Positions 1 through 64,000 of a DNA stretch of 64,000 bases are shown here, one piece after another; positions within the stretch are counted from its first letter, which is position 1; each line of letters begins with the position of its first letter. This stretch comes from a virus. The notes below the pieces were generated by a model that made no database searches, was not told where the DNA came from, and saw nothing but the letters and a program-made list of their open reading frames with translations. The stretch lies in IMG/VR virus record IMGVR_UViG_3300037586_005524, positions 19,221 through 83,220 of that record; one strand, written 5' to 3'. A program made the translations under genes and the position numbers.

Positions 1-3000
1 CGATGGCAAAAAAGTTAGTAGTGGGCCTTATATGTTTTGTAAAAACAATATCATCAGAATCTAAAATCTTCACCATATCAGAAGAATTGACATTCTCTGG
101 TATGTTTTGTTTTGCTGAATATATGTATTCCTTGCTTATAACAGATTTATTTGGAGAAAAGAAATCTCCTTTTCCTGTATGTTGTAAACTAGTGATTCCA
201 CTTATTGCTCCGTAACTTGAAGTAATATTTATAGAACCAGAAGACATGTCCGCAACTGAGAAACTAGCATTTTTATCACTAGTTCCATAATATGAATCGC
301 TATTTGCTGGGCCCGAACTAGATAATCCGGTAAAATCCCAATTTAAAGCAAGGGTTTCTATTTGGGGAACATATGGTTGAGTTATCCCTTCGTTTTCTCC
401 ATCGGATGGCATAACTTCAAACAAATATGCAGGCTTGTATGGATTTAATCGACCAATATTTTTTGGGTCTCTGGCGTGTGCTCGAATGGTTTCATTATCA
501 AGATAGTCTAACCAGCATCTTAATGAAGAAAACTTAATATCAGTTGGAGTTAAATAGGACCCAGTAAAATTAGTTCTATGTGCGCCTGCATAAGCTCGTT
601 TGGAGCTAGATAGAAAGTTTTCTCCTTGTGCTTGAGATAGATTTCCAGTAACTAAAAATTCATTATTTATAGTATTTAAATCATTATTAACACCATAAAA
701 CTCTATCACATATGCAAGAGGGCCATCCGCTTTCATCTTTTCGTCCATTTGAGAAAGAGTGCCAGATACGTAACTTGCTAATGGATGCTTTTCTGGTCTG
801 ACCCGAACGGCAAAATTCCATTTATTATTATCATATACTTCTTTAAACACACTGCTTGTTAGCTCTAAAGCGAATCCCTCATCCGAACTACTAAGCATAA
901 AAAATGCATCTTTATTTGTAAATCCGGCCGAGGACACGATATCGTCATTTAATGTCTTTCTACATGCATAAACTTGAAAATTTGCAGAGTCATCGCCGTG
1001 CCAAGTTAAATCATTATAGTTTTGTGCACTACTGGGAGGCTCTTCATAGTTTGTTTGCCTGGCAGTATGCATACCAAAAAGGGAGGCCGAAAGGTTTGAA
1101 AGCATAAAATAATTTTGATCCCGTGGAGATCCGGGATCTGGAAAAATAATCTCTGCTTCTGTTGTAAAAGGAATGGCGATACGAGTAAGCGAAGTGGATG
1201 TCGGTGTTGATTTTGAACCCGAAATAAAGGATACTGAGTTTGTATTTGCGCTAGATGTAAATTGATAAATTGTTCCATAAGCTCTGCCTGAATTACTAAA
1301 ATCAACACAATTCTTTTTAACGGTCACTGAAGAAAAATTATTTTCAAATGTATAGTCTGATTGATCCGCATATAAATTTAACTTTAAAATTTCATGATCA
1401 ATACCAAAACATCTAATTAAATTTCTAAATGCTTTTTCGGTGCCTTTAGACTTATAGATAAGAGATAAAGAATTATAAATATTTTGATATATTTGATTTT
1501 TTATATGATAAAGTTTTTTTTCAAATAACTCATTATTAGACTGATTTAAAAATTGTGCTAAAATGTCGGCATCTGCAAATATTTCTGACGTCACGAATCC
1601 TTTTGATTCCAAGGCATCTTTTATAAAATGGTGTGGCTTTTCATAACTTCCGCTTGGATAAACTACATTTTGCAAAGTAGGCAATTCTTGTATTTGTAAT
1701 TGCAAAGTATCAAAATAACTTGCCATTATTTGTGTTAGTTTTTTAAGTATTTCTCCATTTTCACCATCTTCATTTATTATCCAAGCAGGCAAAGAATTAT
1801 AAATGGCTGCATTATTTGAAAGATCGTGATGTTTTCCTTTGCTTATAGAAGAAGTCAAATAAGCATTTACATCTGGGTGTGTGCTATATAGAATCGGATC
1901 TTTAAACTCATAAGAGGCCGTTACTAAATTACTCAATGTAATAGCTGAACCGGTTTCTCTATGGCCAGAAGTATATCCTATCCAAGTTCCATTATTAACC
2001 CGTCCAGAATAGTCTAAAATTGTTGAATCTGTGGGATTTTCTCCTGTTACGCCCTCATTAAACTTATAATAAACGCCCAAATGTGTATTTGCATTGTCAG
2101 TATTTGTACCGCCGCCGACTTGCGTAAACCAATGTCGTCCAATTTGTTGAGAGTTTCTTTCTGTTTTCCAAAATCTAAATTCATCTAGCGCGCCGGAAAA
2201 CGGAGCCCAGCCTAATTGTGGCGTGCTATCGCCGCGCGGCGAAGTTGCAAGAACACCGATTGTTGCGAGCATGCCGCCGCTTACATAATCAACAGTTGCG
2301 CTTGACTGTTCTCTAATTAAATTAGTGGTGGTACCAACAATTGTATCATTGTGGGCTCCGTCGACATATAATTTTGCTTGTAAGTTTCCGGCCGCAAGAC
2401 TTCCGGAATTTGCAAATGTAAATGCATAATGATGCCACTTATCATCACTAAAATTACCTGTTATCCCTTGACCAATAGACGCTGTTTGAAAACCCACTCC
2501 GCCAGTGGTACCATCGGTGCTGCCACTTATATATGTAACTTGAAATTCTGGGTTGGCGGCGCCAGCACGGTAGATCTCTATGGCCATGCGACCATACCCA
2601 GCTTCAGCTTCTGTTGCATTCACGGTATAAGTGTCAAATACTACTTCTCGTGCTAGCCGAGTAGTATCTTCTTTTTTCATCCAAAATTCTACTGTATTGC
2701 CATCAACACCATCGATTTTTAAATTAGATTCTCTATTTTGAGATTGGTCATAAATATTGGAGTAACCACTTCTATAGTCGCCACTAGTATCGGTTACTTT
2801 TTTTCCTTTTCCGCGAGTGCTAGGATGTGGGCCGCCTCTAAATAAAATATATTCTGGGGTGGAAGAACTGAAATAATTATTTGAACTGGCGCCATCAAAA
2901 TAGCCAGAAGTGTCGCGAGCCGCAATGCGAATAAAACCATTTGTTCTAGGATATTCATTTTCAAAAACATAGTTATCTAGATAAGAAGAAGAAAGGTACC

Positions 3001-3259
3001 AAGAAGTTCTCTCATATAAAGAGCCATCATATGGATAAGTTTGATAAATTCTTTTAACGGCATCATTGTAATATTGTTCTGCAGAACCAAAAAATGCAAA
3101 ATTAGAAGCACTAGAAAAATCAATTCGAGGAACAAATCTTTCTTTTTCTTGGATATACGCGCCCATATATTCATAAGATTCAACTTCTTTTGCTAAAGAA
3201 TCGATATCTGCTGAACTTACTATAGTTTGTGGGTCATCAAAATATTTTTTTGTATCCAT
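1..3259 (-). CDS. Large tail/appendage protein with LamG (ConA-like) domain, partial
   Basis: An open frame starts at ATG 3259 and stays open to the left window edge, so at least 1086 residues are present and the C-terminus is missing. Roughly residues 175-375 look like a laminin-G/concanavalin A-like domain: an NTVEFWM strand, a KWHHYAF segment, a KLYVDG strand and a closing GALDEFRFWKTER segment. The rest is rich in Ser, Asn, Tyr and Phe, as is common in tail proteins. It lies directly downstream of baseplate wedge genes and four bases after the stop of the preceding structural gene. LamG domains bind carbohydrates, so a role in a fibre or baseplate appendage that contacts host glycans is inferred. 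The family beyond LamG is not recognised. Confidence 0.8.
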   Translation of the reverse strand, partial: MDTKKYFDDPQTIVSSADIDSLAKEVESYEYMGAYIQEKERFVPRIDFSSASNFAFFGSAEQYYNDAVKRIYQTYPYDGSLYERTSWYLSSSYLDNYVFENEYPRTNGFIRIAARDTSGYFDGASSNNYFSSSTPEYILFRGGPHPSTRGKGKKVTDTSGDYRSGYSNIYDQSQNRESNLKIDGVDGNTVEFWMKKEDTTRLAREVVFDTYTVNATEAEAGYGRMAIEIYRAGAANPEFQVTYISGSTDGTTGGVGFQTASIGQGITGNFSDDKWHHYAFTFANSGSLAAGNLQAKLYVDGAHNDTIVGTTTNLIREQSSATVDYVSGGMLATIGVLATSPRGDSTPQLGWAPFSGALDEFRFWKTERNSQQIGRHWFTQVGGGTNTDNANTHLGVYYKFNEGVTGENPTDSTILDYSGRVNNGTWIGYTSGHRETGSAITLSNLVTASYEFKDPILYSTHPDVNAYLTSSISKGKHHDLSNNAAIYNSLPAWIINEDGENGEILKKLTQIMASYFDTLQLQIQELPTLQNVVYPSGSYEKPHHFIKDALESKGFVTSEIFADADILAQFLNQSNNELFEKKLYHIKNQIYQNIYNSLSLIYKSKGTEKAFRNLIRCFGIDHEILKLNLYADQSDYTFENNFSSVTVKKNCVDFSNSGRAYGTIYQFTSSANTNSVSFISGSKSTPTSTSLTRIAIPFTTEAEIIFPDPGSPRDQNYFMLSNLSASLFGMHTARQTNYEEPPSSAQNYNDLTWHGDDSANFQVYACRKTLNDDIVSSAGFTNKDAFFMLSSSDEGFALELTSSVFKEVYDNNKWNFAVRVRPEKHPLASYVSGTLSQMDEKMKADGPLAYVIEFYGVNNDLNTINNEFLVTGNLSQAQGENFLSSSKRAYAGAHRTNFTGSYLTPTDIKFSSLRCWLDYLDNETIRAHARDPKNIGRLNPYKPAYLFEVMPSDGENEGITQPYVPQIETLALNWDFTGLSSSGPANSDSYYGTSDKNASFSVADMSSGSINITSSYGAISGITSLQHTGKGDFFSPNKSVISKEYIYSAKQNIPENVNSSDMVKILDSDDIVFTKHIRPTTNFFAI

Positions 3260-3263
3260 GTGC

Positions 3264-4904
3264 CTACTCTATATCTGTTGAGTGTTTTTCTACTCTAAAT
3301 TTAAAAGTCTCTGGTTGCTCTACATATTTTCCATTCAAATAATATACAATTTTAATTCCGTACATATAATCGTTCTGAAGTATTGACATATCTAAATCAA
3401 AATAGCTTCCACTAACATCATATGAAGCTCTTGTGTGATTTAAACTACCTGTCCCATAATCAAGAACAGTTAAATTATCGTGCACTCTAAACACTTTATA
3501 ATAAACATCTTCAATAATAGAAGATGATATCTCTGTTGTTGCTTTTGTATATATATTTGGGCTCCAGTTTTTATTTCTGGCAAATAATCTAAATCTAGCA
3601 GTCTCCTCATTAGAATAAATTGATTTAAGATTTTTTATAGAAGTGGCATAAGTATCGTTAGGATTGTGCTCGTATGATTCAAAGCTTTTAACGGCTATAC
3701 CTGATCCTGTGTGAAATTCGATATAGCTGGCACCGGTGCCGCGATGAGTAGTGGCGCTTCCTGTTGACCAAACATCATAAATTGTAGTTTCCGAGCCCGT
3801 ATATGCGAATGAGGCGCTATAAGTACCTGAAGCAATATAAGAAGCAGTTATAACAAAAGCATTGTTAGCCGTTACACCTCCTCCTTCTGGTAGGGATTTT
3901 GCGTTACCATCAAGAGTAGCAAAAATCCTAACATCTAATTTTGTTTTTTGAACATTTTGTAAAGTTCCAGCATCGAGCCTAGCACCCGCTCCTCCTAAAT
4001 TTGGTATATCTTTTAATTGCCCTCTAATATAATTGTACAAATAAAGAGTATTCAAATTGTCGGCGCCGCTAGCTAAAGAACTACTTAAATAAAAATTTCC
4101 TCTATTGTCTTTTTTAGAAGAATCCCAACGAGCCTCAATTGCTGGTCGTTTAAAGAAATATTCAGACCCTCTAGCAAAAAACTTTTTAGTGTAATACGAA
4201 TCTGTAGAGCCAGTTGGATTTTTAAGCAGGCCATTTGTGCCATCAGTCATGTCTGTATTTTCATATTTGGCCTCTTGGCTGCTTGTTAAATGTACGCCAA
4301 ATCCATATCTCGCACTTGATTTGTCGCCTAGAACGTTTCCAGGAGAATGTAACCATTGTTCTACTAGCGTTGTCACATCTATCTCAAGATCTTCTGTCCC
4401 TTTTTCAAATGTTTGTTGAAAAGTAGAACCCTCCCCTGTATCATAGTCACCGCCGGGCCTTGTCCAGGTTGTTTTTTCTGTTGCCCTCATCCAATTCGAA
4501 CCTGTGCCATCATATGTTAGATCTCTATAACCTTCCATGTCGAGGCCGCGGCCTTCTTCCCAATCTTTAGTTACTGCAGATGCAGAAAGTGTGAAACTTC
4601 TTGGAACCGTAAATGGATGTTTGGCATTGAACATTCTTAAATAAAAACTTACGCTTCCGGAAGCAGGAATATCACCATTTGTTCTATCTGTGTTTATATC
4701 TGTAACTGGAAAATTAATAAGAACTCTTGATAGTTCTGCTGTTTTTGCTGCGTTAGAGCCACTAATTGTTTGTCCATATATTGAAAAAATCTCCAAAGAG
4801 TCCGACATCCCCATATTTGAGCCAGTGCCGCGTGTTGTTAAACCTGCTTTAAACGCATTTGTAATTGTTGTGTCTGCGTTTGCTGTATACCTTTTTATAG
4901 CCAT
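3264..4904 (-). CDS. Virion structural protein, probable baseplate/tail component
   Basis: A 546-residue protein rich in Thr, Ser, Gly and Tyr, with many short beta-strand-like segments and no enzymatic motif. The N-terminus (KRYTANADTTITNAF) and the following alternating strands recall DNRLRE-type beta domains that occur in large surface proteins, but this is only a resemblance. Its ATG overlaps the stop of the gp6-like gene in a TAATG arrangement, so the two are translationally coupled. The LamG tail gene follows after four bases. Position argues for a structural role at the baseplate periphery. I cannot assign a T4 counterpart. Confidence 0.7.
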   Translation of the reverse strand: MAIKRYTANADTTITNAFKAGLTTRGTGSNMGMSDSLEIFSIYGQTISGSNAAKTAELSRVLINFPVTDINTDRTNGDIPASGSVSFYLRMFNAKHPFTVPRSFTLSASAVTKDWEEGRGLDMEGYRDLTYDGTGSNWMRATEKTTWTRPGGDYDTGEGSTFQQTFEKGTEDLEIDVTTLVEQWLHSPGNVLGDKSSARYGFGVHLTSSQEAKYENTDMTDGTNGLLKNPTGSTDSYYTKKFFARGSEYFFKRPAIEARWDSSKKDNRGNFYLSSSLASGADNLNTLYLYNYIRGQLKDIPNLGGAGARLDAGTLQNVQKTKLDVRIFATLDGNAKSLPEGGGVTANNAFVITASYIASGTYSASFAYTGSETTIYDVWSTGSATTHRGTGASYIEFHTGSGIAVKSFESYEHNPNDTYATSIKNLKSIYSNEETARFRLFARNKNWSPNIYTKATTEISSSIIEDVYYKVFRVHDNLTVLDYGTGSLNHTRASYDVSGSYFDLDMSILQNDYMYGIKIVYYLNGKYVEQPETFKFRVEKHSTDIE

Positions 4905-6715
4905 TATTTAACAGTTCCTTTAATATCCAATTCCGGAAACTTTACTTCGAAAATAGCATTTTGTGGGATTGCCACATATCTTCCGTCCGGAGAAGTAAAT
5001 TCATCTATACTAAAACCAATTTGTGAATAATTGCTTGCATCTTTTTTAACAATTTTAACATTAACTGTGTCCGCAACTCCGCGTACGCGATTCAAAGTTG
5101 AGTATATCTCTGTGATGGAAAACGATTCCCCAATGGAAAGTACTTTTTCTTTGATTCTCTGTCTCAGGGCTCGTGATGCAACTTCTAAAGTATCGAATTT
5201 ATTTGCTGCAGAATGACTTACAATTTCAAACTCAATTCCAATATTAACAATTTCTGCATCTAAAATGTCTACTGTATCATTTATCATTTTGTAGCGGTTG
5301 ACCCAAGTTTTAAGATTCTGTTTTAGTGTGTCGTTTGCTTTTATTAATTTAGTGTTTGCATCTTCAGATAAAATGTATAAATTAAGATTTCTTTTAAAAG
5401 AGTCTACATCACGAATAACATGACATTTTTTAATGGCCCCAAATTGAGCAGGCAACCTATAAACTAAGCTTGAATAATCTTGTAAAGTTACTGCACGACT
5501 TTGGGCAGAAAATGTACTTTTAATTCTTTGTTTTATTTGTGTTACGCTGGGCGTGGTTATGTTACCCAAAATAGGTTCGTCGTTGTTTACTTCTAAAGAT
5601 GTTATAACCTCATTTAATTTTGAACTAACTAAGGTCGCACCATCCAATACAGAAGGAAATTCTAATCTAGCATCACGTTTGGCTACTAAAGTATTGGCGG
5701 CAGCATTCGTGTTTGATGCAGTATTAATACGATATCTAATAGTTAAAATAACATTGGATGGGCTAATTCCTAATTTATCTGTTGATAATAAATTAGTTGG
5801 ATCAAAAGATTCGTCTGTAATATAGTCTCTCCCGTGAATTTTTAATATTACTTGACTTGGATCTTGGACTGCTGCGACTTCTGGCGTTAATTGATCTTCA
5901 GAGCCGTATCCAAATTGTAATATAGTTGTTCCATATTCTTTTACAACAGTAAATCGTCTTGGTACTGCAACTGTTTTTAAGATAAAAGGAGTGTCTTTCC
6001 TGTCTGAATTTGTATTATTTATTGGAACATAGATTGTATCTTGGGAAAGCTCTTCTACTTCAGACCATTCATTTCCATCTTCGTCCGCTACGGAAATAAT
6101 TTCTGCCACATTTGCATTCTTTAATATTATCCTGCGAAATGGCTCGTGGTCTCCAACTGTTGCTACTTCACTTTCAAACTGGCCAGAGACTACAGAACCA
6201 TGGGCTTTGACTGCATAATGTGTTGTTAAGGAAGAGTCTTCATCAAATTTAGCTGCAATAATATCATTTTTGTTATTAGAAAAATCTATATTTTCTAATA
6301 AAGTAAAAATATTACCATTCGTTGAAATAAAAGTGCTCCCTCTTCTTAAAACAGGGATGTAATCAGAATCGACTCCAATACCATTTGAATTGGCTGGAAC
6401 TAAAATATAAAAAATTGCTGTGCCATAAGAAGATGGAGATGTTTCATATTTATATCCTAATTGTTTTCCCAATCTTATTACATTATTGTATTCAACCGCA
6501 GTGTCTAAAAAGGATTCATTTACTTGATAATCTAAATAAAAAGATAAAATGTCTCCAACATATGCTACGGTGTCAAGCATAAGCGCACCGAAGGAGGACT
6601 TATTAAAATCTTTGAAACTTTCAGGATAGTAAGTTTTTGCATATGATACTAAATCACTCTTAATTGAATTAAAATCTCGACTACTATATTTAATTGGTAT
6701 TTGTTTTTCAGACAT
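4904..6715 (-). CDS. Baseplate wedge protein, T4 gp6-like
   Basis: A 603-residue protein whose N-terminus (YSSRDFNSIKSDLVSYAKTY, then FGALMLDTVAYVGDILSFY and YQVNESFLDTA) is typical of the T4 gp6/baseplate J-like wedge family, which forms the ring of the contractile-tail baseplate. A middle region (FSAQSRAVTLQDYSSLVYRLP) and a C-terminal segment on derivative-free repeats (IKEKVLSIGESFSITEIYSTLNRV, shortened here) fit the same family. Length is close to T4 gp6 (about 660). It follows the gp25-like gene by 24 bases and precedes a structural gene with a TAATG overlap. The family assignment is confident; the details of its partners are inferred from T4. Confidence 0.9.
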   Translation of the reverse strand: MSEKQIPIKYSSRDFNSIKSDLVSYAKTYYPESFKDFNKSSFGALMLDTVAYVGDILSFYLDYQVNESFLDTAVEYNNVIRLGKQLGYKYETSPSSYGTAIFYILVPANSNGIGVDSDYIPVLRRGSTFISTNGNIFTLLENIDFSNNKNDIIAAKFDEDSSLTTHYAVKAHGSVVSGQFESEVATVGDHEPFRRIILKNANVAEIISVADEDGNEWSEVEELSQDTIYVPINNTNSDRKDTPFILKTVAVPRRFTVVKEYGTTILQFGYGSEDQLTPEVAAVQDPSQVILKIHGRDYITDESFDPTNLLSTDKLGISPSNVILTIRYRINTASNTNAAANTLVAKRDARLEFPSVLDGATLVSSKLNEVITSLEVNNDEPILGNITTPSVTQIKQRIKSTFSAQSRAVTLQDYSSLVYRLPAQFGAIKKCHVIRDVDSFKRNLNLYILSEDANTKLIKANDTLKQNLKTWVNRYKMINDTVDILDAEIVNIGIEFEIVSHSAANKFDTLEVASRALRQRIKEKVLSIGESFSITEIYSTLNRVRGVADTVNVKIVKKDASNYSQIGFSIDEFTSPDGRYVAIPQNAIFEVKFPELDIKGTVK

Positions 6716-6739
6716 ATTTAACGTATTTCCCTTATAATA

Positions 6740-7132
6740 TTAAATAGTGTCTTCAAAGAAGAATTCCACAACATCATAGATCCGTAATGGTTTGATAAGA
6801 TATTTAATTTGAAGTTTAAATAAATGAGGATCTCCATACTCTATTTCATCTGGGCCGAACATTGTTACCTTCACTTCTATAAATGGCATATATTTATTAA
6901 CTTGACTTATGATTCTTGTTTCTATTTCTTGGTACGTTAGCTCGTGATTTGGCTCAAATAAATAATTTCTTATTCCGACACCATATTCAGGATCCATAAT
7001 TCGTTCACCAGGTGCAGTTAAAACAAGCATTTTTAAATTTTGAGATACCATTTCTGCATAAGTTTTATTTAATGTATAGCCGTCGCTTGTATCTTCTTGT
7101 AATGGTAATTTTGGTGATAGCCCTGATGCCAT
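6740..7132 (-). CDS. Baseplate wedge subunit, gp25/GPW family
   Basis: A 130-residue protein with the GPW/gp25 signature: an N-terminal segment with an aligned YAEMVSQNLKMLVLTAPGER, then DPEYGVGIRNYLFEP and a C-terminal beta sheet (VKVTMFGPDEIEYG). In T4 gp25 joins gp6 and gp53 in the wedge and nucleates the sheath. The size matches the family (about 130). A strong ribosome site, AAAGGAGA, lies before the ATG. A 73-base gap separates it from the giant gene upstream, and the gp6-like gene follows, reproducing the usual gp25-gp6 association. Confidence 0.92.
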   Translation of the reverse strand: MASGLSPKLPLQEDTSDGYTLNKTYAEMVSQNLKMLVLTAPGERIMDPEYGVGIRNYLFEPNHELTYQEIETRIISQVNKYMPFIEVKVTMFGPDEIEYGDPHLFKLQIKYLIKPLRIYDVVEFFFEDTI

Positions 7133-7205
7133 AAAAATCTCTCCTTTAGTTATAATTACTTCTTTTTTATAAAATTGGGCCTATCTTTCTAAATTCTTTT
7201 TAATT

Positions 7206-10200
7206 TTAACAGAGTGCGTCTGTCCCTAGCACATCATAAGGGTCCCAAATCTTAGTGTCTAGACCATGAGTTACTGCAATTTGGCGGTTCCAGTTGCCTT
7301 CCATGAAGGCCACATCGAGATCGTCGATATCGCCCCCGGCAGCCACGTACTTCTCCCCGATCTGTGCGATCTCGGCTGGCGACAGGCCACTCTCGGTTAT
7401 TAAAGTGCCGGCGGGCGCTGTTAGCAGACCTGTTATATGTAATTCCACACCTCCACGGTTTCGGTTTGGGAGCGGCTTGCCGTCGAACCATTCACCGCCG
7501 GCGTCTTCAGCATTGCGATCAACCCACTGAATAGTTACAATATCCTGTAAATTATTTTGAGTTATGAACTCCTCGATGCTTTTCTTTATTGACCCGGCGA
7601 GATAGTTGAGTTCTCCACAACTACCATGGTCAACTGAAAATGCCCAGCCGCTGCCCGCGCTGGTGGTGTTTTCGCCGTAAACCCAGGAACTCCCCATATC
7701 TTTGACTGCAATCTTTGTAGATGTACTTCCATGCACGTTTGAGTCAGGATCATCTTTTTTCCATTTAATATAACCAAGGGTTTTATCACAAGTTGCCTCG
7801 TAAAAATGTTTTGGCCCATCTGGCTGGCCTACTACAAATGACAGAGTATTTCCGTCCAGGAAGTTCGGGCGGAAATACTCTCGTGTTTGAGCGCTCGGGT
7901 GATGCCAGTTTCCTTTACAGTTTGTACCCTCGTAATCTTCGTTAGTGTACGGGAACTTAATAACCCATGCCACCACAGGGCTGTCCTTAGTAATTTCTTC
8001 AAGCTTTTTCTGAATTTCTAGTTTTTTATCTCCTTTTTCAAATATAGAAACCTCTTCGCCGAGGAATGTTACCCTACTAAGCACTGGTTCCCACGTATCA
8101 CAGGCCTCATCGATACACCACTGGAAGTTCGACAAGCTTGGCAAATATGACGGTCCGGGGATTGTCTGCTGGCCGCCGGCGCTCAACACATCATTATAGA
8201 AGCCCTCAAGTATAAGAATTTGTTTTCTTGCTAATTCAAAGGTGGCCTTATTGTCGCATAAATCAACCAAGGTGTCTGAGACAGGGAAGGGCGAAGAATT
8301 GACACTTTCACAATTAAAATATAAAATATCTAAAAATCCCTGGCTTGAGCCTGGCAGAATCATGCTGTCTGCCACCCAAGCATTATTTATATAATAATCT
8401 TCGTTTTTTGTTAAATCGCTTATTACTCTTTTATATTTCTCAATATAATCAAATGCATGTCCTTCGACTTCTATGAGCGTATCATAATATTCTCTTAAAG
8501 TAGAAAATATTACTTCTAAGTTCATATCTGATGTCGCTTCTCCGGCTTTTTCTGCAGCTATCAGAGTATCAAATAACGCTGTGTCTGAAAACTTTCTATA
8601 TTGGTAGGCCCAATCGAACGACGCCCCGGGGTTGTCCCGAGGGAAAGCAGTTGAGTTAGAATTCCTCGCCTTATATTTTTGGCGGAGAATCCAATTGCGG
8701 TCATCTTCCATTATATTATAAGATTTCATCAACATGTCAAACATTTTTTCATCCGCCGTATATTCTTCTTTAGAAATTGTTGGATCTTCATCGACTGCGC
8801 TGTCGCATGCTTTAACCTCGGCGGCTTTCAATTGGTCAGGTGCTTTATTCCCGAACCAAATACCGCTCATTGTGTCGCCTAAATACTTTTCTAACATGCA
8901 CATAGTAAATCCTGCAGGGGTCCATGGGGTCATGAAAAATGGATTACATTTTTTCCATCCTGGATCAGTGGCTTGAACCATACCTTTCATAATACCAAGC
9001 GGAGTCATGGCAAAAATTTGAGAATAGCTTGGTGGGCTCCCAAGCATTAAAGTTTGAAATTTGTTCCACCAGCTATCCTCTCCTGTGTCTTCTGTTTGAC
9101 TGGTTTGTTCTTGACTGGCGGCTTCGGCGCCTCCTTTCAATGGATCCGCCGCTTGTGTATTAGAATAGAATAGAGATCTTAACATTCCTTTTGTTTCAGG
9201 AAACATGCCACCTTTTAATTCTGTTTCAGTGTCATAAACAGGAAGGCCGTTGCTGTCTTTATTGCCCGTGTCATATTCAGCCTGTGTTGTTTTCGTATAT
9301 TCATCTAGTTCGAAAGTCTGCATAAGAACATATAATGAAATCAATGTTTTATAATTATCAATCGGAAATATTCTTCCAAAAAGTTTTTCAAAATCACTTG
9401 TTTCTGTCATTAAACCAAGAAGCTTGTTAAGAGGGAATTCATCTTCAATTGAATCTTGATAAGAAAAATATCCCAAAGGCACTGCTTTTGTGTCCTGGGC
9501 CAACTTCACGAATCCGTCTGCAATAGTTTTTGCATCTTGGTCTGATTTTCCTTGTTCCTTCGCCTGGCTTTCATAAAAACTATGCAGTGCGCCTGTTTCT
9601 GCAAAATTAAGACCACCAACAGGGAGTTCAACCTCCATTAATGGTATTTCAATTATGGGCGGTGATATGTCGGCGCCTTCTTTTAAAGTTGTTAAAGCGC
9701 TTTCATACTCAACGAACATATATGTTCCAGTGTCAAGCTCTGCTTTTCTAAGCTTTTCATATAAAATATAAGCTTTTTTATTCAACAAATTTGGGCCTTC
9801 AATGGGCCCATTTATACTTGTATTAAAGGGCAGTAAAAGTTTATCAAGGTCGATCTTTACAGTCTTGTTAGTGTCGTCTGAGTTAAGTTTCCTTTTTACA
9901 GGTTCTTTTTCCAAACCCAGATAGATGGTATCGCCGGTGGAGGGATCGATCTGGATCGCCGGCGGGCCAACGCCGGAATATACAGGGGCATAATCATATC
10001 TAAGTGGCAGGACATAAACCAATCTTAAGCCATACATCCATGGATCAAAATAATTTGTATGTGGCTCGCTAGCTTGGACAGAATTTTTATATTTTGCTAC
10101 ACCAAAACTATCGGCCGTCATTGCTTCCCGCCATTGGTTTATATTAATATAAGCACCTGGCTTTTCATCAAGATTGTCAGGAGTGTGCCAAATATTTCCA

Positions 10201-13200
10201 AATTCAAGAGGGAGGTCATTGTGAACAGAAGGGTCGAGTTCAAAAGCCTTAGAATTCATAACATCATCATATTCGGACTGGGCCCTGGTCTTGACGTGGG
10301 CGGACCAGTGGTCTTTGACGCACTGGGCATCGCATGCGGTGCCGATGGTATACATTCCATACCATTTTTTATATTCGTCGTATACCAACGCCATGGCGGG
10401 AGTGAGCTGCTCTTTGAGGTTGTTGTCGGGGTAGTTGGGGTGGGCCGGCGTCTCAATCTCGCCTGGTGACATGCCGGCATAAGGGAACGCGAGCCAGCCC
10501 ATGATTGTGGTAAGTTTGCTCAGGGCAATTGCTTTTTTTTCATCAAGACTTGTTGGTGTTATTTTTATTATGGGATCTTCTATCTTTGTGTGTTGGTGCG
10601 CACGGATATAAGGTTGCAATATAAAACCGCCATTTGGGCCTATTTTTGAAATAGCAGAGAGAGTAGATGCAACGGTATCTGTACCTAGGTATTCAATGTC
10701 GACGTAGCGATTTGTGCCGGCGTCTCCGTGGCCGGTGAAGAAGGCGTTGATTATAGAGAGGGGCGCCGACATTCCCCCGAAAGCGGCATCAAACTCCAAC
10801 CACTCGCCCCCGTACCACGTGTCGGTAATGTATGCCTTGGCATTGGTGCGGTACCTGTTCATGAAATGTGAGTATAATCTTGGTTTGGTTAGGAAATGAG
10901 GATTTGGAGGTTGCCAGGCGTCGGAATCTTTATTCGTGTTATAATTTGGATCTATTTCGGCTATCTGCGGCATTAAATTAAAAATATTATCGTTGGGATC
11001 TGGGGATTGAACGTCCCCAACAAAGAAATCGTCAGTATTGTCCGACCCGCCAAAAAAGCTTTTCTCTTGACCCTCCCTGTATCCATAATCTCTATCCAGG
11101 TGGCGCCAAAGAAAAGAAGACAAAAAAGAATGTTTCCAACTTTTTATATCTATATCTAATCTAGCTTCAAACTCTTTTTCCATAAAATCGCTAACTGAGA
11201 TTATTTGTTCTTTGAGCAAATATTTTATACCACTTAAACTATAAGGATTGCGATCATATTCATATGGTTCCTCAGTTAGCGGATCTAATAATTTATATCC
11301 TCGTTTAGTTGCTTCCTTTATTTTTGCCCTTAATATCTTGTTGGCATAATAAACAACATGTGATTGGAACTTTGGCTCAAAATCGGCGCCATCTTTAGGA
11401 GCTATTACTTTTGTTGCCGGTTCATCGATAAATACATTTCTACTAAAGGGCCATGGCGTGCCACCAATTGGATTACTTATACGCTGTGGCCCAGCTTTTT
11501 CGTTAGGTGTCTGAAAATTTTCTTTTTCATCTCCAGTTGTGGTCTTGAACGTTTTTTGATAATCTAACATAGCCAGTTCATGTACCATATTAGAAACAAT
11601 AAGATTTATAATTGTTTCTGATTTGAGCACATCTTTTACTTTGAACATGGTAGAAACAGGCAAAAGACGGAGAAAAGTTTCAACAGTATATAAACGAGCT
11701 AATATATAAATTATACCTTCTGCTATTGAGCGCGAAAGATTGGGAGTGTCATTATCTATATCTGGTTCTTCTTCGCACTCAAGGGCCTCATTTCTTTCGC
11801 GAATATTTTGTTTTAGTTCTTCTATTTTTAAAAGAGAAACCTGTTTTATATCACACAGATCATCGGCGGGGAATATTTCTCTAGGAAAAAGGCCGGCAAA
11901 AAACTTTCTAAACATTTCTTTACCATCAGGATGAAAGGTTGGAGATCTCCGAAATGCATCAAGCAAATGATTTCCTAAATCTCGTGTTATAATATTAAAC
12001 ATTTTTTCTAAGCTTTTCTCCGTATCTTGCCCAAAATACATCCCGGGATAGAACTTTTTATTTAATACATTAAAAAATTCTTGTTCTAGCGGAGAATGGA
12101 ACCAATTATCTGAAGCGAGGGCTGCTTCGTCGATGCCAGACTGTTTGGCCTGCTCTGTTGGGCTCATCGCCCACCAGCCGCGTTTTATTTTTCCTTCTTT
12201 TATTTTTGCAGCGTTTTCAGTATATAAATATAAATATTTTCTTATTTGAGCTTCAAGATTATCAAACCATGGCGCGCCATTGTGTAAAATATTATAAAAA
12301 AAGAACCGATCTTTACCTACCCAATAGTCAGTTTCAATTATTTGTTTTCCGGGGTCAGCAACAGAAAGATAATATTCTAGCTTATCGTCAGTCGCGTACA
12401 CGGCGAGAGGGTTGGATGGATCGCTCCAGAGGAATCTTCGCTTTGGACTTTTTAATATAAAATTACTAAGGAGGTTATCAATGCTATAACCCGGGAGCCA
12501 TTGGAAAGGGGCGTTAAATGATTCTCGTATTATTGGTAAAAGGGCGCGGTCTGGTATATTTCCTGGGGTTTGCTTTTGGTTTTGCCAGGGTGTGTCGGAT
12601 TCGAAATTCGTGAGGCCGTCAAGTGGCGGAAAGCCAGATGGGTAGCCTGTTAGAAGTTTATTATGAAATATAAATATTTCACTTTTAAACCCAGGCTCAA
12701 TTGTTCTTAAATTTTGATCAATTAATGTATTGTTTATCAGATTCGTTGGATAGATGTCATGTGGAATTCTATCCGGGTTGCCACAATCATCTGCAGCTAG
12801 GGGCGACTCTGGATTGTACGCTTTGTCAAGTAAATTAAGAAGCTTTTCTATCCTGTCAAGTTTTGCTCTGTTGCAAACATTTTCAACTTGTTCTTTTGTT
12901 GCATGGCCATCCAATAACTCTCCGCAAAGTTCATGCACGTATGGTGGGATTTCACATTCACTATAAAGCTGCGTTGGTAATTTTTTTTGTATCTCTTCAC
13001 AATATGCAGGATCAATAACGCCTTCAAAACTCTTATGAAAAAATTCCTTAATCTTTTTATAAGAAAGAGTTTCATCATTCCCTTTTAATTGAGAATAGAG
13101 ATTTTCAAATGATGTCATTAATAAATTTTTAATAATCTTTGATACAGTGAGTGTCGCCTCGCCATTGTTAAAAAGTGCACAAAGTTCTGCTTGCGAAAGC

Positions 13201-16200
13201 ATGCTTTCCAAGGCTTCCATTAGGCCTAAAATATTATTAGCTAGATCAGGCTCTGTTAAGTCAACTCCTTGGGCGCTAAGTTTTTTGGCCAAATTTCTTG
13301 CGGCGGCGCCCGGTGTTAAATCCATTAAATCATCAAAACTTGCTTTTCCAGGAATGCGATTTTTATTTCCCGGGTCTTTCGGGTCAAGGCCATCCCAGAG
13401 AAAATTCTTGAGGGCTTGGCACGCTAGAATAACTTCATTTAAGGTTTTCTTAACAAAATATAATATTGCTGCGTGAGCTATTTGTGCACCAATGGCGCGC
13501 ATCACTTCATCTGCCTGTGAGCCAAATGTGGTGGTCTTGTCTCTCGGGCGTTCTACTGCTTCTTCTTCTTTGTATTTCCGCTGCCGTTTTGCTTCATCTT
13601 CTTTTTTGGCCACTTCTTCTGGGGTTGGATTAACTGATTTTCTTATGGGATCGACGATTAAAGATTGAATTAAGTCAATAGCATTCGCACTATAACTTAT
13701 TATATTTCTGCAAAGTTCCTTTTTAAAATTGGGATCAGTCATTTTCATTATTGATTTAGATATATCGCTCGCAGCTTCTGCCACTTCAGCATTAGTTACG
13801 CCCCCATATGATGAGGGCATATATGTTCCAGCGCTTCCTTCTACATAATTTGCATATGACGAATCCATTTCAACTTGACGTCTTCGGCCGATGGTATTGG
13901 CGATTTGTGTGTCTATTGCTTTTACATCTTTCGAAAGATTCTTCTCTTCTGGTGAGCCAGGTGTCGCGTTTTTAAGCTCGGATTCAACAACAACCTTTCT
14001 AGCAGTCAGTTCTTCAATTTGTGTGTTATATCTGTCTCTTTCGGACATAAGTTGTTGAAATTCTGCGTTTTGTACTCTTTTTTGTGCTTTGATTGTCTTA
14101 GCAGCATTGGCTACTTCTGTTGCAACTTGTGCAGTAGATTCTGCAATTAATTTGGTCAAAGTGCCGTCTTTGCTTATATTATCAAAAAAGTTGTCAGCAC
14201 CCATTTCTTTCATTGCATATCTACAAGCTATTTCAAGCCACTCGTTTGGATCTAGCCAACATTTTATTGCTTGTTTTACTAAAGTTTTAACGTCTGCCTG
14301 ACTTAAGACTCTCGTGAAAATCGAACTTACGGGGTTGGGCCCATCTTCGATCCGTAATCGATCTCTTGTTTCAGGCAAAGTTCGCCAAAAATCATCGGCC
14401 ACGTTGCGTACCCACTTTCGACTATAATGGGTATAATTTTCAGCCCAAGTTGGATCATTGGTCATTGCATTCGCGCTCATTCTTGATTTGTGTGATGCAA
14501 GTGGTCCATGATTGTTAGTTATATACTGTTCCTGGGCCTTTTTGGTTCCTTCAGGATGATCATGAAGAAACTTATGAGTATGCTGAATAGGTCCAATATA
14601 TTTTTCAATAAAACTAAGAAGATCCAACTTTGTCCTGGCTGTTTCTGGGTCTATGTTAAAATCTACTTTAGGGTTGCGGCTGGCGCGGTCATCAACTACA
14701 TCAAAACTATTTCCTTTGTGCATTGTAGATATAAAATATAATGTTCTTTCTGTGTCGGTCACAGTTCTGCGTAGTGTGCGCCGGAAGTCTTGAAAAGCGG
14801 GCTCTAAAGAAGCATTGAAGCCTCCTCCAAGGATTCTTGAATGTTCAACTTCACCCAGTCTTTGTATGCCAATTAAGCCAGGGGCCGTGCTATCTTCATT
14901 AAACTTAGTTTTCGGAGCGTATTCCCGTACATATGCAATATCCCAATCGGGTGCTGGGCCGTGAATTTTTTCTAGTTTTTTGTTTGATTTAGTAATGCCA
15001 ATTTCAATTAAGTTCTTATCTTTGCCCCATGTTTCTGGATATTTTGCCCACTCTTCTTGTGCTTCTGAGGTTGGCCTATCCCCGGAGAAAAATCCACTGG
15101 GGACTCCTTGGCCGCCGCCGGCGGTGGCATCTTTTAATAAAGTTTTTAGTGCTTCTCTGAAGTCCTCTATCTGGTCTGCTTCGTTATCAAGCGATATCGT
15201 GTCCCAGCTGCCAAGTGCTGTTCCTTTTGGCGCCGGAGTTGGGCCAATTTCAAGTGGCGGTATAGACTCCTTTTGGGCTTGCTGATATACCTTTAATGTT
15301 TTTGCTATTTCATCAAGATCGTCATCGATTGATCCAACTTTCATAATTATTGCCCTATCAGGCGCTAAAACTTCTAGATTGGCACCAGGATCCGCGTCCT
15401 GAAGAAGGAGCAGTGTGGCTGGTTTACTTATCCCAATAAGAAAAGTTAAGCCTGGGTTGAACATACTTTGGTTGTCTTCTATGTCCTCTATTTCGGCATT
15501 AATAGAAGCCAATTCAGCTTCTTGGAGACTATCTGGTGGCGGTGGCTGCGGTATTGCGTCTCTTTGTGCTTTAAGTTCTGCAAGTTTTTGTTTGTCTGCA
15601 GGCGCGTGAGCATCCTTTCTAGTTTCAATTGTATAGCCCCCAAATTCAACATAACCAGCTTTGATAAACTCTTCAACTTTGGGCCCAATCAAATTATAAT
15701 AATCTTCTCGGTTTGTTTGTCCTGGGCCAGTAATGGCGCCTTTGTGGGCTATATTAGCCTTGACAAATCTTCTACCCAACAATTCCAACGCAAGAGGAAG
15801 TGAAGCTTTAACCATATCGAACCAGGTTTCATACCCAATTTCAACACTGCCTTGGGCGAATTGTGCGATTGGATGTAAATTTTTATATGATCTATAATCA
15901 AATGTATAATAGTACCAATCACTATCTTCTAATAATTCAACAAATCCAAATGGCTTATCTTCTAACCCATCAGCCCCAACTGGTTCGACATCATGGATAT
16001 CAATAGCATGCTGTGTTGCTAAGTGTATAAAACTTTCTGGTACTAGTGCTTTGGTGCGTATATTTGAGTCGACTGTGACACTCTGCGGTGCTGGCGAGGC
16101 CTGCGTCATGGCGTAGAGACGGTCGCCGCCGATGATCGGTCCGCGCTTGGCGTCGTCTTCGTCCGCGGTGTAGAGATCCACCATTGCGTCGAATGGGTTG

Positions 16201-16328
16201 GTGGCGCCCTTTTTACCAAAGGTTTCCGCCGCGCCCTCACCAGTCCATAAATCATCGGTAGACCACTTTTCTTTAATTAGATCAATAACTTCTTGATATC
16301 TTTTGCTGCCGAAATAGCCTTCTTTCAC
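7206..16328 (-). CDS. Giant virion/baseplate-region protein of unknown function (3040 aa)
   Basis: An uninterrupted 3040-codon frame, about one seventh of the window. It begins with GTG preceded by TAGGAGAAAGAA, a strong ribosome site. I recognise no catalytic motif. The sequence is mostly acidic and polar with many Trp and Tyr, a coiled-coil-like stretch near residues 755-830 (KVVVESELK...DTQIANTIGRRRQVE) and a Cys-containing segment near residues 1130-1180. It sits between the putative hub/spike genes and the gp25/gp6 genes, so a baseplate or tail structural role is the natural inference. A tape-measure role is less likely because long regular helices are not evident. Codon use is patchy, with GC-rich blocks inside an AT-rich gene. 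Confidence 0.75.
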   Translation of the reverse strand: MKEGYFGSKRYQEVIDLIKEKWSTDDLWTGEGAAETFGKKGATNPFDAMVDLYTADEDDAKRGPIIGGDRLYAMTQASPAPQSVTVDSNIRTKALVPESFIHLATQHAIDIHDVEPVGADGLEDKPFGFVELLEDSDWYYYTFDYRSYKNLHPIAQFAQGSVEIGYETWFDMVKASLPLALELLGRRFVKANIAHKGAITGPGQTNREDYYNLIGPKVEEFIKAGYVEFGGYTIETRKDAHAPADKQKLAELKAQRDAIPQPPPPDSLQEAELASINAEIEDIEDNQSMFNPGLTFLIGISKPATLLLLQDADPGANLEVLAPDRAIIMKVGSIDDDLDEIAKTLKVYQQAQKESIPPLEIGPTPAPKGTALGSWDTISLDNEADQIEDFREALKTLLKDATAGGGQGVPSGFFSGDRPTSEAQEEWAKYPETWGKDKNLIEIGITKSNKKLEKIHGPAPDWDIAYVREYAPKTKFNEDSTAPGLIGIQRLGEVEHSRILGGGFNASLEPAFQDFRRTLRRTVTDTERTLYFISTMHKGNSFDVVDDRASRNPKVDFNIDPETARTKLDLLSFIEKYIGPIQHTHKFLHDHPEGTKKAQEQYITNNHGPLASHKSRMSANAMTNDPTWAENYTHYSRKWVRNVADDFWRTLPETRDRLRIEDGPNPVSSIFTRVLSQADVKTLVKQAIKCWLDPNEWLEIACRYAMKEMGADNFFDNISKDGTLTKLIAESTAQVATEVANAAKTIKAQKRVQNAEFQQLMSERDRYNTQIEELTARKVVVESELKNATPGSPEEKNLSKDVKAIDTQIANTIGRRRQVEMDSSYANYVEGSAGTYMPSSYGGVTNAEVAEAASDISKSIMKMTDPNFKKELCRNIISYSANAIDLIQSLIVDPIRKSVNPTPEEVAKKEDEAKRQRKYKEEEAVERPRDKTTTFGSQADEVMRAIGAQIAHAAILYFVKKTLNEVILACQALKNFLWDGLDPKDPGNKNRIPGKASFDDLMDLTPGAAARNLAKKLSAQGVDLTEPDLANNILGLMEALESMLSQAELCALFNNGEATLTVSKIIKNLLMTSFENLYSQLKGNDETLSYKKIKEFFHKSFEGVIDPAYCEEIQKKLPTQLYSECEIPPYVHELCGELLDGHATKEQVENVCNRAKLDRIEKLLNLLDKAYNPESPLAADDCGNPDRIPHDIYPTNLINNTLIDQNLRTIEPGFKSEIFIFHNKLLTGYPSGFPPLDGLTNFESDTPWQNQKQTPGNIPDRALLPIIRESFNAPFQWLPGYSIDNLLSNFILKSPKRRFLWSDPSNPLAVYATDDKLEYYLSVADPGKQIIETDYWVGKDRFFFYNILHNGAPWFDNLEAQIRKYLYLYTENAAKIKEGKIKRGWWAMSPTEQAKQSGIDEAALASDNWFHSPLEQEFFNVLNKKFYPGMYFGQDTEKSLEKMFNIITRDLGNHLLDAFRRSPTFHPDGKEMFRKFFAGLFPREIFPADDLCDIKQVSLLKIEELKQNIRERNEALECEEEPDIDNDTPNLSRSIAEGIIYILARLYTVETFLRLLPVSTMFKVKDVLKSETIINLIVSNMVHELAMLDYQKTFKTTTGDEKENFQTPNEKAGPQRISNPIGGTPWPFSRNVFIDEPATKVIAPKDGADFEPKFQSHVVYYANKILRAKIKEATKRGYKLLDPLTEEPYEYDRNPYSLSGIKYLLKEQIISVSDFMEKEFEARLDIDIKSWKHSFLSSFLWRHLDRDYGYREGQEKSFFGGSDNTDDFFVGDVQSPDPNDNIFNLMPQIAEIDPNYNTNKDSDAWQPPNPHFLTKPRLYSHFMNRYRTNAKAYITDTWYGGEWLEFDAAFGGMSAPLSIINAFFTGHGDAGTNRYVDIEYLGTDTVASTLSAISKIGPNGGFILQPYIRAHQHTKIEDPIIKITPTSLDEKKAIALSKLTTIMGWLAFPYAGMSPGEIETPAHPNYPDNNLKEQLTPAMALVYDEYKKWYGMYTIGTACDAQCVKDHWSAHVKTRAQSEYDDVMNSKAFELDPSVHNDLPLEFGNIWHTPDNLDEKPGAYININQWREAMTADSFGVAKYKNSVQASEPHTNYFDPWMYGLRLVYVLPLRYDYAPVYSGVGPPAIQIDPSTGDTIYLGLEKEPVKRKLNSDDTNKTVKIDLDKLLLPFNTSINGPIEGPNLLNKKAYILYEKLRKAELDTGTYMFVEYESALTTLKEGADISPPIIEIPLMEVELPVGGLNFAETGALHSFYESQAKEQGKSDQDAKTIADGFVKLAQDTKAVPLGYFSYQDSIEDEFPLNKLLGLMTETSDFEKLFGRIFPIDNYKTLISLYVLMQTFELDEYTKTTQAEYDTGNKDSNGLPVYDTETELKGGMFPETKGMLRSLFYSNTQAADPLKGGAEAASQEQTSQTEDTGEDSWWNKFQTLMLGSPPSYSQIFAMTPLGIMKGMVQATDPGWKKCNPFFMTPWTPAGFTMCMLEKYLGDTMSGIWFGNKAPDQLKAAEVKACDSAVDEDPTISKEEYTADEKMFDMLMKSYNIMEDDRNWILRQKYKARNSNSTAFPRDNPGASFDWAYQYRKFSDTALFDTLIAAEKAGEATSDMNLEVIFSTLREYYDTLIEVEGHAFDYIEKYKRVISDLTKNEDYYINNAWVADSMILPGSSQGFLDILYFNCESVNSSPFPVSDTLVDLCDNKATFELARKQILILEGFYNDVLSAGGQQTIPGPSYLPSLSNFQWCIDEACDTWEPVLSRVTFLGEEVSIFEKGDKKLEIQKKLEEITKDSPVVAWVIKFPYTNEDYEGTNCKGNWHHPSAQTREYFRPNFLDGNTLSFVVGQPDGPKHFYEATCDKTLGYIKWKKDDPDSNVHGSTSTKIAVKDMGSSWVYGENTTSAGSGWAFSVDHGSCGELNYLAGSIKKSIEEFITQNNLQDIVTIQWVDRNAEDAGGEWFDGKPLPNRNRGGVELHITGLLTAPAGTLITESGLSPAEIAQIGEKYVAAGGDIDDLDVAFMEGNWNRQIAVTHGLDTKIWDPYDVLGTDALC

Positions 16329-16337
16329 TTCTTTCTC

Positions 16338-17414
16338 CTAATTTGTATTGTTATATTTGCTCTTGATGTAGCACTTTGGATTTTGTGGGTTAAGATATTT
16401 TGACTCGATTTTTCGAATATTCTTTGTGTGCCTCTTATAAGAAACAAATACTGTTGTCCCAATACCATTGCTAGCATCACAGCCACTATTTATATTTCGT
16501 GCGTCTTCTCGTACCGGAGTATATGGACATGCTGGCGGGTGCCCATGATTAGAATAATGGTCTAAAAATTGAACCAGATAATTAACTAATTTTTGATTTG
16601 TTGACATGATTTGTCTTATTTCATAAGAAATTTCGCGCAAGCATCCTTCCAAATTATCGCCTTTCACTAAAGGTTGCATGGTCGCACCTCTTTTCAAAAA
16701 TTTGTTTTCGCCGTCGCCGAGCTTTTCTGTCACTGTGGCGTTCTCTGGGTCTATGGCGATCAAATCAATTCCTTTGGCTGTGATGACTTCGCCATATGAG
16801 TTAACTTTATCGGGTCCGGTTATTAATTTAATTCCCTCATTTCCTATAATTCTTATTGCATCGGCTTTGATACCAATTCCAGACATATTAATAGATGGTT
16901 TGACTTTTCCTTCGGGAATCCCACGAAGCTTGGTGAGGCCAAAATTATCATCAATATCTGTTTTTTGACTAATATAAATTCTAGCTGCATCAGTTGCAAA
17001 TTTTACAGGCGCGGGGTTTTGCTTGTCTTCTTTCGGGGCATATGGAACTAGCATCGGATCGACCATCATGGAGCTTTCCGTATCGCCTTCGCCGGCATAC
17101 TTAAATTTTTCTATTGGCGTTGGGTGCATTCTTCCGACTACAAGATCAATCATTCCACATTGTGTGTCGCCTTTACCGCCATACCCTGAATATATCCCAC
17201 CTGGTCTATCTCGGCCTAGGACAATATAACTATTGTTTTTTCCAGGAATTACTGTTTCACAATCTGCCTTCACAAAATGAGGTATTGGTTCTCTAATATT
17301 TCCACAATTTAGGCCGGGGACTTTTTTAGTCTTTGACTGGTTCGTTTTGGCCTTTTGGAGATCCTTGGAGTCCATGCCGCTTTGGTTTATTGCTGGTACA
17401 TCGCCATTTGCCAT
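16338..17414 (-). CDS. Baseplate spike-like structural protein
   Basis: A 358-residue protein. The middle (IKADAIRIIGNEGIKLITG ... EVITAKGIDLIAID) has repeating short strands like those of phage baseplate spike or puncturing-device beta-prisms. The next part (TMQPLVKGDNLEGCLREISYEI ... YLVQFLDHYSNHGHP) joins a helix to a His-rich turn. Cys residues near the N-terminus (LNCGNI, DCETVI) and the HGHPP segment could bind metal, as tip proteins sometimes do. TGGAGAAAA precedes the ATG. It lies one base after the 667-aa gene and nine bases before the giant gene. Spike function is inferred from composition and position, not from a firm family match. Confidence 0.6.
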   Translation of the reverse strand: MANGDVPAINQSGMDSKDLQKAKTNQSKTKKVPGLNCGNIREPIPHFVKADCETVIPGKNNSYIVLGRDRPGGIYSGYGGKGDTQCGMIDLVVGRMHPTPIEKFKYAGEGDTESSMMVDPMLVPYAPKEDKQNPAPVKFATDAARIYISQKTDIDDNFGLTKLRGIPEGKVKPSINMSGIGIKADAIRIIGNEGIKLITGPDKVNSYGEVITAKGIDLIAIDPENATVTEKLGDGENKFLKRGATMQPLVKGDNLEGCLREISYEIRQIMSTNQKLVNYLVQFLDHYSNHGHPPACPYTPVREDARNINSGCDASNGIGTTVFVSYKRHTKNIRKIESKYLNPQNPKCYIKSKYNNTN

Positions 17415-17415
17415 T

Positions 17416-19419
17416 TTATGTTTTCTCCATATAAGATGTTGCTTTAAACCACATTTTTTGTCCTTTTTCTAAATATTTATTTAAGGAAACGTCACCAAAA
17501 ACTGGTATTTTTGTTGGGCCATGACCTTTGCCCTTGTGAAGCTTTGGTATTGTTTCGGCTGCCGCGGCTAAAGTAATATACCAAGATTCTAAATGGCCAA
17601 AACCGAGTTGGCGCGTAAGAAGATAGTGTTCTAAAAATGGGCTGCTATCTGTTCCCCATCTAGAATAAGAAACTATTCCAGATATTGCAGAATTACCTTT
17701 ACTTTTTAAACCGTTTTTCCAAAATATTTCTGGTTTATTATATTTTTCGATTGGAAGAGGCCCTATTTTCCCCCATGGGAATCCGGGTTCAATATTGTGC
17801 CTATTCCCCCTTTTTTTAATAAAATGGCTGGTTGGATAGATATCCACGCCGCCTCCGGCGGCAGGAAAATTCCAAGCTAAAATATGTTTATGCCATGTAG
17901 GCTTCTTATACCCCCAGGAATATGTTGATCTCGGAGGCGTGTTGACAATACTTGACACCAATTCATATAAAGCCGCAGCCTGGTCAAGTGTCGGCAAAAA
18001 ATAATGCCCAGTAGGAGACCAAGTTATTCGACCTGACCAAAAATTATTATTTGAAATATCTAAAACTGGGGTATTCTGATTTGCATTTGGTCCTGTTCGC
18101 AGCCCGGGCGTTCCAAAAGGACCTAGTATAAATGGGAAAGAATTATCTGGTAATCTTTTGTCTGTAATCCAATTATGTAATTTATTTTTAAAATTAGAAA
18201 ATTTTTGACTTTTATTAATTTCTTTTATTGGCTTATGCGAAGCCCAAGTAGAGCTAGGTCCAAAAAAATGACGTCCATCAAATGGCGAAGAAACCATACA
18301 ACCAACAGAGGTACTAGAAAAAGTATTCTTTTCATTTATAACAAGGCCATATGGTACATTAACTCGAATTGTACAAAGTCTATGTTTATGGCCGTTCTTA
18401 TAATTTTCAAGACCAACATGAGAACCATCTAAAATAGAATTCATAGAAATTGTATAATGCATGGTAGGATTTGTGTGTATTTTTTTATATGTTTCTATAT
18501 GATTTCGACCAGATTCTCTTATTATAAAAAGTTTTGTTTCTTTTCTTTGTTTGATTTCTAAATCTGGAGGTAAGAAAAATAATTTATTTCCTGGTCTGTG
18601 TTGAATATATTTAAAATCAGAAAGCTCATCAGCCATGTCTTCGACATTTTTAATTATTGAAGATCCTGGAAGGATATCGTAATTTTTCATATTAGGATAA
18701 TCAAGCTCTTTATCAATATAAATTTCTCTGGTGAGGTGTGCCAAACTAGAAACCTCTAGCGTTTCAGCTGTTATTTCTCCTGGGGTAAAATACACATATT
18801 TATCTTCAAAAGGGCTCCCTTTATTTATATTTCCCTTTGCATTCTTATCATAGGCGTCTTGTGGCGAATCTATTGTAGGAAGTGGTATGAGGATTGGTCT
18901 AGTCTTATGAACTGGGCCTATATAAATTGGGTCAGTCCAAGTAGATGTATCCTGCGGGTCTGGCTTGTTTAGCCAGTCAACATAAACTAGCTCTCCCAGA
19001 TGAGGAACGTGTAAACATTCTTCTTTTGCAACAAATCTTGGAAGTGCGATAACGGCGTCTACCTCACCAGGCTCAAGATCCTCTCCTCCAGAATCTCCTG
19101 TTACATGATTAATTAAATATGAGGTGGGTTTTGGAGTGAGCGTAATACCATCAACATACCCATAAACTTTTACTTTTGGTATCATTGGAGTTTGTGTTAT
19201 CCTTCTCATCCGTGATTCGTCAGAAGTAGGATAGTCCCACGTGCTTGTACTGTCTAAACCAAATACGACAGCATAATATGGACCTGCTTGGGCAAGATTA
19301 ATATTAGTTTTATAGTCTTTTAATATTAACTTTACAAGTTCTCTGAAGGGATTGAAATTGCTTACATCAAATTCTCGGCTGGTTGGAAGATTGGTTGTTA
19401 TATTATCAACCATTTCCAT
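17416..19419 (-). CDS. Probable baseplate hub protein with OB-fold-like N-terminal part
   Basis: A 667-residue protein. Residues about 45-190 contain PYYAVVFGLD, KVKVYGYVDG, VIALPRFVAKEE, HVPHLGELVYVDWL and TDPIYIGPVHK, a strand order like the OB-fold domain of gp5/gpV-type hub proteins, where a GE-VYVD strand precedes a PIYIG strand. The remainder is Pro-, Asn- and Trp-rich with no lysozyme motif that I can see. The start codons at 19419 and 19413 both follow GGAA; the ATG overlaps the previous stop by 14 bases. Its place beside the spike-like and wedge genes supports a hub role, which remains an inference. Confidence 0.55.
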   Translation of the reverse strand: MEMVDNITTNLPTSREFDVSNFNPFRELVKLILKDYKTNINLAQAGPYYAVVFGLDSTSTWDYPTSDESRMRRITQTPMIPKVKVYGYVDGITLTPKPTSYLINHVTGDSGGEDLEPGEVDAVIALPRFVAKEECLHVPHLGELVYVDWLNKPDPQDTSTWTDPIYIGPVHKTRPILIPLPTIDSPQDAYDKNAKGNINKGSPFEDKYVYFTPGEITAETLEVSSLAHLTREIYIDKELDYPNMKNYDILPGSSIIKNVEDMADELSDFKYIQHRPGNKLFFLPPDLEIKQRKETKLFIIRESGRNHIETYKKIHTNPTMHYTISMNSILDGSHVGLENYKNGHKHRLCTIRVNVPYGLVINEKNTFSSTSVGCMVSSPFDGRHFFGPSSTWASHKPIKEINKSQKFSNFKNKLHNWITDKRLPDNSFPFILGPFGTPGLRTGPNANQNTPVLDISNNNFWSGRITWSPTGHYFLPTLDQAAALYELVSSIVNTPPRSTYSWGYKKPTWHKHILAWNFPAAGGGVDIYPTSHFIKKRGNRHNIEPGFPWGKIGPLPIEKYNKPEIFWKNGLKSKGNSAISGIVSYSRWGTDSSPFLEHYLLTRQLGFGHLESWYITLAAAAETIPKLHKGKGHGPTKIPVFGDVSLNKYLEKGQKMWFKATSYMEKT

Positions 19420-19723
19420 TTCCTTGAATTAAATCAAATAGTTCATCTTTGTCTTCATTTGAAAGGGAGACGTCTTCCTGTTTAGAAAGTTGTTTGTGGA
19501 GCAAAGCAGTAATCTTTACCAATTGTTCATTAGACCTTTGTAAGGTTTCTACATACTTTGCAGCAATTTGTCCCAGATCTTTATGCGTGTCCGCAGTTGA
19601 TTGTGTCTTTTTTATCTCGATGACTAAATCTGAAAGTAAATTCGCAGTGATCGAGCGATCATTTTTAATGTTTTCTATTGCTTCTTGAATATATTCACTT
19701 ACATGTTTCAGTCCCGATTCCAT
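19406..19723 (-). CDS. Small coiled-coil-like protein
   Basis: 105 residues, highly charged and helical throughout (VSEYIQEAIENIK, IAAKYVETLQRSNEQLVKI, LLHKQLSKQEDVSL), ending in an acidic GNGNG tail. No family recognised. It overlaps the sigma factor gene upstream by 16 bases and the 667-aa gene downstream by 14 bases. The heptad-like spacing of Leu and Ile suggests a coiled coil, so it may be a chaperone or a small tail-assembly factor. That role rests on position alone. Confidence 0.65.
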   Translation of the reverse strand: MESGLKHVSEYIQEAIENIKNDRSITANLLSDLVIEIKKTQSTADTHKDLGQIAAKYVETLQRSNEQLVKITALLHKQLSKQEDVSLSNEDKDELFDLIQGNGNG

Positions 19724-20379
19724 TCTTTTTTAAACCCCCGATATCTTACTCTCAATTTATTAAGATTGTTGACTACTTGTTTTGTATTTAATCCTGTAAT
19801 TTCCCTTAGATATAAGTAAATAGCTTTTTTGTTGAAAATTTCAATATCTTCTGAGCTTTCGAATAAAATTTTTACTGCTTCTAAAACTTTTCTCTCGTTG
19901 GCTTTAAGATTTTCACCGCCCCAAGATTCAATGCGCAAATACAATGATTTCCAAAATTCTTTTTCATTTCGAGTTTCATAATAATTATTATAAGAAACTA
20001 AATGCTCTTGTTCTAGGCTTTGTTTTACATCATCTAGTTGCACTTCTCTTTTTGTTTGTTTTGAATTTTTCTTAACTTTATGAATAAACCAATTTTTTGT
20101 AATTACACTAAAATAAGAAAAAGCTTTTGAGCCTTTTTCTGGATCAAATTTATCTAATATAGTTGTAAGCCAAATCTTACATTCTTCTTTTAAATTATCG
20201 ATATTGGGTAAGTTTGTAAATTTATAAGTGTAAACTATCTTGTCTACCATTTCATCGAAAACGGGGCCTATATATTCAATATATAATTTTGTTCTAATTT
20301 TTATGTCATCTGTTTTTGCGTATTCTACAATAGCGTCTTGATGATCCTTGGTAAAATAATGATTTTTACGTTTCGCCAT
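19708..20379 (-). CDS. Late-transcription sigma factor, T4 gp55-like
   Basis: About 223 residues from the ATG at 20379, which I prefer over 20403 because GGAAGGTGAAG lies just before it. The protein has the region-2 type core of phage late sigma factors: KEECKIWLTTILDKFDPEKG then AFSYFSVITKNWFIHKVKK (about residues 72-110). The KFDPEKGS-FSYFSVIT pattern is a hallmark of T4 gp55 homologues, which direct host RNA polymerase to late TATAAATA-type promoters. The C-terminus ends with a helix pair (TGLNTKQVVNNLNKLRVRY), like a reduced region 4. It overlaps the membrane-protein gene upstream by 14 bases. Confidence 0.85.
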   Translation of the reverse strand: MAKRKNHYFTKDHQDAIVEYAKTDDIKIRTKLYIEYIGPVFDEMVDKIVYTYKFTNLPNIDNLKEECKIWLTTILDKFDPEKGSKAFSYFSVITKNWFIHKVKKNSKQTKREVQLDDVKQSLEQEHLVSYNNYYETRNEKEFWKSLYLRIESWGGENLKANERKVLEAVKILFESSEDIEIFNKKAIYLYLREITGLNTKQVVNNLNKLRVRYRGFKKEWNRD

Positions 20380-20665
20380 CTTCACCTTCCTCTTCTTCAT
20401 CATATACTAATGTATAAATCTCTTCATAAGCTTTTATCTCTTGTACTATTTCTTTTGAATACTCTAAGAGGCGTTCAATTGTTTCGTCTCCATAATATGT
20501 TTCCATATTATATATTGTTTCTATATATTCAGAATAGTCACTTAAAGTTTCTAAAAAGTCCGCTACGTTATCGGAAACAAATAGTAATTTTTTCAATAAG
20601 GTATATACATACCAAATAAAAAATAAATTAACTACTGCGGACACTATTAATAAAGTTAAAATCAT
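20366..20665 (-). CDS. Small membrane-anchored protein
   Basis: 99 residues. One N-terminal membrane helix (LTLLIVSAVVNLFFIWYVYTL, residues about 2-22), then a charged helical cytoplasmic part rich in Tyr and Glu, ending in an acidic EEEEGEDGE tail. No family recognised. It overlaps the zinc-ribbon gene upstream by four bases and the sigma factor downstream by 14, so it is translated as part of that set. Topology with N-terminus out and C-terminus in is an inference from the charge distribution. Confidence 0.7.
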   Translation of the reverse strand: MILTLLIVSAVVNLFFIWYVYTLLKKLLFVSDNVADFLETLSDYSEYIETIYNMETYYGDETIERLLEYSKEIVQEIKAYEEIYTLVYDEEEEGEDGET

Positions 20666-20931
20666 TCCTTATACTCCTGATTGCGCAAAATTTCTTTCTC
20701 TTTTTTAAGATCTTCTTTGTTGCTTTCAATAAAATCTTTTACTAGGCTCCCAACTTTGTGTGCTTGTTCTTGTTTTTTATGTTGTGCAGAAAAATTGCTT
20801 GGAATACGCTTTAAACTCCCGGATTCATTGCATTTTTTTACTTCATGGCAAGATGTATATTTTTCTTTAATTGAATGAAAAGCTTTAAATTCTTTTTCGC
20901 ACTTTTCACAAAAATATATGTAAATTGGCAT
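20662..20931 (-). CDS. Small FmdB-like zinc-ribbon protein
   Basis: 89 residues. The N-terminus MPIYIYFCEKCEKEF with a CxxC pair at residues 8 and 11, followed by single Cys at about 28 and 34 (TSCHEVKKC), matches the small FmdB-type zinc ribbon pattern (CxxC ... C ... C). The C-terminal half is a basic-acidic helix. Such proteins are of unknown biochemical role and are common in T4-like marine phages. The ATG is two bases after the preceding gene's end and its stop overlaps the membrane-protein start. Confidence 0.7.
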   Translation of the reverse strand: MPIYIYFCEKCEKEFKAFHSIKEKYTSCHEVKKCNESGSLKRIPSNFSAQHKKQEQAHKVGSLVKDFIESNKEDLKKEKEILRNQEYKE

Positions 20932-20933
20932 TT

Positions 20934-21179
20934 TTATTTTTGTGCTGGCTGATCAGCAACTGCATCAATATCTTTTAAATCTTGAAATTGTTCTTCAGCT
21001 TCATCATCAAATTTAACCAAAGGCGGATTCATCACCATCAAACCATCCTCTGATAATCGAAATTTAAATTCTTTTAGCACCGGTACAATATCGCTTTGTT
21101 CCAGCAAAGATCTCTGTAGTGCCATCATAACTGCGCCAACTGCTTGATCTGTCATCGCCATGTTTTTATCTTCTGTCAT
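20934..21179 (-). CDS. Small conserved-looking phage protein
   Basis: 81 residues from the ATG at 21179, chosen because GGAGGAAAAAT precedes it with good spacing; the frame also extends upstream to 21233 but inside the epimerase gene. The sequence has MTDQAVGAVMMALQRSL, a short beta part (EFKFRLSEDGLMVMNPP) and an acidic tail. No family recognised. It starts two bases after the stop of the last sugar gene and is the boundary between the glycan cluster and the sigma/tail region. Confidence 0.7.
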   Translation of the reverse strand: MTEDKNMAMTDQAVGAVMMALQRSLLEQSDIVPVLKEFKFRLSEDGLMVMNPPLVKFDDEAEEQFQDLKDIDAVADQPAQK

Positions 21180-21180
21180 T

Positions 21181-22071
21181 TTATTTTTCCTCCAATTCGT
21201 TTTTAAGTGATTTATAACATCGATGTATACCATTTTGGATATCCATCTCTGCCTTCCATCCTAATTCTTTAAGGGGCAATACGTTGCCTTGTGTATACAA
21301 TACATCGCCTTTTCTTTCTTCTATATAATCAAATGTTACATCTGGAAAATATTTTAGAACAATCTCTTTGATCTCGTTTAAAGAAATGTTACTGCCTGTC
21401 CCAATGTCAAAATGCCGTCCATTGAAATTTTCTTTGTGCTCCATTGCAAAAAGATTAGCCGATACAACATCGCCTAAATATGCCATATCTCTTCTTTGTT
21501 CACCATTCCCTGTGATAAAAGGATTTTTACCTTTTCTTATATGTTCCATCCAATTAGCAATTGCCGTGGCATATGGCCCTTGAGCTTCTTGGTCTTCTGA
21601 ATAAACATTAAAATATCGTAAACTAACTGTGTCTAAACCATATAAATCAGAATATAGTTTGCATTCCATTTCGGAAATTAATTTTTGTAGCCCATATGGA
21701 TTTGTGGGGCCGGATCCATTTCCATTTACAGATGAGGATCCGGAATAGATGACTCGTTTGACGCCAGCTTTTCTAGCAAAATTAAGAATATAGGTTGTTG
21801 CTAATACATTATTTTCCATTGTCTCTACTGGCTTTTCTACACTGTATGCAACTCTTGGAATACAAGCTAGGTGAAAAATATATTCTGGTTTGAAATCAAA
21901 ATAATGTGGGTGGAATCTTTGGCTGCCGTCTGAATATTCTTTAAGATCTTTTACAATATTGCATCCTTCAAAAAGATCGATTCCTTGTACTTCGTGTCCT
22001 AATTCTTGTAATTTTTTATATACGCGAGAGCCAATATATCCTCTATGCCCCGTCACCAAACATCTAGCCAT
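21181..22071 (-). CDS. NAD-dependent sugar epimerase/dehydratase (GalE-like SDR)
   Basis: 296 residues of the extended SDR family. A Rossmann GxxGxxG is seen at the start (VTGHRGYIGSRVY), the catalytic Ser lies in YSGSSSVNG and the YxxxK in NPYGLQK. The family interconverts or dehydrates nucleotide sugars, typically UDP-glucose or UDP-GlcNAc/GalNAc forms. Length is a little short of bacterial GalE (about 330). It overlaps the UDP-glucose dehydrogenase-like gene by eight bases. Substrate cannot be read from the sequence. It is the last gene of the glycan cluster. Confidence 0.88.
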   Translation of the reverse strand: MARCLVTGHRGYIGSRVYKKLQELGHEVQGIDLFEGCNIVKDLKEYSDGSQRFHPHYFDFKPEYIFHLACIPRVAYSVEKPVETMENNVLATTYILNFARKAGVKRVIYSGSSSVNGNGSGPTNPYGLQKLISEMECKLYSDLYGLDTVSLRYFNVYSEDQEAQGPYATAIANWMEHIRKGKNPFITGNGEQRRDMAYLGDVVSANLFAMEHKENFNGRHFDIGTGSNISLNEIKEIVLKYFPDVTFDYIEERKGDVLYTQGNVLPLKELGWKAEMDIQNGIHRCYKSLKNELEEK

Positions 22072-22918
22072 TATTTTTTTCCTTTGTTACTGCACCTTCG
22101 ATATCTTTCCAATCATGCTCTTCTCTTACTTCAAGATTTTTTTGCCAAACGGACTTCATAACCTTTGGGTCAATGCCAATTTCTTCAAATAATCCAATAA
22201 ATGCATTTAAGTCTTTTGGAAAACATTTTCCTCCAAAACCAAGGGAGTCATCATGGCCAGGAACATCTAAATGAGAATTTCCAATTCTTCCATCAGAAAC
22301 AAATCCATGCATTGTGTCCTCCCAGCTTACATTAAGTTCATCTGCTGCTTGCTTCATTTCATTCATAAAAGAAACTTTAGTAGCAAAAAAACAATTTGCC
22401 ATATATTTTATAAACTGCGCAGTTGTTACATCTGTTTTAATAATTTTAATATACGGAAATCTACTCTTTATAAGCTTTTCTGCCTCATCAAGCAAATCTG
22501 GGCGGCCACCTAATATAATTCGAGAGGCATTAATAAAATCTAGCCGCGCGCTGCGCTCAGTTAAAAATTCTGGACTGTGTATAATATTAAGATTAGGATA
22601 TTTAAAAATCAAATCTTCCATGATGCCTGGTACAACGGTTGATTTAACTATAAAAATATTATCAGTTCTTTCATTTATTTCAGATATTTGATTGAAAGCA
22701 GAATACATAATATTTGTATCAATTTTTCCACCTAAAGCATCTTTCATCGGAGTTGGAACAGAAACAAAAATGAATTTTGAAGAGTTTATAACCTCACTCA
22801 TTGAGTGTGTAGACTTCTCTGGATTTATATCATATATTTTAATATTTGCATGGAGAGAAAACCCATGTGCGATAGCAGATCCTACAAAACCATTCCCTAT
22901 TATTCCTATATTGTACAT
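22064..22918 (-). CDS. Shortened UDP-glucose/GDP-mannose dehydrogenase-like protein
   Basis: 284 residues. N-terminal NAD-binding GxGxxG (IIGNGFVGSAIAHG), the SVPTP loop (FVSVPTPMKD), a STVVPG strand, EFLTER, and the catalytic Cys loop GFGGKCFPKD near residue 230 are all present. Normal UDP-sugar dehydrogenases are about 390-450 residues; here the C-terminal UDP-binding domain is missing after the Cys loop. It may still bind NAD and a sugar nucleotide, or act as a dehydrogenase on another substrate. A second shortened relative lies at 41174-41971. A 44-base gap separates it from the APS kinase gene, where no clear promoter is visible. Confidence 0.85.
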   Translation of the reverse strand: MYNIGIIGNGFVGSAIAHGFSLHANIKIYDINPEKSTHSMSEVINSSKFIFVSVPTPMKDALGGKIDTNIMYSAFNQISEINERTDNIFIVKSTVVPGIMEDLIFKYPNLNIIHSPEFLTERSARLDFINASRIILGGRPDLLDEAEKLIKSRFPYIKIIKTDVTTAQFIKYMANCFFATKVSFMNEMKQAADELNVSWEDTMHGFVSDGRIGNSHLDVPGHDDSLGFGGKCFPKDLNAFIGLFEEIGIDPKVMKSVWQKNLEVREEHDWKDIEGAVTKEKNNG

Positions 22919-22961
22919 TTATTCCTCGAAAACACTTACGCAGTTATTATTTTAGCACACT

Positions 22962-23693
22962 TTAGTTTATATGTTTAATAATAAATTTCTCAAATAATTT
23001 AACTGATTGATTTAAATTTAAGCTTTCAGTGTCAATAATTAAATCTGGGTCAATTGGCTCATCAAATGAATCAGAAATTCCAGTAAAATTGTATACTTTA
23101 CTTGGGTCTCCATCTGGAAGAAGGGCTCGCCTGTATAGGCCTTTGGTGTCTCTTCTTTTTAACTCTTCTAAGCTACACTTAACATAAACCAATTTTGATT
23201 TTGGAATTACTTTTCTAACATGCTGTCTTGTGGAATTATAAGGATTAATTGCAGACATAACGCAAACAACGTTATTTCGGCCTAACACCTTCCCCACAAA
23301 CGATAGCCTTTTTATATTTGTTTCGCGATCTTTTTTAGAAAATCCTAAATCTTTACAAAGGTTGTTTCTGTATTCGTCGCCGTCGATGATCTCTATTTTA
23401 ATGCCACGTTTTCTTATTTTTTTTTCAATAGATCTAGCTAGTGTTGTTTTGCCGGCGCCGCTCATACCTGTCATCTGAATATACAATCCTTTTGTTTTGC
23501 CCCACTTTACTTTATTCCAGACATGTTCGTGGGTCATAAATAAAACCAACATTAAAGCGTGATATATAATTGCAACAAACCCGGTTTCTTTTAAAGAACC
23601 CGTAATAATATAAGCTACTAATGAAAGCACCAAAAAACCTAGAAGTTTCCAACTAAGTGCTTTGCTGAAACTTCTTCTTGTAGAATCAATCAA
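22962..23693 (-). CDS. APS kinase with N-terminal DUF2061-like membrane domain
   Basis: 243 residues from a TTG at 23693 that overlaps the upstream stop as TTGA and follows GGAGGA at six bases; this beats the longer upstream TTG start. Residues 1-65 resemble the small DUF2061 membrane domain (STRRSFSKALSWKLLGF with two hydrophobic segments, then THEHVWNKVKWG). Residues 70-243 are an adenylylsulfate kinase: P-loop GMSGAGKTT, DGDEYRNNL, DLGFSKKDRETNIKR, INPYNSTRQHVR and RDTKGLYRRA. It would phosphorylate APS to PAPS, the sulfate donor. The sulfotransferase at 27466-28128 is the obvious user. Confidence 0.85.
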   Translation of the reverse strand: MIDSTRRSFSKALSWKLLGFLVLSLVAYIITGSLKETGFVAIIYHALMLVLFMTHEHVWNKVKWGKTKGLYIQMTGMSGAGKTTLARSIEKKIRKRGIKIEIIDGDEYRNNLCKDLGFSKKDRETNIKRLSFVGKVLGRNNVVCVMSAINPYNSTRQHVRKVIPKSKLVYVKCSLEELKRRDTKGLYRRALLPDGDPSKVYNFTGISDSFDEPIDPDLIIDTESLNLNQSVKLFEKFIIKHIN

Positions 23694-24031
23694 AATAGAT
23701 CCTCCATTGTTTTTTCCCAACTCGTAAAGTGATACGCGCGGTCATCGATATATATCCTAGCTGGCACTTTTGTGTTTGTCACCTCGTCGAAGCAATCTTC
23801 TAGATCATATTTTTTAAGCCATTCATGAATAGGCTCTACAGGACGACTTGAAAATATAACCAATCTAAACCCTCTTTTTTTAAGTTCTCTTATGGACTCG
23901 GCCGCACCGTCGTGTGGCGGATCGTATGTATTATATAAACCCTGCCAGCCTTTAGAATATTTATGGATAACTCCATCAAAATCTATAGCAATTGTATTGT
24001 TTTTTATCTTGTACGATATCTCTTTTGGCAT
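23690..24031 (-). CDS. HAD-like phosphatase, small
   Basis: 113 residues. HAD motif I is seen as AIDFDGVIHKY (DxDGxxH), then a YDPPHDGAAESIRELK linker, motif II as LVIFSSRPVE and the closing IYIDDRAYHF (DD motif). It is much smaller than typical HAD phosphatases (about 200 or more), lacking a cap domain. A paralogue lies at 30609-31001. Its stop overlaps the APS kinase TTG start. It may dephosphorylate a sugar-phosphate intermediate in the cluster; the exact substrate is unknown. Confidence 0.75.
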   Translation of the reverse strand: MPKEISYKIKNNTIAIDFDGVIHKYSKGWQGLYNTYDPPHDGAAESIRELKKRGFRLVIFSSRPVEPIHEWLKKYDLEDCFDEVTNTKVPARIYIDDRAYHFTSWEKTMEDLF

Positions 24032-24037
24032 TATTCT

Positions 24038-24853
24038 TTATTCTCCTAATATTTCTTTCTCAACGAATGATTTCCAATCACTATAAGTTGTCTTCTTACG
24101 TTTGAAATATCTATTATCTTTTTTTAGTGTGCCGCGGCCGAGATGCATAAAAATAATATTCCCTGAGTCGTCGACTGCGCGGTCTGTCGTAAGAAAAGTA
24201 AAAGAATTTGGTAATTCAAAATCAACATTATTATTAAAAGTGTTTTTACTACAAAAATACTTTAAGTTAAATTTATTACAATATGCAGTATATGCATCAC
24301 AAACGTCTATCTCGTCTTTAACATCTAAAGTTTTTCTTGTAGATTTTATTTCTTCTATTTTTTCTTTAGTTAATCCTTCTAACCTTGGATGGCCTTCTCT
24401 CAAGATTGGGAAACATGAAACTTTTTTAGCCAATTCTGTTGTCAACAACATACCTGATGAATGGACTGCATTTATTCTCGTATTATCTAAAAGCGTGCCC
24501 GCGATTGAATAGCCTTTTTGTATTTTCTCGTATAAATAATTCATCCAATTTTCATGACAAGCCGCAACGTCATTATGGCACATAAAAACTAAATCCGACT
24601 GTACATGTTCCAAACCAACTTCAATCGCCTCTGCGTGTGCTGCAGCCGCAAGATAACAACATTTTTGTTGATTTGAAACCCAAACAACATTTTCCGATAA
24701 AGATAAAATTTCGTCTTTATAAGATTCATCCGAAGCATTTTCTACTACAATATATCTAAATTCAAAATTGTTTTTATATTTTTCAAAAGAACGTATACAT
24801 AGAGATGTCAAGCCCTTAGAATGATAAGATGGTATAATAAAATCAATATTCAT
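24038..24853 (-). CDS. Glycosyltransferase family 2-like
   Basis: 271 residues. N-terminal nucleotide-sugar-binding start (IDFIIPSYHSKGLTSLCIRSF), VENASDESYKDE, and a HND in place of DxD in LVFMCHNDVAACHENW. This is a GT-A fold glycosyltransferase of family 2 type. The C-terminal region (KVSCFPILREGHPRLEGLTKEK) is unusual and may belong to acceptor binding. GGGAG lies before the ATG. It follows the radical SAM gene by ten bases. Donor and acceptor are not predictable. Confidence 0.78.
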   Translation of the reverse strand: MNIDFIIPSYHSKGLTSLCIRSFEKYKNNFEFRYIVVENASDESYKDEILSLSENVVWVSNQQKCCYLAAAAHAEAIEVGLEHVQSDLVFMCHNDVAACHENWMNYLYEKIQKGYSIAGTLLDNTRINAVHSSGMLLTTELAKKVSCFPILREGHPRLEGLTKEKIEEIKSTRKTLDVKDEIDVCDAYTAYCNKFNLKYFCSKNTFNNNVDFELPNSFTFLTTDRAVDDSGNIIFMHLGRGTLKKDNRYFKRKKTTYSDWKSFVEKEILGE

Positions 24854-24863
24854 TTTTTACTCC

Positions 24864-25958
24864 CTACAAAAAGTTGATATCTTTAGTTTCTTTTGGATGT
24901 GTTAAAAAGTCTATCAGTTTATTTGGTTCCGCCAGTTTACAGCACATTTGGCATTTTGTTTTATAATCCATGCTTCTAACATATTTAATTGCTTCTTTTC
25001 TTTGGTCTGATCCCCATATTTCTTTAAAAGAAGATTGATATATGTTTCCAAAAGATAATTTTTTATTCATGGGATGGTAGGTGCATACCTTAACTTCCCC
25101 AGTTGCATCTAAAATAGGTTCAAAAAAGTGCCCCTCACAGCTTCTAAAATTATATGCGGTGCCATTTTTAAGATCATGTCTTTTGTCGTCGCTTAAATTA
25201 ATTTTAACATTTTTAGCGTTATTATCTAAATAATTCCACACATCTACATTAATCTCGGCTGTACCAGTTTTTTTATACGCTGTTTCGGCTTCTTTATAAT
25301 ATCGTGGAAGAATTGGCCTAAACTGTAAATAAGCAATATCATCTGTTTCGCCTACCCAATCTATCAATTGTTTTGCATGCTCAATCGTTATATTGGGACC
25401 TACGTTACAATTGATTCCAATTTTAGCTGGGTATTGTGCTAACTCTTCTACATTTCTTTTGATTACTTTTACACCATCAACCTCTTTCCATTCTTTATAT
25501 TTTTCAGCATCAAGAGTGTCTAAAGAAATGCGCATCCATTCAAAATTTTCGCCTATTAATTTATTATACTTTTTCTTATAAACGGCATTTGTCATTAAAC
25601 CAAGTTGCAAACCCATTTCTTTAGCATACAATACAGCTTCTTCGAAGTGTGGGTAAAAAGTTGGCTCACCTTGCCCAGCATATGTAATCGCTTTGCCGCC
25701 CATTTCAGCAAAATCCTTAAGATATCTTTTAAGAGCCTCTATTTCCAAGTGGGCACCAAATTTATTATCTCTTCCATTTTCCGTAATGCACCAGTAACAA
25801 GCCATATTACACTTGTTTGTTAAGCCAACTTCCATAAAAATGGGACAATCTGTGTCTCCAGTGGAAAGATACTGGTGTAACTTATCAAAATGTAAAATTA
25901 ATTTTGCTTGTGTGCCAAATGGGTTTGCGCCTGAAAATCTTACGTATTCATTACTCAT
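24864..25958 (-). CDS. Radical SAM protein with SPASM-type C-terminus
   Basis: 364 residues. The CxxxCxxC cluster site is at residues 50-57 (CNMACYWC). A second, Cys-rich region lies near residues 273-345 (SCEGHF, KVCTYHP, KCQMCCK), the arrangement of SPASM/Twitch auxiliary iron-sulfur sites. The GGKAITYAGQGEPTFYPHF segment is the usual GGEP-like strand, here GQGEPT. SPASM members modify peptides or act in carbohydrate and cofactor pathways. Placed between a glycosyltransferase and an epimerase, it may modify a sugar, but this is an inference. AAGGAATATTAAAG precedes its ATG. Confidence 0.85.
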   Translation of the reverse strand: MSNEYVRFSGANPFGTQAKLILHFDKLHQYLSTGDTDCPIFMEVGLTNKCNMACYWCITENGRDNKFGAHLEIEALKRYLKDFAEMGGKAITYAGQGEPTFYPHFEEAVLYAKEMGLQLGLMTNAVYKKKYNKLIGENFEWMRISLDTLDAEKYKEWKEVDGVKVIKRNVEELAQYPAKIGINCNVGPNITIEHAKQLIDWVGETDDIAYLQFRPILPRYYKEAETAYKKTGTAEINVDVWNYLDNNAKNVKINLSDDKRHDLKNGTAYNFRSCEGHFFEPILDATGEVKVCTYHPMNKKLSFGNIYQSSFKEIWGSDQRKEAIKYVRSMDYKTKCQMCCKLAEPNKLIDFLTHPKETKDINFL

Positions 25959-25960
25959 CT

Positions 25961-26800
25961 TTAATATTCCTTTTGATTTTTAATTAACATTTCTATTCCA
26001 TCCCATATGCTATATTTTGGCTTAAACCCCAAATTATTTAATTTTGCAACGTCCAAATACATATCTTTAACTTGTACTGTTTTATGAAAATGTGGTGGTT
26101 CTACAGAAATAAAATTACTCTTTGAGTTTGTTCGTTGTTTAACATAATTCATCATATCTATAAACCTATGTGGTGTCCCGCTTCCAATATTAATAATTTC
26201 ATTTAAAGGAGCTTCTTTCACAACAAGATTTATCGCACGACATACATCTTCTACATGCATAAAATCTCTTATATCTTCACCAGAATTATATAAATTAATG
26301 TCTTTACTATTAACAACCTCTCCTATTAAATATTGTAATGCGTTTCTTTTTTTAGAAACTTTTTTATCTTCTATTCCATATATATTACAAAGTCTTAAAA
26401 TTCTATAATTAATATCAAATGTTTCGCAGTAAGATATTAATAATTGTTCAGCCGTCCTTTTAGTAATAGAGTAAAATCCTTTAGGGTTACAACAAGATTC
26501 TTCTTTAGCAGGAAGATCATCGGTCTTGCCATACACAAACCATGAACTAATAAAATTAAAGACTATATTTTCTTTATCTCTACATTTTTCCAGCACGCTA
26601 ACTAATAAATTTAAATTCGTATTAATATCCAAGTGTGGGTTCTCAAATACATTATAATTATTATTAGTACTTATAAAATATATAATATCCTTTGTTTCTG
26701 AAGAGAGTTGAAAACGTGGGACAGTCAAAGACTCAGTAGCATATATATTAGAGTACACGCTGCCTATAAATCCTGTGGCGCCAAAAATTGCTATCTTCAT
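25961..26800 (-). CDS. NAD-dependent epimerase/dehydratase
   Basis: 279 residues, SDR extended family. The Rossmann motif is IFGATGFIGSVYSN, the Ser region FNFISSWFVYG, and the YxxxK is FYSITKRTAEQ. Residues near the C-terminus (NIGSGTPHRFIDMMNYV) match the substrate-binding half of sugar epimerases. Shorter than GalE, so probably a dehydratase or reductase for a nucleotide sugar. Its ATG overlaps the previous methyltransferase gene's stop (ATGA arrangement). AAGGAAAGAAAC precedes the ATG. Confidence 0.82.
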   Translation of the reverse strand: MKIAIFGATGFIGSVYSNIYATESLTVPRFQLSSETKDIIYFISTNNNYNVFENPHLDINTNLNLLVSVLEKCRDKENIVFNFISSWFVYGKTDDLPAKEESCCNPKGFYSITKRTAEQLLISYCETFDINYRILRLCNIYGIEDKKVSKKRNALQYLIGEVVNSKDINLYNSGEDIRDFMHVEDVCRAINLVVKEAPLNEIINIGSGTPHRFIDMMNYVKQRTNSKSNFISVEPPHFHKTVQVKDMYLDVAKLNNLGFKPKYSIWDGIEMLIKNQKEY

Positions 26801-27456
26801 GTTTCTTTCCTTTTATTACAAGACAATAAAATATATAATTGTGGTGGTGCGTTAGCCAATGTACCAGCTTTGATGTGGACAATCTCATCACTGGTACCGC
26901 CCCATAATGCCTTCATATTATATGATAAATCAAAATATTTTTTAATATATTTAATTGGCAAAATTTCTGGTATTTCTTCGTAAGCGGCTTTTTTAACGTC
27001 AAAATATTCATATTGTCTTACCCTTGATTCGAATAAGCTATATTCTTCATCTTTTAAAAAGGAGTCATCCCAAACACCAGACCAAAGATAATTATCATCT
27101 TCGTAGGCATATTCATGTTCTCCATCTTTAACCCATCCTATTTTATAATTTTCAAACCTCCAATGATCGCCTAAACCCCAATCAACATATAATTTTCCTC
27201 CATCATTAAGACTATTATAACAACGCTTTATAAAATCTTTTGGGTTTTTTGCAAAATAAGCAGTACGAGTACAGATAATAGTATCGTATTTCTTTTTTAG
27301 CTCCCAACTATCATTTATATTCCAGTTATTTAACTGTAGGTCATATAAATCCCCATCAAACCAATTATTATCAACAAAGCCCAATAAAGCAGCTTCTCCT
27401 TGTGGCTTAATATGCTCTTTATAAAAGTCATATATATATGGATCACTTCTTCCCAT
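26797..27456 (-). CDS. Methyltransferase-like protein (paralogue of 33692-34309)
   Basis: 219 residues with a class I SAM-methyltransferase look in the C-terminal half (DGGKLYVDWGLGDHWRFE, YNSLNDGGKLY) but without a clear GxGxG motif I. The stretch NWNINDSWELKKKYDTIICTRT is very similar to NWNIDDEWEIENYDIVVCHRT in the protein at 33692-34309, so the two are paralogues. GAGAGG precedes the ATG at 27456. It overlaps the epimerase gene by four bases. A role in O-methylating a sugar is guessed from context; a degenerate, non-enzymatic function is possible. Confidence 0.55.
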   Translation of the reverse strand: MGRSDPYIYDFYKEHIKPQGEAALLGFVDNNWFDGDLYDLQLNNWNINDSWELKKKYDTIICTRTAYFAKNPKDFIKRCYNSLNDGGKLYVDWGLGDHWRFENYKIGWVKDGEHEYAYEDDNYLWSGVWDDSFLKDEEYSLFESRVRQYEYFDVKKAAYEEIPEILPIKYIKKYFDLSYNMKALWGGTSDEIVHIKAGTLANAPPQLYILLSCNKRKET

Positions 27457-27465
27457 GATAACCTC

Positions 27466-28128
27466 TCAAAATTCGTAATTAAACAAGTTTAAATCTTTTT
27501 CGTATAACTCTTCAATGATCTTTCTTGTATCGTCAGTGTAATATTTTTTATATTTATCCCTTTTCGGAGTTATATTAGTTTTATTTATAGACCTGGGAAG
27601 GGGCAAATTTAGCTGCTCAAATATATTTTGTAAATCAATGTCAAAATTTTGTAGTTTGCCAACATAATCAGGAATAAGTTTATTATTTTTATTATATGCA
27701 TAAAGATATTGAGGACATATATGATTTGGTTGTGTTCGACCCAGCCATTTATAATATTCTTTTGTATTAACAGCTTTTTTAACTTTTTGTACAAAATCGT
27801 CAAACGCTATATTAGACTCAATACCATATGTGTCTTGTGAATAGTGATAAACAGAAACAAGCCTATCAAATGGATTTCTAACAAATGTAAACTTCCAGGC
27901 ATTTGAAAAATCTTTTTCATTAAAAGTTTTCATGTTATAGTGCTGCTCTAATGTATAATGATGTGGCTTACAATGATATCCATATTTTTGGGCTCGCTCT
28001 CTTTGGTCGATATCATAGTCCCTACTTGACATAACTGCATCTAAATTATGCCAATCTTCATTTGGCAAATAACTATGAACTGTCGATCCTGCACATTTAG
28101 GGTTATGTAAAAAAATATATTTTCTCAT
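27466..28128 (-). CDS. PAPS-dependent sulfotransferase family protein
   Basis: 220 residues from ATG 28128, which overlaps the preceding stop as ATGA. A start further upstream at 28140 is less likely. The 5'-phosphosulfate loop is HNPKCAGSTVHSY (residues 8-20) and the 3'-phosphate-binding motif is FVRNPFDRLVSVY (residues about 80-92), both diagnostic for cytosolic or Golgi-type sulfotransferases (Sulfotransfer_2). The C-terminus YYTDDTRKIIEELYEKDLNLFNY also fits carbohydrate sulfotransferases. It would transfer sulfate from PAPS to a hydroxyl of a glycan. The APS kinase at 22962-23693 would supply PAPS. Confidence 0.85.
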   Translation of the reverse strand: MRKYIFLHNPKCAGSTVHSYLPNEDWHNLDAVMSSRDYDIDQRERAQKYGYHCKPHHYTLEQHYNMKTFNEKDFSNAWKFTFVRNPFDRLVSVYHYSQDTYGIESNIAFDDFVQKVKKAVNTKEYYKWLGRTQPNHICPQYLYAYNKNNKLIPDYVGKLQNFDIDLQNIFEQLNLPLPRSINKTNITPKRDKYKKYYTDDTRKIIEELYEKDLNLFNYEF

Positions 28129-29096
28129 GGGTTTACACAATTTTGTATTTTTGATTTTTCAAAAAAATCTTTAATTGTTCTCCATCCTTTAACTTTTAGT
28201 TCTCTAAACGACTCATCTGTAAAAAAGGCCGCATGTGGTGTTATACAAAACCTGCTTTTAATCCAAGGCTCCTTTTTTCTCCAAGCGCTAATAAGAGGAT
28301 GTTCTTCGGGAGGAGGTTCTATTTCTAAAACATCCATACCAGCAGCTTTAATTTTATTGTTTTTCAAAGCCCAATAAAGATCGTCTAAGCTTATTATCTC
28401 ACCTCTTGCTGTATTAATTAAGATACAATTTTCTTTCATTTGAGAAAATTGATCTTTGCCTATTAGTTCTTTTGTTTCTTCTGTTAAAGGAGTATGTATG
28501 GAAATGATATCATTATTTGAAAGAAGCTCATCAAAATCTACTTTTTCTACCCCCAATGATTTATCTATTCCAGCAGCAACATAAGGATCATAATATTGTA
28601 TATTTAAACCAAAAGCTTTTGCTCTTAAAGCAACTGCAATGCCAATGCGCCCTAAGCCAATTAAGCCAATATTTTTGCCACGCAACCTAAAAAGACTTTT
28701 TGGCAAAAATGGATCCCAAATATCGCTTTCATTATAAGAATTAATATTCCTCACAAGATTCAATAATAAGGCCATCGTATGATCTGCAACGACATCCGTG
28801 CCATAATCTGGTATATTAGAAACTACAATATTTTCTTTTTTCGCCCGCAATAAATCAATATTGTCATATCCAACGCCCATACGAACTATTATAGAACATT
28901 TTTCCATAGTGTCAAAAGATATGTTGCTTATAGGAATTTCATGCCACACAACAAGTGCGTCTGCATCTTTTATATAGGGCTGGATATCTTCTTCTGTTTC
29001 TGCATTTAAAAATATAACAGTATAAGGATCATCAAGTACTGCTATCTCCTCTTTTGTCCTTTCTGTAATAAAATCAGTAACTACGATTTTTTTCAT
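28125..29096 (-). CDS. D-2-hydroxyacid dehydrogenase, NAD-dependent
   Basis: 323 residues of the D-isomer 2-hydroxyacid dehydrogenase family. NAD-binding GLGRIG in NIGLIGLGRIGIAVALRA, catalytic Arg in NTARGEII, Glu in LEIEPPPEEHP, and His in ITPHAAFFTDESF are all present. The family reduces 2-keto acids to D-2-hydroxyacids (for example phosphoglycerate, lactate or hydroxypyruvate). Length is normal (about 320). Overlaps its upstream neighbour, the HpcH aldolase gene, by four bases and precedes the sulfotransferase. It could handle a 2-keto acid formed by the aldolase. Confidence 0.9.
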   Translation of the reverse strand: MKKIVVTDFITERTKEEIAVLDDPYTVIFLNAETEEDIQPYIKDADALVVWHEIPISNISFDTMEKCSIIVRMGVGYDNIDLLRAKKENIVVSNIPDYGTDVVADHTMALLLNLVRNINSYNESDIWDPFLPKSLFRLRGKNIGLIGLGRIGIAVALRAKAFGLNIQYYDPYVAAGIDKSLGVEKVDFDELLSNNDIISIHTPLTEETKELIGKDQFSQMKENCILINTARGEIISLDDLYWALKNNKIKAAGMDVLEIEPPPEEHPLISAWRKKEPWIKSRFCITPHAAFFTDESFRELKVKGWRTIKDFFEKSKIQNCVNP

Positions 29097-29869
29097 TCCA
29101 ACTCCAATAAAAAAGATATATCATCGGTGATCTTTCTTGCAGCATTATATAACATATCACAATCTGCTCTATATGCCAAAAGTCTAACGCCATTGTTGAT
29201 TAAAAATTTGGCATACTTAATATCTTTTACAAAAGATCCTATGACAATATTTTTGCTTTCAGCTTGTTTGCAGCACTTTTCTATTAAATTTAATACCTTT
29301 AGATTTTCTATATCTCCTGGGCATCCTAAACTTTGAGAAAGGTCATATGGGCCAAGATAAATTATATCTATATTTTTGACATCTAATATTTCATTAAAGT
29401 TATTAATGCCCTCCTCTCCTTCAATAATAATTGAAGTCAAAATTTTATTGTTTGCTATGTTAGTATGATTTTCTACAGCAGTAAATCCGCCCGCCCTGGT
29501 AAAAGGAGAATATCCTCTATTGCCCTCTGGGAAATATCTACTACACTCTGCAACTTGTTTGGCGCTTTTAAAATCTACAACTTGTGGCACAATGACTCCG
29601 TGAGAGCCTATTTCCAAAGCTCGTAATATTAAATTTTCATTATTGTCGCCAACTCTAAATAATGCTGAAGCGCTGTTTACTTCACAAGCTCTAATCATAT
29701 TTTGTGCTGTTTCATAAGATGCTGGGCCGTGTTCTGCATCGACTACAATAAAGTCCATACCAGCAAATGTAAGAACATCAGCAACCGTTGGAGAAGGAAT
29801 AACCGACCATGTACCAATTACAGTTTTTCCAGAGTTTAGTTTATCTTTCAAAAAATTATTTTTATGCAT
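29093..29869 (-). CDS. HpcH/HpaI-type class II pyruvate aldolase
   Basis: 258 residues. The signature DAEHGP (VVDAEHGPASYET), FRVGDNN in place of the usual RxP, GSHGVIVPQV, RGYSPFTRAGG, and IYLGPYDLSQSLG match the HpcH/HpaI family, which cleaves or makes 4-hydroxy-2-keto acids from pyruvate and an aldehyde with a divalent metal. Metal ligands would be the Glu in EGEEG and the Asp in the GPYDLS region. The gene is flanked by the cytidylyltransferase and the 2-hydroxyacid dehydrogenase, with a four-base overlap to the latter. Confidence 0.88.
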   Translation of the reverse strand: MHKNNFLKDKLNSGKTVIGTWSVIPSPTVADVLTFAGMDFIVVDAEHGPASYETAQNMIRACEVNSASALFRVGDNNENLILRALEIGSHGVIVPQVVDFKSAKQVAECSRYFPEGNRGYSPFTRAGGFTAVENHTNIANNKILTSIIIEGEEGINNFNEILDVKNIDIIYLGPYDLSQSLGCPGDIENLKVLNLIEKCCKQAESKNIVIGSFVKDIKYAKFLINNGVRLLAYRADCDMLYNAARKITDDISFLLELE

Positions 29870-29871
29870 TT

Positions 29872-30612
29872 TTATTCCAAATAAGGAGTCGTGCTTTCAG
29901 AAAAGCCGTGTTTTTTAAGCCAATATTCAGCAACAGCTATTTGCCATTCAGCATCAATATCAAAGCCGAAGTCAACTTCTAAGCCATATGTTTTATTTCC
30001 CATCCACTTAAAAGGTAGTTTACCATTTTCAATATCTTCAAAACAAACAGGTCGTAAAACTTGTATTGATAAATCTGCGAAATATACGTCGCCTTGGCTA
30101 TCTCTTATTGATGAAACATCATCAAACACATTTAAATCTACAAAGGAATCAACGATATTGTTTTCTAACTTCCTTGCTCGTGTTGGGCTAAACATATTAT
30201 ATTTAACCACACTAAAACATGAATCTAATGTTTCGTCTTTCTTTAGCACTTCAATTGCTTCGGTTAGTTTATTACAATCCGTCATGGGAGTATTGGCAAA
30301 CAAAAGAACAATTATTTCAGGAACTTCGCCTAGATCTTTTATTATGAAATCATATGCATGTGTTAACACGTCTTCAGTTAATGATTCTGGTGTTGCTAAC
30401 TCCGGTGGTCTATTAATCACTGTAGCATTGTATGATAGTGCAGTCGATTTAATTGAAGGCGAATCTGTGGAAATATATAACTTGTTTATATGCTTACAAT
30501 TATGTGCTGCCATTAAAGAATACTCGTTTAATTGTCTGCCGAGCAATTTCATATAGTTTTTTCCAGGGCAGCCCATGCTTTTTTCTTTTCCAATTTGCAG
30601 TCCGACTATCAT
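29872..30612 (-). CDS. Acylneuraminate/KDO-type cytidylyltransferase
   Basis: 246 residues. The N-terminal nucleotide-binding loop GLQIGKEKSMGCPGKNYMKLLG is a variant of the ARGGSKGIPGKN loop of NeuA-type CMP-sugar synthetases; ISTDSPSIKSTALSY and VINRPPELATPESLTEDVL follow as in that family. Such enzymes transfer CMP from CTP to a ulosonic acid (sialic acid, KDO or a related acid). The length fits the catalytic domain alone (about 230). Its neighbour, the HpcH aldolase, could supply a ulosonate. Substrate is inferred only. Confidence 0.85.
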   Translation of the reverse strand: MIVGLQIGKEKSMGCPGKNYMKLLGRQLNEYSLMAAHNCKHINKLYISTDSPSIKSTALSYNATVINRPPELATPESLTEDVLTHAYDFIIKDLGEVPEIIVLLFANTPMTDCNKLTEAIEVLKKDETLDSCFSVVKYNMFSPTRARKLENNIVDSFVDLNVFDDVSSIRDSQGDVYFADLSIQVLRPVCFEDIENGKLPFKWMGNKTYGLEVDFGFDIDAEWQIAVAEYWLKKHGFSESTTPYLE

Positions 30613-31001
30613 TTATTTAATAATTCCTCTTTGAAAATAGATTCCCAATTTTTGAATCTTATTGCTTTATCATCAATATAACATACAGCATTTGGTTTTT
30701 CAAACGATACATCTTCAATATATTCGTCCATATTGTTTTCAGCTAACCATTCCCAAATTAATTCTTTTCCAGTTTTACCATTTATAAGAGGGCGTTTTGG
30801 ATTTGCTTTACAACTATAAACAATCAGTGTGTAATCTTGAGAAAGCTTTTTTAACGCTTCGTCCGAACCTTTTATTGGAGGATCATATACAGTACCATCA
30901 TGAAATCCTAAAGAACTTCTATGTATGACTCCATCAAAATCAATTGCTAATATTTTTTCTTCTTGTTCTGTAATGAGCTTTAAAAATTGTTCTTTATCCA
31001 T
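30609..31001 (-). CDS. HAD-like phosphatase, small (paralogue of 23690-24031)
   Basis: 130 residues. HAD motif I appears as AIDFDGVIHRS, followed by VYDPPIKGSDEALKKL, motif II as LIVYSCKANPKR and the final AVCYIDDKAIRFKNW. The layout matches the other small HAD protein in this cluster, including DPP and IDD motifs. There is an insert (PLINGKTGKELIWEWLAENN) relative to the paralogue. Situated between the cytidylyltransferase and a GAPDH-like gene, it overlaps both by four to eight bases. Dephosphorylation of a sugar phosphate before CMP activation is one plausible role. Confidence 0.75.
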   Translation of the reverse strand: MDKEQFLKLITEQEEKILAIDFDGVIHRSSLGFHDGTVYDPPIKGSDEALKKLSQDYTLIVYSCKANPKRPLINGKTGKELIWEWLAENNMDEYIEDVSFEKPNAVCYIDDKAIRFKNWESIFKEELLNK

Positions 31002-31974
31002 TTAGCGCCATCCTAGCTACATCAAGTGCGCGTCGAGCATATGCCCACTCATTATCATACCAAACTACTAACTTTAATGTATTTTTATTTAATACTTTTA
31101 TCCACTGAGCGTCTAATATTGCTGAGTGTTCAGTCATTTTATAATCAACAGAGACTTTAGATTCTTCGTTAACTGTTAAGAAATCATTTTGTGAAGCTTT
31201 AAAAACTTCTAGCACTTCCTTTAAATTAAATTCGTTTTCACAAAATATAGTTATATCCGAACAAGTCACTACATCGGTTGGAACTCTAAAGGACATTGCA
31301 TCCAACTTTCCTTCTAATTCTGGTAAAATCTCTAGTACAGCTTTTGCGGCTGTTGTATTTTTAGGAATTAAGTTATTTACCGCAGAGCGTCCTAGTGAAT
31401 AGTCTTTCCAAATATTGCCAGGCTTTGAAACAGAGGAGACCGTTCCGTCAACTAAATTTTGGTAAGAAAGCCAGGGATGCAAAGTAGTAAAAAAACAATT
31501 TTTGATTTTCCACCTGTCGTTTACAATTTTTAAAACTTGCGCCACCGCATTGGCGTCACATATGCTAGATGAAACTAAATTATGGTTTTTTTTATCATAT
31601 TCTGACTCATTTGCGCCCATAATAATCGTTTTGTCCACATCATCAGAACAATGAGTTATTACTGCTTTGGCCAGCCTTTTCTCATCGAGCATTGTCTTTA
31701 GTTTTTTTACATTTTCAGATACACCTGTCGCATCTATAACAATATCCACCTCGTCGACCCATTCAATATTTTCTATATTTAATTCGGAAGTATATTTAGT
31801 CTCTTTAATATCCGCTTCAAATCTGCCATAAGTTGAATCGTATTTTAGCAGATAAGCCATGTTTTCTATATTATCTATATCATTAATCCCAACAACATTA
31901 AAAAAGCTGTGCTTTTGATTTATCTTAAATATGGCTCGGCCAATTCTTCCAAAGCCGTTAATTCCTAATTTCAT
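30994..31974 (-). CDS. Class I GAPDH-like dehydrogenase
   Basis: 326 residues with the whole class I GAPDH layout: GINGFGRIGRAIF at the N-terminus, YDSTYGRF, a catalytic Cys at residue 139 in SSSICDANAVAQ (the usual SCTTN is changed around the Cys), His at 166 in TTLHPWLSYQ, IPKNTTAAKAV, SFRVPTDVVTCSDIT and WYDNEWAYARRALD. These differences from the normal active-site sequence suggest an altered substrate. Sitting inside a nucleotide-sugar cluster, it more likely acts on a sugar-derived aldehyde phosphate than in glycolysis. A second, unrelated GAPDH-like gene lies at 53728-54780. Confidence 0.88.
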   Translation of the reverse strand: MKLGINGFGRIGRAIFKINQKHSFFNVVGINDIDNIENMAYLLKYDSTYGRFEADIKETKYTSELNIENIEWVDEVDIVIDATGVSENVKKLKTMLDEKRLAKAVITHCSDDVDKTIIMGANESEYDKKNHNLVSSSICDANAVAQVLKIVNDRWKIKNCFFTTLHPWLSYQNLVDGTVSSVSKPGNIWKDYSLGRSAVNNLIPKNTTAAKAVLEILPELEGKLDAMSFRVPTDVVTCSDITIFCENEFNLKEVLEVFKASQNDFLTVNEESKVSVDYKMTEHSAILDAQWIKVLNKNTLKLVVWYDNEWAYARRALDVARMALNG

Positions 31975-32981
31975 TTTTTTCCATCTAGTTCGTAAGCAGT
32001 TTTAATTATATTTTGACATACATTGTCGTTTTTTACAAGATATTTTTTAGTTGCATCGGCAAATTGTTCATCATAGTTTTTTTGTTTTAAATCGCTTATA
32101 GCTTTTCTTATGTCATCAATAGACATGTCTCCGGAAATCTTTTTATAAAAATCATAATCGTAAAAAAATCTAAAAACATCTCTAACAATTGGTCGATGCT
32201 TATTTATAAGATGAACATCCATATCTAAGAAAGGCTTGTTGAAAAATACTGCTTCCTTTATTGCAGAAGAGCTTTCGTGAGTCACAACTAAATCGACAAT
32301 TTTCATAAGCTCCATAGAAGTGTGAGGATGCCAAGATTCATCAAGAAAATAATGATCGCCACGATATTGTTTATTGTGAATAGGATTTTTACCTCTTGTT
32401 TTAACAATTATTTCGTATCCTTCTTCTTTTAAAGCAGTATACAAAAAATCTAGATTTACTTTTGCAGGATAATATCGTGCATCTGGATATATCATTATAG
32501 CTTTTTTAGCCTCTTTTTTTAAACCGTATTTTTTGCAAATAGAGTCTGCATCAAGTTCTATACTATATTTTGGAGACCCAAGATATAAATTTTTATCAGA
32601 AAGAGTTTTCCCATAAACTGCATATTCTTTACTAGGAAATATCGAGTAATCAATATTATCAATATAATCATGAAACATCACGACATAATCTGTACCATAT
32701 GAAAGAGAAAATATCGTTTGTTTCTTCTTATCTGGATATTTAGAACCTACCCCTTCGATACAAAAAATAGGACCGTGATGCTTTGTTATTTCTTTAATGC
32801 CATAAAAGTTAAAATTATAAGCCTCTAATAGCTTATTAAATTCTTTCACATTGTTAGATATGCTGTTATATTTGTTTATATTCCAAGAGAATAAACTAGA
32901 CTTTATTCCCATTTTGTTACCTTCTTCAATCAAAGGTATGAAATATTTTAAAAAGGTCATCTCTGGTATGATAAAGTTCAT
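31971..32981 (-). CDS. GT-B-like protein, possibly glycerophospho- or glycosyltransferase
   Basis: 336 residues. The C-terminal half (DHYFLDESWHPHTSMELMKIVDLVVTHESSSAIKEAVFFNKPFLDMD, shortened to its features: an ESSS loop and a D-loop after a disordered middle) is like the nucleotide-binding half of GT-B enzymes such as CDP-glycerol:polyglycerophosphate transferases and UDP-GlcNAc 2-epimerases. The N-terminal half has no motif that I recognise. It overlaps the GAPDH-like gene by four bases. Assignment to a subfamily is uncertain. Confidence 0.55.
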   Translation of the reverse strand: MNFIIPEMTFLKYFIPLIEEGNKMGIKSSLFSWNINKYNSISNNVKEFNKLLEAYNFNFYGIKEITKHHGPIFCIEGVGSKYPDKKKQTIFSLSYGTDYVVMFHDYIDNIDYSIFPSKEYAVYGKTLSDKNLYLGSPKYSIELDADSICKKYGLKKEAKKAIMIYPDARYYPAKVNLDFLYTALKEEGYEIIVKTRGKNPIHNKQYRGDHYFLDESWHPHTSMELMKIVDLVVTHESSSAIKEAVFFNKPFLDMDVHLINKHRPIVRDVFRFFYDYDFYKKISGDMSIDDIRKAISDLKQKNYDEQFADATKKYLVKNDNVCQNIIKTAYELDGKK

Positions 32982-32994
32982 TGGTCTCCCAAAT

Positions 32995-33699
32995 TTATAA
33001 TTCCCCTAAATAACAAAATTGAATTTCATTATTTTGTAGAAAGTCACCAAGTTCTTTTGTCTTCTGCTCACATAGATAATTTTTATCCCACTCGCAAGCA
33101 TGATAAACAATTTCTGTTTTTTCAAATAAACATAGAGGATGCACTGGTGGCATTACGTTGGCATATACAACTTTATCAAAATTTTTATCTTCGCCCGCAT
33201 ATACTTCTAAATATTCTTCTTGACCATCGTACAATCCTAAAGTTTCAATACCTTTGTCTTTACACGCTTTAAAAGTATCAGGCGACATGCGCCAAGCTGG
33301 TGGCCTAAAAATAGGTTTAAATATTTCTTTTAAATTTGCTCTTTCAACTATATCAAACATTAAATCAAATTTCTCACAAGCTTCTTCATAATTTAATGTC
33401 ATAAATTCATCATTATCGGTTTTACCTGGAATTCCGTGAAAAAGACCATGATAGCCAATTTCAAAATTTTGTTTTGGTAATTTTCTTAACTCTTCACAAA
33501 ATGAAGGATGTTCGGACAATATTAATGGTTTTTTTGTAGCTATATCATGACGGATTGTTCTCCAATAAGCAATTGGTACAAAAAGGGTAAATTTTATATC
33601 TTCAAACTTTTCTATCAAACTGTAACATCGTTTTAATACTTTCGTTGAAGAACGAGGGTGTGGAGAAACATCATCAATGCTAATATTCACTTTATACAC
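32995..33699 (-). CDS. Polysaccharide deacetylase-like protein
   Basis: 234 residues. The NodB-type metal site can be seen as SIDDVSPH (residues about 7-14, Asp-Asp) and YHGLFHG (residues about 79-85), followed by FRPPAWRMS, the usual PP-x-W-R segment in this fold. Such enzymes remove acetyl groups from N-acetyl sugars, usually using a metal. The family variant looks like DUF2334 proteins. It overlaps the methyltransferase-like gene by eight bases and sits next to the GT-B protein. It may de-N-acetylate a sugar of the glycan being built. Confidence 0.72.
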   Translation of the reverse strand: MYKVNISIDDVSPHPRSSTKVLKRCYSLIEKFEDIKFTLFVPIAYWRTIRHDIATKKPLILSEHPSFCEELRKLPKQNFEIGYHGLFHGIPGKTDNDEFMTLNYEEACEKFDLMFDIVERANLKEIFKPIFRPPAWRMSPDTFKACKDKGIETLGLYDGQEEYLEVYAGEDKNFDKVVYANVMPPVHPLCLFEKTEIVYHACEWDKNYLCEQKTKELGDFLQNNEIQFCYLGEL

Positions 33700-34309
33700 T
33701 TTTATTCCAAAACGCGTAAGTAATCAAATCCTTCTTGTAATTATTAAATCTATTAATCATCACACTAGCACTAATGTTGTTTGTTTTAAATGTTTCTTCC
33801 GTAGCACAATTGGTCATTGTAGCATTAAAATAATTTTGCCAATCTGGTATGTCGCTATGAAAATCAACGGTGTTCGGCAGATCGCGAAAATCAAACTTTG
33901 CAGTTAAGCTAGGAGGCGTTCTTGTTGAACCATAGTCATCTAATAGTCCAGCATATAAAGTAAAATCAAATATAACATTTTCATTCTTAGATACACATTC
34001 TTTCAACTGCTTTATAAAAAAATCTATATTTTTAACATACATTGTTGTGCGGTGACAAACAACAATATCATAATTTTCAATCTCCCACTCATCATCAATA
34101 TTCCAGTTTTCCAATACAATATCATATAAATCATGTTGCGCATCTGGAAATAAATGCTTATAATGAGCAACTGTTTCATTTGTATTAGAATTCCCCAAAT
34201 ATGCTATCTTAGATACTTGTTCATTATCGTTTACTATATAATCATTTTCTAACAAAAAGTTTATAAAAGCTTTCTGCTGTGGTAATACAATAAAATCTGA
34301 CATTCCCAT
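33692..34309 (-). CDS. Methyltransferase-like protein (paralogue of 26797-27456)
   Basis: 205 residues. The segment ENWNIDDEWEIENYDIVVCHRTTMYVKN corresponds to NNWNINDSWELKKKYDTIICTRTAYFAKN (26797-27456), showing duplication; the rest diverges. A class I methyltransferase fold is suspected from the strand order (YDIVVCHRT then NVIFDFTLYAG), but the SAM-binding glycine loop is not obvious, with ISKIAYLGNSNTNET as a possible remnant. Its ATG follows GGGAGAATC. Role in the glycan pathway is unknown. Confidence 0.5.
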   Translation of the reverse strand: MGMSDFIVLPQQKAFINFLLENDYIVNDNEQVSKIAYLGNSNTNETVAHYKHLFPDAQHDLYDIVLENWNIDDEWEIENYDIVVCHRTTMYVKNIDFFIKQLKECVSKNENVIFDFTLYAGLLDDYGSTRTPPSLTAKFDFRDLPNTVDFHSDIPDWQNYFNATMTNCATEETFKTNNISASVMINRFNNYKKDLITYAFWNKSV

Positions 34310-34337
34310 AAATTGATTCTCCCGTTTTTATAATATA

Positions 34338-35246
34338 TTATATGTTTGCAATAATTTTCTCATATTCTTTCAATGTATCATCAATTGTTCTTGTATAACT
34401 CATTGCTTTTTCTTTATAGCTATCATAATTTGCTTTCATTTCTTTTATTGAGTTTAACAACCCATCAAAATCTGAGTACTCTAATCCATACTCACAACAA
34501 TAATTATTTATACTTCCACCATTGCTGTGGTAAATAACAGGTAAACCTGCAGCTAGTGCCTCTAAAACATGATTGGCGCCTGCTTCTTCTTCTGACGCGG
34601 TTAAATATATATCACTTTCTGATATTTCTTTAGCTAAATACTCATTATCTCCTGTTGGGTCAACATGATTAGAATTATTAAAATAAAAATTCTTTGGAAG
34701 TCTACCAATAAAAGTAAAATTTATATTTTCGGCGACGTGATCATCCAACAGTTTATAATATTCAAACCCTTTTTTTGGATTTGTTGACCAATGATGGGTT
34801 ATTATATTAAGGGTATCATTTAATTTGTTGCTTTTTTTATATTTATGAAATATTTTTAATGGTCCATTGTGAACAATGTTGTAATTTTTTCCTCCATAAT
34901 CAACATATTCTTTGGCCCACTCGCTTGGAAAAATTAAATGATCTGATGTTAATATTGTTTGTTTAATAAGATTAGTTAATTCCGGTTTCCCGTGAGTCCC
35001 AAGATCTCCAACTCTTTGAATTATTTTTGTTCGAGGCCGGGAATTTTTATAATTTAAAAAATGTTGGTACCACTCACCATTTTTGTTTGGTCTGGGATCA
35101 AAACAAAAAATCATATCAATATTATCCTCCAACCGAAAAGTAACTTGATGGCCTGTTTTCTCCAATGTTTCAGAAAGTTTAGTCACTGTTTTGTTTCCAC
35201 CGCCCCATGGCCCTTTTAACGGTTGTCTATTAAGATAAATTTTCAT
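34338..35246 (-). CDS. Glycosyltransferase family 4-like (GT-B)
   Basis: 302 residues. The N-terminal part has the GGG(N)KTV loop of acceptor-binding domains, and the C-terminal half shows the GT4 hallmarks: HNGPLKIFHKY, THHWSTNPKKGFEYY, FIGRLPKNF and the EEAGANHVLEALAAGLPVIYHSNGG donor-sugar loop (E7E-type motif, here EEAGANHVLE). This transfers a hexose or similar from a nucleotide donor with retention. An 11-base gap separates it from the epimerase upstream. Donor cannot be read. Confidence 0.82.
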   Translation of the reverse strand: MKIYLNRQPLKGPWGGGNKTVTKLSETLEKTGHQVTFRLEDNIDMIFCFDPRPNKNGEWYQHFLNYKNSRPRTKIIQRVGDLGTHGKPELTNLIKQTILTSDHLIFPSEWAKEYVDYGGKNYNIVHNGPLKIFHKYKKSNKLNDTLNIITHHWSTNPKKGFEYYKLLDDHVAENINFTFIGRLPKNFYFNNSNHVDPTGDNEYLAKEISESDIYLTASEEEAGANHVLEALAAGLPVIYHSNGGSINNYCCEYGLEYSDFDGLLNSIKEMKANYDSYKEKAMSYTRTIDDTLKEYEKIIANI

Positions 35247-35256
35247 TTGTCATTCT

Positions 35257-36243
35257 TTACAAAAACTTAGAATCAAGAATTGGATTCGCACCATAATATT
35301 CAGAATACCATGAAATGGTTTTTTTGAGACCTTCATCTATATTATATTTTGGGCTAAAGCCTGTAGCTTCTCTTAAAAGTGTTAAGTCTGGGCAACGACG
35401 TTGTACACTTCCCTCTGGAGGTTGTTTAATATCAAATTTAGGATTATAATTAAAATATTTAACTACTTTTTCAGCTAAATTCATTATTGGCATTTCCTCT
35501 TTATCATTGCCAATATTAAATACTCCTTTTTTATCACTTAATGCCAGGTTCATAGAGGCTCGTACGGCGTCACTGACATAACAAAAAGATCTTGTTTGAG
35601 TTGCTCCGTATATATTAAATGGGTCTTCTTTGAAATATGCTCTTTTAATAAACTGAGGTATGACATGCTTAAACCCCATTCGTGGGCCATAAATATTATT
35701 ATATCTAATAATTTGAAACTCTAAATCATGTTGATGAGAAAAATTAGCAACAAGAAGCTCCCCTGTTATTTTGCTCCCACCATATGAATATCGAGGATTG
35801 AAAATATCGTCAATACATAATTCAACTGTTTCTGGGGTTGGGATAAGATCTTTTCTAAATTTAAAAGTACAAGAATATGTTTCTGAGGAGGAGGAATAAA
35901 CAAATTTGGTTTGACAGCCTTTAAAATATTCTAATAAATTCATGGTGGACAAAATATTAACACGCATTACATCATAAGGAATTGTATAAAAATTTTCTGT
36001 TCCATTGATGGCGGCCAAATGAAAAATAATATCATAATCTTTATCTAATTTTATTATTTCATCCATTTTTGTGAGATCGCATTTTATAAATTTGGAGCCG
36101 CGCGAAATTAAGCCGTCTATAAAAGCATCTTTGACCCCTCTTAGATTATTATCACAAATATGGACAATATTGCTGTTTTCCAATGCGTAATCTGCTAAAT
36201 AGGCGCCGATGAAACCACTACCACCAGTAATTAAAATTTTCAT
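35257..36243 (-). CDS. NAD-dependent nucleotide-sugar epimerase/dehydratase
   Basis: 328 residues, full-length extended SDR. Rossmann motif ITGGSGFIGAYLADY, catalytic Ser in YSSSSETYS, YxxxK in YSYGGSKITGE, and the substrate-domain motif RSFCYVSDAVRASM are present. The length and the YGPRM segment (NNIYGPRMGFKHVIPQF) match UDP- or GDP-sugar epimerases and 4,6-dehydratases. It is directly coupled to the methyltransferase upstream by four bases. Likely an epimerase feeding the glycosyltransferases. Confidence 0.88.
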   Translation of the reverse strand: MKILITGGSGFIGAYLADYALENSNIVHICDNNLRGVKDAFIDGLISRGSKFIKCDLTKMDEIIKLDKDYDIIFHLAAINGTENFYTIPYDVMRVNILSTMNLLEYFKGCQTKFVYSSSSETYSCTFKFRKDLIPTPETVELCIDDIFNPRYSYGGSKITGELLVANFSHQHDLEFQIIRYNNIYGPRMGFKHVIPQFIKRAYFKEDPFNIYGATQTRSFCYVSDAVRASMNLALSDKKGVFNIGNDKEEMPIMNLAEKVVKYFNYNPKFDIKQPPEGSVQRRCPDLTLLREATGFSPKYNIDEGLKKTISWYSEYYGANPILDSKFL

Positions 36244-37007
36244 TTATTACCTCTATATTTGCAAACATACATTATTTTATAATCCTTGAAGCTAGCTTGT
36301 TTTTCAATATCATAAGATTTATTAATCTCCACTACATCAAAATTATATTCATTTAGTAACTCTTTTAAAATAAAAGGAGTCCATAAAACGTGGTCTAAAT
36401 CATAGTCGAAGCTGTTAACCAGTTCTCCGTCTTTGAATATTTCTACATAATTTTTCATTTTTATAAAAGAGTTTAATAAGTCTGTGTTGGCAATACACTT
36501 TGTTATTATTTTGTTTTTATCATCAGCGTATCTCTCTCTGGTTGAAGAATAGGGCGGCTCTTTAATTGCAGCAATGCCATTCCAAGTATCAAAAATAAGA
36601 AGTGCATTTTTATTAAGCTTGTCAGAGGCTAGCTGTAAAAATTCTTTTAACTGTTTAAAGCTGGTTAAATGATTAACCACATAAAACATACTGATCATCA
36701 AATCAAAACTCTTGTCACTTAAATCCTCTTTTGTATTAGTAAAAAAGCATAAATTATTTTCAATTGATTTTTGTTTTGCAATTTTTATCATATCAGAAGA
36801 ACAATCATAACCGACCACATTTGTATTAGTTTTCTCAGATAAATAAGAAGCATGATTTCCTGTCCCACATCCAAAATCTAATATGGATTCAAGTGGAGCT
36901 TTTGAGTGTTTATTATATGCTTTAAAAACATAATCCACTTCTTGTGAATATTGTTTTTTTGAAAATATTTTATCGTAATATTCTACAAAATTACCAGAAT
37001 AACTCAA
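36240..37007 (-). CDS. SAM-dependent methyltransferase
   Basis: 255 residues. Motif I is LDFGCGTGNHASYL (residues about 41-55), motif II-like VVGYDCSSDMIKIAKQK, and the later FDLMISMFYVVNHL matches the class I methyltransferase fold. The Cys-containing motif (YDCSSDM) is common among sugar O- or N-methyltransferases. One base separates it from the RmlC-like gene upstream, and it overlaps the epimerase start downstream. Target may be a 6-deoxyhexose or amino sugar. Confidence 0.87.
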   Translation of the reverse strand: MSYSGNFVEYYDKIFSKKQYSQEVDYVFKAYNKHSKAPLESILDFGCGTGNHASYLSEKTNTNVVGYDCSSDMIKIAKQKSIENNLCFFTNTKEDLSDKSFDLMISMFYVVNHLTSFKQLKEFLQLASDKLNKNALLIFDTWNGIAAIKEPPYSSTRERYADDKNKIITKCIANTDLLNSFIKMKNYVEIFKDGELVNSFDYDLDHVLWTPFILKELLNEYNFDVVEINKSYDIEKQASFKDYKIMYVCKYRGNK

Positions 37008-37008
37008 C

Positions 37009-37509
37009 TTAATTTACCTCCCAATATTTCTGAGAGACAATAGAATGGTGATACCTGTAGTCATCTGCTAGCGCTTCTTTGTATGTAAGATTGCTCAAAA
37101 ATATTATATTTGTATTTTCTTCCAAACTCATCCAACCATTCGCACGATAAGGAGGGATTACCAAAACTTTAGGTGAACGATAACTCAATACATAACTTGA
37201 AATATAGCTTGGATTTGCTTTTAAAAATTCTTTTATAGCCAGCTCATCGTTATTATCAACTAAATCCTCCGGTATATCAACGCTTAAAAATTTTGCTGCC
37301 CCCGTAAGAACAGTATATATCTTCCATTCTTTTTTATGATAATGCACACCACGTATCACGCCCCTGCCATAATCTCCAACAAAACACGCTCGATTGATTA
37401 AGTCAGGATCTATATCATCTGTAAGAGGAGATAAAAAACCTCTTTGGTCATTTAAAACTAAAGTATTTATTAATTTTGTTTCTTTGAGGTCTTTGTTTAT
37501 TTTATACAT
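37009..37509 (-). CDS. RmlC-type cupin, sugar 3,5-epimerase-like
   Basis: 166 residues. The family core RGVIRGVHYHKKEWKIYTVLTG, PPYRANGWM and NLTYKEALADDYRYHH (seen as shorter pieces) belongs to dTDP-4-dehydrorhamnose 3,5-epimerase-like proteins; the RG-xHY motif carries the catalytic His. It is slightly shorter than RmlC (about 180). It overlaps the DegT aminotransferase gene by eight bases and lies next to the methyltransferase, a common trio for dideoxy or amino sugars. It acts on a 4-keto-6-deoxy sugar, whose nature is unknown. Confidence 0.82.
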   Translation of the reverse strand: MYKINKDLKETKLINTLVLNDQRGFLSPLTDDIDPDLINRACFVGDYGRGVIRGVHYHKKEWKIYTVLTGAAKFLSVDIPEDLVDNNDELAIKEFLKANPSYISSYVLSYRSPKVLVIPPYRANGWMSLEENTNIIFLSNLTYKEALADDYRYHHSIVSQKYWEVN

Positions 37510-38608
37510 AAAAATCTTTTATGACCTCACAAACATAATTAATTTGTTCTTCGCTAATATTAACAAAAGAAGGCAAACAAATTCCATTATCATAGGACTT
37601 TTCTGCCACTGGAAAGTGCTCTCTATTATAACGAGGATCTTTCTTCCAATATTCAAAGGCCGGCTGTAAGTGCAACGGATAAAAAAACATTCTTGGTTCT
37701 ACATCGTTTTCTCGCATATGTTGCATTAAGTCTTCAGCTTCATCTTTTTTAGTTTTCAAAATAACTCTAAAAGGAATGTAAGGGCATACCTCTTCTGGAG
37801 GTTGATAAATATCAACATGCTTAAACTCAGAAAAAGCTTCTGTATACTTTTTATGAATAAAATTTTTCTTTTCTACTAGGGTATCAAACTTTTTCATTTG
37901 AGCTAAACCAATTGCGCATTGAATATCAGTCATTCTGAAATTATAGCCCACTTGAGGATGAACAAAAGTTCCTCTTCCTCTTCTTCCTTGATTTCTAAGA
38001 TACAAAAGCTTCTCATAGACCTCTTCATTGTTTGTGGTTACAAAGCCGCCTTCGGCAGTTGTAAGGGTTTTATCTGCGAAAAAAGAAAAACAACCAACAT
38101 CTCCAAAACTGCCGCAACCTTTGCCTTTCCATTTTATACCAAGCGCTTGGGCTGCATCTTCAATTACCAGCAAATTATGTTTTCTTGCATATGCCATTAC
38201 TTGATCCATATTAGAAGTAAATCCAAAAAGATGAACTGGCATGATTGCTTTTGTTTTTTCTGTTAAAACGCGGTCGCAATCTTCTACGTTAATTTGTAAA
38301 TTTTCACAAACATCAACAAATACAGGCTTTGCGCCTAAAAATTCGACAGAAGTGGCGGAAGCAAAAAATGTAACATCCGGCACAATAACTTCGTCGCCCG
38401 GGCCTATTCCTAGTGCTTTTAAGCCCAAAATCAATGCCAGCGTGCCATTTGGTGCATAAACCCCATATTTCACGCCAATTTTTTCACACAACTTTTGATT
38501 AAATTCTTTAGCTAATGGACCTTCTGTTATCCAATTTGTTTCAAAACATTGTTTTATTGCTTCATATTCTTCCATCCCAACGAATGGCATAAACTGTGGT
38601 ACTTTCAT
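37502..38608 (-). CDS. DegT/DnrJ/EryC1 aminotransferase
   Basis: 368 residues, PLP-dependent sugar aminotransferase. Key features: GDEVIVPDVTFFASA, the VIEDAAQALG Asp/Gln pair, the PLP Lys near residue 180 in SFFADKTLTTAEGG, and the RNQGRRGRG and VGYNFRMTDIQCAIGLAQM regions. These enzymes transfer an amino group from glutamate to a 4- or 3-keto sugar nucleotide. Length is standard (about 370). Overlaps the carbamoyltransferase gene by four bases. Together with the RmlC-like cupin it would make an amino-deoxy sugar. Confidence 0.93.
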   Translation of the reverse strand: MKVPQFMPFVGMEEYEAIKQCFETNWITEGPLAKEFNQKLCEKIGVKYGVYAPNGTLALILGLKALGIGPGDEVIVPDVTFFASATSVEFLGAKPVFVDVCENLQINVEDCDRVLTEKTKAIMPVHLFGFTSNMDQVMAYARKHNLLVIEDAAQALGIKWKGKGCGSFGDVGCFSFFADKTLTTAEGGFVTTNNEEVYEKLLYLRNQGRRGRGTFVHPQVGYNFRMTDIQCAIGLAQMKKFDTLVEKKNFIHKKYTEAFSEFKHVDIYQPPEEVCPYIPFRVILKTKKDEAEDLMQHMRENDVEPRMFFYPLHLQPAFEYWKKDPRYNREHFPVAEKSYDNGICLPSFVNISEEQINYVCEVIKDFYV

Positions 38609-40224
38609 TTTTTCCTCACTAATAAATTTACATCATAAAAATACAGATAGTCAATGTTTGTTCTCAAAAAACAATCTAGTGCATGTTCTGCTGTTTCACA
38701 AATTGGTTCCCTATCATTAAAGCTTGTATTCAAAACAATTGGGACTCCAGATTTATTATACCATTTTTTAATAAAATTATAATACCATTTATTATCATTT
38801 TCTGTGACAGTCTGCAATCTAGCAGTTCCATTTAAATGCACAACTGCTGGTACTTTATTTTTTGCCTCTTCTTTGAACTCCAAAACAAAGCTCATATATG
38901 GACTATTTTTATCTTTTGTGAACCAATTTTTGACTTCTTCGCGAAGAATAGATGGTGCGAAAGGCCTAAACCACTGTCTATGTTTTACTTTTTCATTAAT
39001 GAGGTCCTTCATATTAGGACTTCTAGGATCTGCCAAAATGCTTCTATTCCCCAAAGCTCTTCGTCCGGACTCTGAGCCTCCTCCAAAAACTGCAACAATT
39101 TTTTGTTCATCCAGCAAATCAACTACTTTATCGTCGGTACACTTCTCATATAAAATATTATCCTGTTTTTTTAAGGCTTCTTCGACATTGTTATATCCAA
39201 AACCAAGATAAGGCGTGAAGTTGTCCTTCCACTCAATTCGTGGATTGTCCAGCACTTGATGCCAAAGATATTGGGCTGCACCAATTGTTAGACCGCCATC
39301 ATGAGGAGTTGGTGTTACATATATACTTTTTATTTGTGGGAACCAATCAAACATTTTTCCTACAGCTACCGAATTTAAGCTTACGCCACCAGAAAGACAA
39401 ATATTTTCAATGCCCTCTATCTGATTTAAAAGGCTTTCAAACATTTCTCTAATATAATCTTCTGTGGCTCTTTGAAGACCTGCGGCTAAATCAAATTTAG
39501 CTTGTTCGCTTTCTTTTGCTATTTCTGCCCATTTATTTAAGTAAGGGTGTGCAGGGTCATTTCCAGTGTTTGCCCCACGAGGTTGATCTGCGGGCTTATG
39601 AGTTGCTGCAGCAAGGTCGAAAGTAAGCATTCTAAAGAAATCGTTTTTATACTTTTCTGGGTTTCCCATCGCGGCCATGGCCATGACTGTTCCGGCTTGA
39701 TGTCCTCGGGGCCAACCAGATTGAAGATTAAAAATATAGCGCGTGCACCTTGTCCAAACTCCTCCAATATTTACCAAGTTAATTGGATAAGTGTGCACAT
39801 GCTCTATTTTGTTTCCCTTCCCTTTCCACACCGTAAAAGCTGTTGCGAAATTATCTTTTGACTCAAAGCCTCCGCCATCGATGGTTACAATTAAGGCGTT
39901 GTCTAGGTTACTAGAAAAAAATGCATTGGCTGCATGGCATTGATGGTGCCCATAAACATGTAAATGGCCGCCATTTTTCTCAGCAGTCTCCATTATTTTT
40001 TGATATGATTCTTCATAGCTTTTTAGTTTTTTTACAGAATAACAAGTCGCAAAATGTTGAATCTCGTTATAATTTTCATATTCATCAAATAAAAATTGTG
40101 CACTATCTCCTGCAGGCTCTTTTTCTCTAATATATCTTTCATATTCTGCATGTACAAGAGGTTTTCCATCTTCCAATACGCAAAATGAACAATCATGCCC
40201 AGACCATATACCAGCTATTTTCAT
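38605..40224 (-). CDS. Carbamoyltransferase, NodU/CmcH family
   Basis: 539 residues. N-terminal AGIWSGHDCSFCVLEDG and GHHQCHAANAFFSS with the catalytic/metal His residues, a VTIDGGGFE strand, SGGVSLNSVAVGKMF, and the C-terminal part GRRALGNRSILADPRSP and HRQWFRPFAPSIL are hallmarks of the NodU/CmcH O-carbamoyltransferase family. They transfer a carbamoyl group from carbamoyl phosphate to a hydroxyl via a carbamoyl-adenylate. The length is normal (about 540-590). It lies upstream of the aminotransferase and adds a second glycan decoration besides sulfation. Confidence 0.92.
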   Translation of the reverse strand: MKIAGIWSGHDCSFCVLEDGKPLVHAEYERYIREKEPAGDSAQFLFDEYENYNEIQHFATCYSVKKLKSYEESYQKIMETAEKNGGHLHVYGHHQCHAANAFFSSNLDNALIVTIDGGGFESKDNFATAFTVWKGKGNKIEHVHTYPINLVNIGGVWTRCTRYIFNLQSGWPRGHQAGTVMAMAAMGNPEKYKNDFFRMLTFDLAAATHKPADQPRGANTGNDPAHPYLNKWAEIAKESEQAKFDLAAGLQRATEDYIREMFESLLNQIEGIENICLSGGVSLNSVAVGKMFDWFPQIKSIYVTPTPHDGGLTIGAAQYLWHQVLDNPRIEWKDNFTPYLGFGYNNVEEALKKQDNILYEKCTDDKVVDLLDEQKIVAVFGGGSESGRRALGNRSILADPRSPNMKDLINEKVKHRQWFRPFAPSILREEVKNWFTKDKNSPYMSFVLEFKEEAKNKVPAVVHLNGTARLQTVTENDNKWYYNFIKKWYNKSGVPIVLNTSFNDREPICETAEHALDCFLRTNIDYLYFYDVNLLVRKK

Positions 40225-40239
40225 TATTACACCTTTTCC

Positions 40240-41172
40240 TTAAGATATTATTTCATAAGATACATTTTCTGTTTCAATAGGCCAATTAATTGGGTTCTTC
40301 TTCCAGTTGCCGCACTCATCAATTGGTAACTCCCAATCGCCATTTGCGATTGCTATTTCTTCAATAGAAAATGGTCTATGATCGTGAAATACAAAATCTT
40401 TTTTATCAACCCATTGATAATATAAATTGTCTTTTAGTGCTTCCCAATATAATCCATATCTAACATTTCCTCTCACGCGGCCTTGAGTCCCTCGCGGGTC
40501 TGTAAATATGGCAACAGAAGCTGGAAACCAGGGAACAAAAACTTTTTTACGACCATGAAAATGTGCGTTCCCCATTGTGGAAAAAAGATCTTCAGCATTG
40601 ATGTTTCCATCAACTTTCCAACCTCCCATTGTATCCAAACATTCTTTATTATAAAAACAATCTCCTGCTCCTGGAATAACTTTATGTTTTTGTATTGCAA
40701 AAATAGAATTACTCATTTTATGTTTTTCGTACTGTTCATTTTCTAAACGAACTTTACGTTGGGCGTCTAGCATTACAACAAAAACATCATCCCGAGAATC
40801 TAAGAAGTCAACATATTCATTTAACCAGCCTTTTCTGATAAATTGTGTATCTCCTTGTAACGGGACAATATATTCGCCACTTGCAGTTTGATGAAACAAA
40901 TTTAGTGCTGCTGAGAACTCATCGATAACGTCTTTTATTTTTCCAATATCTTTTTTTTCTTTAGATCTGGTTTCTTCTTGATTAATAATTGTCCAGCCGC
41001 GATCTTTTAATGTTTGCAAATATTCTTGTGTACCCTTTTCTTTACTATTGTCGTCAATGCAGATAAATTCTAATTCATCATCATAATCTTTTACTGACTC
41101 CATTAAAGATTCGGCACAGCTTTTTAAATAAAAAAGTCTGTTATAGTTAACGATCCCAAAAGAAATTTTCAT
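40240..41172 (-). CDS. Glycosyltransferase family 2-like
   Basis: 310 residues. N-terminal KISFGIVNYNRLFYLKSCAESL and CIDDNSKEKGTQEYL are typical of family 2 GT-A enzymes; the DxD counterpart is GDT in YIVPLQGDTQFIRKGW. The C-terminal half holds FYNKECLDTMGGWKVDGN and ENAEDLF-like NAEDLFSTMG, the ED catalytic base motif. GGAG precedes the ATG. Its stop is 15 bases before the carbamoyltransferase. Retaining or inverting behaviour cannot be stated, but family 2 is inverting. Confidence 0.8.
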   Translation of the reverse strand: MKISFGIVNYNRLFYLKSCAESLMESVKDYDDELEFICIDDNSKEKGTQEYLQTLKDRGWTIINQEETRSKEKKDIGKIKDVIDEFSAALNLFHQTASGEYIVPLQGDTQFIRKGWLNEYVDFLDSRDDVFVVMLDAQRKVRLENEQYEKHKMSNSIFAIQKHKVIPGAGDCFYNKECLDTMGGWKVDGNINAEDLFSTMGNAHFHGRKKVFVPWFPASVAIFTDPRGTQGRVRGNVRYGLYWEALKDNLYYQWVDKKDFVFHDHRPFSIEEIAIANGDWELPIDECGNWKKNPINWPIETENVSYEIIS

Positions 41173-41173
41173 A

Positions 41174-41971
41174 TCACTCCTCTCTCATCCCCTCAAATAC
41201 CGTTGTTTTATACTTTGAATTTTCTTCTAATAACATTTCAAAAAATCCTACATCTAGTTTTAAATTTTTTACCATGGCTGCTATAGTTCTTGTATCTTTT
41301 GGCAAACACGGCCCACCAAAACCTCTAAAATCTTCATTGCAGTTCAAATAAACATCATTAATATGATTTCTTTGTGTTATTGTGTTTTTTATTTTAGTAT
41401 AATCGGCGCCGGCGGCCTTGCATACTTCATAAAAGCTATTTGCAAAAGTTACCAAAGTTGCATTATAAATATTATTGAAATATTTAATAAATTCTGCTTC
41501 TAAAGGAGATAGTTGTACAAACTTTTTTGGATAATATCCATGTACATTTTTTAACATTTCATATGTCGAGAAATTATCAGTGCCTATAACACACAAATCA
41601 TGATTATCAATAAAATCTGCAACTGCACATCTTTCTCTAAGAAATTCCGGAATAAAGCATAATTCTAAGTTTGGATACGTTTTTGAAAATTTATTTATAG
41701 TTCCAGGAGCAACTGTAGATTTTATAGCAACAATTCCTTCATAATTATATTCATTTAAATCATCTACTACCATTTCAACAATGTCAGTGTCGCACTCTCC
41801 ATTTTCTTTAGATGGAGTTGGAACACAAACAAAACAGATATCAGTATCAAGCACATCTCTAATAGAAGAATCATATTTTATATCATGCACTCTCATATTA
41901 TGACCTAATTTTTTTAATCCTTCATGGACGGCGGCGCCAACTATGCCGGCGCCAATAATACCAATTTTCAT
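41174..41971 (-). CDS. Shortened UDP-glucose/GDP-mannose dehydrogenase-like protein
   Basis: 265 residues from ATG 41971, chosen because GGAGAAAAATAAT precedes it; a start at 42001 lies inside the neighbour. NAD motif GAGIVGAAVHEG, CVPTPSKENGECDTDIV, KSTVAPGTIN, EFLRERCA and the catalytic Cys loop GFGGPCLPKDT are present. As in 22064-22918, the C-terminal substrate domain of the usual 390-450 residues is absent. The two are similar but not identical, so the shortened form has been retained twice. Confidence 0.82.
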   Translation of the reverse strand: MKIGIIGAGIVGAAVHEGLKKLGHNMRVHDIKYDSSIRDVLDTDICFVCVPTPSKENGECDTDIVEMVVDDLNEYNYEGIVAIKSTVAPGTINKFSKTYPNLELCFIPEFLRERCAVADFIDNHDLCVIGTDNFSTYEMLKNVHGYYPKKFVQLSPLEAEFIKYFNNIYNATLVTFANSFYEVCKAAGADYTKIKNTITQRNHINDVYLNCNEDFRGFGGPCLPKDTRTIAAMVKNLKLDVGFFEMLLEENSKYKTTVFEGMREE

Positions 41972-41972
41972 A

Positions 41973-42935
41973 TTATTTTTCTCCAGAAATTTTTGTAACA
42001 ATAAAAGTATAAGGACTTGGATGTGAATAAACTATTTTAAGACCTATACTCTGAACAAAATAAGAAATTTCACTAGGATCATAAGTCCATATATATGGAG
42101 TTGTACAATCTTCTAAATGTAGTGCTTCTTCAATTTTTTTTATAGAATATTTTTTACATAATTTTTTAAGGCCGCTTATCATATTCGAGTATTTTGTGTC
42201 TTTAACCAAAAGCATATCTTTTAAGCTTTTTTGTTTTTTTTCATAATGCCATAATTTTCCTATAATTTTTAAAAACTCATAAGTGTTTTCTAAACTTTCA
42301 TTTAAAAATATTTCTCTTATATCCCAAGTGATTTGTGGGACATCGTTATCAGTAAAAAAATTAAAAATTAAAAACCCATTTGGTTTCAGTAAGTGTGACA
42401 AATCTTTTAATGTTTTTTTATAATCGCGTTGATGGTGTAGCGCCATATGATGAATAATCACATCAAATTGTTCTGAATTAAATACATTTGTAATCTCTTC
42501 TATATCTGTCTGCAAAAAACAAAAATTCTCTAAAGGGTTTTTTAAATTATTTAAATTAATAATATTATTAAAAAAAATATTTTCTTCTTTTCTATAAGGA
42601 ATTCTTTTATTTTTAAGGGCCTCGTGGGTCATTTTTGGACCAACATAAGAGCCATCTGCTGCGCACACAAATTTGGCGCCTAATTCAGCCGCAACTATAG
42701 AAAATCTACCAAGGCCCGAGCATGCATCTAAAACTACTTTATCTTTAAAATTTATATTTCCTCCGGAAAACCGCAAAAACTTTTGAATTCGAGATTTTCC
42801 CCAAGAGTCATCAAGGAAATCTCTTGATTGCAGTTCCCACATTCTATCATACAAATCATTATTTTTAGCCTTATTGTTTACATAAACGCCTTTACAATTT
42901 TTTAAAGAATCAAAATCTTTAAATATATTAATCAT
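41973..42935 (-). CDS. SAM-dependent methyltransferase
   Basis: 320 residues. Motif I is VVLDACSGLGRFSIVAAE (residues about 65-83), with FDVIIHHMALHHQRDYKKTL as motif II/III and LLKPNGFLIFNFF as the post-motif strand, the class I fold. An extended C-terminus includes a YSIKKIEEALHLEDCTTPYIW segment. The stop lies directly before the dehydrogenase-like ATG, and the start overlaps the preceding glycosyltransferase by eight bases. Probably methylates a sugar hydroxyl in the glycan. Confidence 0.85.
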   Translation of the reverse strand: MINIFKDFDSLKNCKGVYVNNKAKNNDLYDRMWELQSRDFLDDSWGKSRIQKFLRFSGGNINFKDKVVLDACSGLGRFSIVAAELGAKFVCAADGSYVGPKMTHEALKNKRIPYRKEENIFFNNIINLNNLKNPLENFCFLQTDIEEITNVFNSEQFDVIIHHMALHHQRDYKKTLKDLSHLLKPNGFLIFNFFTDNDVPQITWDIREIFLNESLENTYEFLKIIGKLWHYEKKQKSLKDMLLVKDTKYSNMISGLKKLCKKYSIKKIEEALHLEDCTTPYIWTYDPSEISYFVQSIGLKIVYSHPSPYTFIVTKISGEK

Positions 42936-43857
42936 TTTGTTCTCCTATAGTTTTTGTGAACAAGCCTGCGTACTCTTCAACGAGATTGTGCATGTCATAT
43001 CTTTTAACGTTATTATAGCAAATATTTATATCATTATTAATTGGAAAATACATATTTTTAGGTATATCTACCACACAATTTTTGTTTAAAACCGCAGTAG
43101 CCATGCCCACATCCCTCGATATTATAGGGATTTTCATTGCAGAGGCTTCTAAAATTGCTTGTGGACCTCCCTCTACTCTCGATGCAACTATATATAAATC
43201 ACAACAAGCATACATATCTTTTAATGTTTCTAGTGGCGCCATCTCTATAAAGTGAAAATTAATATTTTCTTCTTCGAGGCGATTAATTATATATTGTCTT
43301 CTCCAACCGCCTAACAACACAAATAAATTGTCTTTATTAATTTTTTTAAGAGTCTCAACGAATAAATCTGGGCCTTTTTCGAGTTTTGGGCTTATTAAGT
43401 CTGAGCCTTCTGTATCCCTCTGAAAGCTTCCAACAACATAAGCATCAGCAGGAATTTTTAATTCTTCTCTAGCTTTATATTTGTCAGTCGGGCTCCATAT
43501 TTTTGAATTATACCAATATCCAATAACCTCTACTGGTTTTTTTGTCATTTTAGAAATAAAATCCTTGGTTTTTTGACAAGGAGTGTGATAACAATCTACA
43601 TATTTGTCTCTTACAAGAAACTCACGAAGAGAGTCTTTACTAAACTTTTCAGGCACAACGTGGTGAATAGTAACTACAACTTTCTTTTCAATAAGAAATT
43701 TTGCTGGTATATTCCTCCAAAGCCACGGACTAATAATCCACAACAAATTTGCATTGTTTAAATTATCTGTATGATATTGTGGTTTAAGTTCTCGCCATTC
43801 CTTGACAATTCTATCAAGAATCCAATTTTCTTTTGGTGCTAGTGAAAAAATCTTCAT
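42928..43857 (-). CDS. Glycosyltransferase family 4-like (GT-B)
   Basis: 309 residues. The C-terminal half has the GT4 motif VASRVEGGPQAILEASAMKIPIISRDVG, where the E-x7-E pair binds the nucleotide sugar, with FQRDTEGSDLISPKLEKGPDLF and VLLGGWRRQYI before it. The N-terminal half shows WIISPWLWRNIPAKFL and VVTIHHVVPEKF, the acceptor side. It overlaps the glycosyltransferase gene upstream by 44 bases and the methyltransferase downstream by 8 bases. Donor sugar is unknown. Confidence 0.82.
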   Translation of the reverse strand: MKIFSLAPKENWILDRIVKEWRELKPQYHTDNLNNANLLWIISPWLWRNIPAKFLIEKKVVVTIHHVVPEKFSKDSLREFLVRDKYVDCYHTPCQKTKDFISKMTKKPVEVIGYWYNSKIWSPTDKYKAREELKIPADAYVVGSFQRDTEGSDLISPKLEKGPDLFVETLKKINKDNLFVLLGGWRRQYIINRLEEENINFHFIEMAPLETLKDMYACCDLYIVASRVEGGPQAILEASAMKIPIISRDVGMATAVLNKNCVVDIPKNMYFPINNDINICYNNVKRYDMHNLVEEYAGLFTKTIGEQND

Positions 43858-44719
43858 ATTTTTTTGCTACTTTCCTCATATCATAATCGCTATCATGATT
43901 ATTTTTTATTTTTTTTGTAAAGTCCATTGGTGGTGGTTCATATAATTTTACGGGCTCGAAGTCCCACTCGTCTTCTTTAATAATAATGGCGTTTGGACCT
44001 GCTATTTCTTTTGTTCCACCTGCAGAAGAACATATGATTTGACATCCACTTGCACGAGCATCAACAACAACATTTGGACAGTGATCAAGCCACGCTAAAT
44101 GTATGAAATATTTAGATCTTTTATATAAAGAAATAAGTTGTAAAATGTTTGTGTTGCCAATATAAAAGATTCTATCATCTTTTAAAATATCTTCGTTCTT
44201 TTCGCCGGCGATTACTAAACAATCTTTTTCAGAAGAGTGTTCTAAAAAATAATTCATATTCTCCGACAATCTTTTGTGTGGGCGCCAAGATGAAGCACAG
44301 CACCATACATTTTCATATTTATCTAATCGCGAATTAAAAGAGTGTGGCACTTTATCAATGTATTCAATATCAGCGCCATTGTGTATAACAATGGAATTTT
44401 TATGTTCTCCAAAATATTTTGTTATAAGCTGCTTATTAAAATTTGATTGAAAAATGGCGCCATCAGCACCGTCATAAGTCCTTTTTATGTTTGTATTCCG
44501 TATTCTGTAATTTTGCGCTGTGTTGAAATATATGCCGTCTAATCTTTGAAATAATGGTATATTATCAAAAGTACTTCTATAAGATTCTATAAAACATAAT
44601 CTTGCATCCGGGGCTTTATTTATATCAAAAGTCGTATCTAAGTATTTCATCAATTTTGAAGCAAAGTGGTTTGGCCCAGATGTGCTTCGCAAATCAACGT
44701 TTTCTAAGTGTATATTCAT
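43814..44719 (-). CDS. Glycosyltransferase family 4-like (GT-B)
   Basis: 301 residues. Segments FQSNFNKQLITKYF, HNGADIEYIDKV, CASSWRPHKRLSENMNY and HLAWLDHCPNVVVDARASGCQIICSSAGG are GT4-like: the last is the donor-binding loop although the usual Glu is changed (DHCPNVVVDA), so catalytic competence is uncertain. The C-terminal part is charged and may extend the fold. It overlaps the next gene by 44 bases and the large GT upstream by four. Neighbouring GT4 genes suggest a chain of sugar additions. Confidence 0.75.
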   Translation of the reverse strand: MNIHLENVDLRSTSGPNHFASKLMKYLDTTFDINKAPDARLCFIESYRSTFDNIPLFQRLDGIYFNTAQNYRIRNTNIKRTYDGADGAIFQSNFNKQLITKYFGEHKNSIVIHNGADIEYIDKVPHSFNSRLDKYENVWCCASSWRPHKRLSENMNYFLEHSSEKDCLVIAGEKNEDILKDDRIFYIGNTNILQLISLYKRSKYFIHLAWLDHCPNVVVDARASGCQIICSSAGGTKEIAGPNAIIIKEDEWDFEPVKLYEPPPMDFTKKIKNNHDSDYDMRKVAKKYEDFFTSTKRKLDS

Positions 44720-46332
44720 ATTCTTGTGTATGGTTTCTTATTTCTGATTATTTGTGCTAATTCAGATTGTTTCTGTGCTTTGATTTTATCTATATTCAAG
44801 GGATTTTCTTTATTATATACGTGCAAAACCTCTGGAATATATTTAGAACGCTCTGAGGCCATTTCTAAAAGTGGCAGCATTATTGCCTGATCGTAGGTCA
44901 TTTCATAATATTTGTTATTGTCTTTCAAATCATTTTTATCTAAATTTTTCCATAGCTTATATTTAAAAGTTCTTAGGTGCGAAGCTCTCCATTGATCTTC
45001 TCTGAAAGAATTTGTTTTAATAACTTCTTCTGGGTATTTAGATGGTTCTACGCCTTGTTGTCCACCTGGATTGTAGATATAGCTACCATAAGTCATTAAT
45101 GTATTATCTTCGTATGCATTGTAAAGCCTGTCTAGGGTTCTAGACGATGCAAACCAATCGTCGCCATCAAGCAAAATATTTACATCGTTATCGTCGCACT
45201 CTAAGCTATCAATTCCTGCTACGATGTTTGCTAATGCATATTTTTTAGTTTTATTTATAATGAGCTTAAATCGATTATCCCCAGATATTTCATCTTTTAC
45301 AATATTTTTTGAATTGTCGGTTGATACATCGTCGATAAGTACACAAGTAAAATTTTTATATTTTTGTTTTTTAATGCTTTTTATACATTTTTTAATCCAT
45401 TTTTCGCAATTATAAAAAGGAACAATAATATTAAATTTAGTTAGACTATCGTTTGCCGTATCTTTTGGCAAATTTAGATAATCTTTTGCAATTTTTTCAA
45501 TCTCATCCCAAAAAATGCTTGTTCTTTGTTTCAAATAGTCTAAAGTTGATTCTTTGTTAGAGAACCATTCTTCATCTTTATGTTGTACATTGGTGTTTAA
45601 AATAAGGTTACAGTTTAAAAGTCTAGCTTCGATGGTCATTCTTGGACAAGTGTCGCCGGCTTTTGGAAAAAATATTATTCCTTTTGATTTGGCCAGCTTC
45701 TTAAGAAGTTCTTTGTGTTCTAGGCCCCAAACTAATTCATAATTTAAATTATTTTTTTCTGCGTATTCTACAGCGTCTTCAACACCTTTAATCCATGATG
45801 AAGAGTTTAATATTAAATACTTATCTTCTTTTTCGCTAACATCAAGCGATTTGATATGTCTTAATGTATTCTCAGAAAAAACAGAACTTAATACTTTATT
45901 ATTAGATTTTTTTAAAAATGGAAAGATTTCTTGATATCTATTCTTTTGTTTGTGTGACATCCACCAGGTCATTTTTGAATTATATAAAAATAAAGAAACA
46001 ATTTTTCCGTTTTTACTATCATGGCAATTGCACTCTCCACCTAAAGAAACATGTTTCCCTGGTGATCGAAAATCACAATATTTATAATCATACTCTAGTA
46101 CGCTATAATTTAAATGTTTGGCAGCATATAATAGACAGTCTTTTGGAACAAACGCAAAGTTTCCAAAAATCCAAAAGGCTTCTTTATGTTTTTCCATCAA
46201 ATGTAGTAGATTTGAGCTTTGGGAGTTTATCCTATTACAAGGAAGTAAACTATCTAGTATTATTGCTTCCGTGGTTAATTCGGCGCCGCCCTCATATTGG
46301 CTAGCAAACATATCTGCTACAAATATGATCAT
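44716..46332 (-). CDS. Two-domain glycosyltransferase (GT-B-like N-part + GT2 C-part)
   Basis: 538 residues. The first ~310 residues look like a GT-B-type half (GVEDAVEYAEKNNLNYELVWG, IFFPKAGDTCPRMTIEARLLNCNLIL) with an E-x-R loop. From about 315 a complete GT-A family 2 domain begins: KFNIIVPFYNCEKWIKKCI, CVLIDDVSTDNSK and NILLDGDDWFASSRTLDRLY, with the DGDDW DxD-type site. Two transfer modules in one chain could add two sugars in sequence. Overlaps the neighbour genes by four bases on both sides. Confidence 0.82.
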   Translation of the reverse strand: MIIFVADMFASQYEGGAELTTEAIILDSLLPCNRINSQSSNLLHLMEKHKEAFWIFGNFAFVPKDCLLYAAKHLNYSVLEYDYKYCDFRSPGKHVSLGGECNCHDSKNGKIVSLFLYNSKMTWWMSHKQKNRYQEIFPFLKKSNNKVLSSVFSENTLRHIKSLDVSEKEDKYLILNSSSWIKGVEDAVEYAEKNNLNYELVWGLEHKELLKKLAKSKGIIFFPKAGDTCPRMTIEARLLNCNLILNTNVQHKDEEWFSNKESTLDYLKQRTSIFWDEIEKIAKDYLNLPKDTANDSLTKFNIIVPFYNCEKWIKKCIKSIKKQKYKNFTCVLIDDVSTDNSKNIVKDEISGDNRFKLIINKTKKYALANIVAGIDSLECDDNDVNILLDGDDWFASSRTLDRLYNAYEDNTLMTYGSYIYNPGGQQGVEPSKYPEEVIKTNSFREDQWRASHLRTFKYKLWKNLDKNDLKDNNKYYEMTYDQAIMLPLLEMASERSKYIPEVLHVYNKENPLNIDKIKAQKQSELAQIIRNKKPYTRI

Positions 46333-47615
46333 TTATTATTTTCTGCCATTAATTGGGTGAATAGAGCATCAACTTCTTGATCTTCTGCGTCGTTTGAAAT
46401 TAAAGATTTTACTATATCCGTAACTTTTTTGTATTGTTTTTCTGATGTAAAGTTATTGCATATATGCTTTTTAAGTTTTTCTGCTTGCGATTTAAACCTG
46501 CCATAGTCTTTATATACTTCTCTTAATCTCATTTTATATGAACCTTGTTTGGGATAACACCACATTGAATCTTCCACCAATACATTTTTCCAAACAACTT
46601 CTTTTTGAACCGGAGCTAAATCATAATCAACTTTTGCGTAATAAGGTTTATTTTTAATCTTGCCTTTCTTATCCTTTACGGGTATATATAAATAATCTAT
46701 ATGACCGCTCCAATCAGGTGCAATAACTGGTAATCCGTTATACGCCGCTTCAAATATTGGGAGGCCAAATCCTTCTCCATGCGCTAAAGATATTAAAGCT
46801 TTTATTTTATTATGAAAATATAAAGAATTCATTTCCTCTGCAGTAAGATCCCCATGAAGTAAATAAATTTTGCATTTCTTTTGCGGATAATTTTTACTTA
46901 TATTTTTAATTCTCATTTCCGTTTCACGATAATCTATCATGGAGTTATTAACAATATTTACTTTTAATATTAATCCAACTTCTTGATCTATAAATTCTTC
47001 AATAAACCAAGATATTGTATTCTCTAAGTTTTTTCTTGGCGACCATTGTGCATTTACTAAAAAATTAAAATCTGTAGTTAAATTTAAGTTAATTTCTTTC
47101 ACATCAGTTTGTCTAACTGGATAGTGTACTACTTCAATTGGAGTTGTGCAGTGAAAACTCTTATTAACTATTTGCCCTGTTTGATCATTTGTTACTGTAT
47201 AGTTCGTATTAGCATATGAATATTTTGAAAATTGAGAAATTGTGATAATTTGATCGACAAGATTCCCCTTCTCAATCCACACGGGGGCGACGCGAGTTGT
47301 CTCAATGCCGGCAGTAACTCCAATATTTACTGGTGCCGCTTTCTCCCACTCATTTGGTATTGTAACTTGTATCGACATGTCGTAATTTGATGTCGGTGTT
47401 TGTTGTTGATAAGCTGCCGTTTTTGCTATAATAGAATCTAACCAGCGTCTTTCTTCTGTGTCTTCGTATATCCAACCAGTATTACCCCAATTAACAGGAA
47501 TCATATATATATCAAATAAATCTTCGTGTTGTCTTAAAGACCTTAAAATAAAACGAGTGTGTTCACCATACCCACTTCTGGTCAACGCTGGACCTCTTAC
47601 TAAAACTTTTTTCAT
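46329..47615 (-). CDS. Glycosyltransferase family 4-like (GT-B)
   Basis: 428 residues. N-terminal VRGPALTRSGYGEHTRFIL and the IPNEWEK, TISQFSKYSYANTNYT segments match bacterial GT4 transferases that act early in assembly. The C-terminal donor site LAHGEGFGLPIFEAAYNGLPVIAPDWSGH has the EGFGLP-E motif. AQWSPRKNLENTISWF is the usual preceding helix. Full-length (about 430). Coupled to the next GT4 by a four-base overlap. Confidence 0.85.
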   Translation of the reverse strand: MKKVLVRGPALTRSGYGEHTRFILRSLRQHEDLFDIYMIPVNWGNTGWIYEDTEERRWLDSIIAKTAAYQQQTPTSNYDMSIQVTIPNEWEKAAPVNIGVTAGIETTRVAPVWIEKGNLVDQIITISQFSKYSYANTNYTVTNDQTGQIVNKSFHCTTPIEVVHYPVRQTDVKEINLNLTTDFNFLVNAQWSPRKNLENTISWFIEEFIDQEVGLILKVNIVNNSMIDYRETEMRIKNISKNYPQKKCKIYLLHGDLTAEEMNSLYFHNKIKALISLAHGEGFGLPIFEAAYNGLPVIAPDWSGHIDYLYIPVKDKKGKIKNKPYYAKVDYDLAPVQKEVVWKNVLVEDSMWCYPKQGSYKMRLREVYKDYGRFKSQAEKLKKHICNNFTSEKQYKKVTDIVKSLISNDAEDQEVDALFTQLMAENNK

Positions 47616-48895
47616 ATTACCTCTTTAAATTCCCATGATTTATAATTTTTTCTGTTTTCCCATGATCCCATTTCATTATAAATGTATGTAAAAAGATTGT
47701 CCCACTTTTTCATAATTTTTTCGCGATTATAAGCAGTAATAACATGTTGGCGGCCTTTTTTGCCCATCTTTTCTCTTTCTTCTTTTGTCATATTATACAT
47801 TTTTTCCATCGCATCAGCTACCTCTTTACCATCAAGACGATCTTCATAAATCCATGGAATTTCTTGAGATCCAATTATTGCTTTTGAAGAAGGTTCGATG
47901 CCGATACCAAACCAATTTTCTCCGTCTGTGACTTGCTCTTGAAGGCCTCCAGTCATTGTTACAATTATTGGTGTCTCGCATGCCAGCGATTCGAATGTTG
48001 CTAAACCAAACCCTTCTGCGTCGGCTATATTAATTGTGCAATCAGCTAAATTATATAATTTGGCTAAAACCTCTGGAGGATACTTTTGTGTAGAAAACAT
48101 TACTTCGCTATTTACCAACCCTATTTCATTTATTATTGCTTCTAAATCTTGACCGTGTTTATCTCTTACATCGGTGTGCATGATTAGTGAGGCTTTATCG
48201 TGGCCCACTCTATCCAAGAAGTCTTTAAACCAAAATATTATACTCCCGCTTTGTTTTCTTCGGGCGTTTCTGTTGTTCCAGAAAAATATAAATTTTTTCT
48301 CGCCATCATTACCGATAAAATTGTTTTTTTCAACTAGGCCGGAGCTTTTAAGATCATCAACTTCTTCTTCAGAGTATTTTTTAAAGATATTTTCATCAAT
48401 AACGTGAGGAATATATTCTTTTTTAACACTAGGTGCAACAATACCAACAACTTTATCGGTAACTTTAGAAATAGTTGCAATATAATCGTTTGATTCATAA
48501 TATTGTTTGTTGAAAGTTGGCGCAGGAAAATTGTCCCAAACATGATAATACACCATTGGAGCAAGAGATCTAATTTCATGTTCCATATGCCAAAGCCAGC
48601 CCCAAAATCGTGGATCAGTCATGAACCACACTATATCTGGTTTTTCAAGCCGAAGTATGCTACGTACCATTTCTTGATTTCCATAGCCATCAATAGGATG
48701 GATCACCCAATCGTCTCCCCATTCTTGCGTTTTCACTATATCATAATTTTCATGCTTCATGGCGCCGCCTAAACTAATAAAACTATATTTTCCAGTTTTT
48801 AGCATGGCTTCAATAATATATTTTGTTTGTGTACCGATACCTGATGGGGAAAAGGGATGGTCACTTAAAGTTAAAATTTTAATTTTTTTATCCAT
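47612..48895 (-). CDS. Glycosyltransferase family 4-like (GT-B)
   Basis: 427 residues. N-terminal ILTLSDHPFSPSGIGTQTKYI, VWDNFPAPTFNKQY and ISKVTDKVVGIVAP for the acceptor half; then WNNRNARRKQSGSIIFWF and IADAEGFGLATFESLACETPIIVTMTGG, the donor-binding loop. The first gene of the long glycan cluster in transcription order, lying nine bases after the Cas4-like gene. GAGGT precedes the ATG. Paralogue-like similarity to the gene at 46329-47615 is limited to family features. Confidence 0.85.
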   Translation of the reverse strand: MDKKIKILTLSDHPFSPSGIGTQTKYIIEAMLKTGKYSFISLGGAMKHENYDIVKTQEWGDDWVIHPIDGYGNQEMVRSILRLEKPDIVWFMTDPRFWGWLWHMEHEIRSLAPMVYYHVWDNFPAPTFNKQYYESNDYIATISKVTDKVVGIVAPSVKKEYIPHVIDENIFKKYSEEEVDDLKSSGLVEKNNFIGNDGEKKFIFFWNNRNARRKQSGSIIFWFKDFLDRVGHDKASLIMHTDVRDKHGQDLEAIINEIGLVNSEVMFSTQKYPPEVLAKLYNLADCTINIADAEGFGLATFESLACETPIIVTMTGGLQEQVTDGENWFGIGIEPSSKAIIGSQEIPWIYEDRLDGKEVADAMEKMYNMTKEEREKMGKKGRQHVITAYNREKIMKKWDNLFTYIYNEMGSWENRKNYKSWEFKEVI

Positions 48896-48904
48896 ATATA
48901 CCTC

Positions 48905-49693
48905 TTATGTGCAGTGTTTTGTTTTATAAAATTCACACGTGCCAAATCTTCCATGACAAGACAGCCTGTTTTTAATAAAAATACTTTTATCAATATTATA
49001 AAGCACCTTATTTAAAAAATTAATAGCATTTTGAGTTTTTTTAGGCCCGCTTGTTGCTTTAAAAAGTTCAATATTGTTATTTTTTGCGGTTCTTTTAACT
49101 AGCCCAAAGTATGTTTCAATATTTTTTGGATCTATATTATGTTTTAAAGCAAAATAATATTTGTAAAATGTTAATTGATAAGTGATCATTTTATCTGTTT
49201 TTTTTCTAGAATCCCAACCCCACGAACATGTTTTCCAATCAATAACATGATATTTGCCGTCTTTAGTTTTCAAAACTAAATCAATGAATCCTTTAAAATT
49301 ATATTCTTCTTTTAAAGAAGCTTTTATGGGTTCATATAATTTTTCTTCTACGGAAACAACTTCAAAGTCTCCAAAATATTCTTTCAAAGCATCCATAGAT
49401 AAAGGAGCTAAAATATCTCCTTGTTTTCTTAATTTATCAACTAGTTCTTTATTAAGGTTGTTTTTAACTTCTTCTGGTAATGTCCTCAACTCTTCTAGAA
49501 ATTTATTTTGAAAATATTCTTTTTCATTTATATTTTCTTTAAGTAAAACTTTTTCATATGTCGAATGAATTGCCGTTCCAAAAGCTGTGTATTCATTTCC
49601 TTCAAAACTTTTAATTTTATCAAAATATGTAAGTTTATGCTTCCATGGGCATTCTTTCCAAATTTTCATTTCTGAATAAGATACATGAGCCAT
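48905..49693 (-). CDS. Cas4/RecB-like PD-(D/E)xK nuclease with 4-Cys cluster
   Basis: 262 residues. N-terminal WKECPWKHKLTYF has Cys15; the C-terminus ends with C246, C253 and C261 (SCHGRFGTCEFYKTKHC), the one-plus-three arrangement of the iron-sulfur cluster in Cas4 and AddB-type nucleases. Catalytic residues: AFGTAIHSTYE (His), GFIDLVLKT (Asp) and YHVIDWKTCSWG (Asp, Lys). Phage members act in recombination or DNA end processing. The location next to the glycan cluster is only adjacency. GAGGC precedes the ATG. Confidence 0.83.
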   Translation of the reverse strand: MAHVSYSEMKIWKECPWKHKLTYFDKIKSFEGNEYTAFGTAIHSTYEKVLLKENINEKEYFQNKFLEELRTLPEEVKNNLNKELVDKLRKQGDILAPLSMDALKEYFGDFEVVSVEEKLYEPIKASLKEEYNFKGFIDLVLKTKDGKYHVIDWKTCSWGWDSRKKTDKMITYQLTFYKYYFALKHNIDPKNIETYFGLVKRTAKNNNIELFKATSGPKKTQNAINFLNKVLYNIDKSIFIKNRLSCHGRFGTCEFYKTKHCT

Positions 49694-49702
49694 ATTTGCC
49701 TC

Positions 49703-50164
49703 TTATTTGTTTCCTTTGTTATATGCTTCTAAAATTTCTTTTGTGGTTTGTTTTTTGGCAGGCTTTGGGGCGGCCTTTTTCTTAGTTGTCACACTTTTTG
49801 GGGCGGGTTTCTCTTTTACTGCAGGCTTTTCTTTTACTGCAGGCTTTTCTTTTACTGCAGGCTTTTCTTTTACTGCAGGTTTTGTTTCTTCAACAGGCTC
49901 TTCTTGCGCCTTTGAAAATCTAAATACCCACCTTCCAGTAAAGAAATCGCCATTCCCATTGTCGCTGCGTAAAACATATTTGTTGGGATGTTTGCAATCT
50001 TTTTGTTTAAGATTATATCCTTGTTTATTAAGTTCTTCGAGCACTTTTGTTGTGTCATAATATATTATTCCTTTCCACTCTGGTTGTGCGCGCACAACCA
50101 CATCGGCGTATAATAATTTTTTTTCTGTGTCGATACTAACTTCAAATTTATTTTTCTTTTCCAT
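49703..50164 (-). CDS. Small protein with KPAVKE tandem repeat tail
   Basis: 153 residues. Residues 1-85 form a compact-looking part (LLYADVVVRAQPEWKGIIYY, NGDFFTGRWVFRF) and residues 90-145 are a Lys-, Pro- and Ala-rich tail with four KPAVKE repeats followed by KSVTTKKKAAPKPAKKQ. Such basic tails bind nucleic acid or act as linkers. The tail is made by an 18-base DNA repeat (see the repeat entry). AAAGGAGAAAAC precedes the ATG. No family recognised. Confidence 0.72.
   Translation of the reverse strand: MEKKNKFEVSIDTEKKLLYADVVVRAQPEWKGIIYYDTTKVLEELNKQGYNLKQKDCKHPNKYVLRSDNGNGDFFTGRWVFRFSKAQEEPVEETKPAVKEKPAVKEKPAVKEKPAVKEKPAPKSVTTKKKAAPKPAKKQTTKEILEAYNKGNK
49813..49884 (-). repeat. Four copies of an 18-base tandem repeat inside a gene
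   Basis: On the plus strand the unit is CTTTTACTGCAGGCTTTT, repeated at 49813, 49831, 49849 and, with changes in the last bases, 49867. Each unit encodes KPAVKE on the minus strand. Copies one to three are identical at DNA level, which points to recent expansion or slippage and to likely length variation between relatives. Confidence 0.9.
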
Positions 50165-50175
50165 TGTTTTCTCCT

Positions 50176-50844
50176 TTAGTGAAGCATGTCCGTAAGTTTG
50201 TTATATAGCTTCGGGCTTATATTGCTTAAATATTTTCTGTCCCCAATAAAATAATGTTCAAATCCATTTGCAAAATATTCTCTTAACGAAGTTGCAGCAT
50301 ATGGCGAATAAAAAAGACCCATTACTATATTTGTTAGTGTTTCATACCCAACTTCTTGATATAAAAACCAATCAAATTTATCATCATATTCTGGCTGAAG
50401 GCAAGTGCTGGGTGGAATATTATACCCTTCGGAGTTTAATAAACTACACAGCCTCTGCCTTTTGCCTATAAATTCTCTTTCGATCTCCCCATCAAAATAA
50501 ATTTCCTCATTCATTAACTCTTCTACTGAGTGTGCTATTTCATGTATAATATCGTCTATCATGTCTTCTTCGTTCGTTTGATCATTGGTGACATATATTG
50601 CATCATCTTTATACAATGCATTAATATTTTTTTTATTTAAAAAGTCAAAATTCCCCACATAAATAGAATCAACAAAGTGCATCAAATGAGAAGGAATCTG
50701 TTTTTCAACATATTTTATTACAGAATCTGTATCAATATCGTTTGGAAGGGGGTCTTGTATATAAAATAGTTTCCCATGTAAAGACTTTTCTTTATTTTCT
50801 TTTAAAACTTTGTTACGAGATTTCTTAATATATTCACTGTCCAT
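50176..50844 (-). CDS. Putative gluzincin metallopeptidase
   Basis: 222 residues from the ATG at 50844; a TTG at 50898 also keeps the frame open but lacks a ribosome site. The zinc motif HEIAH is near residue 100 (DIIHEIAHSVEE) and a downstream helix LREYFANGFEHYF near residue 190 offers the third, Glu, ligand. HExxH with an E in an E-x-FA-x-F-x-x-YF helix resembles the anthrax lethal-factor-like and related peptidase families. No signal peptide. Function is unknown; cleavage of a host or phage protein is likely. The Cys at 115-130 region is not conserved. Confidence 0.6.
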   Translation of the reverse strand: MDSEYIKKSRNKVLKENKEKSLHGKLFYIQDPLPNDIDTDSVIKYVEKQIPSHLMHFVDSIYVGNFDFLNKKNINALYKDDAIYVTNDQTNEEDMIDDIIHEIAHSVEELMNEEIYFDGEIEREFIGKRQRLCSLLNSEGYNIPPSTCLQPEYDDKFDWFLYQEVGYETLTNIVMGLFYSPYAATSLREYFANGFEHYFIGDRKYLSNISPKLYNKLTDMLH

Positions 50845-50851
50845 TTTGTTT

Positions 50852-51148
50852 TTATCTTTTTGTTGCTTCTTCTTCCCAAGCTTTTTGACCTTCTTCAACG
50901 TCTAATAAAGCTTGTTGATAACCTCTAATAAAGTTTTCTTCCGCTAATGGTAAAAGAAATTCTGGAAATTCCTTAGCCATTGTTTTAAGAATCATTTCAA
51001 CATTAACTTCTCCATTTTCTGGCTGTTCTTTTTTGCCAACATACTCAATGAGCCACTCTTTCATTTCCGTGTCTGGCTCTAGTGGTTTAAGCAAGTCTGG
51101 GTTTTCATTGTTATAATCATCTTTTACTTCTACATTATTCTCTTTCAT
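50852..51148 (-). CDS. Small acidic phage protein
   Basis: 98 residues, acidic. N-terminal MKENNVEVKDDYNNENPDLL, then LEPDTEMKEWLIEYVG, ILKTMAKEFPEFLLPLAEENF and an AWEEEATKR tail. No family recognised. GGAGG lies six bases before the ATG. It starts 35 bases after the PhoH gene and ends seven bases before the metallopeptidase start. The helical pattern suggests a small adaptor or regulator; no specific role is supported. Confidence 0.7.
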   Translation of the reverse strand: MKENNVEVKDDYNNENPDLLKPLEPDTEMKEWLIEYVGKKEQPENGEVNVEMILKTMAKEFPEFLLPLAEENFIRGYQQALLDVEEGQKAWEEEATKR

Positions 51149-51183
51149 TATATACCTCCATTATTCGTTTGTCAATAAAAAAA

Positions 51184-52506
51184 TTAAAGTACTTTTGCTG
51201 CCAATGTCGCAACTTTTGAACGTTCACCTTTAACAAGTGTTATATGGCCAGATAATTCGTAACTTTTAAATTTTTCTATTGCATATGTTAATCCATTTGA
51301 TGTTTCATCTACATAAATGTTATCAATTTGTTCAATATCTCCTGTCAAAACAATTTTGGTGTTTTCTCCAACTCTTGTAATAATTGTCTTAAGCTCGTGA
51401 GCAGATAAATTTTGAGCTTCATCAATTATAATAAAAGAGTTTGCAATAGATCGCCCTCTTATATATGTTAAAGCTTCTATTTCTATTGTACCATCATCTG
51501 TATACATTTTAAGAGTTTCTTTATCATTCCCCATTAAAAATTGTAAATTATCTTGTATGGGCATTAACCAAGGGCTCATTTTTTCTTCCATTGTTCCTGG
51601 TAAATATCCAATATCTTTTCCCATTGGTTGAATCGGCCTAGATACTACTAATCTTCTATATGTGACTGCCGATTGGTCTTCAACAACTTGCGCTAAGCCA
51701 GCGGCAATTGCCATCAATGTTTTTCCACTTCCTGCCTGGCCAACTAATGTAACAATAGGCACATTTGGATCCATTAACAAATCAAACGCAAAATTTTGTT
51801 CTTTGTTTCTTGGGCGCACACTCCATACTCCTTGTTTATGTTCTCCGTTAATTCTTTTTAAAGGTTTCGAATAGTTATAAAATCTTGCAAGCGCTGTCTT
51901 CTTTTCACTTGAATTTGATACAAGCATAATATATTCATTTGGGTAAAGTTTTATTTCGTCTTTTTCTAAATATATTGGCTCGCTATTATAAAATTGTTCT
52001 ATTAGTTCATCATCTACTAGGTGAGTTCGAAACCCTTTATATAAGGCACCTGTATCTTTAACAACTTGGTTTACTGCATAATCTTCACATAATAATCCCA
52101 ATGCATCACACTTAACGCGCATATTAATATCGCGAGAGACCAGAATAACTTTTCGATTTGTATGTTTTTTTCTTTCATTCAGCGCTACACCAATAATTTC
52201 ATTATCAGGGACTCTGAAGTCAAAGTCTTCGGGAAGGTCAGATTTATCGCAACTTTTGGCAAATAACACTCCTTTCCCTTTGCCGATCCTAACTCCTTTG
52301 TATAAACTTCCTTTTTCTCTCAGGGAGTCTAGTGTGCGTATTATACGGCGTGCATTGGATCCAACGCTGTCTTGGCGCTTTTTATGATTATCAATCTCTT
52401 CTAAAACTTTAAGAGGGACTATGATGTCATTATTTTGATAAGCAAATATGGAACTTGCATCAGTTAAATAAACACTAGTATCTAAGACATATATTTTTTT
52501 TGCCAT
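51184..52506 (-). CDS. phoH: PIN domain-PhoH fusion ATPase
   Basis: 440 residues. Residues 1-150 are a PIN domain (KKIYVLDTSVYL, NDIIVPLKVLEEID, SRDINMRVKCD), a nuclease-type fold. Residues about 230-440 are PhoH: Walker A VGQAGSGKT near residue 253, Walker B SFIIIDEAQNLS near residue 360, and VLTGDIEQID. This is the full-length PIN-PhoH (YlaK/PhoH2) type, common in marine phages and thought to act on RNA. Its start lies 102 bases from the divergent protease gene, so the region between them may hold two promoters. Confidence 0.92.
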   Translation of the reverse strand: MAKKIYVLDTSVYLTDASSIFAYQNNDIIVPLKVLEEIDNHKKRQDSVGSNARRIIRTLDSLREKGSLYKGVRIGKGKGVLFAKSCDKSDLPEDFDFRVPDNEIIGVALNERKKHTNRKVILVSRDINMRVKCDALGLLCEDYAVNQVVKDTGALYKGFRTHLVDDELIEQFYNSEPIYLEKDEIKLYPNEYIMLVSNSSEKKTALARFYNYSKPLKRINGEHKQGVWSVRPRNKEQNFAFDLLMDPNVPIVTLVGQAGSGKTLMAIAAGLAQVVEDQSAVTYRRLVVSRPIQPMGKDIGYLPGTMEEKMSPWLMPIQDNLQFLMGNDKETLKMYTDDGTIEIEALTYIRGRSIANSFIIIDEAQNLSAHELKTIITRVGENTKIVLTGDIEQIDNIYVDETSNGLTYAIEKFKSYELSGHITLVKGERSKVATLAAKVL

Positions 52507-52608
52507 AAATCTTCATAATAAATAGTTCTTTATATACATTAGAATAAAAAAATAAAAAAAGAACGATTGATATTTTATTTTCATAATTAATTATAGGAGA
52601 AACCTATT
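52507..52608. promoter_or_regulatory. Divergent intergenic region between PhoH and protease
   Basis: A 102-base AT-rich gap between the leftward PhoH gene and the rightward protease gene, the only divergent pair in the window. A strong AGGAGAAA ribosome site lies before the protease ATG. TTGATA at 52566-52571 could be a -35 element with an AT-rich -10 region, but the fit is loose. On the other strand a TATATAAAG lies about 30 bases before the PhoH start. It must contain at least one rightward promoter, because no other plus-strand gene could be its source; the exact boxes are not certain. Confidence 0.45.
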
Positions 52609-53412
52609 ATGTTTAAAAAAATAAGGGCTATTATTTTCTTTGTTGTATTGCTTTTGACATTATTTTCTTGTGCACATTGTCAAAAAAACGTTGAAGATAC
52701 ATTACCGCGTGAAGCATTTGTTCATTTGCGCAAAACATTAACAGTCGCATCTTGTAATGATGATCATTGTATATCAATGAATTTTAATTCATCCGCTTCA
52801 GGATTTGTAATAAATAAGCAGAACGATGGGGCTTTTATTTTAACAGCTGCCCATTTTTGTGAAGATTCCATACCTGCATCAAAAGAAGGATCAACCACAC
52901 TTTCTACATACAAAGTAAGAAATTTATATGGAGAAGAATACGATGGCGCGCTCTTACATTACAAACAAGATGTTGATATCTGCCTTATGTTTGTTGCAGG
53001 AATGACAAACGACATAGTAGAAATAGAATTATCGCCGAATGGGCCAACACCAGGTGAAAAAATATTTAATATTGGGGCCCCTTTAAGCATTTTTGGGCCT
53101 GACATGGTTCCTATACTAGAGGGTCGTTTTAATGGAAATCTTGGAGGAAGAGCTTTTTATTCTTTACCGGCGGCGCCGGGAAGTTCTGGTTCAATGATTA
53201 TCAATGAAGACGGTGAACTGATTGGAATAGTTCAAGCTGTCTATATTCGTTTCAATACTATATCCATTTCCATAACTCATGAAGATTTAACAAACTATAT
53301 TGATACTTTTGTAAGCAAATATATATCATATAAAAATGTAATGGAAGAGTTGGGTTTGAAAAATATTTTTATTGTACCTGAACCTGTAGAATCAAGGCCT
53401 GCTCCATATTAA
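52609..53412 (+). CDS. Trypsin-like serine protease lipoprotein
   Basis: 267 residues, the only plus-strand gene. The N-terminus is a lipoprotein signal with a hydrophobic stretch (IIFFVVLLLTLFSC) and a lipobox Cys at 21. The catalytic triad is seen as His82 in ILTAAHFCE, Asp123 (or Asp121) in KQDVDICLM and Ser193 in GSSGS (residues 191-195). This is the trypsin/S1C-like fold without PDZ domains. Cys pairs (49/54, and 82-86 area) may form disulfides. It would be anchored in a membrane and cleave proteins in the periplasm or on the surface. Its 3' end overlaps the convergent gene at 53392. Confidence 0.85.
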   Translation: MFKKIRAIIFFVVLLLTLFSCAHCQKNVEDTLPREAFVHLRKTLTVASCNDDHCISMNFNSSASGFVINKQNDGAFILTAAHFCEDSIPASKEGSTTLSTYKVRNLYGEEYDGALLHYKQDVDICLMFVAGMTNDIVEIELSPNGPTPGEKIFNIGAPLSIFGPDMVPILEGRFNGNLGGRAFYSLPAAPGSSGSMIINEDGELIGIVQAVYIRFNTISISITHEDLTNYIDTFVSKYISYKNVMEELGLKNIFIVPEPVESRPAPY

Positions 53413-53724
53413 TTTTCCAAGTTTGTTCGAAACTTTTTTTAAATCTCTATATGCTCTTAAAGCGGCCATATAATTATCTGTATAGTCGTATAAGTCATCT
53501 TCTGTATACAACAAAAAGGCTGTACAGAATCTTTTAACATAATTTTCATACTCTTTTTCTTTTGTTGGAAAATCTTCAAATCTAAACGAGGATTTTTTAG
53601 CTATTTTATCCCCTACTTTTAAACTAATGAATAATCTTCTAGAATTAACTGGTAATTCTACCTCAATTGTTATATCTCTTGGTTCGCAAACATAGGTGGC
53701 TTTTCTTACTATATTTACAGGCAT
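53392..53724 (-). CDS. Small phage protein of unknown function
   Basis: 110 residues. An N-terminal beta part (NIVRKATYVCEPRDITIEVEL, SRRLFISLKVGDKI) is followed by a helical, Tyr-rich part (VKRFCTAFLLYTEDDLYDYTDNYMAAL). No family recognised. AGGAGATC precedes the ATG. Its last 21 bases overlap the 3' end of the plus-strand protease, so the two genes run toward each other. Its start is four bases after the GAPDH-like gene's end. Confidence 0.7.
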   Translation of the reverse strand: MPVNIVRKATYVCEPRDITIEVELPVNSRRLFISLKVGDKIAKKSSFRFEDFPTKEKEYENYVKRFCTAFLLYTEDDLYDYTDNYMAALRAYRDLKKVSNKLGKLIWSRP

Positions 53725-53727
53725 ACT

Positions 53728-54780
53728 CTAGATCTCCTTAAATAAGTAGGAGTCAAAATATTTCATGTATTTTTTATATGAGTTTCTATGAATATGATTC
53801 ATAGTCGCCGCAACACTACTTAAAAGGGAATTTCCATCTTGTGGCGTAAAACAGAAGCCGGAAATCTCAGTTGTTCCATTTAAACGATTGGTGTGTAAAG
53901 ATGGCACTGAAAGTACAGTGTGATTAAATATCCTCCCGTAGTACCCATGATCTCTACCAAATGAAAAAACCTTATTTGCAAGAGCTTTGTATGTAATCGC
54001 AGTAAATGGATTGCTTTCAAATCTTCTAATAATATCTTTTTCTGCAATGTGTCCTTTTATTTTCATATTAAATCGTATGATGTGCATATATTGAGAATTA
54101 ACTTTCATAGCGCTTGAAAATATATTAGGGCATTGGTTTATTGTTCTAAAAAGATCATATGCATCTCGGGCATGGTGGGTACCAAAATTAAAATCTTTAT
54201 GTTTACCAATTTCCGGAGATGCGATAAAACTACCTTCTTGGCTTATATCGTTGGCACGCCTAATACATACAAAATCTCCTTTTATAAAATCTTTCTGTGT
54301 TGGTGGTATTAATTTTATTAAAGAAGCTATATTATGTGTGTTACAGCTTACAACTTGAATAAAAGATGGCTTTTTATCAAGCACTTCATCATTAATTCCG
54401 TATGCATATGGTACCCCAAAACCCTTTTCGCTCCCTTGCGCTATAAAAGTTTTGCCTGGGTATTTTACGTAATGCTTCTTTTTGTGTACATTGCCAGCGG
54501 GAGTACAGTCAATTACAACGTGCGCCGCCTTTAAAGCTGTTTGGAGATCATATTTTACATCGTGGCCTAATTTTTCGAACGCTGTGACCAGATCCTCGTT
54601 TACAGCTAGTCGTGCGCCTCTTTTTATTAGGCTATCGACTTTTGCCACTTCGTCTATTAGAGGAGTTCTTTTGTGGAAAATCACATGTCCAATATTTATT
54701 TTTTCTCTGAAATCTGCCAACAAGCCAATTAATGGCTCTCCAATTGTGCCTGTGCCAATTATTAAAATGTTTTTTCTCAT
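53728..54780 (-). CDS. Archaeal-type (class II) GAPDH-like protein
   Basis: 350 residues. The features of archaeal class II glyceraldehyde-3-phosphate dehydrogenase can be followed in order: IGTGTIGEP, VVIDCTPAGN, TFIAQGSEK, IQVVSCNTHNI with the catalytic Cys at residue 146, IRRANDISQEG, and the C-terminal segment with GTTEISGFCFTPQDGNSLLSS corresponding to the Q-E-SI-VPE part. It is not related in sequence to the class I GAPDH-like gene at 30994-31974. Class II enzymes are rare outside archaea. It could oxidise glyceraldehyde-3-phosphate, or another substrate. Coupled to its upstream neighbour by a TAATG overlap. Confidence 0.8.
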   Translation of the reverse strand: MRKNILIIGTGTIGEPLIGLLADFREKINIGHVIFHKRTPLIDEVAKVDSLIKRGARLAVNEDLVTAFEKLGHDVKYDLQTALKAAHVVIDCTPAGNVHKKKHYVKYPGKTFIAQGSEKGFGVPYAYGINDEVLDKKPSFIQVVSCNTHNIASLIKLIPPTQKDFIKGDFVCIRRANDISQEGSFIASPEIGKHKDFNFGTHHARDAYDLFRTINQCPNIFSSAMKVNSQYMHIIRFNMKIKGHIAEKDIIRRFESNPFTAITYKALANKVFSFGRDHGYYGRIFNHTVLSVPSLHTNRLNGTTEISGFCFTPQDGNSLLSSVAATMNHIHRNSYKKYMKYFDSYLFKEI

Positions 54781-54998
54781 TAAGATTTCTTTTTATATTG
54801 TATTGAAACTTCTGATGGTAATACAAAATCAATTTTTTTATTTTTGTTTTTTTGATCTAATAAGGTTAGATATTGGTTTCTATTCCAATTCAAATATTGA
54901 ATTTCTTCGACAAGATAATTTAAATTTTTATATTTAACGAGACTGCCAATATAGATTTTTTTATCATTCTTGTCTATTGCGTATCTTCTTGTTGACAT
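54780..54998 (-). CDS. Small basic protein
   Basis: 72 residues, rich in Lys, Asn, Tyr. Segments KNDKKIYIGSLVKYKNLNYLV and NRNQYLTLLDQKNKN suggest a small beta barrel of SH3/KOW type. The stop overlaps the next ATG as TAATG; the start overlaps the upstream gene by 35 bases. No family recognised. It may be a nucleic-acid-binding accessory, but this is only from its charge. Confidence 0.6.
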   Translation of the reverse strand: MSTRRYAIDKNDKKIYIGSLVKYKNLNYLVEEIQYLNWNRNQYLTLLDQKNKNKKIDFVLPSEVSIQYKKKS

Positions 54999-55206
54999 TT
55001 TTTTGAGACTTCCTATTGGACTTTTTGTTTTGTGGGGCCGGCGGGTTCCAACATTTCACTCTAAAGACTTCTCCGCCTTTTTGTCCACGCTTAATTTTAA
55101 CAGTTTCATACTTATTTTTAAGCTCATTTCTTTTTGCAGCCGCTTCCTCGAAAGTTAAAAATGTTCCATGTGTAATCCATTTCTTAGTTTTTGCTGTTTC
55201 TGTCAT
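54964..55206 (-). CDS. Small basic phage protein
   Basis: 80 residues from the ATG at 55206, preceded by AAGGAAAAAG; a start at 55269 is inside the upstream gene. N-terminal TKKWITHGTFLTFEEAAAKRNEL, then VKIKRGQKGGEVFRVKCWNP, ending in a very basic tail (KKSNRKSQKNVNKKIRNRQ). The tail suggests nucleic-acid binding. It overlaps the upstream gene by 23 bases and the downstream gene by 35. No family recognised. Confidence 0.65.
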   Translation of the reverse strand: MTETAKTKKWITHGTFLTFEEAAAKRNELKNKYETVKIKRGQKGGEVFRVKCWNPPAPQNKKSNRKSQKNVNKKIRNRQE

Positions 55207-55372
55207 CTTTTTCCTTGTTTGTATCCTCTTCTGCATTTGTAGAAGGAGGCTCCACTGTAAAAGTTGCAACTGCTTCAGCTATAGCACTAGCTTCTTTTAG
55301 ATTATAGGCGCCGCGTGATTGACCAACGGCTGCTGCTTGTAGCAACACCTTTAAAGCTTGATTTTGTTCCAT
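55184..55372 (-). CDS. Small helical phage protein
   Basis: 62 residues: ALKVLLQAAAVGQSRGAYNL, KEASAIAEAVATF, then an acidic PPSTNAEEDTNKEKDD tail. The QSRGAYNLKEA-type core is found in several phage small proteins, but I cannot name a family. GGAGAA precedes the ATG. Its end overlaps the next gene by 23 bases. Presumably made together with the tubulin-like gene, whose stop is 30 bases upstream. Confidence 0.65.
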   Translation of the reverse strand: MEQNQALKVLLQAAAVGQSRGAYNLKEASAIAEAVATFTVEPPSTNAEEDTNKEKDDRNSKN

Positions 55373-55401
55373 TATTTTCTCCTTATTTTAAATAATATTA
55401 T

Positions 55402-56466
55402 TTACATTCCACCTAATAAAGTTAAGGCAATCAGACCAGGAAGTTCGCTTCTAACATATACACCAGAAAATAAAGTATCTGCTCTTCCACCTACATATGA
55501 AAAAGCGGCTTCTAATCGATTACTAACTGCTGGATCGTCAGCCATTTCTGGGGTGGCAATTAAAAGAAGTGCTCCTGTTTTTGATTTGGTTGCTGGTGTT
55601 GGGCAAGGCGAAGATTTTAAACAGCCCTGAAATATCAAAGAACCTAAATCTGTTTTTGAAGGATCCCTTACAACAGTGCTGCCTAATAATATTCTACCTG
55701 GGGTGTTAAGACATCTTTCTAAATCTTTCGAATCAAAAGCTTGGATTGGCGAAGGTTCGTTCGCCAATTTTAGAATTTGTGTTAATAGTTTTGCAAAATT
55801 TTTATTTGCTGCAGGGTACATATTTAACATTCCAACTTTGCCACGTAATAATTGTAATTGTTTTTCATTATCAATTACAATACGTGTATGTTTATTTATG
55901 TCTCTCAATAACATTTCACAATTAGATTTAATTGTTGGATTTAAAAGTTCTTGTGACGATGGAGTACTAACAATATAGACAACTTTTCCACTAGCACCGC
56001 TAGAAGATAAATAACGACTAATGGCTTTATGTAAAACATGACTAGCACTTCCTGTTCCCCCGCCTGCCCCTGCACATACAAATACCCAATCGACTTTACC
56101 AACGCGAGTTCGAAGAGCGTCTTCAACTAATGCACTATTATTTGCTAAAATTTCTTTTCCCAATTTAACATCTTTGCCAACACCATCTGCTCCTGGGATT
56201 AAAATAAAATTCTCTGGATTGACTCCAGATGGTTGATCTTTTTCTGTTGTGTTCACAAGGAGCGTCTTGTTAAACCCAAGATCCATAAATGCTTTGGCTA
56301 ATTTACCGCCGCCGCCGCCAATACCAATAAAAGCACAATTAATTGCACTTGCAGCAGTATTTTCTTCTAGCATTTTTTCATCTATAGATGGCTCATCATC
56401 ATAAGCCTCTACGAAATCAAAATCATTTGGCGGGCTTTCTGGTAAGTCCCAATTTTCTTCACTCAT
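55402..56466 (-). CDS. Tubulin/FtsZ-superfamily GTPase
   Basis: 354 residues. After an acidic N-terminal tail, the nucleotide-binding fold begins with IGIGGGGGKLAKAF (residues 47-60, T1 loop), and GAGGGTGSA (residues 133-141) is the tubulin signature (GGGTGSG). The equivalent of the T7 catalytic loop NxDxxD is AFDSKD near residue 244: the two Asp are kept but Asn is replaced by Ala. LLGSTVVRD follows as in FtsZ. Shorter C-terminus than FtsZ. Phage tubulins (for example PhuZ, TubZ-like) form filaments that centre or move phage DNA. GGGAGA precedes the ATG; the tmRNA lies just upstream. Confidence 0.85.
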   Translation of the reverse strand: MSEENWDLPESPPNDFDFVEAYDDEPSIDEKMLEENTAASAINCAFIGIGGGGGKLAKAFMDLGFNKTLLVNTTEKDQPSGVNPENFILIPGADGVGKDVKLGKEILANNSALVEDALRTRVGKVDWVFVCAGAGGGTGSASHVLHKAISRYLSSSGASGKVVYIVSTPSSQELLNPTIKSNCEMLLRDINKHTRIVIDNEKQLQLLRGKVGMLNMYPAANKNFAKLLTQILKLANEPSPIQAFDSKDLERCLNTPGRILLGSTVVRDPSKTDLGSLIFQGCLKSSPCPTPATKSKTGALLLIATPEMADDPAVSNRLEAAFSYVGGRADTLFSGVYVRSELPGLIALTLLGGM

Positions 56467-56514
56467 AATTACAGTCTCCCTGTAAATAAATAGTTAACAT
56501 TTGTGTTATTTCTT

Positions 56515-56895
56515 TGGTGGAGGCGCGGGGAATCGAACCCCGGTCCAAAATAGATTAATTATTTTGTCATTCACAAGAATAGGCACATTCACCGCCGAAG
56601 TGCCAGCCACCTGATAAATCAGGGAATCCATTTACCAACTTAAGGTGTTGGCTACCAAATTTATATAGTTTCCTATATAATAAAAATCCGCTTGCGCGTA
56701 CCACCAGCTTTTTTTAAAACTGAAAACAATTAGTATTTGTTAAGAAAGTCACTAACAACTTCCGATTATGCAGCTAAGGCGTAATCAAATTCAACGTTAT
56801 CGTTGGCATTTATAAAGTTTAAGTATTTTTACTGTGATACTTACACAGTCTTGCACAAAACAATCTCCTTACTCTGTCGAAACCATTTCGCCCCC
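56515..56895 (-). ncRNA. ssrA: tmRNA (ssrA)
   Basis: A 381-nt tmRNA. Its 5' end GGGGGCG (56895-56889) pairs over seven positions with CGCCTCC at the 3' end, followed by a discriminator A and an encoded CCA (56517-56515). The T-arm reads GGTTCGATTCC and the 5' end has the usual AUGGUUUCGACA start. The tag frame is 56807-56766: codons give ANDNVEFDYALAA then TAA, ending in the ALAA degron that ClpXP and related proteases recognise. It would rescue stalled ribosomes and tag nascent chains. No smpB gene is visible in the window, so the host's SmpB is presumably used. The downstream neighbour is the tubulin-like gene. Confidence 0.95.
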
Positions 56896-57127
56896 ATACT
56901 TTTAAAGAACAAATTCTACGAAGGGTGTTAATTCTTCACACTAACAACGCTAGACTCCTTATAACTGGAAACGGTCTTTCTTTCAACCGTTATTTTACAT
57001 CCCCTTCAAGAGAGTCATTGAAGGTGTTCGTAGTACATTCAAATTCTAGTTTAGCACCTTCGTAGTCTAGAACTTTAACCTCATTTTTATTAACAACTAT
57101 AATGAACCACACTGGGCTCAAAATATA
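56896..57127 (-). other. 5' leader region between promoter and tmRNA
   Basis: About 230 bases between the predicted transcription start near 57127 and the tmRNA 5' end. It contains a small open frame (56990-57112), a 6-bp hairpin (56970-56975 with 56986-56991) and a long-range inverted repeat (56916-56927 with 57055-57065). It would be removed from mature tmRNA by processing. The remaining part has no other recognised signal. Confidence 0.5.
56990..57112 (-). CDS. Possible small leader ORF upstream of the tmRNA
   Basis: 40 codons from GTG 57112 to TAA 56990. The translation contains VWFIIVVNKNEV, KVLDYEGAKLEFECTT and NTFNDSLEGDVK, which looks like an ordinary beta-rich small protein. No ribosome-binding site can be seen, and the start would lie only about 15 bases from the predicted transcription start, so translation would be nearly leaderless. 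A TTG at 57121 is an alternative start. It may simply be a random open frame. Confidence 0.3.
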   Translation of the reverse strand: MWFIIVVNKNEVKVLDYEGAKLEFECTTNTFNDSLEGDVK

Positions 57128-57133
57128 TATATA

Positions 57134-57162
57134 ACTATAATCAATTATATACTAATTGTCAA
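57134..57162 (-). promoter_or_regulatory. Near-consensus sigma70-type promoter for the tmRNA leader
   Basis: On the minus strand, TTGACA at 57162-57157 is followed, after exactly 17 bases, by TATAGT at 57139-57134. The -35 box matches the consensus fully and the -10 box at five of six positions. The start would be near 57127. The -35 box lies inside the last codons of the Fis-like gene. It should drive the tmRNA and probably the tubulin-like gene as a host-polymerase promoter. Confidence 0.75.
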
Positions 57163-57523
57163 GCTTTTTAATATCATTTTCGAAAAAAGTTTCTGTATCA
57201 TACTTTTTAATTAAATTATTAAAGTTCTGCCTCCTCATTCCTAAAAATCTAGCTGCTTCTCTTTTAGTTTTACACGCTGAGAGGGCATATTTTAATACAG
57301 CATCTTGTACAATTTCTTTCATTGATTTCCAGATTGGTAGCCCATATGGCTTTCCACCAAAAACCTTCGAAGCCAATTCTAATTTAAGTCCGATCACTTC
57401 TTCTAATGACAGTCGATTTAACATGATTTCAAATTCTTCAGTTGATTTGTTTTCTTCACGAAGCTTTTTTATCAAACTGTACCGTTCATTTTTTCCTTTA
57501 ATTTTCTTTTTGTTCCAGGTCAT
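57152..57523 (-). CDS. Fis-type helix-turn-helix DNA-binding protein
   Basis: 123 residues. The C-terminal half (DAVLKYALSACKTKREAARFLGM then RRQNFNNLIKKYD) is the Fis/NtrC-type helix-turn-helix, with the A-R-F-LGM-RRQ turn. The N-terminal half is basic and helical (KKKIKGKNERYSLIKKLREEN). It probably binds DNA as a dimer and regulates phage or host promoters. Only weak AAGAAG lies before the ATG. The last codons contain the -35 box of the next promoter, which may give feedback control, though that is a guess. Confidence 0.78.
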   Translation of the reverse strand: MTWNKKKIKGKNERYSLIKKLREENKSTEEFEIMLNRLSLEEVIGLKLELASKVFGGKPYGLPIWKSMKEIVQDAVLKYALSACKTKREAARFLGMRRQNFNNLIKKYDTETFFENDIKKLDN

Positions 57524-57531
57524 TTTTCTTC

Positions 57532-57633
57532 TTAAATTTTCTTCAAAAATCTGATACCCTTGGTCGGGTGGATGGCAATTGATTCTTCAATTCTTTTTTT
57601 CTTTTCCATTCTTTTCACAACACATTTTATCAT
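57532..57633 (-). CDS. Possible small basic peptide gene
   Basis: 33 codons plus stop from ATG 57633 (or 25 from ATG 57609, also without a good ribosome site). The shorter reading begins MEKKKRIEESIAIHPTKGIR. It ends eight bases before the Fis-like start. The peptide is basic and helical at the start; no family recognised. It fills most of the 163-base gap between the Fis-like gene and the 231-aa gene. The remaining 57635-57686 contains an AAAGATCTTT palindrome but no clear terminator. Confidence 0.35.
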   Translation of the reverse strand: MIKCVVKRMEKKKRIEESIAIHPTKGIRFLKKI

Positions 57634-57686
57634 TTTTTTTCATTTCTTTAAAGATCTTTTGATCTGATCAATTGGGGGGTAATCTA

Positions 57687-58382
57687 TTATAAAGGAGAAG
57701 CTTCAACCTTTTTCGTTTCTTTGGCTTGAATTGCTTCTTCCCACTCTTTAAAATGTCCAGTGGTGTTGAAAATTAAATATTCTCGAAATTGAGCTAGATC
57801 TCTCGGATCAAAGGTTATTGTTAATTCATTTAGAATTAATTTTTTAAGTACGGCCCATGATCTTTCTGCTGTTGCGGCGCCGGTTTCATCCATCCCTGGT
57901 ATCATTTTAAATTTTTCTTCTTGTTCGGTTTCTAATTCTCTTTCTTCTTTTGTTTCTTTATCTACAACATTTAAATCAAAACCAGTTTCAGGTGTTGCTT
58001 TTAAGCTGGTTTCTTCTTGTCCGGATTCATCGTCTTCTTGTCGATTCAGTTTGTCCCTAGACAACATCGCTTCCATAGCGTGTAAAATATGTGCTGCATA
58101 AGATCTTCTTTGTTCTGGGCTGGTTCTTAAAGAGTGATAACTAGTTCGTAATTCATCAAGAAAATTAGTACTAGTAAATAAGTGCTCTAAAAAATTTCCA
58201 GCAGTTGTATCATGTACTTTTACTTTCGAAGCTTCTGAAATAAGTTTTCTAACAATTTGACGAAGTGTGCTTTCTTCTTTTAGTCTTTTGGATTCTATAA
58301 ATCGAATTGCTTCCCTTATTGTTTCGCGCAATTCCATTTCTTGTTTGATATCATTTAAGAAATCTTGTCTTTTTATTTGCAT
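57687..58382 (-). CDS. Helical phage protein of unknown function
   Basis: 231 residues. N-terminal helices (RQDFLNDIKQEMELRETIREAI, TLRQIVRKLISEASK), then a middle TTAGNFLEHLFTSTNFLDEL and an acidic linker, closing with AVLKKLILNELTITFDPRDL and FREYLIFNTTGHFKEWEEA. No family recognised; it resembles conserved hypothetical proteins found with structural genes of T4-like phages. It is one base downstream of the 748-aa gene. Confidence 0.68.
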   Translation of the reverse strand: MQIKRQDFLNDIKQEMELRETIREAIRFIESKRLKEESTLRQIVRKLISEASKVKVHDTTAGNFLEHLFTSTNFLDELRTSYHSLRTSPEQRRSYAAHILHAMEAMLSRDKLNRQEDDESGQEETSLKATPETGFDLNVVDKETKEERELETEQEEKFKMIPGMDETGAATAERSWAVLKKLILNELTITFDPRDLAQFREYLIFNTTGHFKEWEEAIQAKETKKVEASPL

Positions 58383-60629
58383 TTATATTACTCCAGCTCC
58401 ATTATTTAAATAGTTTACAATATTTTCAATAAGCTCTTCATCTTCTTCTAAGCGCACTTTTCTTGCTTCATCCTCGTTCTCTTTCTTAACATCCATGCCA
58501 ACAAAAGCGCTCCCTGCGGAACCGGGCCCTTGTACACTTTGGCCGGCAACCGATGATGCTTCTTCTAGTTCTTCCTCACCTTCTGCAACATGTTTCATGC
58601 GATCTGGATCTGGTTCTTCATTTTTTTCCATATTTTCTTGTGCTTCTTCGTTCCATGTTAAAGCATCTAATGGAGAAAGAGTTTTATATGCTTGGCCTGC
58701 AATTGCATGGAATGAAGAGGGGGTTTGCCATTCATTTATAGCTTGTTCAACTAGCCCGAGAAAAATGCCCAACGGAAGTGGGCGATCCTCCTGTAATTGT
58801 TCTTGTGGTTCTTCTTGTGGCTCTTCTTGTGGCTCTTCAATCGTGCCATTGCCAAGTGTAGTGAATATTTTTTCGGCATCGCTTAAGCTGTTATCTGGAA
58901 TGTAACTTTTAAATGTTTCAAGATCTCCTCTTTCTACACTATCCCGCATATTGCGCGCACTTAGTGGGTTTCCATCATTGTCTATCATATTTGGGGCCGG
59001 AGTTGTTTCTATTTCAAGGCCCCGGGGATTATTTCTAGGGTCTGCCATTATTTTTGGCCATCGATCTTCATCTTTTTCTCCTGCTCCCAAAAGAATAATT
59101 TGATCTTCTGGAGCTTGGTCACGAACATAATCAATAATTGGTGCAATAGGCCCTGCTCCTTCGACATTTTGAAATTCTATTCTATTACTTGGCCAGGGAA
59201 TAGAAGGTTCATTTCTCAAGTATATATCCCAGATTTCCATTGAATCTTGTGCAGTTATTGTTCTACCGTTTATTGTTCTAGGTTCTTGCCCACCGCTACC
59301 AAGAAGTATAATTACCTTTCCATTTGGGCCTACTTGTTGATTATAAAATTTGACCATTTCTAAATGGCCTTTATGTGGCGGCTTGAAACCTCCTGCTAAA
59401 AGCGCAAGTTTTGGTTTTTCTATTTGTACATCTATATCTACTTGTTGCGTTAATTCTTGTTTTGTTGTGTCGCCGTGCGTGCTTGTCAACCCTTCTAGAA
59501 TAAATTCTCCTGTGATCTTGACAGGTTTTTCACCAAATTTAGGATCTCTTAGAATAGTTCCTTCGTGATTAATCACATCATCGAACTTAGGATCCCAACC
59601 AAGCATCCCTGAGACGTCTTCAGAGACCCGTAGAGAGCCTTTAACAGCGTTGCCCAACTCTTTTGTTGCATGATAGAAAACGGCGCCGTTTATGGCCATT
59701 TCTACATCTTCTTGAGATTCTAGCCAATTGATTAATGGTGAGCCATTTAAAGCGGCAATGTATACCTGTTTGCTTAGTGCTCCAATGTCTTTGCCCTCAT
59801 TGGTCATGATTCTTGCATCTCTAGGATTGACAGCATCTCTAAGCCATGCTCTAATTGAAAAATTTTCTACATTGTCTTCTGATAGTTTGATTGAGAAATT
59901 AGTATCTAAAACAGATTCATAATCAATAGGCGCAACATTTTCGGTTGGGGTGTCTCCAAGAATTGAAAAATCATATTTTGCAGCTATAGGTTGAACTTTT
60001 TGGATTAATGCGTTTAGTGCATCTCGATCATAATCAATTTCTATACTTTTATCTTGTATTGGTTTTTCACGCCCTTTCTCATCAACAAAGGTGGGACGCG
60101 GCAATCCTGGTCGGTCCATACCAGTACCTTGTCTTAGTCTGTGAGGTTGCGCCTTTTTCTCATAAAACTGATTAATACCATGTATGGCTAAAATATTTAT
60201 ACCATATTGAATCACGTTGCTGCCGCCTCTTCCTATATATTCAGTATTAAAAAGCTTTGTAGGATCATCCCACATCCCCAAAGCCTTTAGCTCTGGTTCT
60301 ATTTTCGGGAGAGCTTCATTAAATATAGCCAACAATTTTTCAATTGCAACTGGCATGCCGTGGCCTTCTTTCCATTTTGTATAAGCTTGCTCAGCAGTCA
60401 TGCCGATAACAGACATTGGCTCTTGATTTCCGCGATCCGCGCGGAAATCTTTTCTACCATTTTCATCTGTGATTAATTTGAAGCTTGTATTTACGCCGTC
60501 CCACTTGATACTACCGGATTTTGTCTGTAAAAATTCTGCGGCGTCTAAAAAGAAGTTTATTAAATCTTCGCCTGTATTAACCCAATCTATATCGAACGGG
60601 TGATTCATGTGTCCTGCAGCGCCGCCCAT
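58383..60629 (-). CDS. KxDG ligase-like plus HxGH nucleotidyltransferase fusion
   Basis: 748 residues. Residues 1-370 show motifs that match nucleotidyltransferase/RNA ligase folds: KWDGVN at residues 42-47, FRADRG, NTEYIGRGGSNVIQYGINILA near residue 130 and EGTILRDPKFGEKPVKITG near 360. Residues about 405-600 are an HxGH nucleotidyltransferase: GGFKPPHKGHLEM near 415, ILLGSGG, and SARNMRDSV near 557. A tail with EEPQEEPQEEPQEQ repeats follows near residue 600. The two halves together could act on NAD or adenylated RNA. GGAGGAG precedes the ATG. I am confident of the HxGH half and moderately of the ligase half. Confidence 0.7.
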   Translation of the reverse strand: MGGAAGHMNHPFDIDWVNTGEDLINFFLDAAEFLQTKSGSIKWDGVNTSFKLITDENGRKDFRADRGNQEPMSVIGMTAEQAYTKWKEGHGMPVAIEKLLAIFNEALPKIEPELKALGMWDDPTKLFNTEYIGRGGSNVIQYGINILAIHGINQFYEKKAQPHRLRQGTGMDRPGLPRPTFVDEKGREKPIQDKSIEIDYDRDALNALIQKVQPIAAKYDFSILGDTPTENVAPIDYESVLDTNFSIKLSEDNVENFSIRAWLRDAVNPRDARIMTNEGKDIGALSKQVYIAALNGSPLINWLESQEDVEMAINGAVFYHATKELGNAVKGSLRVSEDVSGMLGWDPKFDDVINHEGTILRDPKFGEKPVKITGEFILEGLTSTHGDTTKQELTQQVDIDVQIEKPKLALLAGGFKPPHKGHLEMVKFYNQQVGPNGKVIILLGSGGQEPRTINGRTITAQDSMEIWDIYLRNEPSIPWPSNRIEFQNVEGAGPIAPIIDYVRDQAPEDQIILLGAGEKDEDRWPKIMADPRNNPRGLEIETTPAPNMIDNDGNPLSARNMRDSVERGDLETFKSYIPDNSLSDAEKIFTTLGNGTIEEPQEEPQEEPQEQLQEDRPLPLGIFLGLVEQAINEWQTPSSFHAIAGQAYKTLSPLDALTWNEEAQENMEKNEEPDPDRMKHVAEGEEELEEASSVAGQSVQGPGSAGSAFVGMDVKKENEDEARKVRLEEDEELIENIVNYLNNGAGVI

Positions 60630-60632
60630 TAT

Positions 60633-62768
60633 TTACTCCTCCGCTTCTTTTGACCACACGTGCTTTATTCCTTCGAAAAGAGTATTGTAATAATCATTGG
60701 TTGGCTCAGAAGCTTCATATAATTCTTCCCAAAGGGTTGGCGCCATATGAAAGTCATCTCGTTTTGGAGTTTCTTCTTCTTCCGGTGGTTTCAACCCTAG
60801 CCGCTCCAAATCTTGTTGATAAAAATACCAATCTTCGGGGCCTGATATTACTAAAATATTACCTAATTCTCCTCGAATAGCTTTATCTTGCATATTTTTT
60901 AAGCGCTCAAATTCAGCGTCATCTTTTCCAGACATCTCCCATAAATCAACATCCGGACGCCATTCTACCACGTCTTCCATACCAGCGTCTTTTAAATATT
61001 CTAAAGCTTCTGCGCGGTCTGCCCACTCTTCTTCTGTTTCCATAGGACCCTTTTCAGGGTAAAAATATTCTGCAAGCCCTCCAGGCTTATCTGCAGCAGT
61101 CGAGAGGGCTTTGTGGGCTCCATAACCCGCTAAAGGAAGCCACAAAAGCTGTCCCTTAAATACGCTTGGAAAAGACTCAAATGTTCCGCCAGTTCTTCCT
61201 AAAAGAAAGTCTTTGCCGGCGCCCGCCATTTCTTTTGTGCCTTTCGCGATATTCTTTAATGTAGGTCGACCTAGGCCTGCAGCCAATTCATCGGCCAACG
61301 CCGTTTCAGTTGGTACTAGATCTGCGGCTTGATCAAGTGTTCTTGATGCCCTTGCAGCATCATCTAATCCTTGGGCCATCTCATCCGTTAATTGTATGCC
61401 CATAGATCTTGCTTCCTTAGAAGTTAATCCTAATTGATATGCATCATCTATTGTTCCTGTGCCTTTAGGAACTGCCGCTTCAACGGCTTCGTCAGCTAAT
61501 TTCTGCCATTTAGGTTTAAATAATTTTGAGAGGCCCCGTCCAACACCTTTGAGACCGGCGCCTATACCAAGAGCGTCTATTGCTGTATATGGAGTTATAT
61601 CAATTGGGATATCGCCACGCCAATCGTCATATTGACCAAAATATAGTGGGGAAGATTCATGGTATCCTAGATTCGCCGGATCTTGTTGCATTGTTGGCAC
61701 AAATTGTTTCCAATGATACCACGGCAATCCAGCTTCCGTAGCATGTTGTGAGCCAAGTTGGCGTTGATGCAGCAAATCAGTATATTTATCTCTTGCACTG
61801 GGCGGTTCGCGATGTACTGGATCTTCTCGTTGCTGTTTTGCGGAGAGTGAATATAGGCCTGGTGGTTTCCATTCCGATTCGTCTTGGACAAACCATGGTT
61901 TATACCATCCTTCTGTTTCCTTCATCTCGTCTGGTGACAAGCCGGCATAATCTGGTTCGTGTACAGTCCAAGTTGCGCCGGCTGGCATATGAGCGTACTT
62001 AGCTGCCAACTCCTGTTCCGTCAGTTCCTCTTGTAAAAGCTGTGCGATATCGTTGTGAAGAGTTGTTAAAGATTCATTTGTAGACTCAGACTCGTCGCTA
62101 CTATCATCTTCTTCGTCGTCGTCCTCGCCGCCGTCATCGTCATCTTCATCTTCATTTATTTGTTTCTCATATGTAGTATCTTCTACAAATGTAATTGAAT
62201 CTGATTCACCAGATTTTGCTTCTCTGGTTAATCCAAATTTTTCCATCAATCTAGAATTGATTTCATTGTCTTTCCATTCTTTCAGTGGCGTTTTTTTGGA
62301 CATATCTTCTCCTCCGTCCTCAGTTATAACTGTTTCATAATAAATAGATTCCTGTAATTGTTTCTTCCTTCCATCTTCCCAATCTCTAAAACAAAGATTG
62401 CCTTCTCGATAGGCCTCGCCTTCCATATCTCTCATATGAGGGTCTTCTTGAGCATATCCTAATGCTGTAGAAACCATATCTGAAAAGTCTCCCCTTTCGT
62501 TTTGATTATGATGCACTAATTCGTGAGACAAAGACCTTAAAATGTCTTTAGGGTGTCTTCCTGATACATAGATTGCAACTTCCATATTATCAGGATTATA
62601 ACCACCTGTTTTGCCTAGAGGATTTGCGGCATTTTCTTCATCTCCTAATAAAAATAATTTCGGAGGGTGCTGAAACCCATGTCTTTCTTGTGCAAAAGGC
62701 ATAAATTCTTGAATTAATTCTTCTAAGGGTCCTAAATCTAATCCTGATTGGTTAAAAATATCAAGCAT
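60633..62768 (-). CDS. Large protein with HELVHH metallopeptidase motif
   Basis: 711 residues. The N-terminal ~150 residues hold RSLSHELVHHNQNERGDF (zinc motif near residue 83), like phage metallopeptidase-type virion proteins. Residues about 200-225 are an acidic Asp/Glu run, followed by Pro- and Trp-rich segments, and an alanine-rich helical part (residues about 395-560: GIGAGLKGVGRGL, PSVFKGQLLWLPLAGYG). The C-terminus is charged. It is three bases upstream of the 748-aa gene and 15 downstream of the 232-aa gene. The gene order suggests virion or injected proteins, which is inferred. Confidence 0.7.
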   Translation of the reverse strand: MLDIFNQSGLDLGPLEELIQEFMPFAQERHGFQHPPKLFLLGDEENAANPLGKTGGYNPDNMEVAIYVSGRHPKDILRSLSHELVHHNQNERGDFSDMVSTALGYAQEDPHMRDMEGEAYREGNLCFRDWEDGRKKQLQESIYYETVITEDGGEDMSKKTPLKEWKDNEINSRLMEKFGLTREAKSGESDSITFVEDTTYEKQINEDEDDDDGGEDDDEEDDSSDESESTNESLTTLHNDIAQLLQEELTEQELAAKYAHMPAGATWTVHEPDYAGLSPDEMKETEGWYKPWFVQDESEWKPPGLYSLSAKQQREDPVHREPPSARDKYTDLLHQRQLGSQHATEAGLPWYHWKQFVPTMQQDPANLGYHESSPLYFGQYDDWRGDIPIDITPYTAIDALGIGAGLKGVGRGLSKLFKPKWQKLADEAVEAAVPKGTGTIDDAYQLGLTSKEARSMGIQLTDEMAQGLDDAARASRTLDQAADLVPTETALADELAAGLGRPTLKNIAKGTKEMAGAGKDFLLGRTGGTFESFPSVFKGQLLWLPLAGYGAHKALSTAADKPGGLAEYFYPEKGPMETEEEWADRAEALEYLKDAGMEDVVEWRPDVDLWEMSGKDDAEFERLKNMQDKAIRGELGNILVISGPEDWYFYQQDLERLGLKPPEEEETPKRDDFHMAPTLWEELYEASEPTNDYYNTLFEGIKHVWSKEAEE

Positions 62769-62783
62769 AATTAATTATTTCTT

Positions 62784-63482
62784 TTAGCCGCGTGCTTCTT
62801 GCGGATAAGTTTGATCTGGATCCATGGCCATGACGTCATCGAGGAATGATGTTTCGAATGCATCTTCGGATGCCCATTTTCGGCCACCTGCGGCACCCAT
62901 AGCGTTGACTACAGTACCCACAATATTTAAAACTAGTTCACCAAGCTGCTCTTGGGTTTTTAAGCCTCCGATGTCCCTTTGAAGAGCGTTAAATACTTCA
63001 TCCCCAACATTTTCAATATTAGTTCTGAATTCTACGGGCGCATTTTGAGTAATATTAACAAGTTCTTGTTGGAAATGTGTTGGCAAAGCTGCGGTTTCTG
63101 CGCCGGGGACTGCAACATCAGTTGCGACTTCTTCTGGTGTGCCCTCAGCAGGAGCTTCGAGCGCTGGTTGTCCAAAAGATCCATATCCTTGTCGCGTACG
63201 TACATCTGCCCAAGATTCTCCTGGCTGTGCTTCATCTTCTTCTTCTGAAGCCCTTATACCTCTTCTCATTTTATTAGCGCTAGACCATGGATTCATATAT
63301 GATGTGAGATTTTCTGTGCCTAATTGTTCGTCTAATGTTCCCTCTTTAATTAAAGTTTGAATTACTTGTTTATAAATGGCCTGATTAATATAGGCCTCTT
63401 TACTCTTGACTTCTTTTAAAATATCTAAATATTCCTTGCTGATAATTTTCTTAAGTTGTTCCTTTTTGATTTTAGTAACCAT
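62784..63482 (-). CDS. Phage protein of unknown function, possibly virion-associated
   Basis: 232 residues. A basic helical N-terminus (KIKKEQLKKIISKEYLDILKEV), an AYINQAIYKQVIQTLIKEGTLDEQL helix, a Gly/Glu-rich flexible middle and a helical C-terminus (NAPVEFRTNIENVGDEVFNAL, LGELVLNIVGTVVNAMGAAGG). TAGGAGATTAATA precedes the ATG. No family recognised. It follows the 129-aa gene by 14 bases and leads the 711-aa gene by 15 bases. Confidence 0.65.
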   Translation of the reverse strand: MVTKIKKEQLKKIISKEYLDILKEVKSKEAYINQAIYKQVIQTLIKEGTLDEQLGTENLTSYMNPWSSANKMRRGIRASEEEDEAQPGESWADVRTRQGYGSFGQPALEAPAEGTPEEVATDVAVPGAETAALPTHFQQELVNITQNAPVEFRTNIENVGDEVFNALQRDIGGLKTQEQLGELVLNIVGTVVNAMGAAGGRKWASEDAFETSFLDDVMAMDPDQTYPQEARG

Positions 63483-63496
63483 TATTAATCTCCTAT

Positions 63497-63886
63497 TTAA
63501 GACATCTCTTTTTGTAAATCTTTACCAGTTTGTCCTAGCTCGTCGCTTATGTCCCCAAGAAAATCTTCGATACCGATTTCTTGATTTGCTAAATCAGACA
63601 TAATAGCTGCGATATCACGTATATGTACATCCGCTATTTGACCACCAGAATCACCGGCATCTCGTGCTTGAACCAGCATTGTTCCAAATTCGGCCATTAC
63701 TGGGGCCATGTTCTGGCGTACTATCATAATTTCTTGTTCTTTCCGCTGTGCTTCTGCTTCTGCTCGTGCTTGATCTTCTGCTGCTGTTTGTGCCATGGCC
63801 TCAGCATCGGCTTGTTCATTTAAAAATTTATACCAATTATTAAAATAAGTGTATGATTCATCGTAAAAAAGTTTAGGGGTGGACAT
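63497..63886 (-). CDS. Small helical protein of unknown function
   Basis: 129 residues with a Glu/Ala/Gln-rich helix (EQADAEAMAQTAAEDQARAEAEAQ) in the first half that looks coiled-coil, and a second half with EFGTMLVQARDAGDSG and EIGIEDFLGDISDELGQTGK. AGAGG precedes the ATG. No family recognised. A gap of 58 bases separates it from the partial gene at 63945. Confidence 0.65.
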   Translation of the reverse strand: MSTPKLFYDESYTYFNNWYKFLNEQADAEAMAQTAAEDQARAEAEAQRKEQEIMIVRQNMAPVMAEFGTMLVQARDAGDSGGQIADVHIRDIAAIMSDLANQEIGIEDFLGDISDELGQTGKDLQKEMS

Positions 63887-63944
63887 AGAATAAACCTCTG
63901 AGGTAATTAGTTTATTTTATGTCTTTATTCCTTAAATAAACCAA

Positions 63945-64000
63945 TTATTTAGACATTGATAGATCAAAATATTTTGGTGCACCACAAAGACATACTTCTT
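63945..64000 (-). CDS. C-terminal end of a gene running off the right edge
   Basis: The frame to TAA 63945-63947 reads EVCLCGAPKYFDLSMSK, including a CxC that could be part of a zinc site. Only 18 codons are inside the window, so identity cannot be given. Between it and 63886 lies an 8-bp inverted repeat (GTTTATTT / AAATAAAC) that could act as a weak terminator or structure. Confidence 0.4.
   Translation of the reverse strand, partial: EVCLCGAPKYFDLSMSK

Follow-up and report, generated by a model that had tools for sequence, protein, structure and literature searches.

A phage tmRNA gene with a structured leader and an upstream helix-turn-helix gene in an uncultured marine virus and its relatives

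The stretch of DNA analysed here (64,000 nucleotides, hereafter the window) comes from an 83-kb IMG/VR contig of an uncultured marine virus of bacteria, which has related contigs of up to 284 kb. On its minus strand, a gene for a Fis-like helix-turn-helix (HTH) protein, a sigma-70-type promoter that overlaps the last codons and the stop of this gene, a structured leader RNA, a one-piece tmRNA gene and a gene for a tubulin/FtsZ-like protein follow one another (Table 1).

Table 1. Features of the tmRNA locus, in window coordinates
Feature	Position	Strand	Basis or remark
Tubulin/FtsZ-like protein gene, 354 aa, downstream of tmRNA	55402..56466	-	PF00091, PhuZ PHROG
One-piece tmRNA (ssrA)	56515..56895	-	ARAGORN and RF00023
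Encoded CCA 3' end	56515..56517	-	window sequence
Tag reading frame, GCC AAC GAT AAC GTT GAA TTT GAT TAC GCC TTA GCT GCA TAA, for ANDNVEFDYALAA and stop	56766..56807	-	ARAGORN and sequence
tmRNA pseudoknot PK1, ACTGTG/CACAGT and TAAGTAT/ATACTTA	56820..56849	-	13 bp by script
GTTCTTTAAAA just before tmRNA	56900..56910	-	similar string there in about eight relatives
Structured leader RNA domain	56916..57065	-	11 distinct copies in viral contigs; shuffle helix tests
Leader P1	57065-57057/56924-56916	-	outer helix
Leader hairpin P3	57024-57018/57009-57003	-	CTTCA..GACTCTC.TGAAG
Leader loop pairing	GACTC 57016-57012/GAGTC 56957-56953	-	
Leader P4	56946-56940/56932-56926	-	
Promoter TTGACA (57162-57157)-N17-TATAGT (57139-57134)	57134..57162	-	sequence
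Fis-like HTH protein gene, 123 aa, upstream of tmRNA	57152..57523	-	HTH_29, HTH_8, 1fip

The tmRNA and its promoter

The sequence-only reading had proposed a full-length tmRNA of 381 nt with a seven-base-pair acceptor stem, an encoded CCA and a complete tag, and all of these are borne out. ARAGORN calls the tmRNA with the tag ANDNVEFDYALAA, and, over the same span, the RF00023 covariance model (score cut-off 47 bits) is matched as a whole, positions 1-374, with 120.7 bits and E=1.3e-46. The acceptor stem (GGGGGCG/CGCCTCC) contains the G3·U70 alanine identity pair, and the tag frame begins with an alanine codon and ends with the protease signal, followed by a stop. PK1 precedes the tag, and other members of the family pair likewise with different sequence. 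The window tmRNA is like the bacterial tmRNAs of RF00023 in the full-length match, the tRNA-like end with G3·U70, PK1, the ALAA end of the tag, and the CCA, which is encoded in most, not all, of the relatives. It differs from them in being phage-borne, in the length of its tag (13 residues), in the family-specific CTTGTGAATGAC within the 3' part of P2, and in the variable region after the tag; from the tag to P2, where PK2-PK4 would have their place, the window sequence aligns poorly to the model. The tag does differ from that of E. coli by N-V-E-F-D, as had been noticed, but this is not a plain extra core: where E. coli has AND-EN-YALAA, the window has AND-NVEFD-YALAA, in sum three residues more than the ten of E. 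coli.

The phage origin of the element is upheld by the viral record, by the phage baseplate genes and the T4-type late sigma factor in the window, and by dozens of viral contigs with this gene order, all of which makes it scarcely conceivable that the contig is bacterial; a PhoH-like protein in the window also resembles the PhoH-like proteins of large phages. Just as remote is the prospect that the tmRNA belongs to a permuted (two-piece) gene. The permuted-tmRNA model RF04321 does give 51.4 bits on the 5' half, but one-piece bacterial tmRNAs span 36-53 bits with the same model (a Halodesulfovibrio MAG scores 53.5, a Myxococcales MAG 48.7), so that this match is uninformative on permutation. 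The acceptor half lies downstream, only one tmRNA is found in the whole 83,220-base record, and a two-piece gene was rejected. Elsewhere in the window, positions 21181-48895 hold a long run of genes of surface-sugar type, including those for sugar-nucleotide enzymes, glycosyltransferases, aminotransferases and carbamoyltransferases, and a 3040-codon open reading frame with a GTG start (7206-16328, minus strand) adjoins the baseplate genes.

Both flanking proteins resemble known families from a distance. The tubulin/FtsZ-like protein matches PF00091 with 33.7 bits, just above the cut-off of 33, and is weakly PhuZ-like by its PHROG match (E=9e-5). The HTH protein matches HTH_29 (E=8e-4) and HTH_8, the Fis model (E=0.018), both under the Pfam cut-offs; as its HTH_8 score is 15.2 bits against a cut-off of 22, it is Fis-like only and not assigned to the Fis family. 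Its comparison with the Fis crystal sequence 1fip gives E=0.26, and a single-sequence structure prediction (pLDDT 60) was too poor for use. Relatives of either protein were absent from the phage record collection.

The TTGACA-N17-TATAGT promoter that had been read before the tmRNA is indeed present, but it lies about 240 nt upstream, with the structured leader, which that reading had overlooked, in between. Its conservation was assessed in 13 sequences with an ANDN-type tag and a separate HTH stop (the window included), with the expectation taken from shuffles: if up to one mismatch is allowed, 8 of the 13 have a promoter at the HTH stop (0.03 expected), and if up to two are allowed, 10 do (0.22 expected), at distances of about 40 to 300 nt from the tmRNA. 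The string GTTCTTTAAAA, just before the tmRNA, resembles a boxA antitermination signal, which we take as a lead only.

Conservation in related phages and a probable need for host factors

With the tubulin gene used as a lead, 34 related viral loci were collected, and in most of those with enough flank the tmRNA lies directly upstream of this gene. A DNA pattern built on the 3' part of the tmRNA, TTGTGAATGAC...GGACNNGGGTTCGA, matches at least 120 viral stretches; among the matches listed there are 94 unique full tmRNAs of 288-442 nt in viral contigs, 54 of which have an HTH homologue within 900 nt upstream. All seven acceptor pairs form in each of these 94, in 16 sequence combinations, and G3·U70 is unchanged in every one. 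Since the 5' end was set by best pairing, the count of seven out of seven is slightly favoured by construction, an effect that touches neither the invariance of the third pair nor the two-sided changes. An invariant G3·U70 together with acceptor changes on both strands is what one expects of a gene under selection for alanine charging, so that selection appears to keep the tmRNA of this family working.

This pattern bears on the view that the tmRNA is a passenger, or a decaying copy of a host gene acquired by chance. Such a view could draw on the variable length and pseudoknot region, on the one member whose 36-residue tag has no ALAA end, and on the tubulin-bearing relatives L021, L023, L025, L026 and L030, whose whole records, all of them fragments, contain no tmRNA, which suggests that the tmRNA may be dispensable. 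It is nevertheless very improbable in view of the compensated acceptor stem with its invariant third pair, which already disfavours it, of the tags that stay open and keep their LAA ends (87 of 95 unique tags of relatives among the matches listed), and of the conserved place and promoter. The aberrant tag, ANDVSLATPWFSLKDRTGYVPVQLLDEASEAVAYVN and stop, belongs to the tmRNA at L029:4557-4962, where the acceptor stem is intact; it may reflect decay, a sequence error or a new function. In the viral loci L199-L302 (e.g., L210, L275 and L289), whose examined sequence has no adjacent tubulin gene, there is a second group of tags, ANNNxHFExxRLAA.

Would such a tmRNA bring its own partner protein? No SmpB turned up in 19 related records (9 + 10), which include contigs of 284, 267 and 205 kb, whereas the same search was positive in 10 of 10 bacterial control genomes; the phage tmRNA, therefore, probably uses the SmpB of the host. 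As these records are fragments, SmpB could also sit on their missing parts. The hope that the tag would name one bacterial lineage as the host was not realized: the exact ANDNVEFDYALAA pattern has no match in the bacterial genomes searched. The nearest one-piece bacterial tag among the matches listed, in a set chosen by tag, is ANDNVEYALAA of two Myxococcales MAGs, which, by DNA pattern, occurs in 5 of the 284 genomes from their phylum. Within the set compared, a genome with this tag also gives the best bacterial blastn match. Because this set was picked by tag, the match is a lead on the host or donor and no more.

Phage tmRNAs as such are already known. According to one survey, 402 of 18,146 phage genomes carry a tmRNA, with rescue and the recycling of host proteins being discussed (PMC9004378), and huge phages carry both tmRNA and SmpB (Al-Shayeb et al. 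2020, PMC7162821). The window tmRNA is, like those of the huge phages and of Mar_Mega_1 (PMC9723777), a large-phage tmRNA, but the huge phages are reported with SmpB, which did not turn up in the 19 records of the present family. The annotated tmRNAs of Streptomyces and Mycobacterium phages (e.g., with the tag ANSNVASAYALAA) match the window tmRNA only over their last ~30-58 nt, and all matches of the family in phage records are confined to short 3'-end pieces. With the OM43 phage Melnitz (PMC9004378), the window shares a marine phage tmRNA, a structured RNA in the transcript and a place near an early promoter; the tmRNA of Melnitz, however, is a two-piece one with a glutamine riboswitch, whereas that of the window is in one piece and not permuted. 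Less ordinary here are the placement of the promoter over the HTH stop, the undescribed leader and, in a sister clade, the overlap of the HTH frame with the tmRNA. The family offers many related tmRNAs of phages in which the gene context is conserved, along with a candidate new structured RNA.

We consider it likely that a functional phage tmRNA is made from this locus and is charged and carried by host factors. The promoter that overlaps the HTH stop would drive a precursor of ~600 nt, with the structured leader followed by the tmRNA; host enzymes would trim the tmRNA 5' end at 56895, and the host alanyl-tRNA synthetase would charge the product via G3·U70. During infection, host SmpB would then bring it to ribosomes that have stalled on broken mRNAs, where it would add ANDNVEFDYALAA, and the LAA end would direct the tagged product to host proteases. 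As far as can be judged from sequence, both the conserved alanine identity and the LAA at the end of the tags agree with a use in rescuing ribosomes or tagging proteins. The apparent need for host SmpB would suit a main role in interference with the host instead of ribosome rescue for the phage, either by swamping SmpB or the host tmRNA or by tagging chosen host proteins for amino-acid recycling, and selective tagging of host proteins has been proposed for Melnitz (PMC9004378). Such a role is unlikely, however, as the sequence has no sign of selectivity and the tag retains an ordinary LAA end.

The structured leader RNA

The leader, ~150 nt in length, lies between the promoter and the tmRNA in six phages (the window, L012, L180, L009, L194 and L330), and five further copies are found away from a tmRNA (L323, L324, L326, L327 and L333); L325, a near-copy of L324, is on the same contig as the tmRNA locus L164. 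Pattern matching gives no phage more than one copy. Looser scans yielded one good copy, L333, whereas L331, L332 and L334-L339 were discarded as chance matches. Among the tmRNA leaders, the outer helix P1 keeps its position although both of its strands vary. Its strands are CTACGAAGG/CCTTCGTAG in the window and CCTATAGAGTGT/ACACTCTATAGG in L330, as well as TATAGGCTG/CAGCCTATA in L327 and ATGGAGCAA/TTGCTCCAT in L333. Copy by copy, P1 modestly beats its shuffles: 0-2 of 60 shuffles were as good in eight copies, and 7-10 of 60 in the other three. P4 is present in seven copies, with pairs such as TGTTAGT/ATTAACA, TGTTGGT/ACCAACA, TGTTGAT/ATCAACA and GCATTCT/AGAATGC. The hairpin P3 and the loop pairing hardly vary (L012 has one mismatch in this part), so that covariation is no test of them. 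Taken as a whole, the leader is probably pseudoknotted; its folding energy (z of -1.25) is by itself no proof of a fold. The leader is not a small gene, since L012, L180, L009 and L194 do not retain the open frame found in the window.

What could this RNA do? A conserved structured RNA between a promoter and a tmRNA suggests a riboswitch or another cis-acting switch of tmRNA expression, and the glutamine riboswitch that Melnitz carries with its tmRNA (PMC9004378) provides a precedent. This is quite possible, if not the explanation we favor. Most members of the tmRNA family have no leader, and the Rfam 15 families gave no relevant match to it even at E up to 5-10, the glutamine riboswitch included. 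Moreover, five phages carry the leader away from any tmRNA, mostly with T-rich stretches after it, and two of these have their tmRNA elsewhere: in G309 and G310, a leader-free tmRNA is found in one place and the leader element, followed by T-rich sequence, tens of kb away. These off-tmRNA copies suggest that the leader may be a non-coding RNA of its own; judging by its distribution, it is most likely a separate small RNA that shares a transcript with the tmRNA in some lineages, and not simply a tmRNA switch.

The HTH frame that enters the tmRNA

The HTH frame of 13 relatives runs on without a stop into the tmRNA, where it terminates after 33 or 39 nt, so that the C-terminus of the protein (FFE-GGETVSTEEE and stop, or similar) is encoded by the tmRNA's own 5' sequence. 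Specifically, L006 reads TCA TAT TTT GAA AAT up to the tmRNA start and GGG GGC GAA ACG GTT TCG ACA AAG AAA GAA TAA from there on. From the FF codons to the tmRNA, the linker measures 6, 9, 12 or 15 nt, a multiple of three in 13 of 13, and the codon boundary falls at the first base of the tmRNA in all of them, whereas the same linker in lineages with a separate HTH stop shows all three remainders. The overlap sequences form one clade in the HTH tree (support 97/92), a sister of the window lineage, and, accordingly, represent few independent events; the window's own phage has no such overlap.

RNase P generates the 5' ends of tmRNAs (PMC3985003), so that tmRNA maturation in the sister clade should leave the HTH message without a stop and ending on a whole codon, and we infer that this message would itself be a tmRNA substrate, with the tmRNA's own 5' maturation as the cut that makes it nonstop. 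The overlap thus gives a clear prediction, a self-made tmRNA substrate. On a further and more doubtful reading, which we offer tentatively, the tmRNA gene might be the hub of a feedback circuit: with the HTH stop inside the tmRNA, each transcript could serve as an intact message for the regulator or else as the source of a mature tmRNA, and the product of the message cut nonstop would be tagged by the same tmRNA and destroyed. In the window lineage, regulator and tmRNA would then be uncoupled by the promoter, with the tmRNA precursor instead carrying an undescribed small RNA that acts separately.

At L206, where the tmRNA 5' end is at 8163 on the minus strand and the phage tag is ANNTAHFESYALAA, the HTH frame enters the tmRNA by 56 nt, in what looks like a second, separate case.
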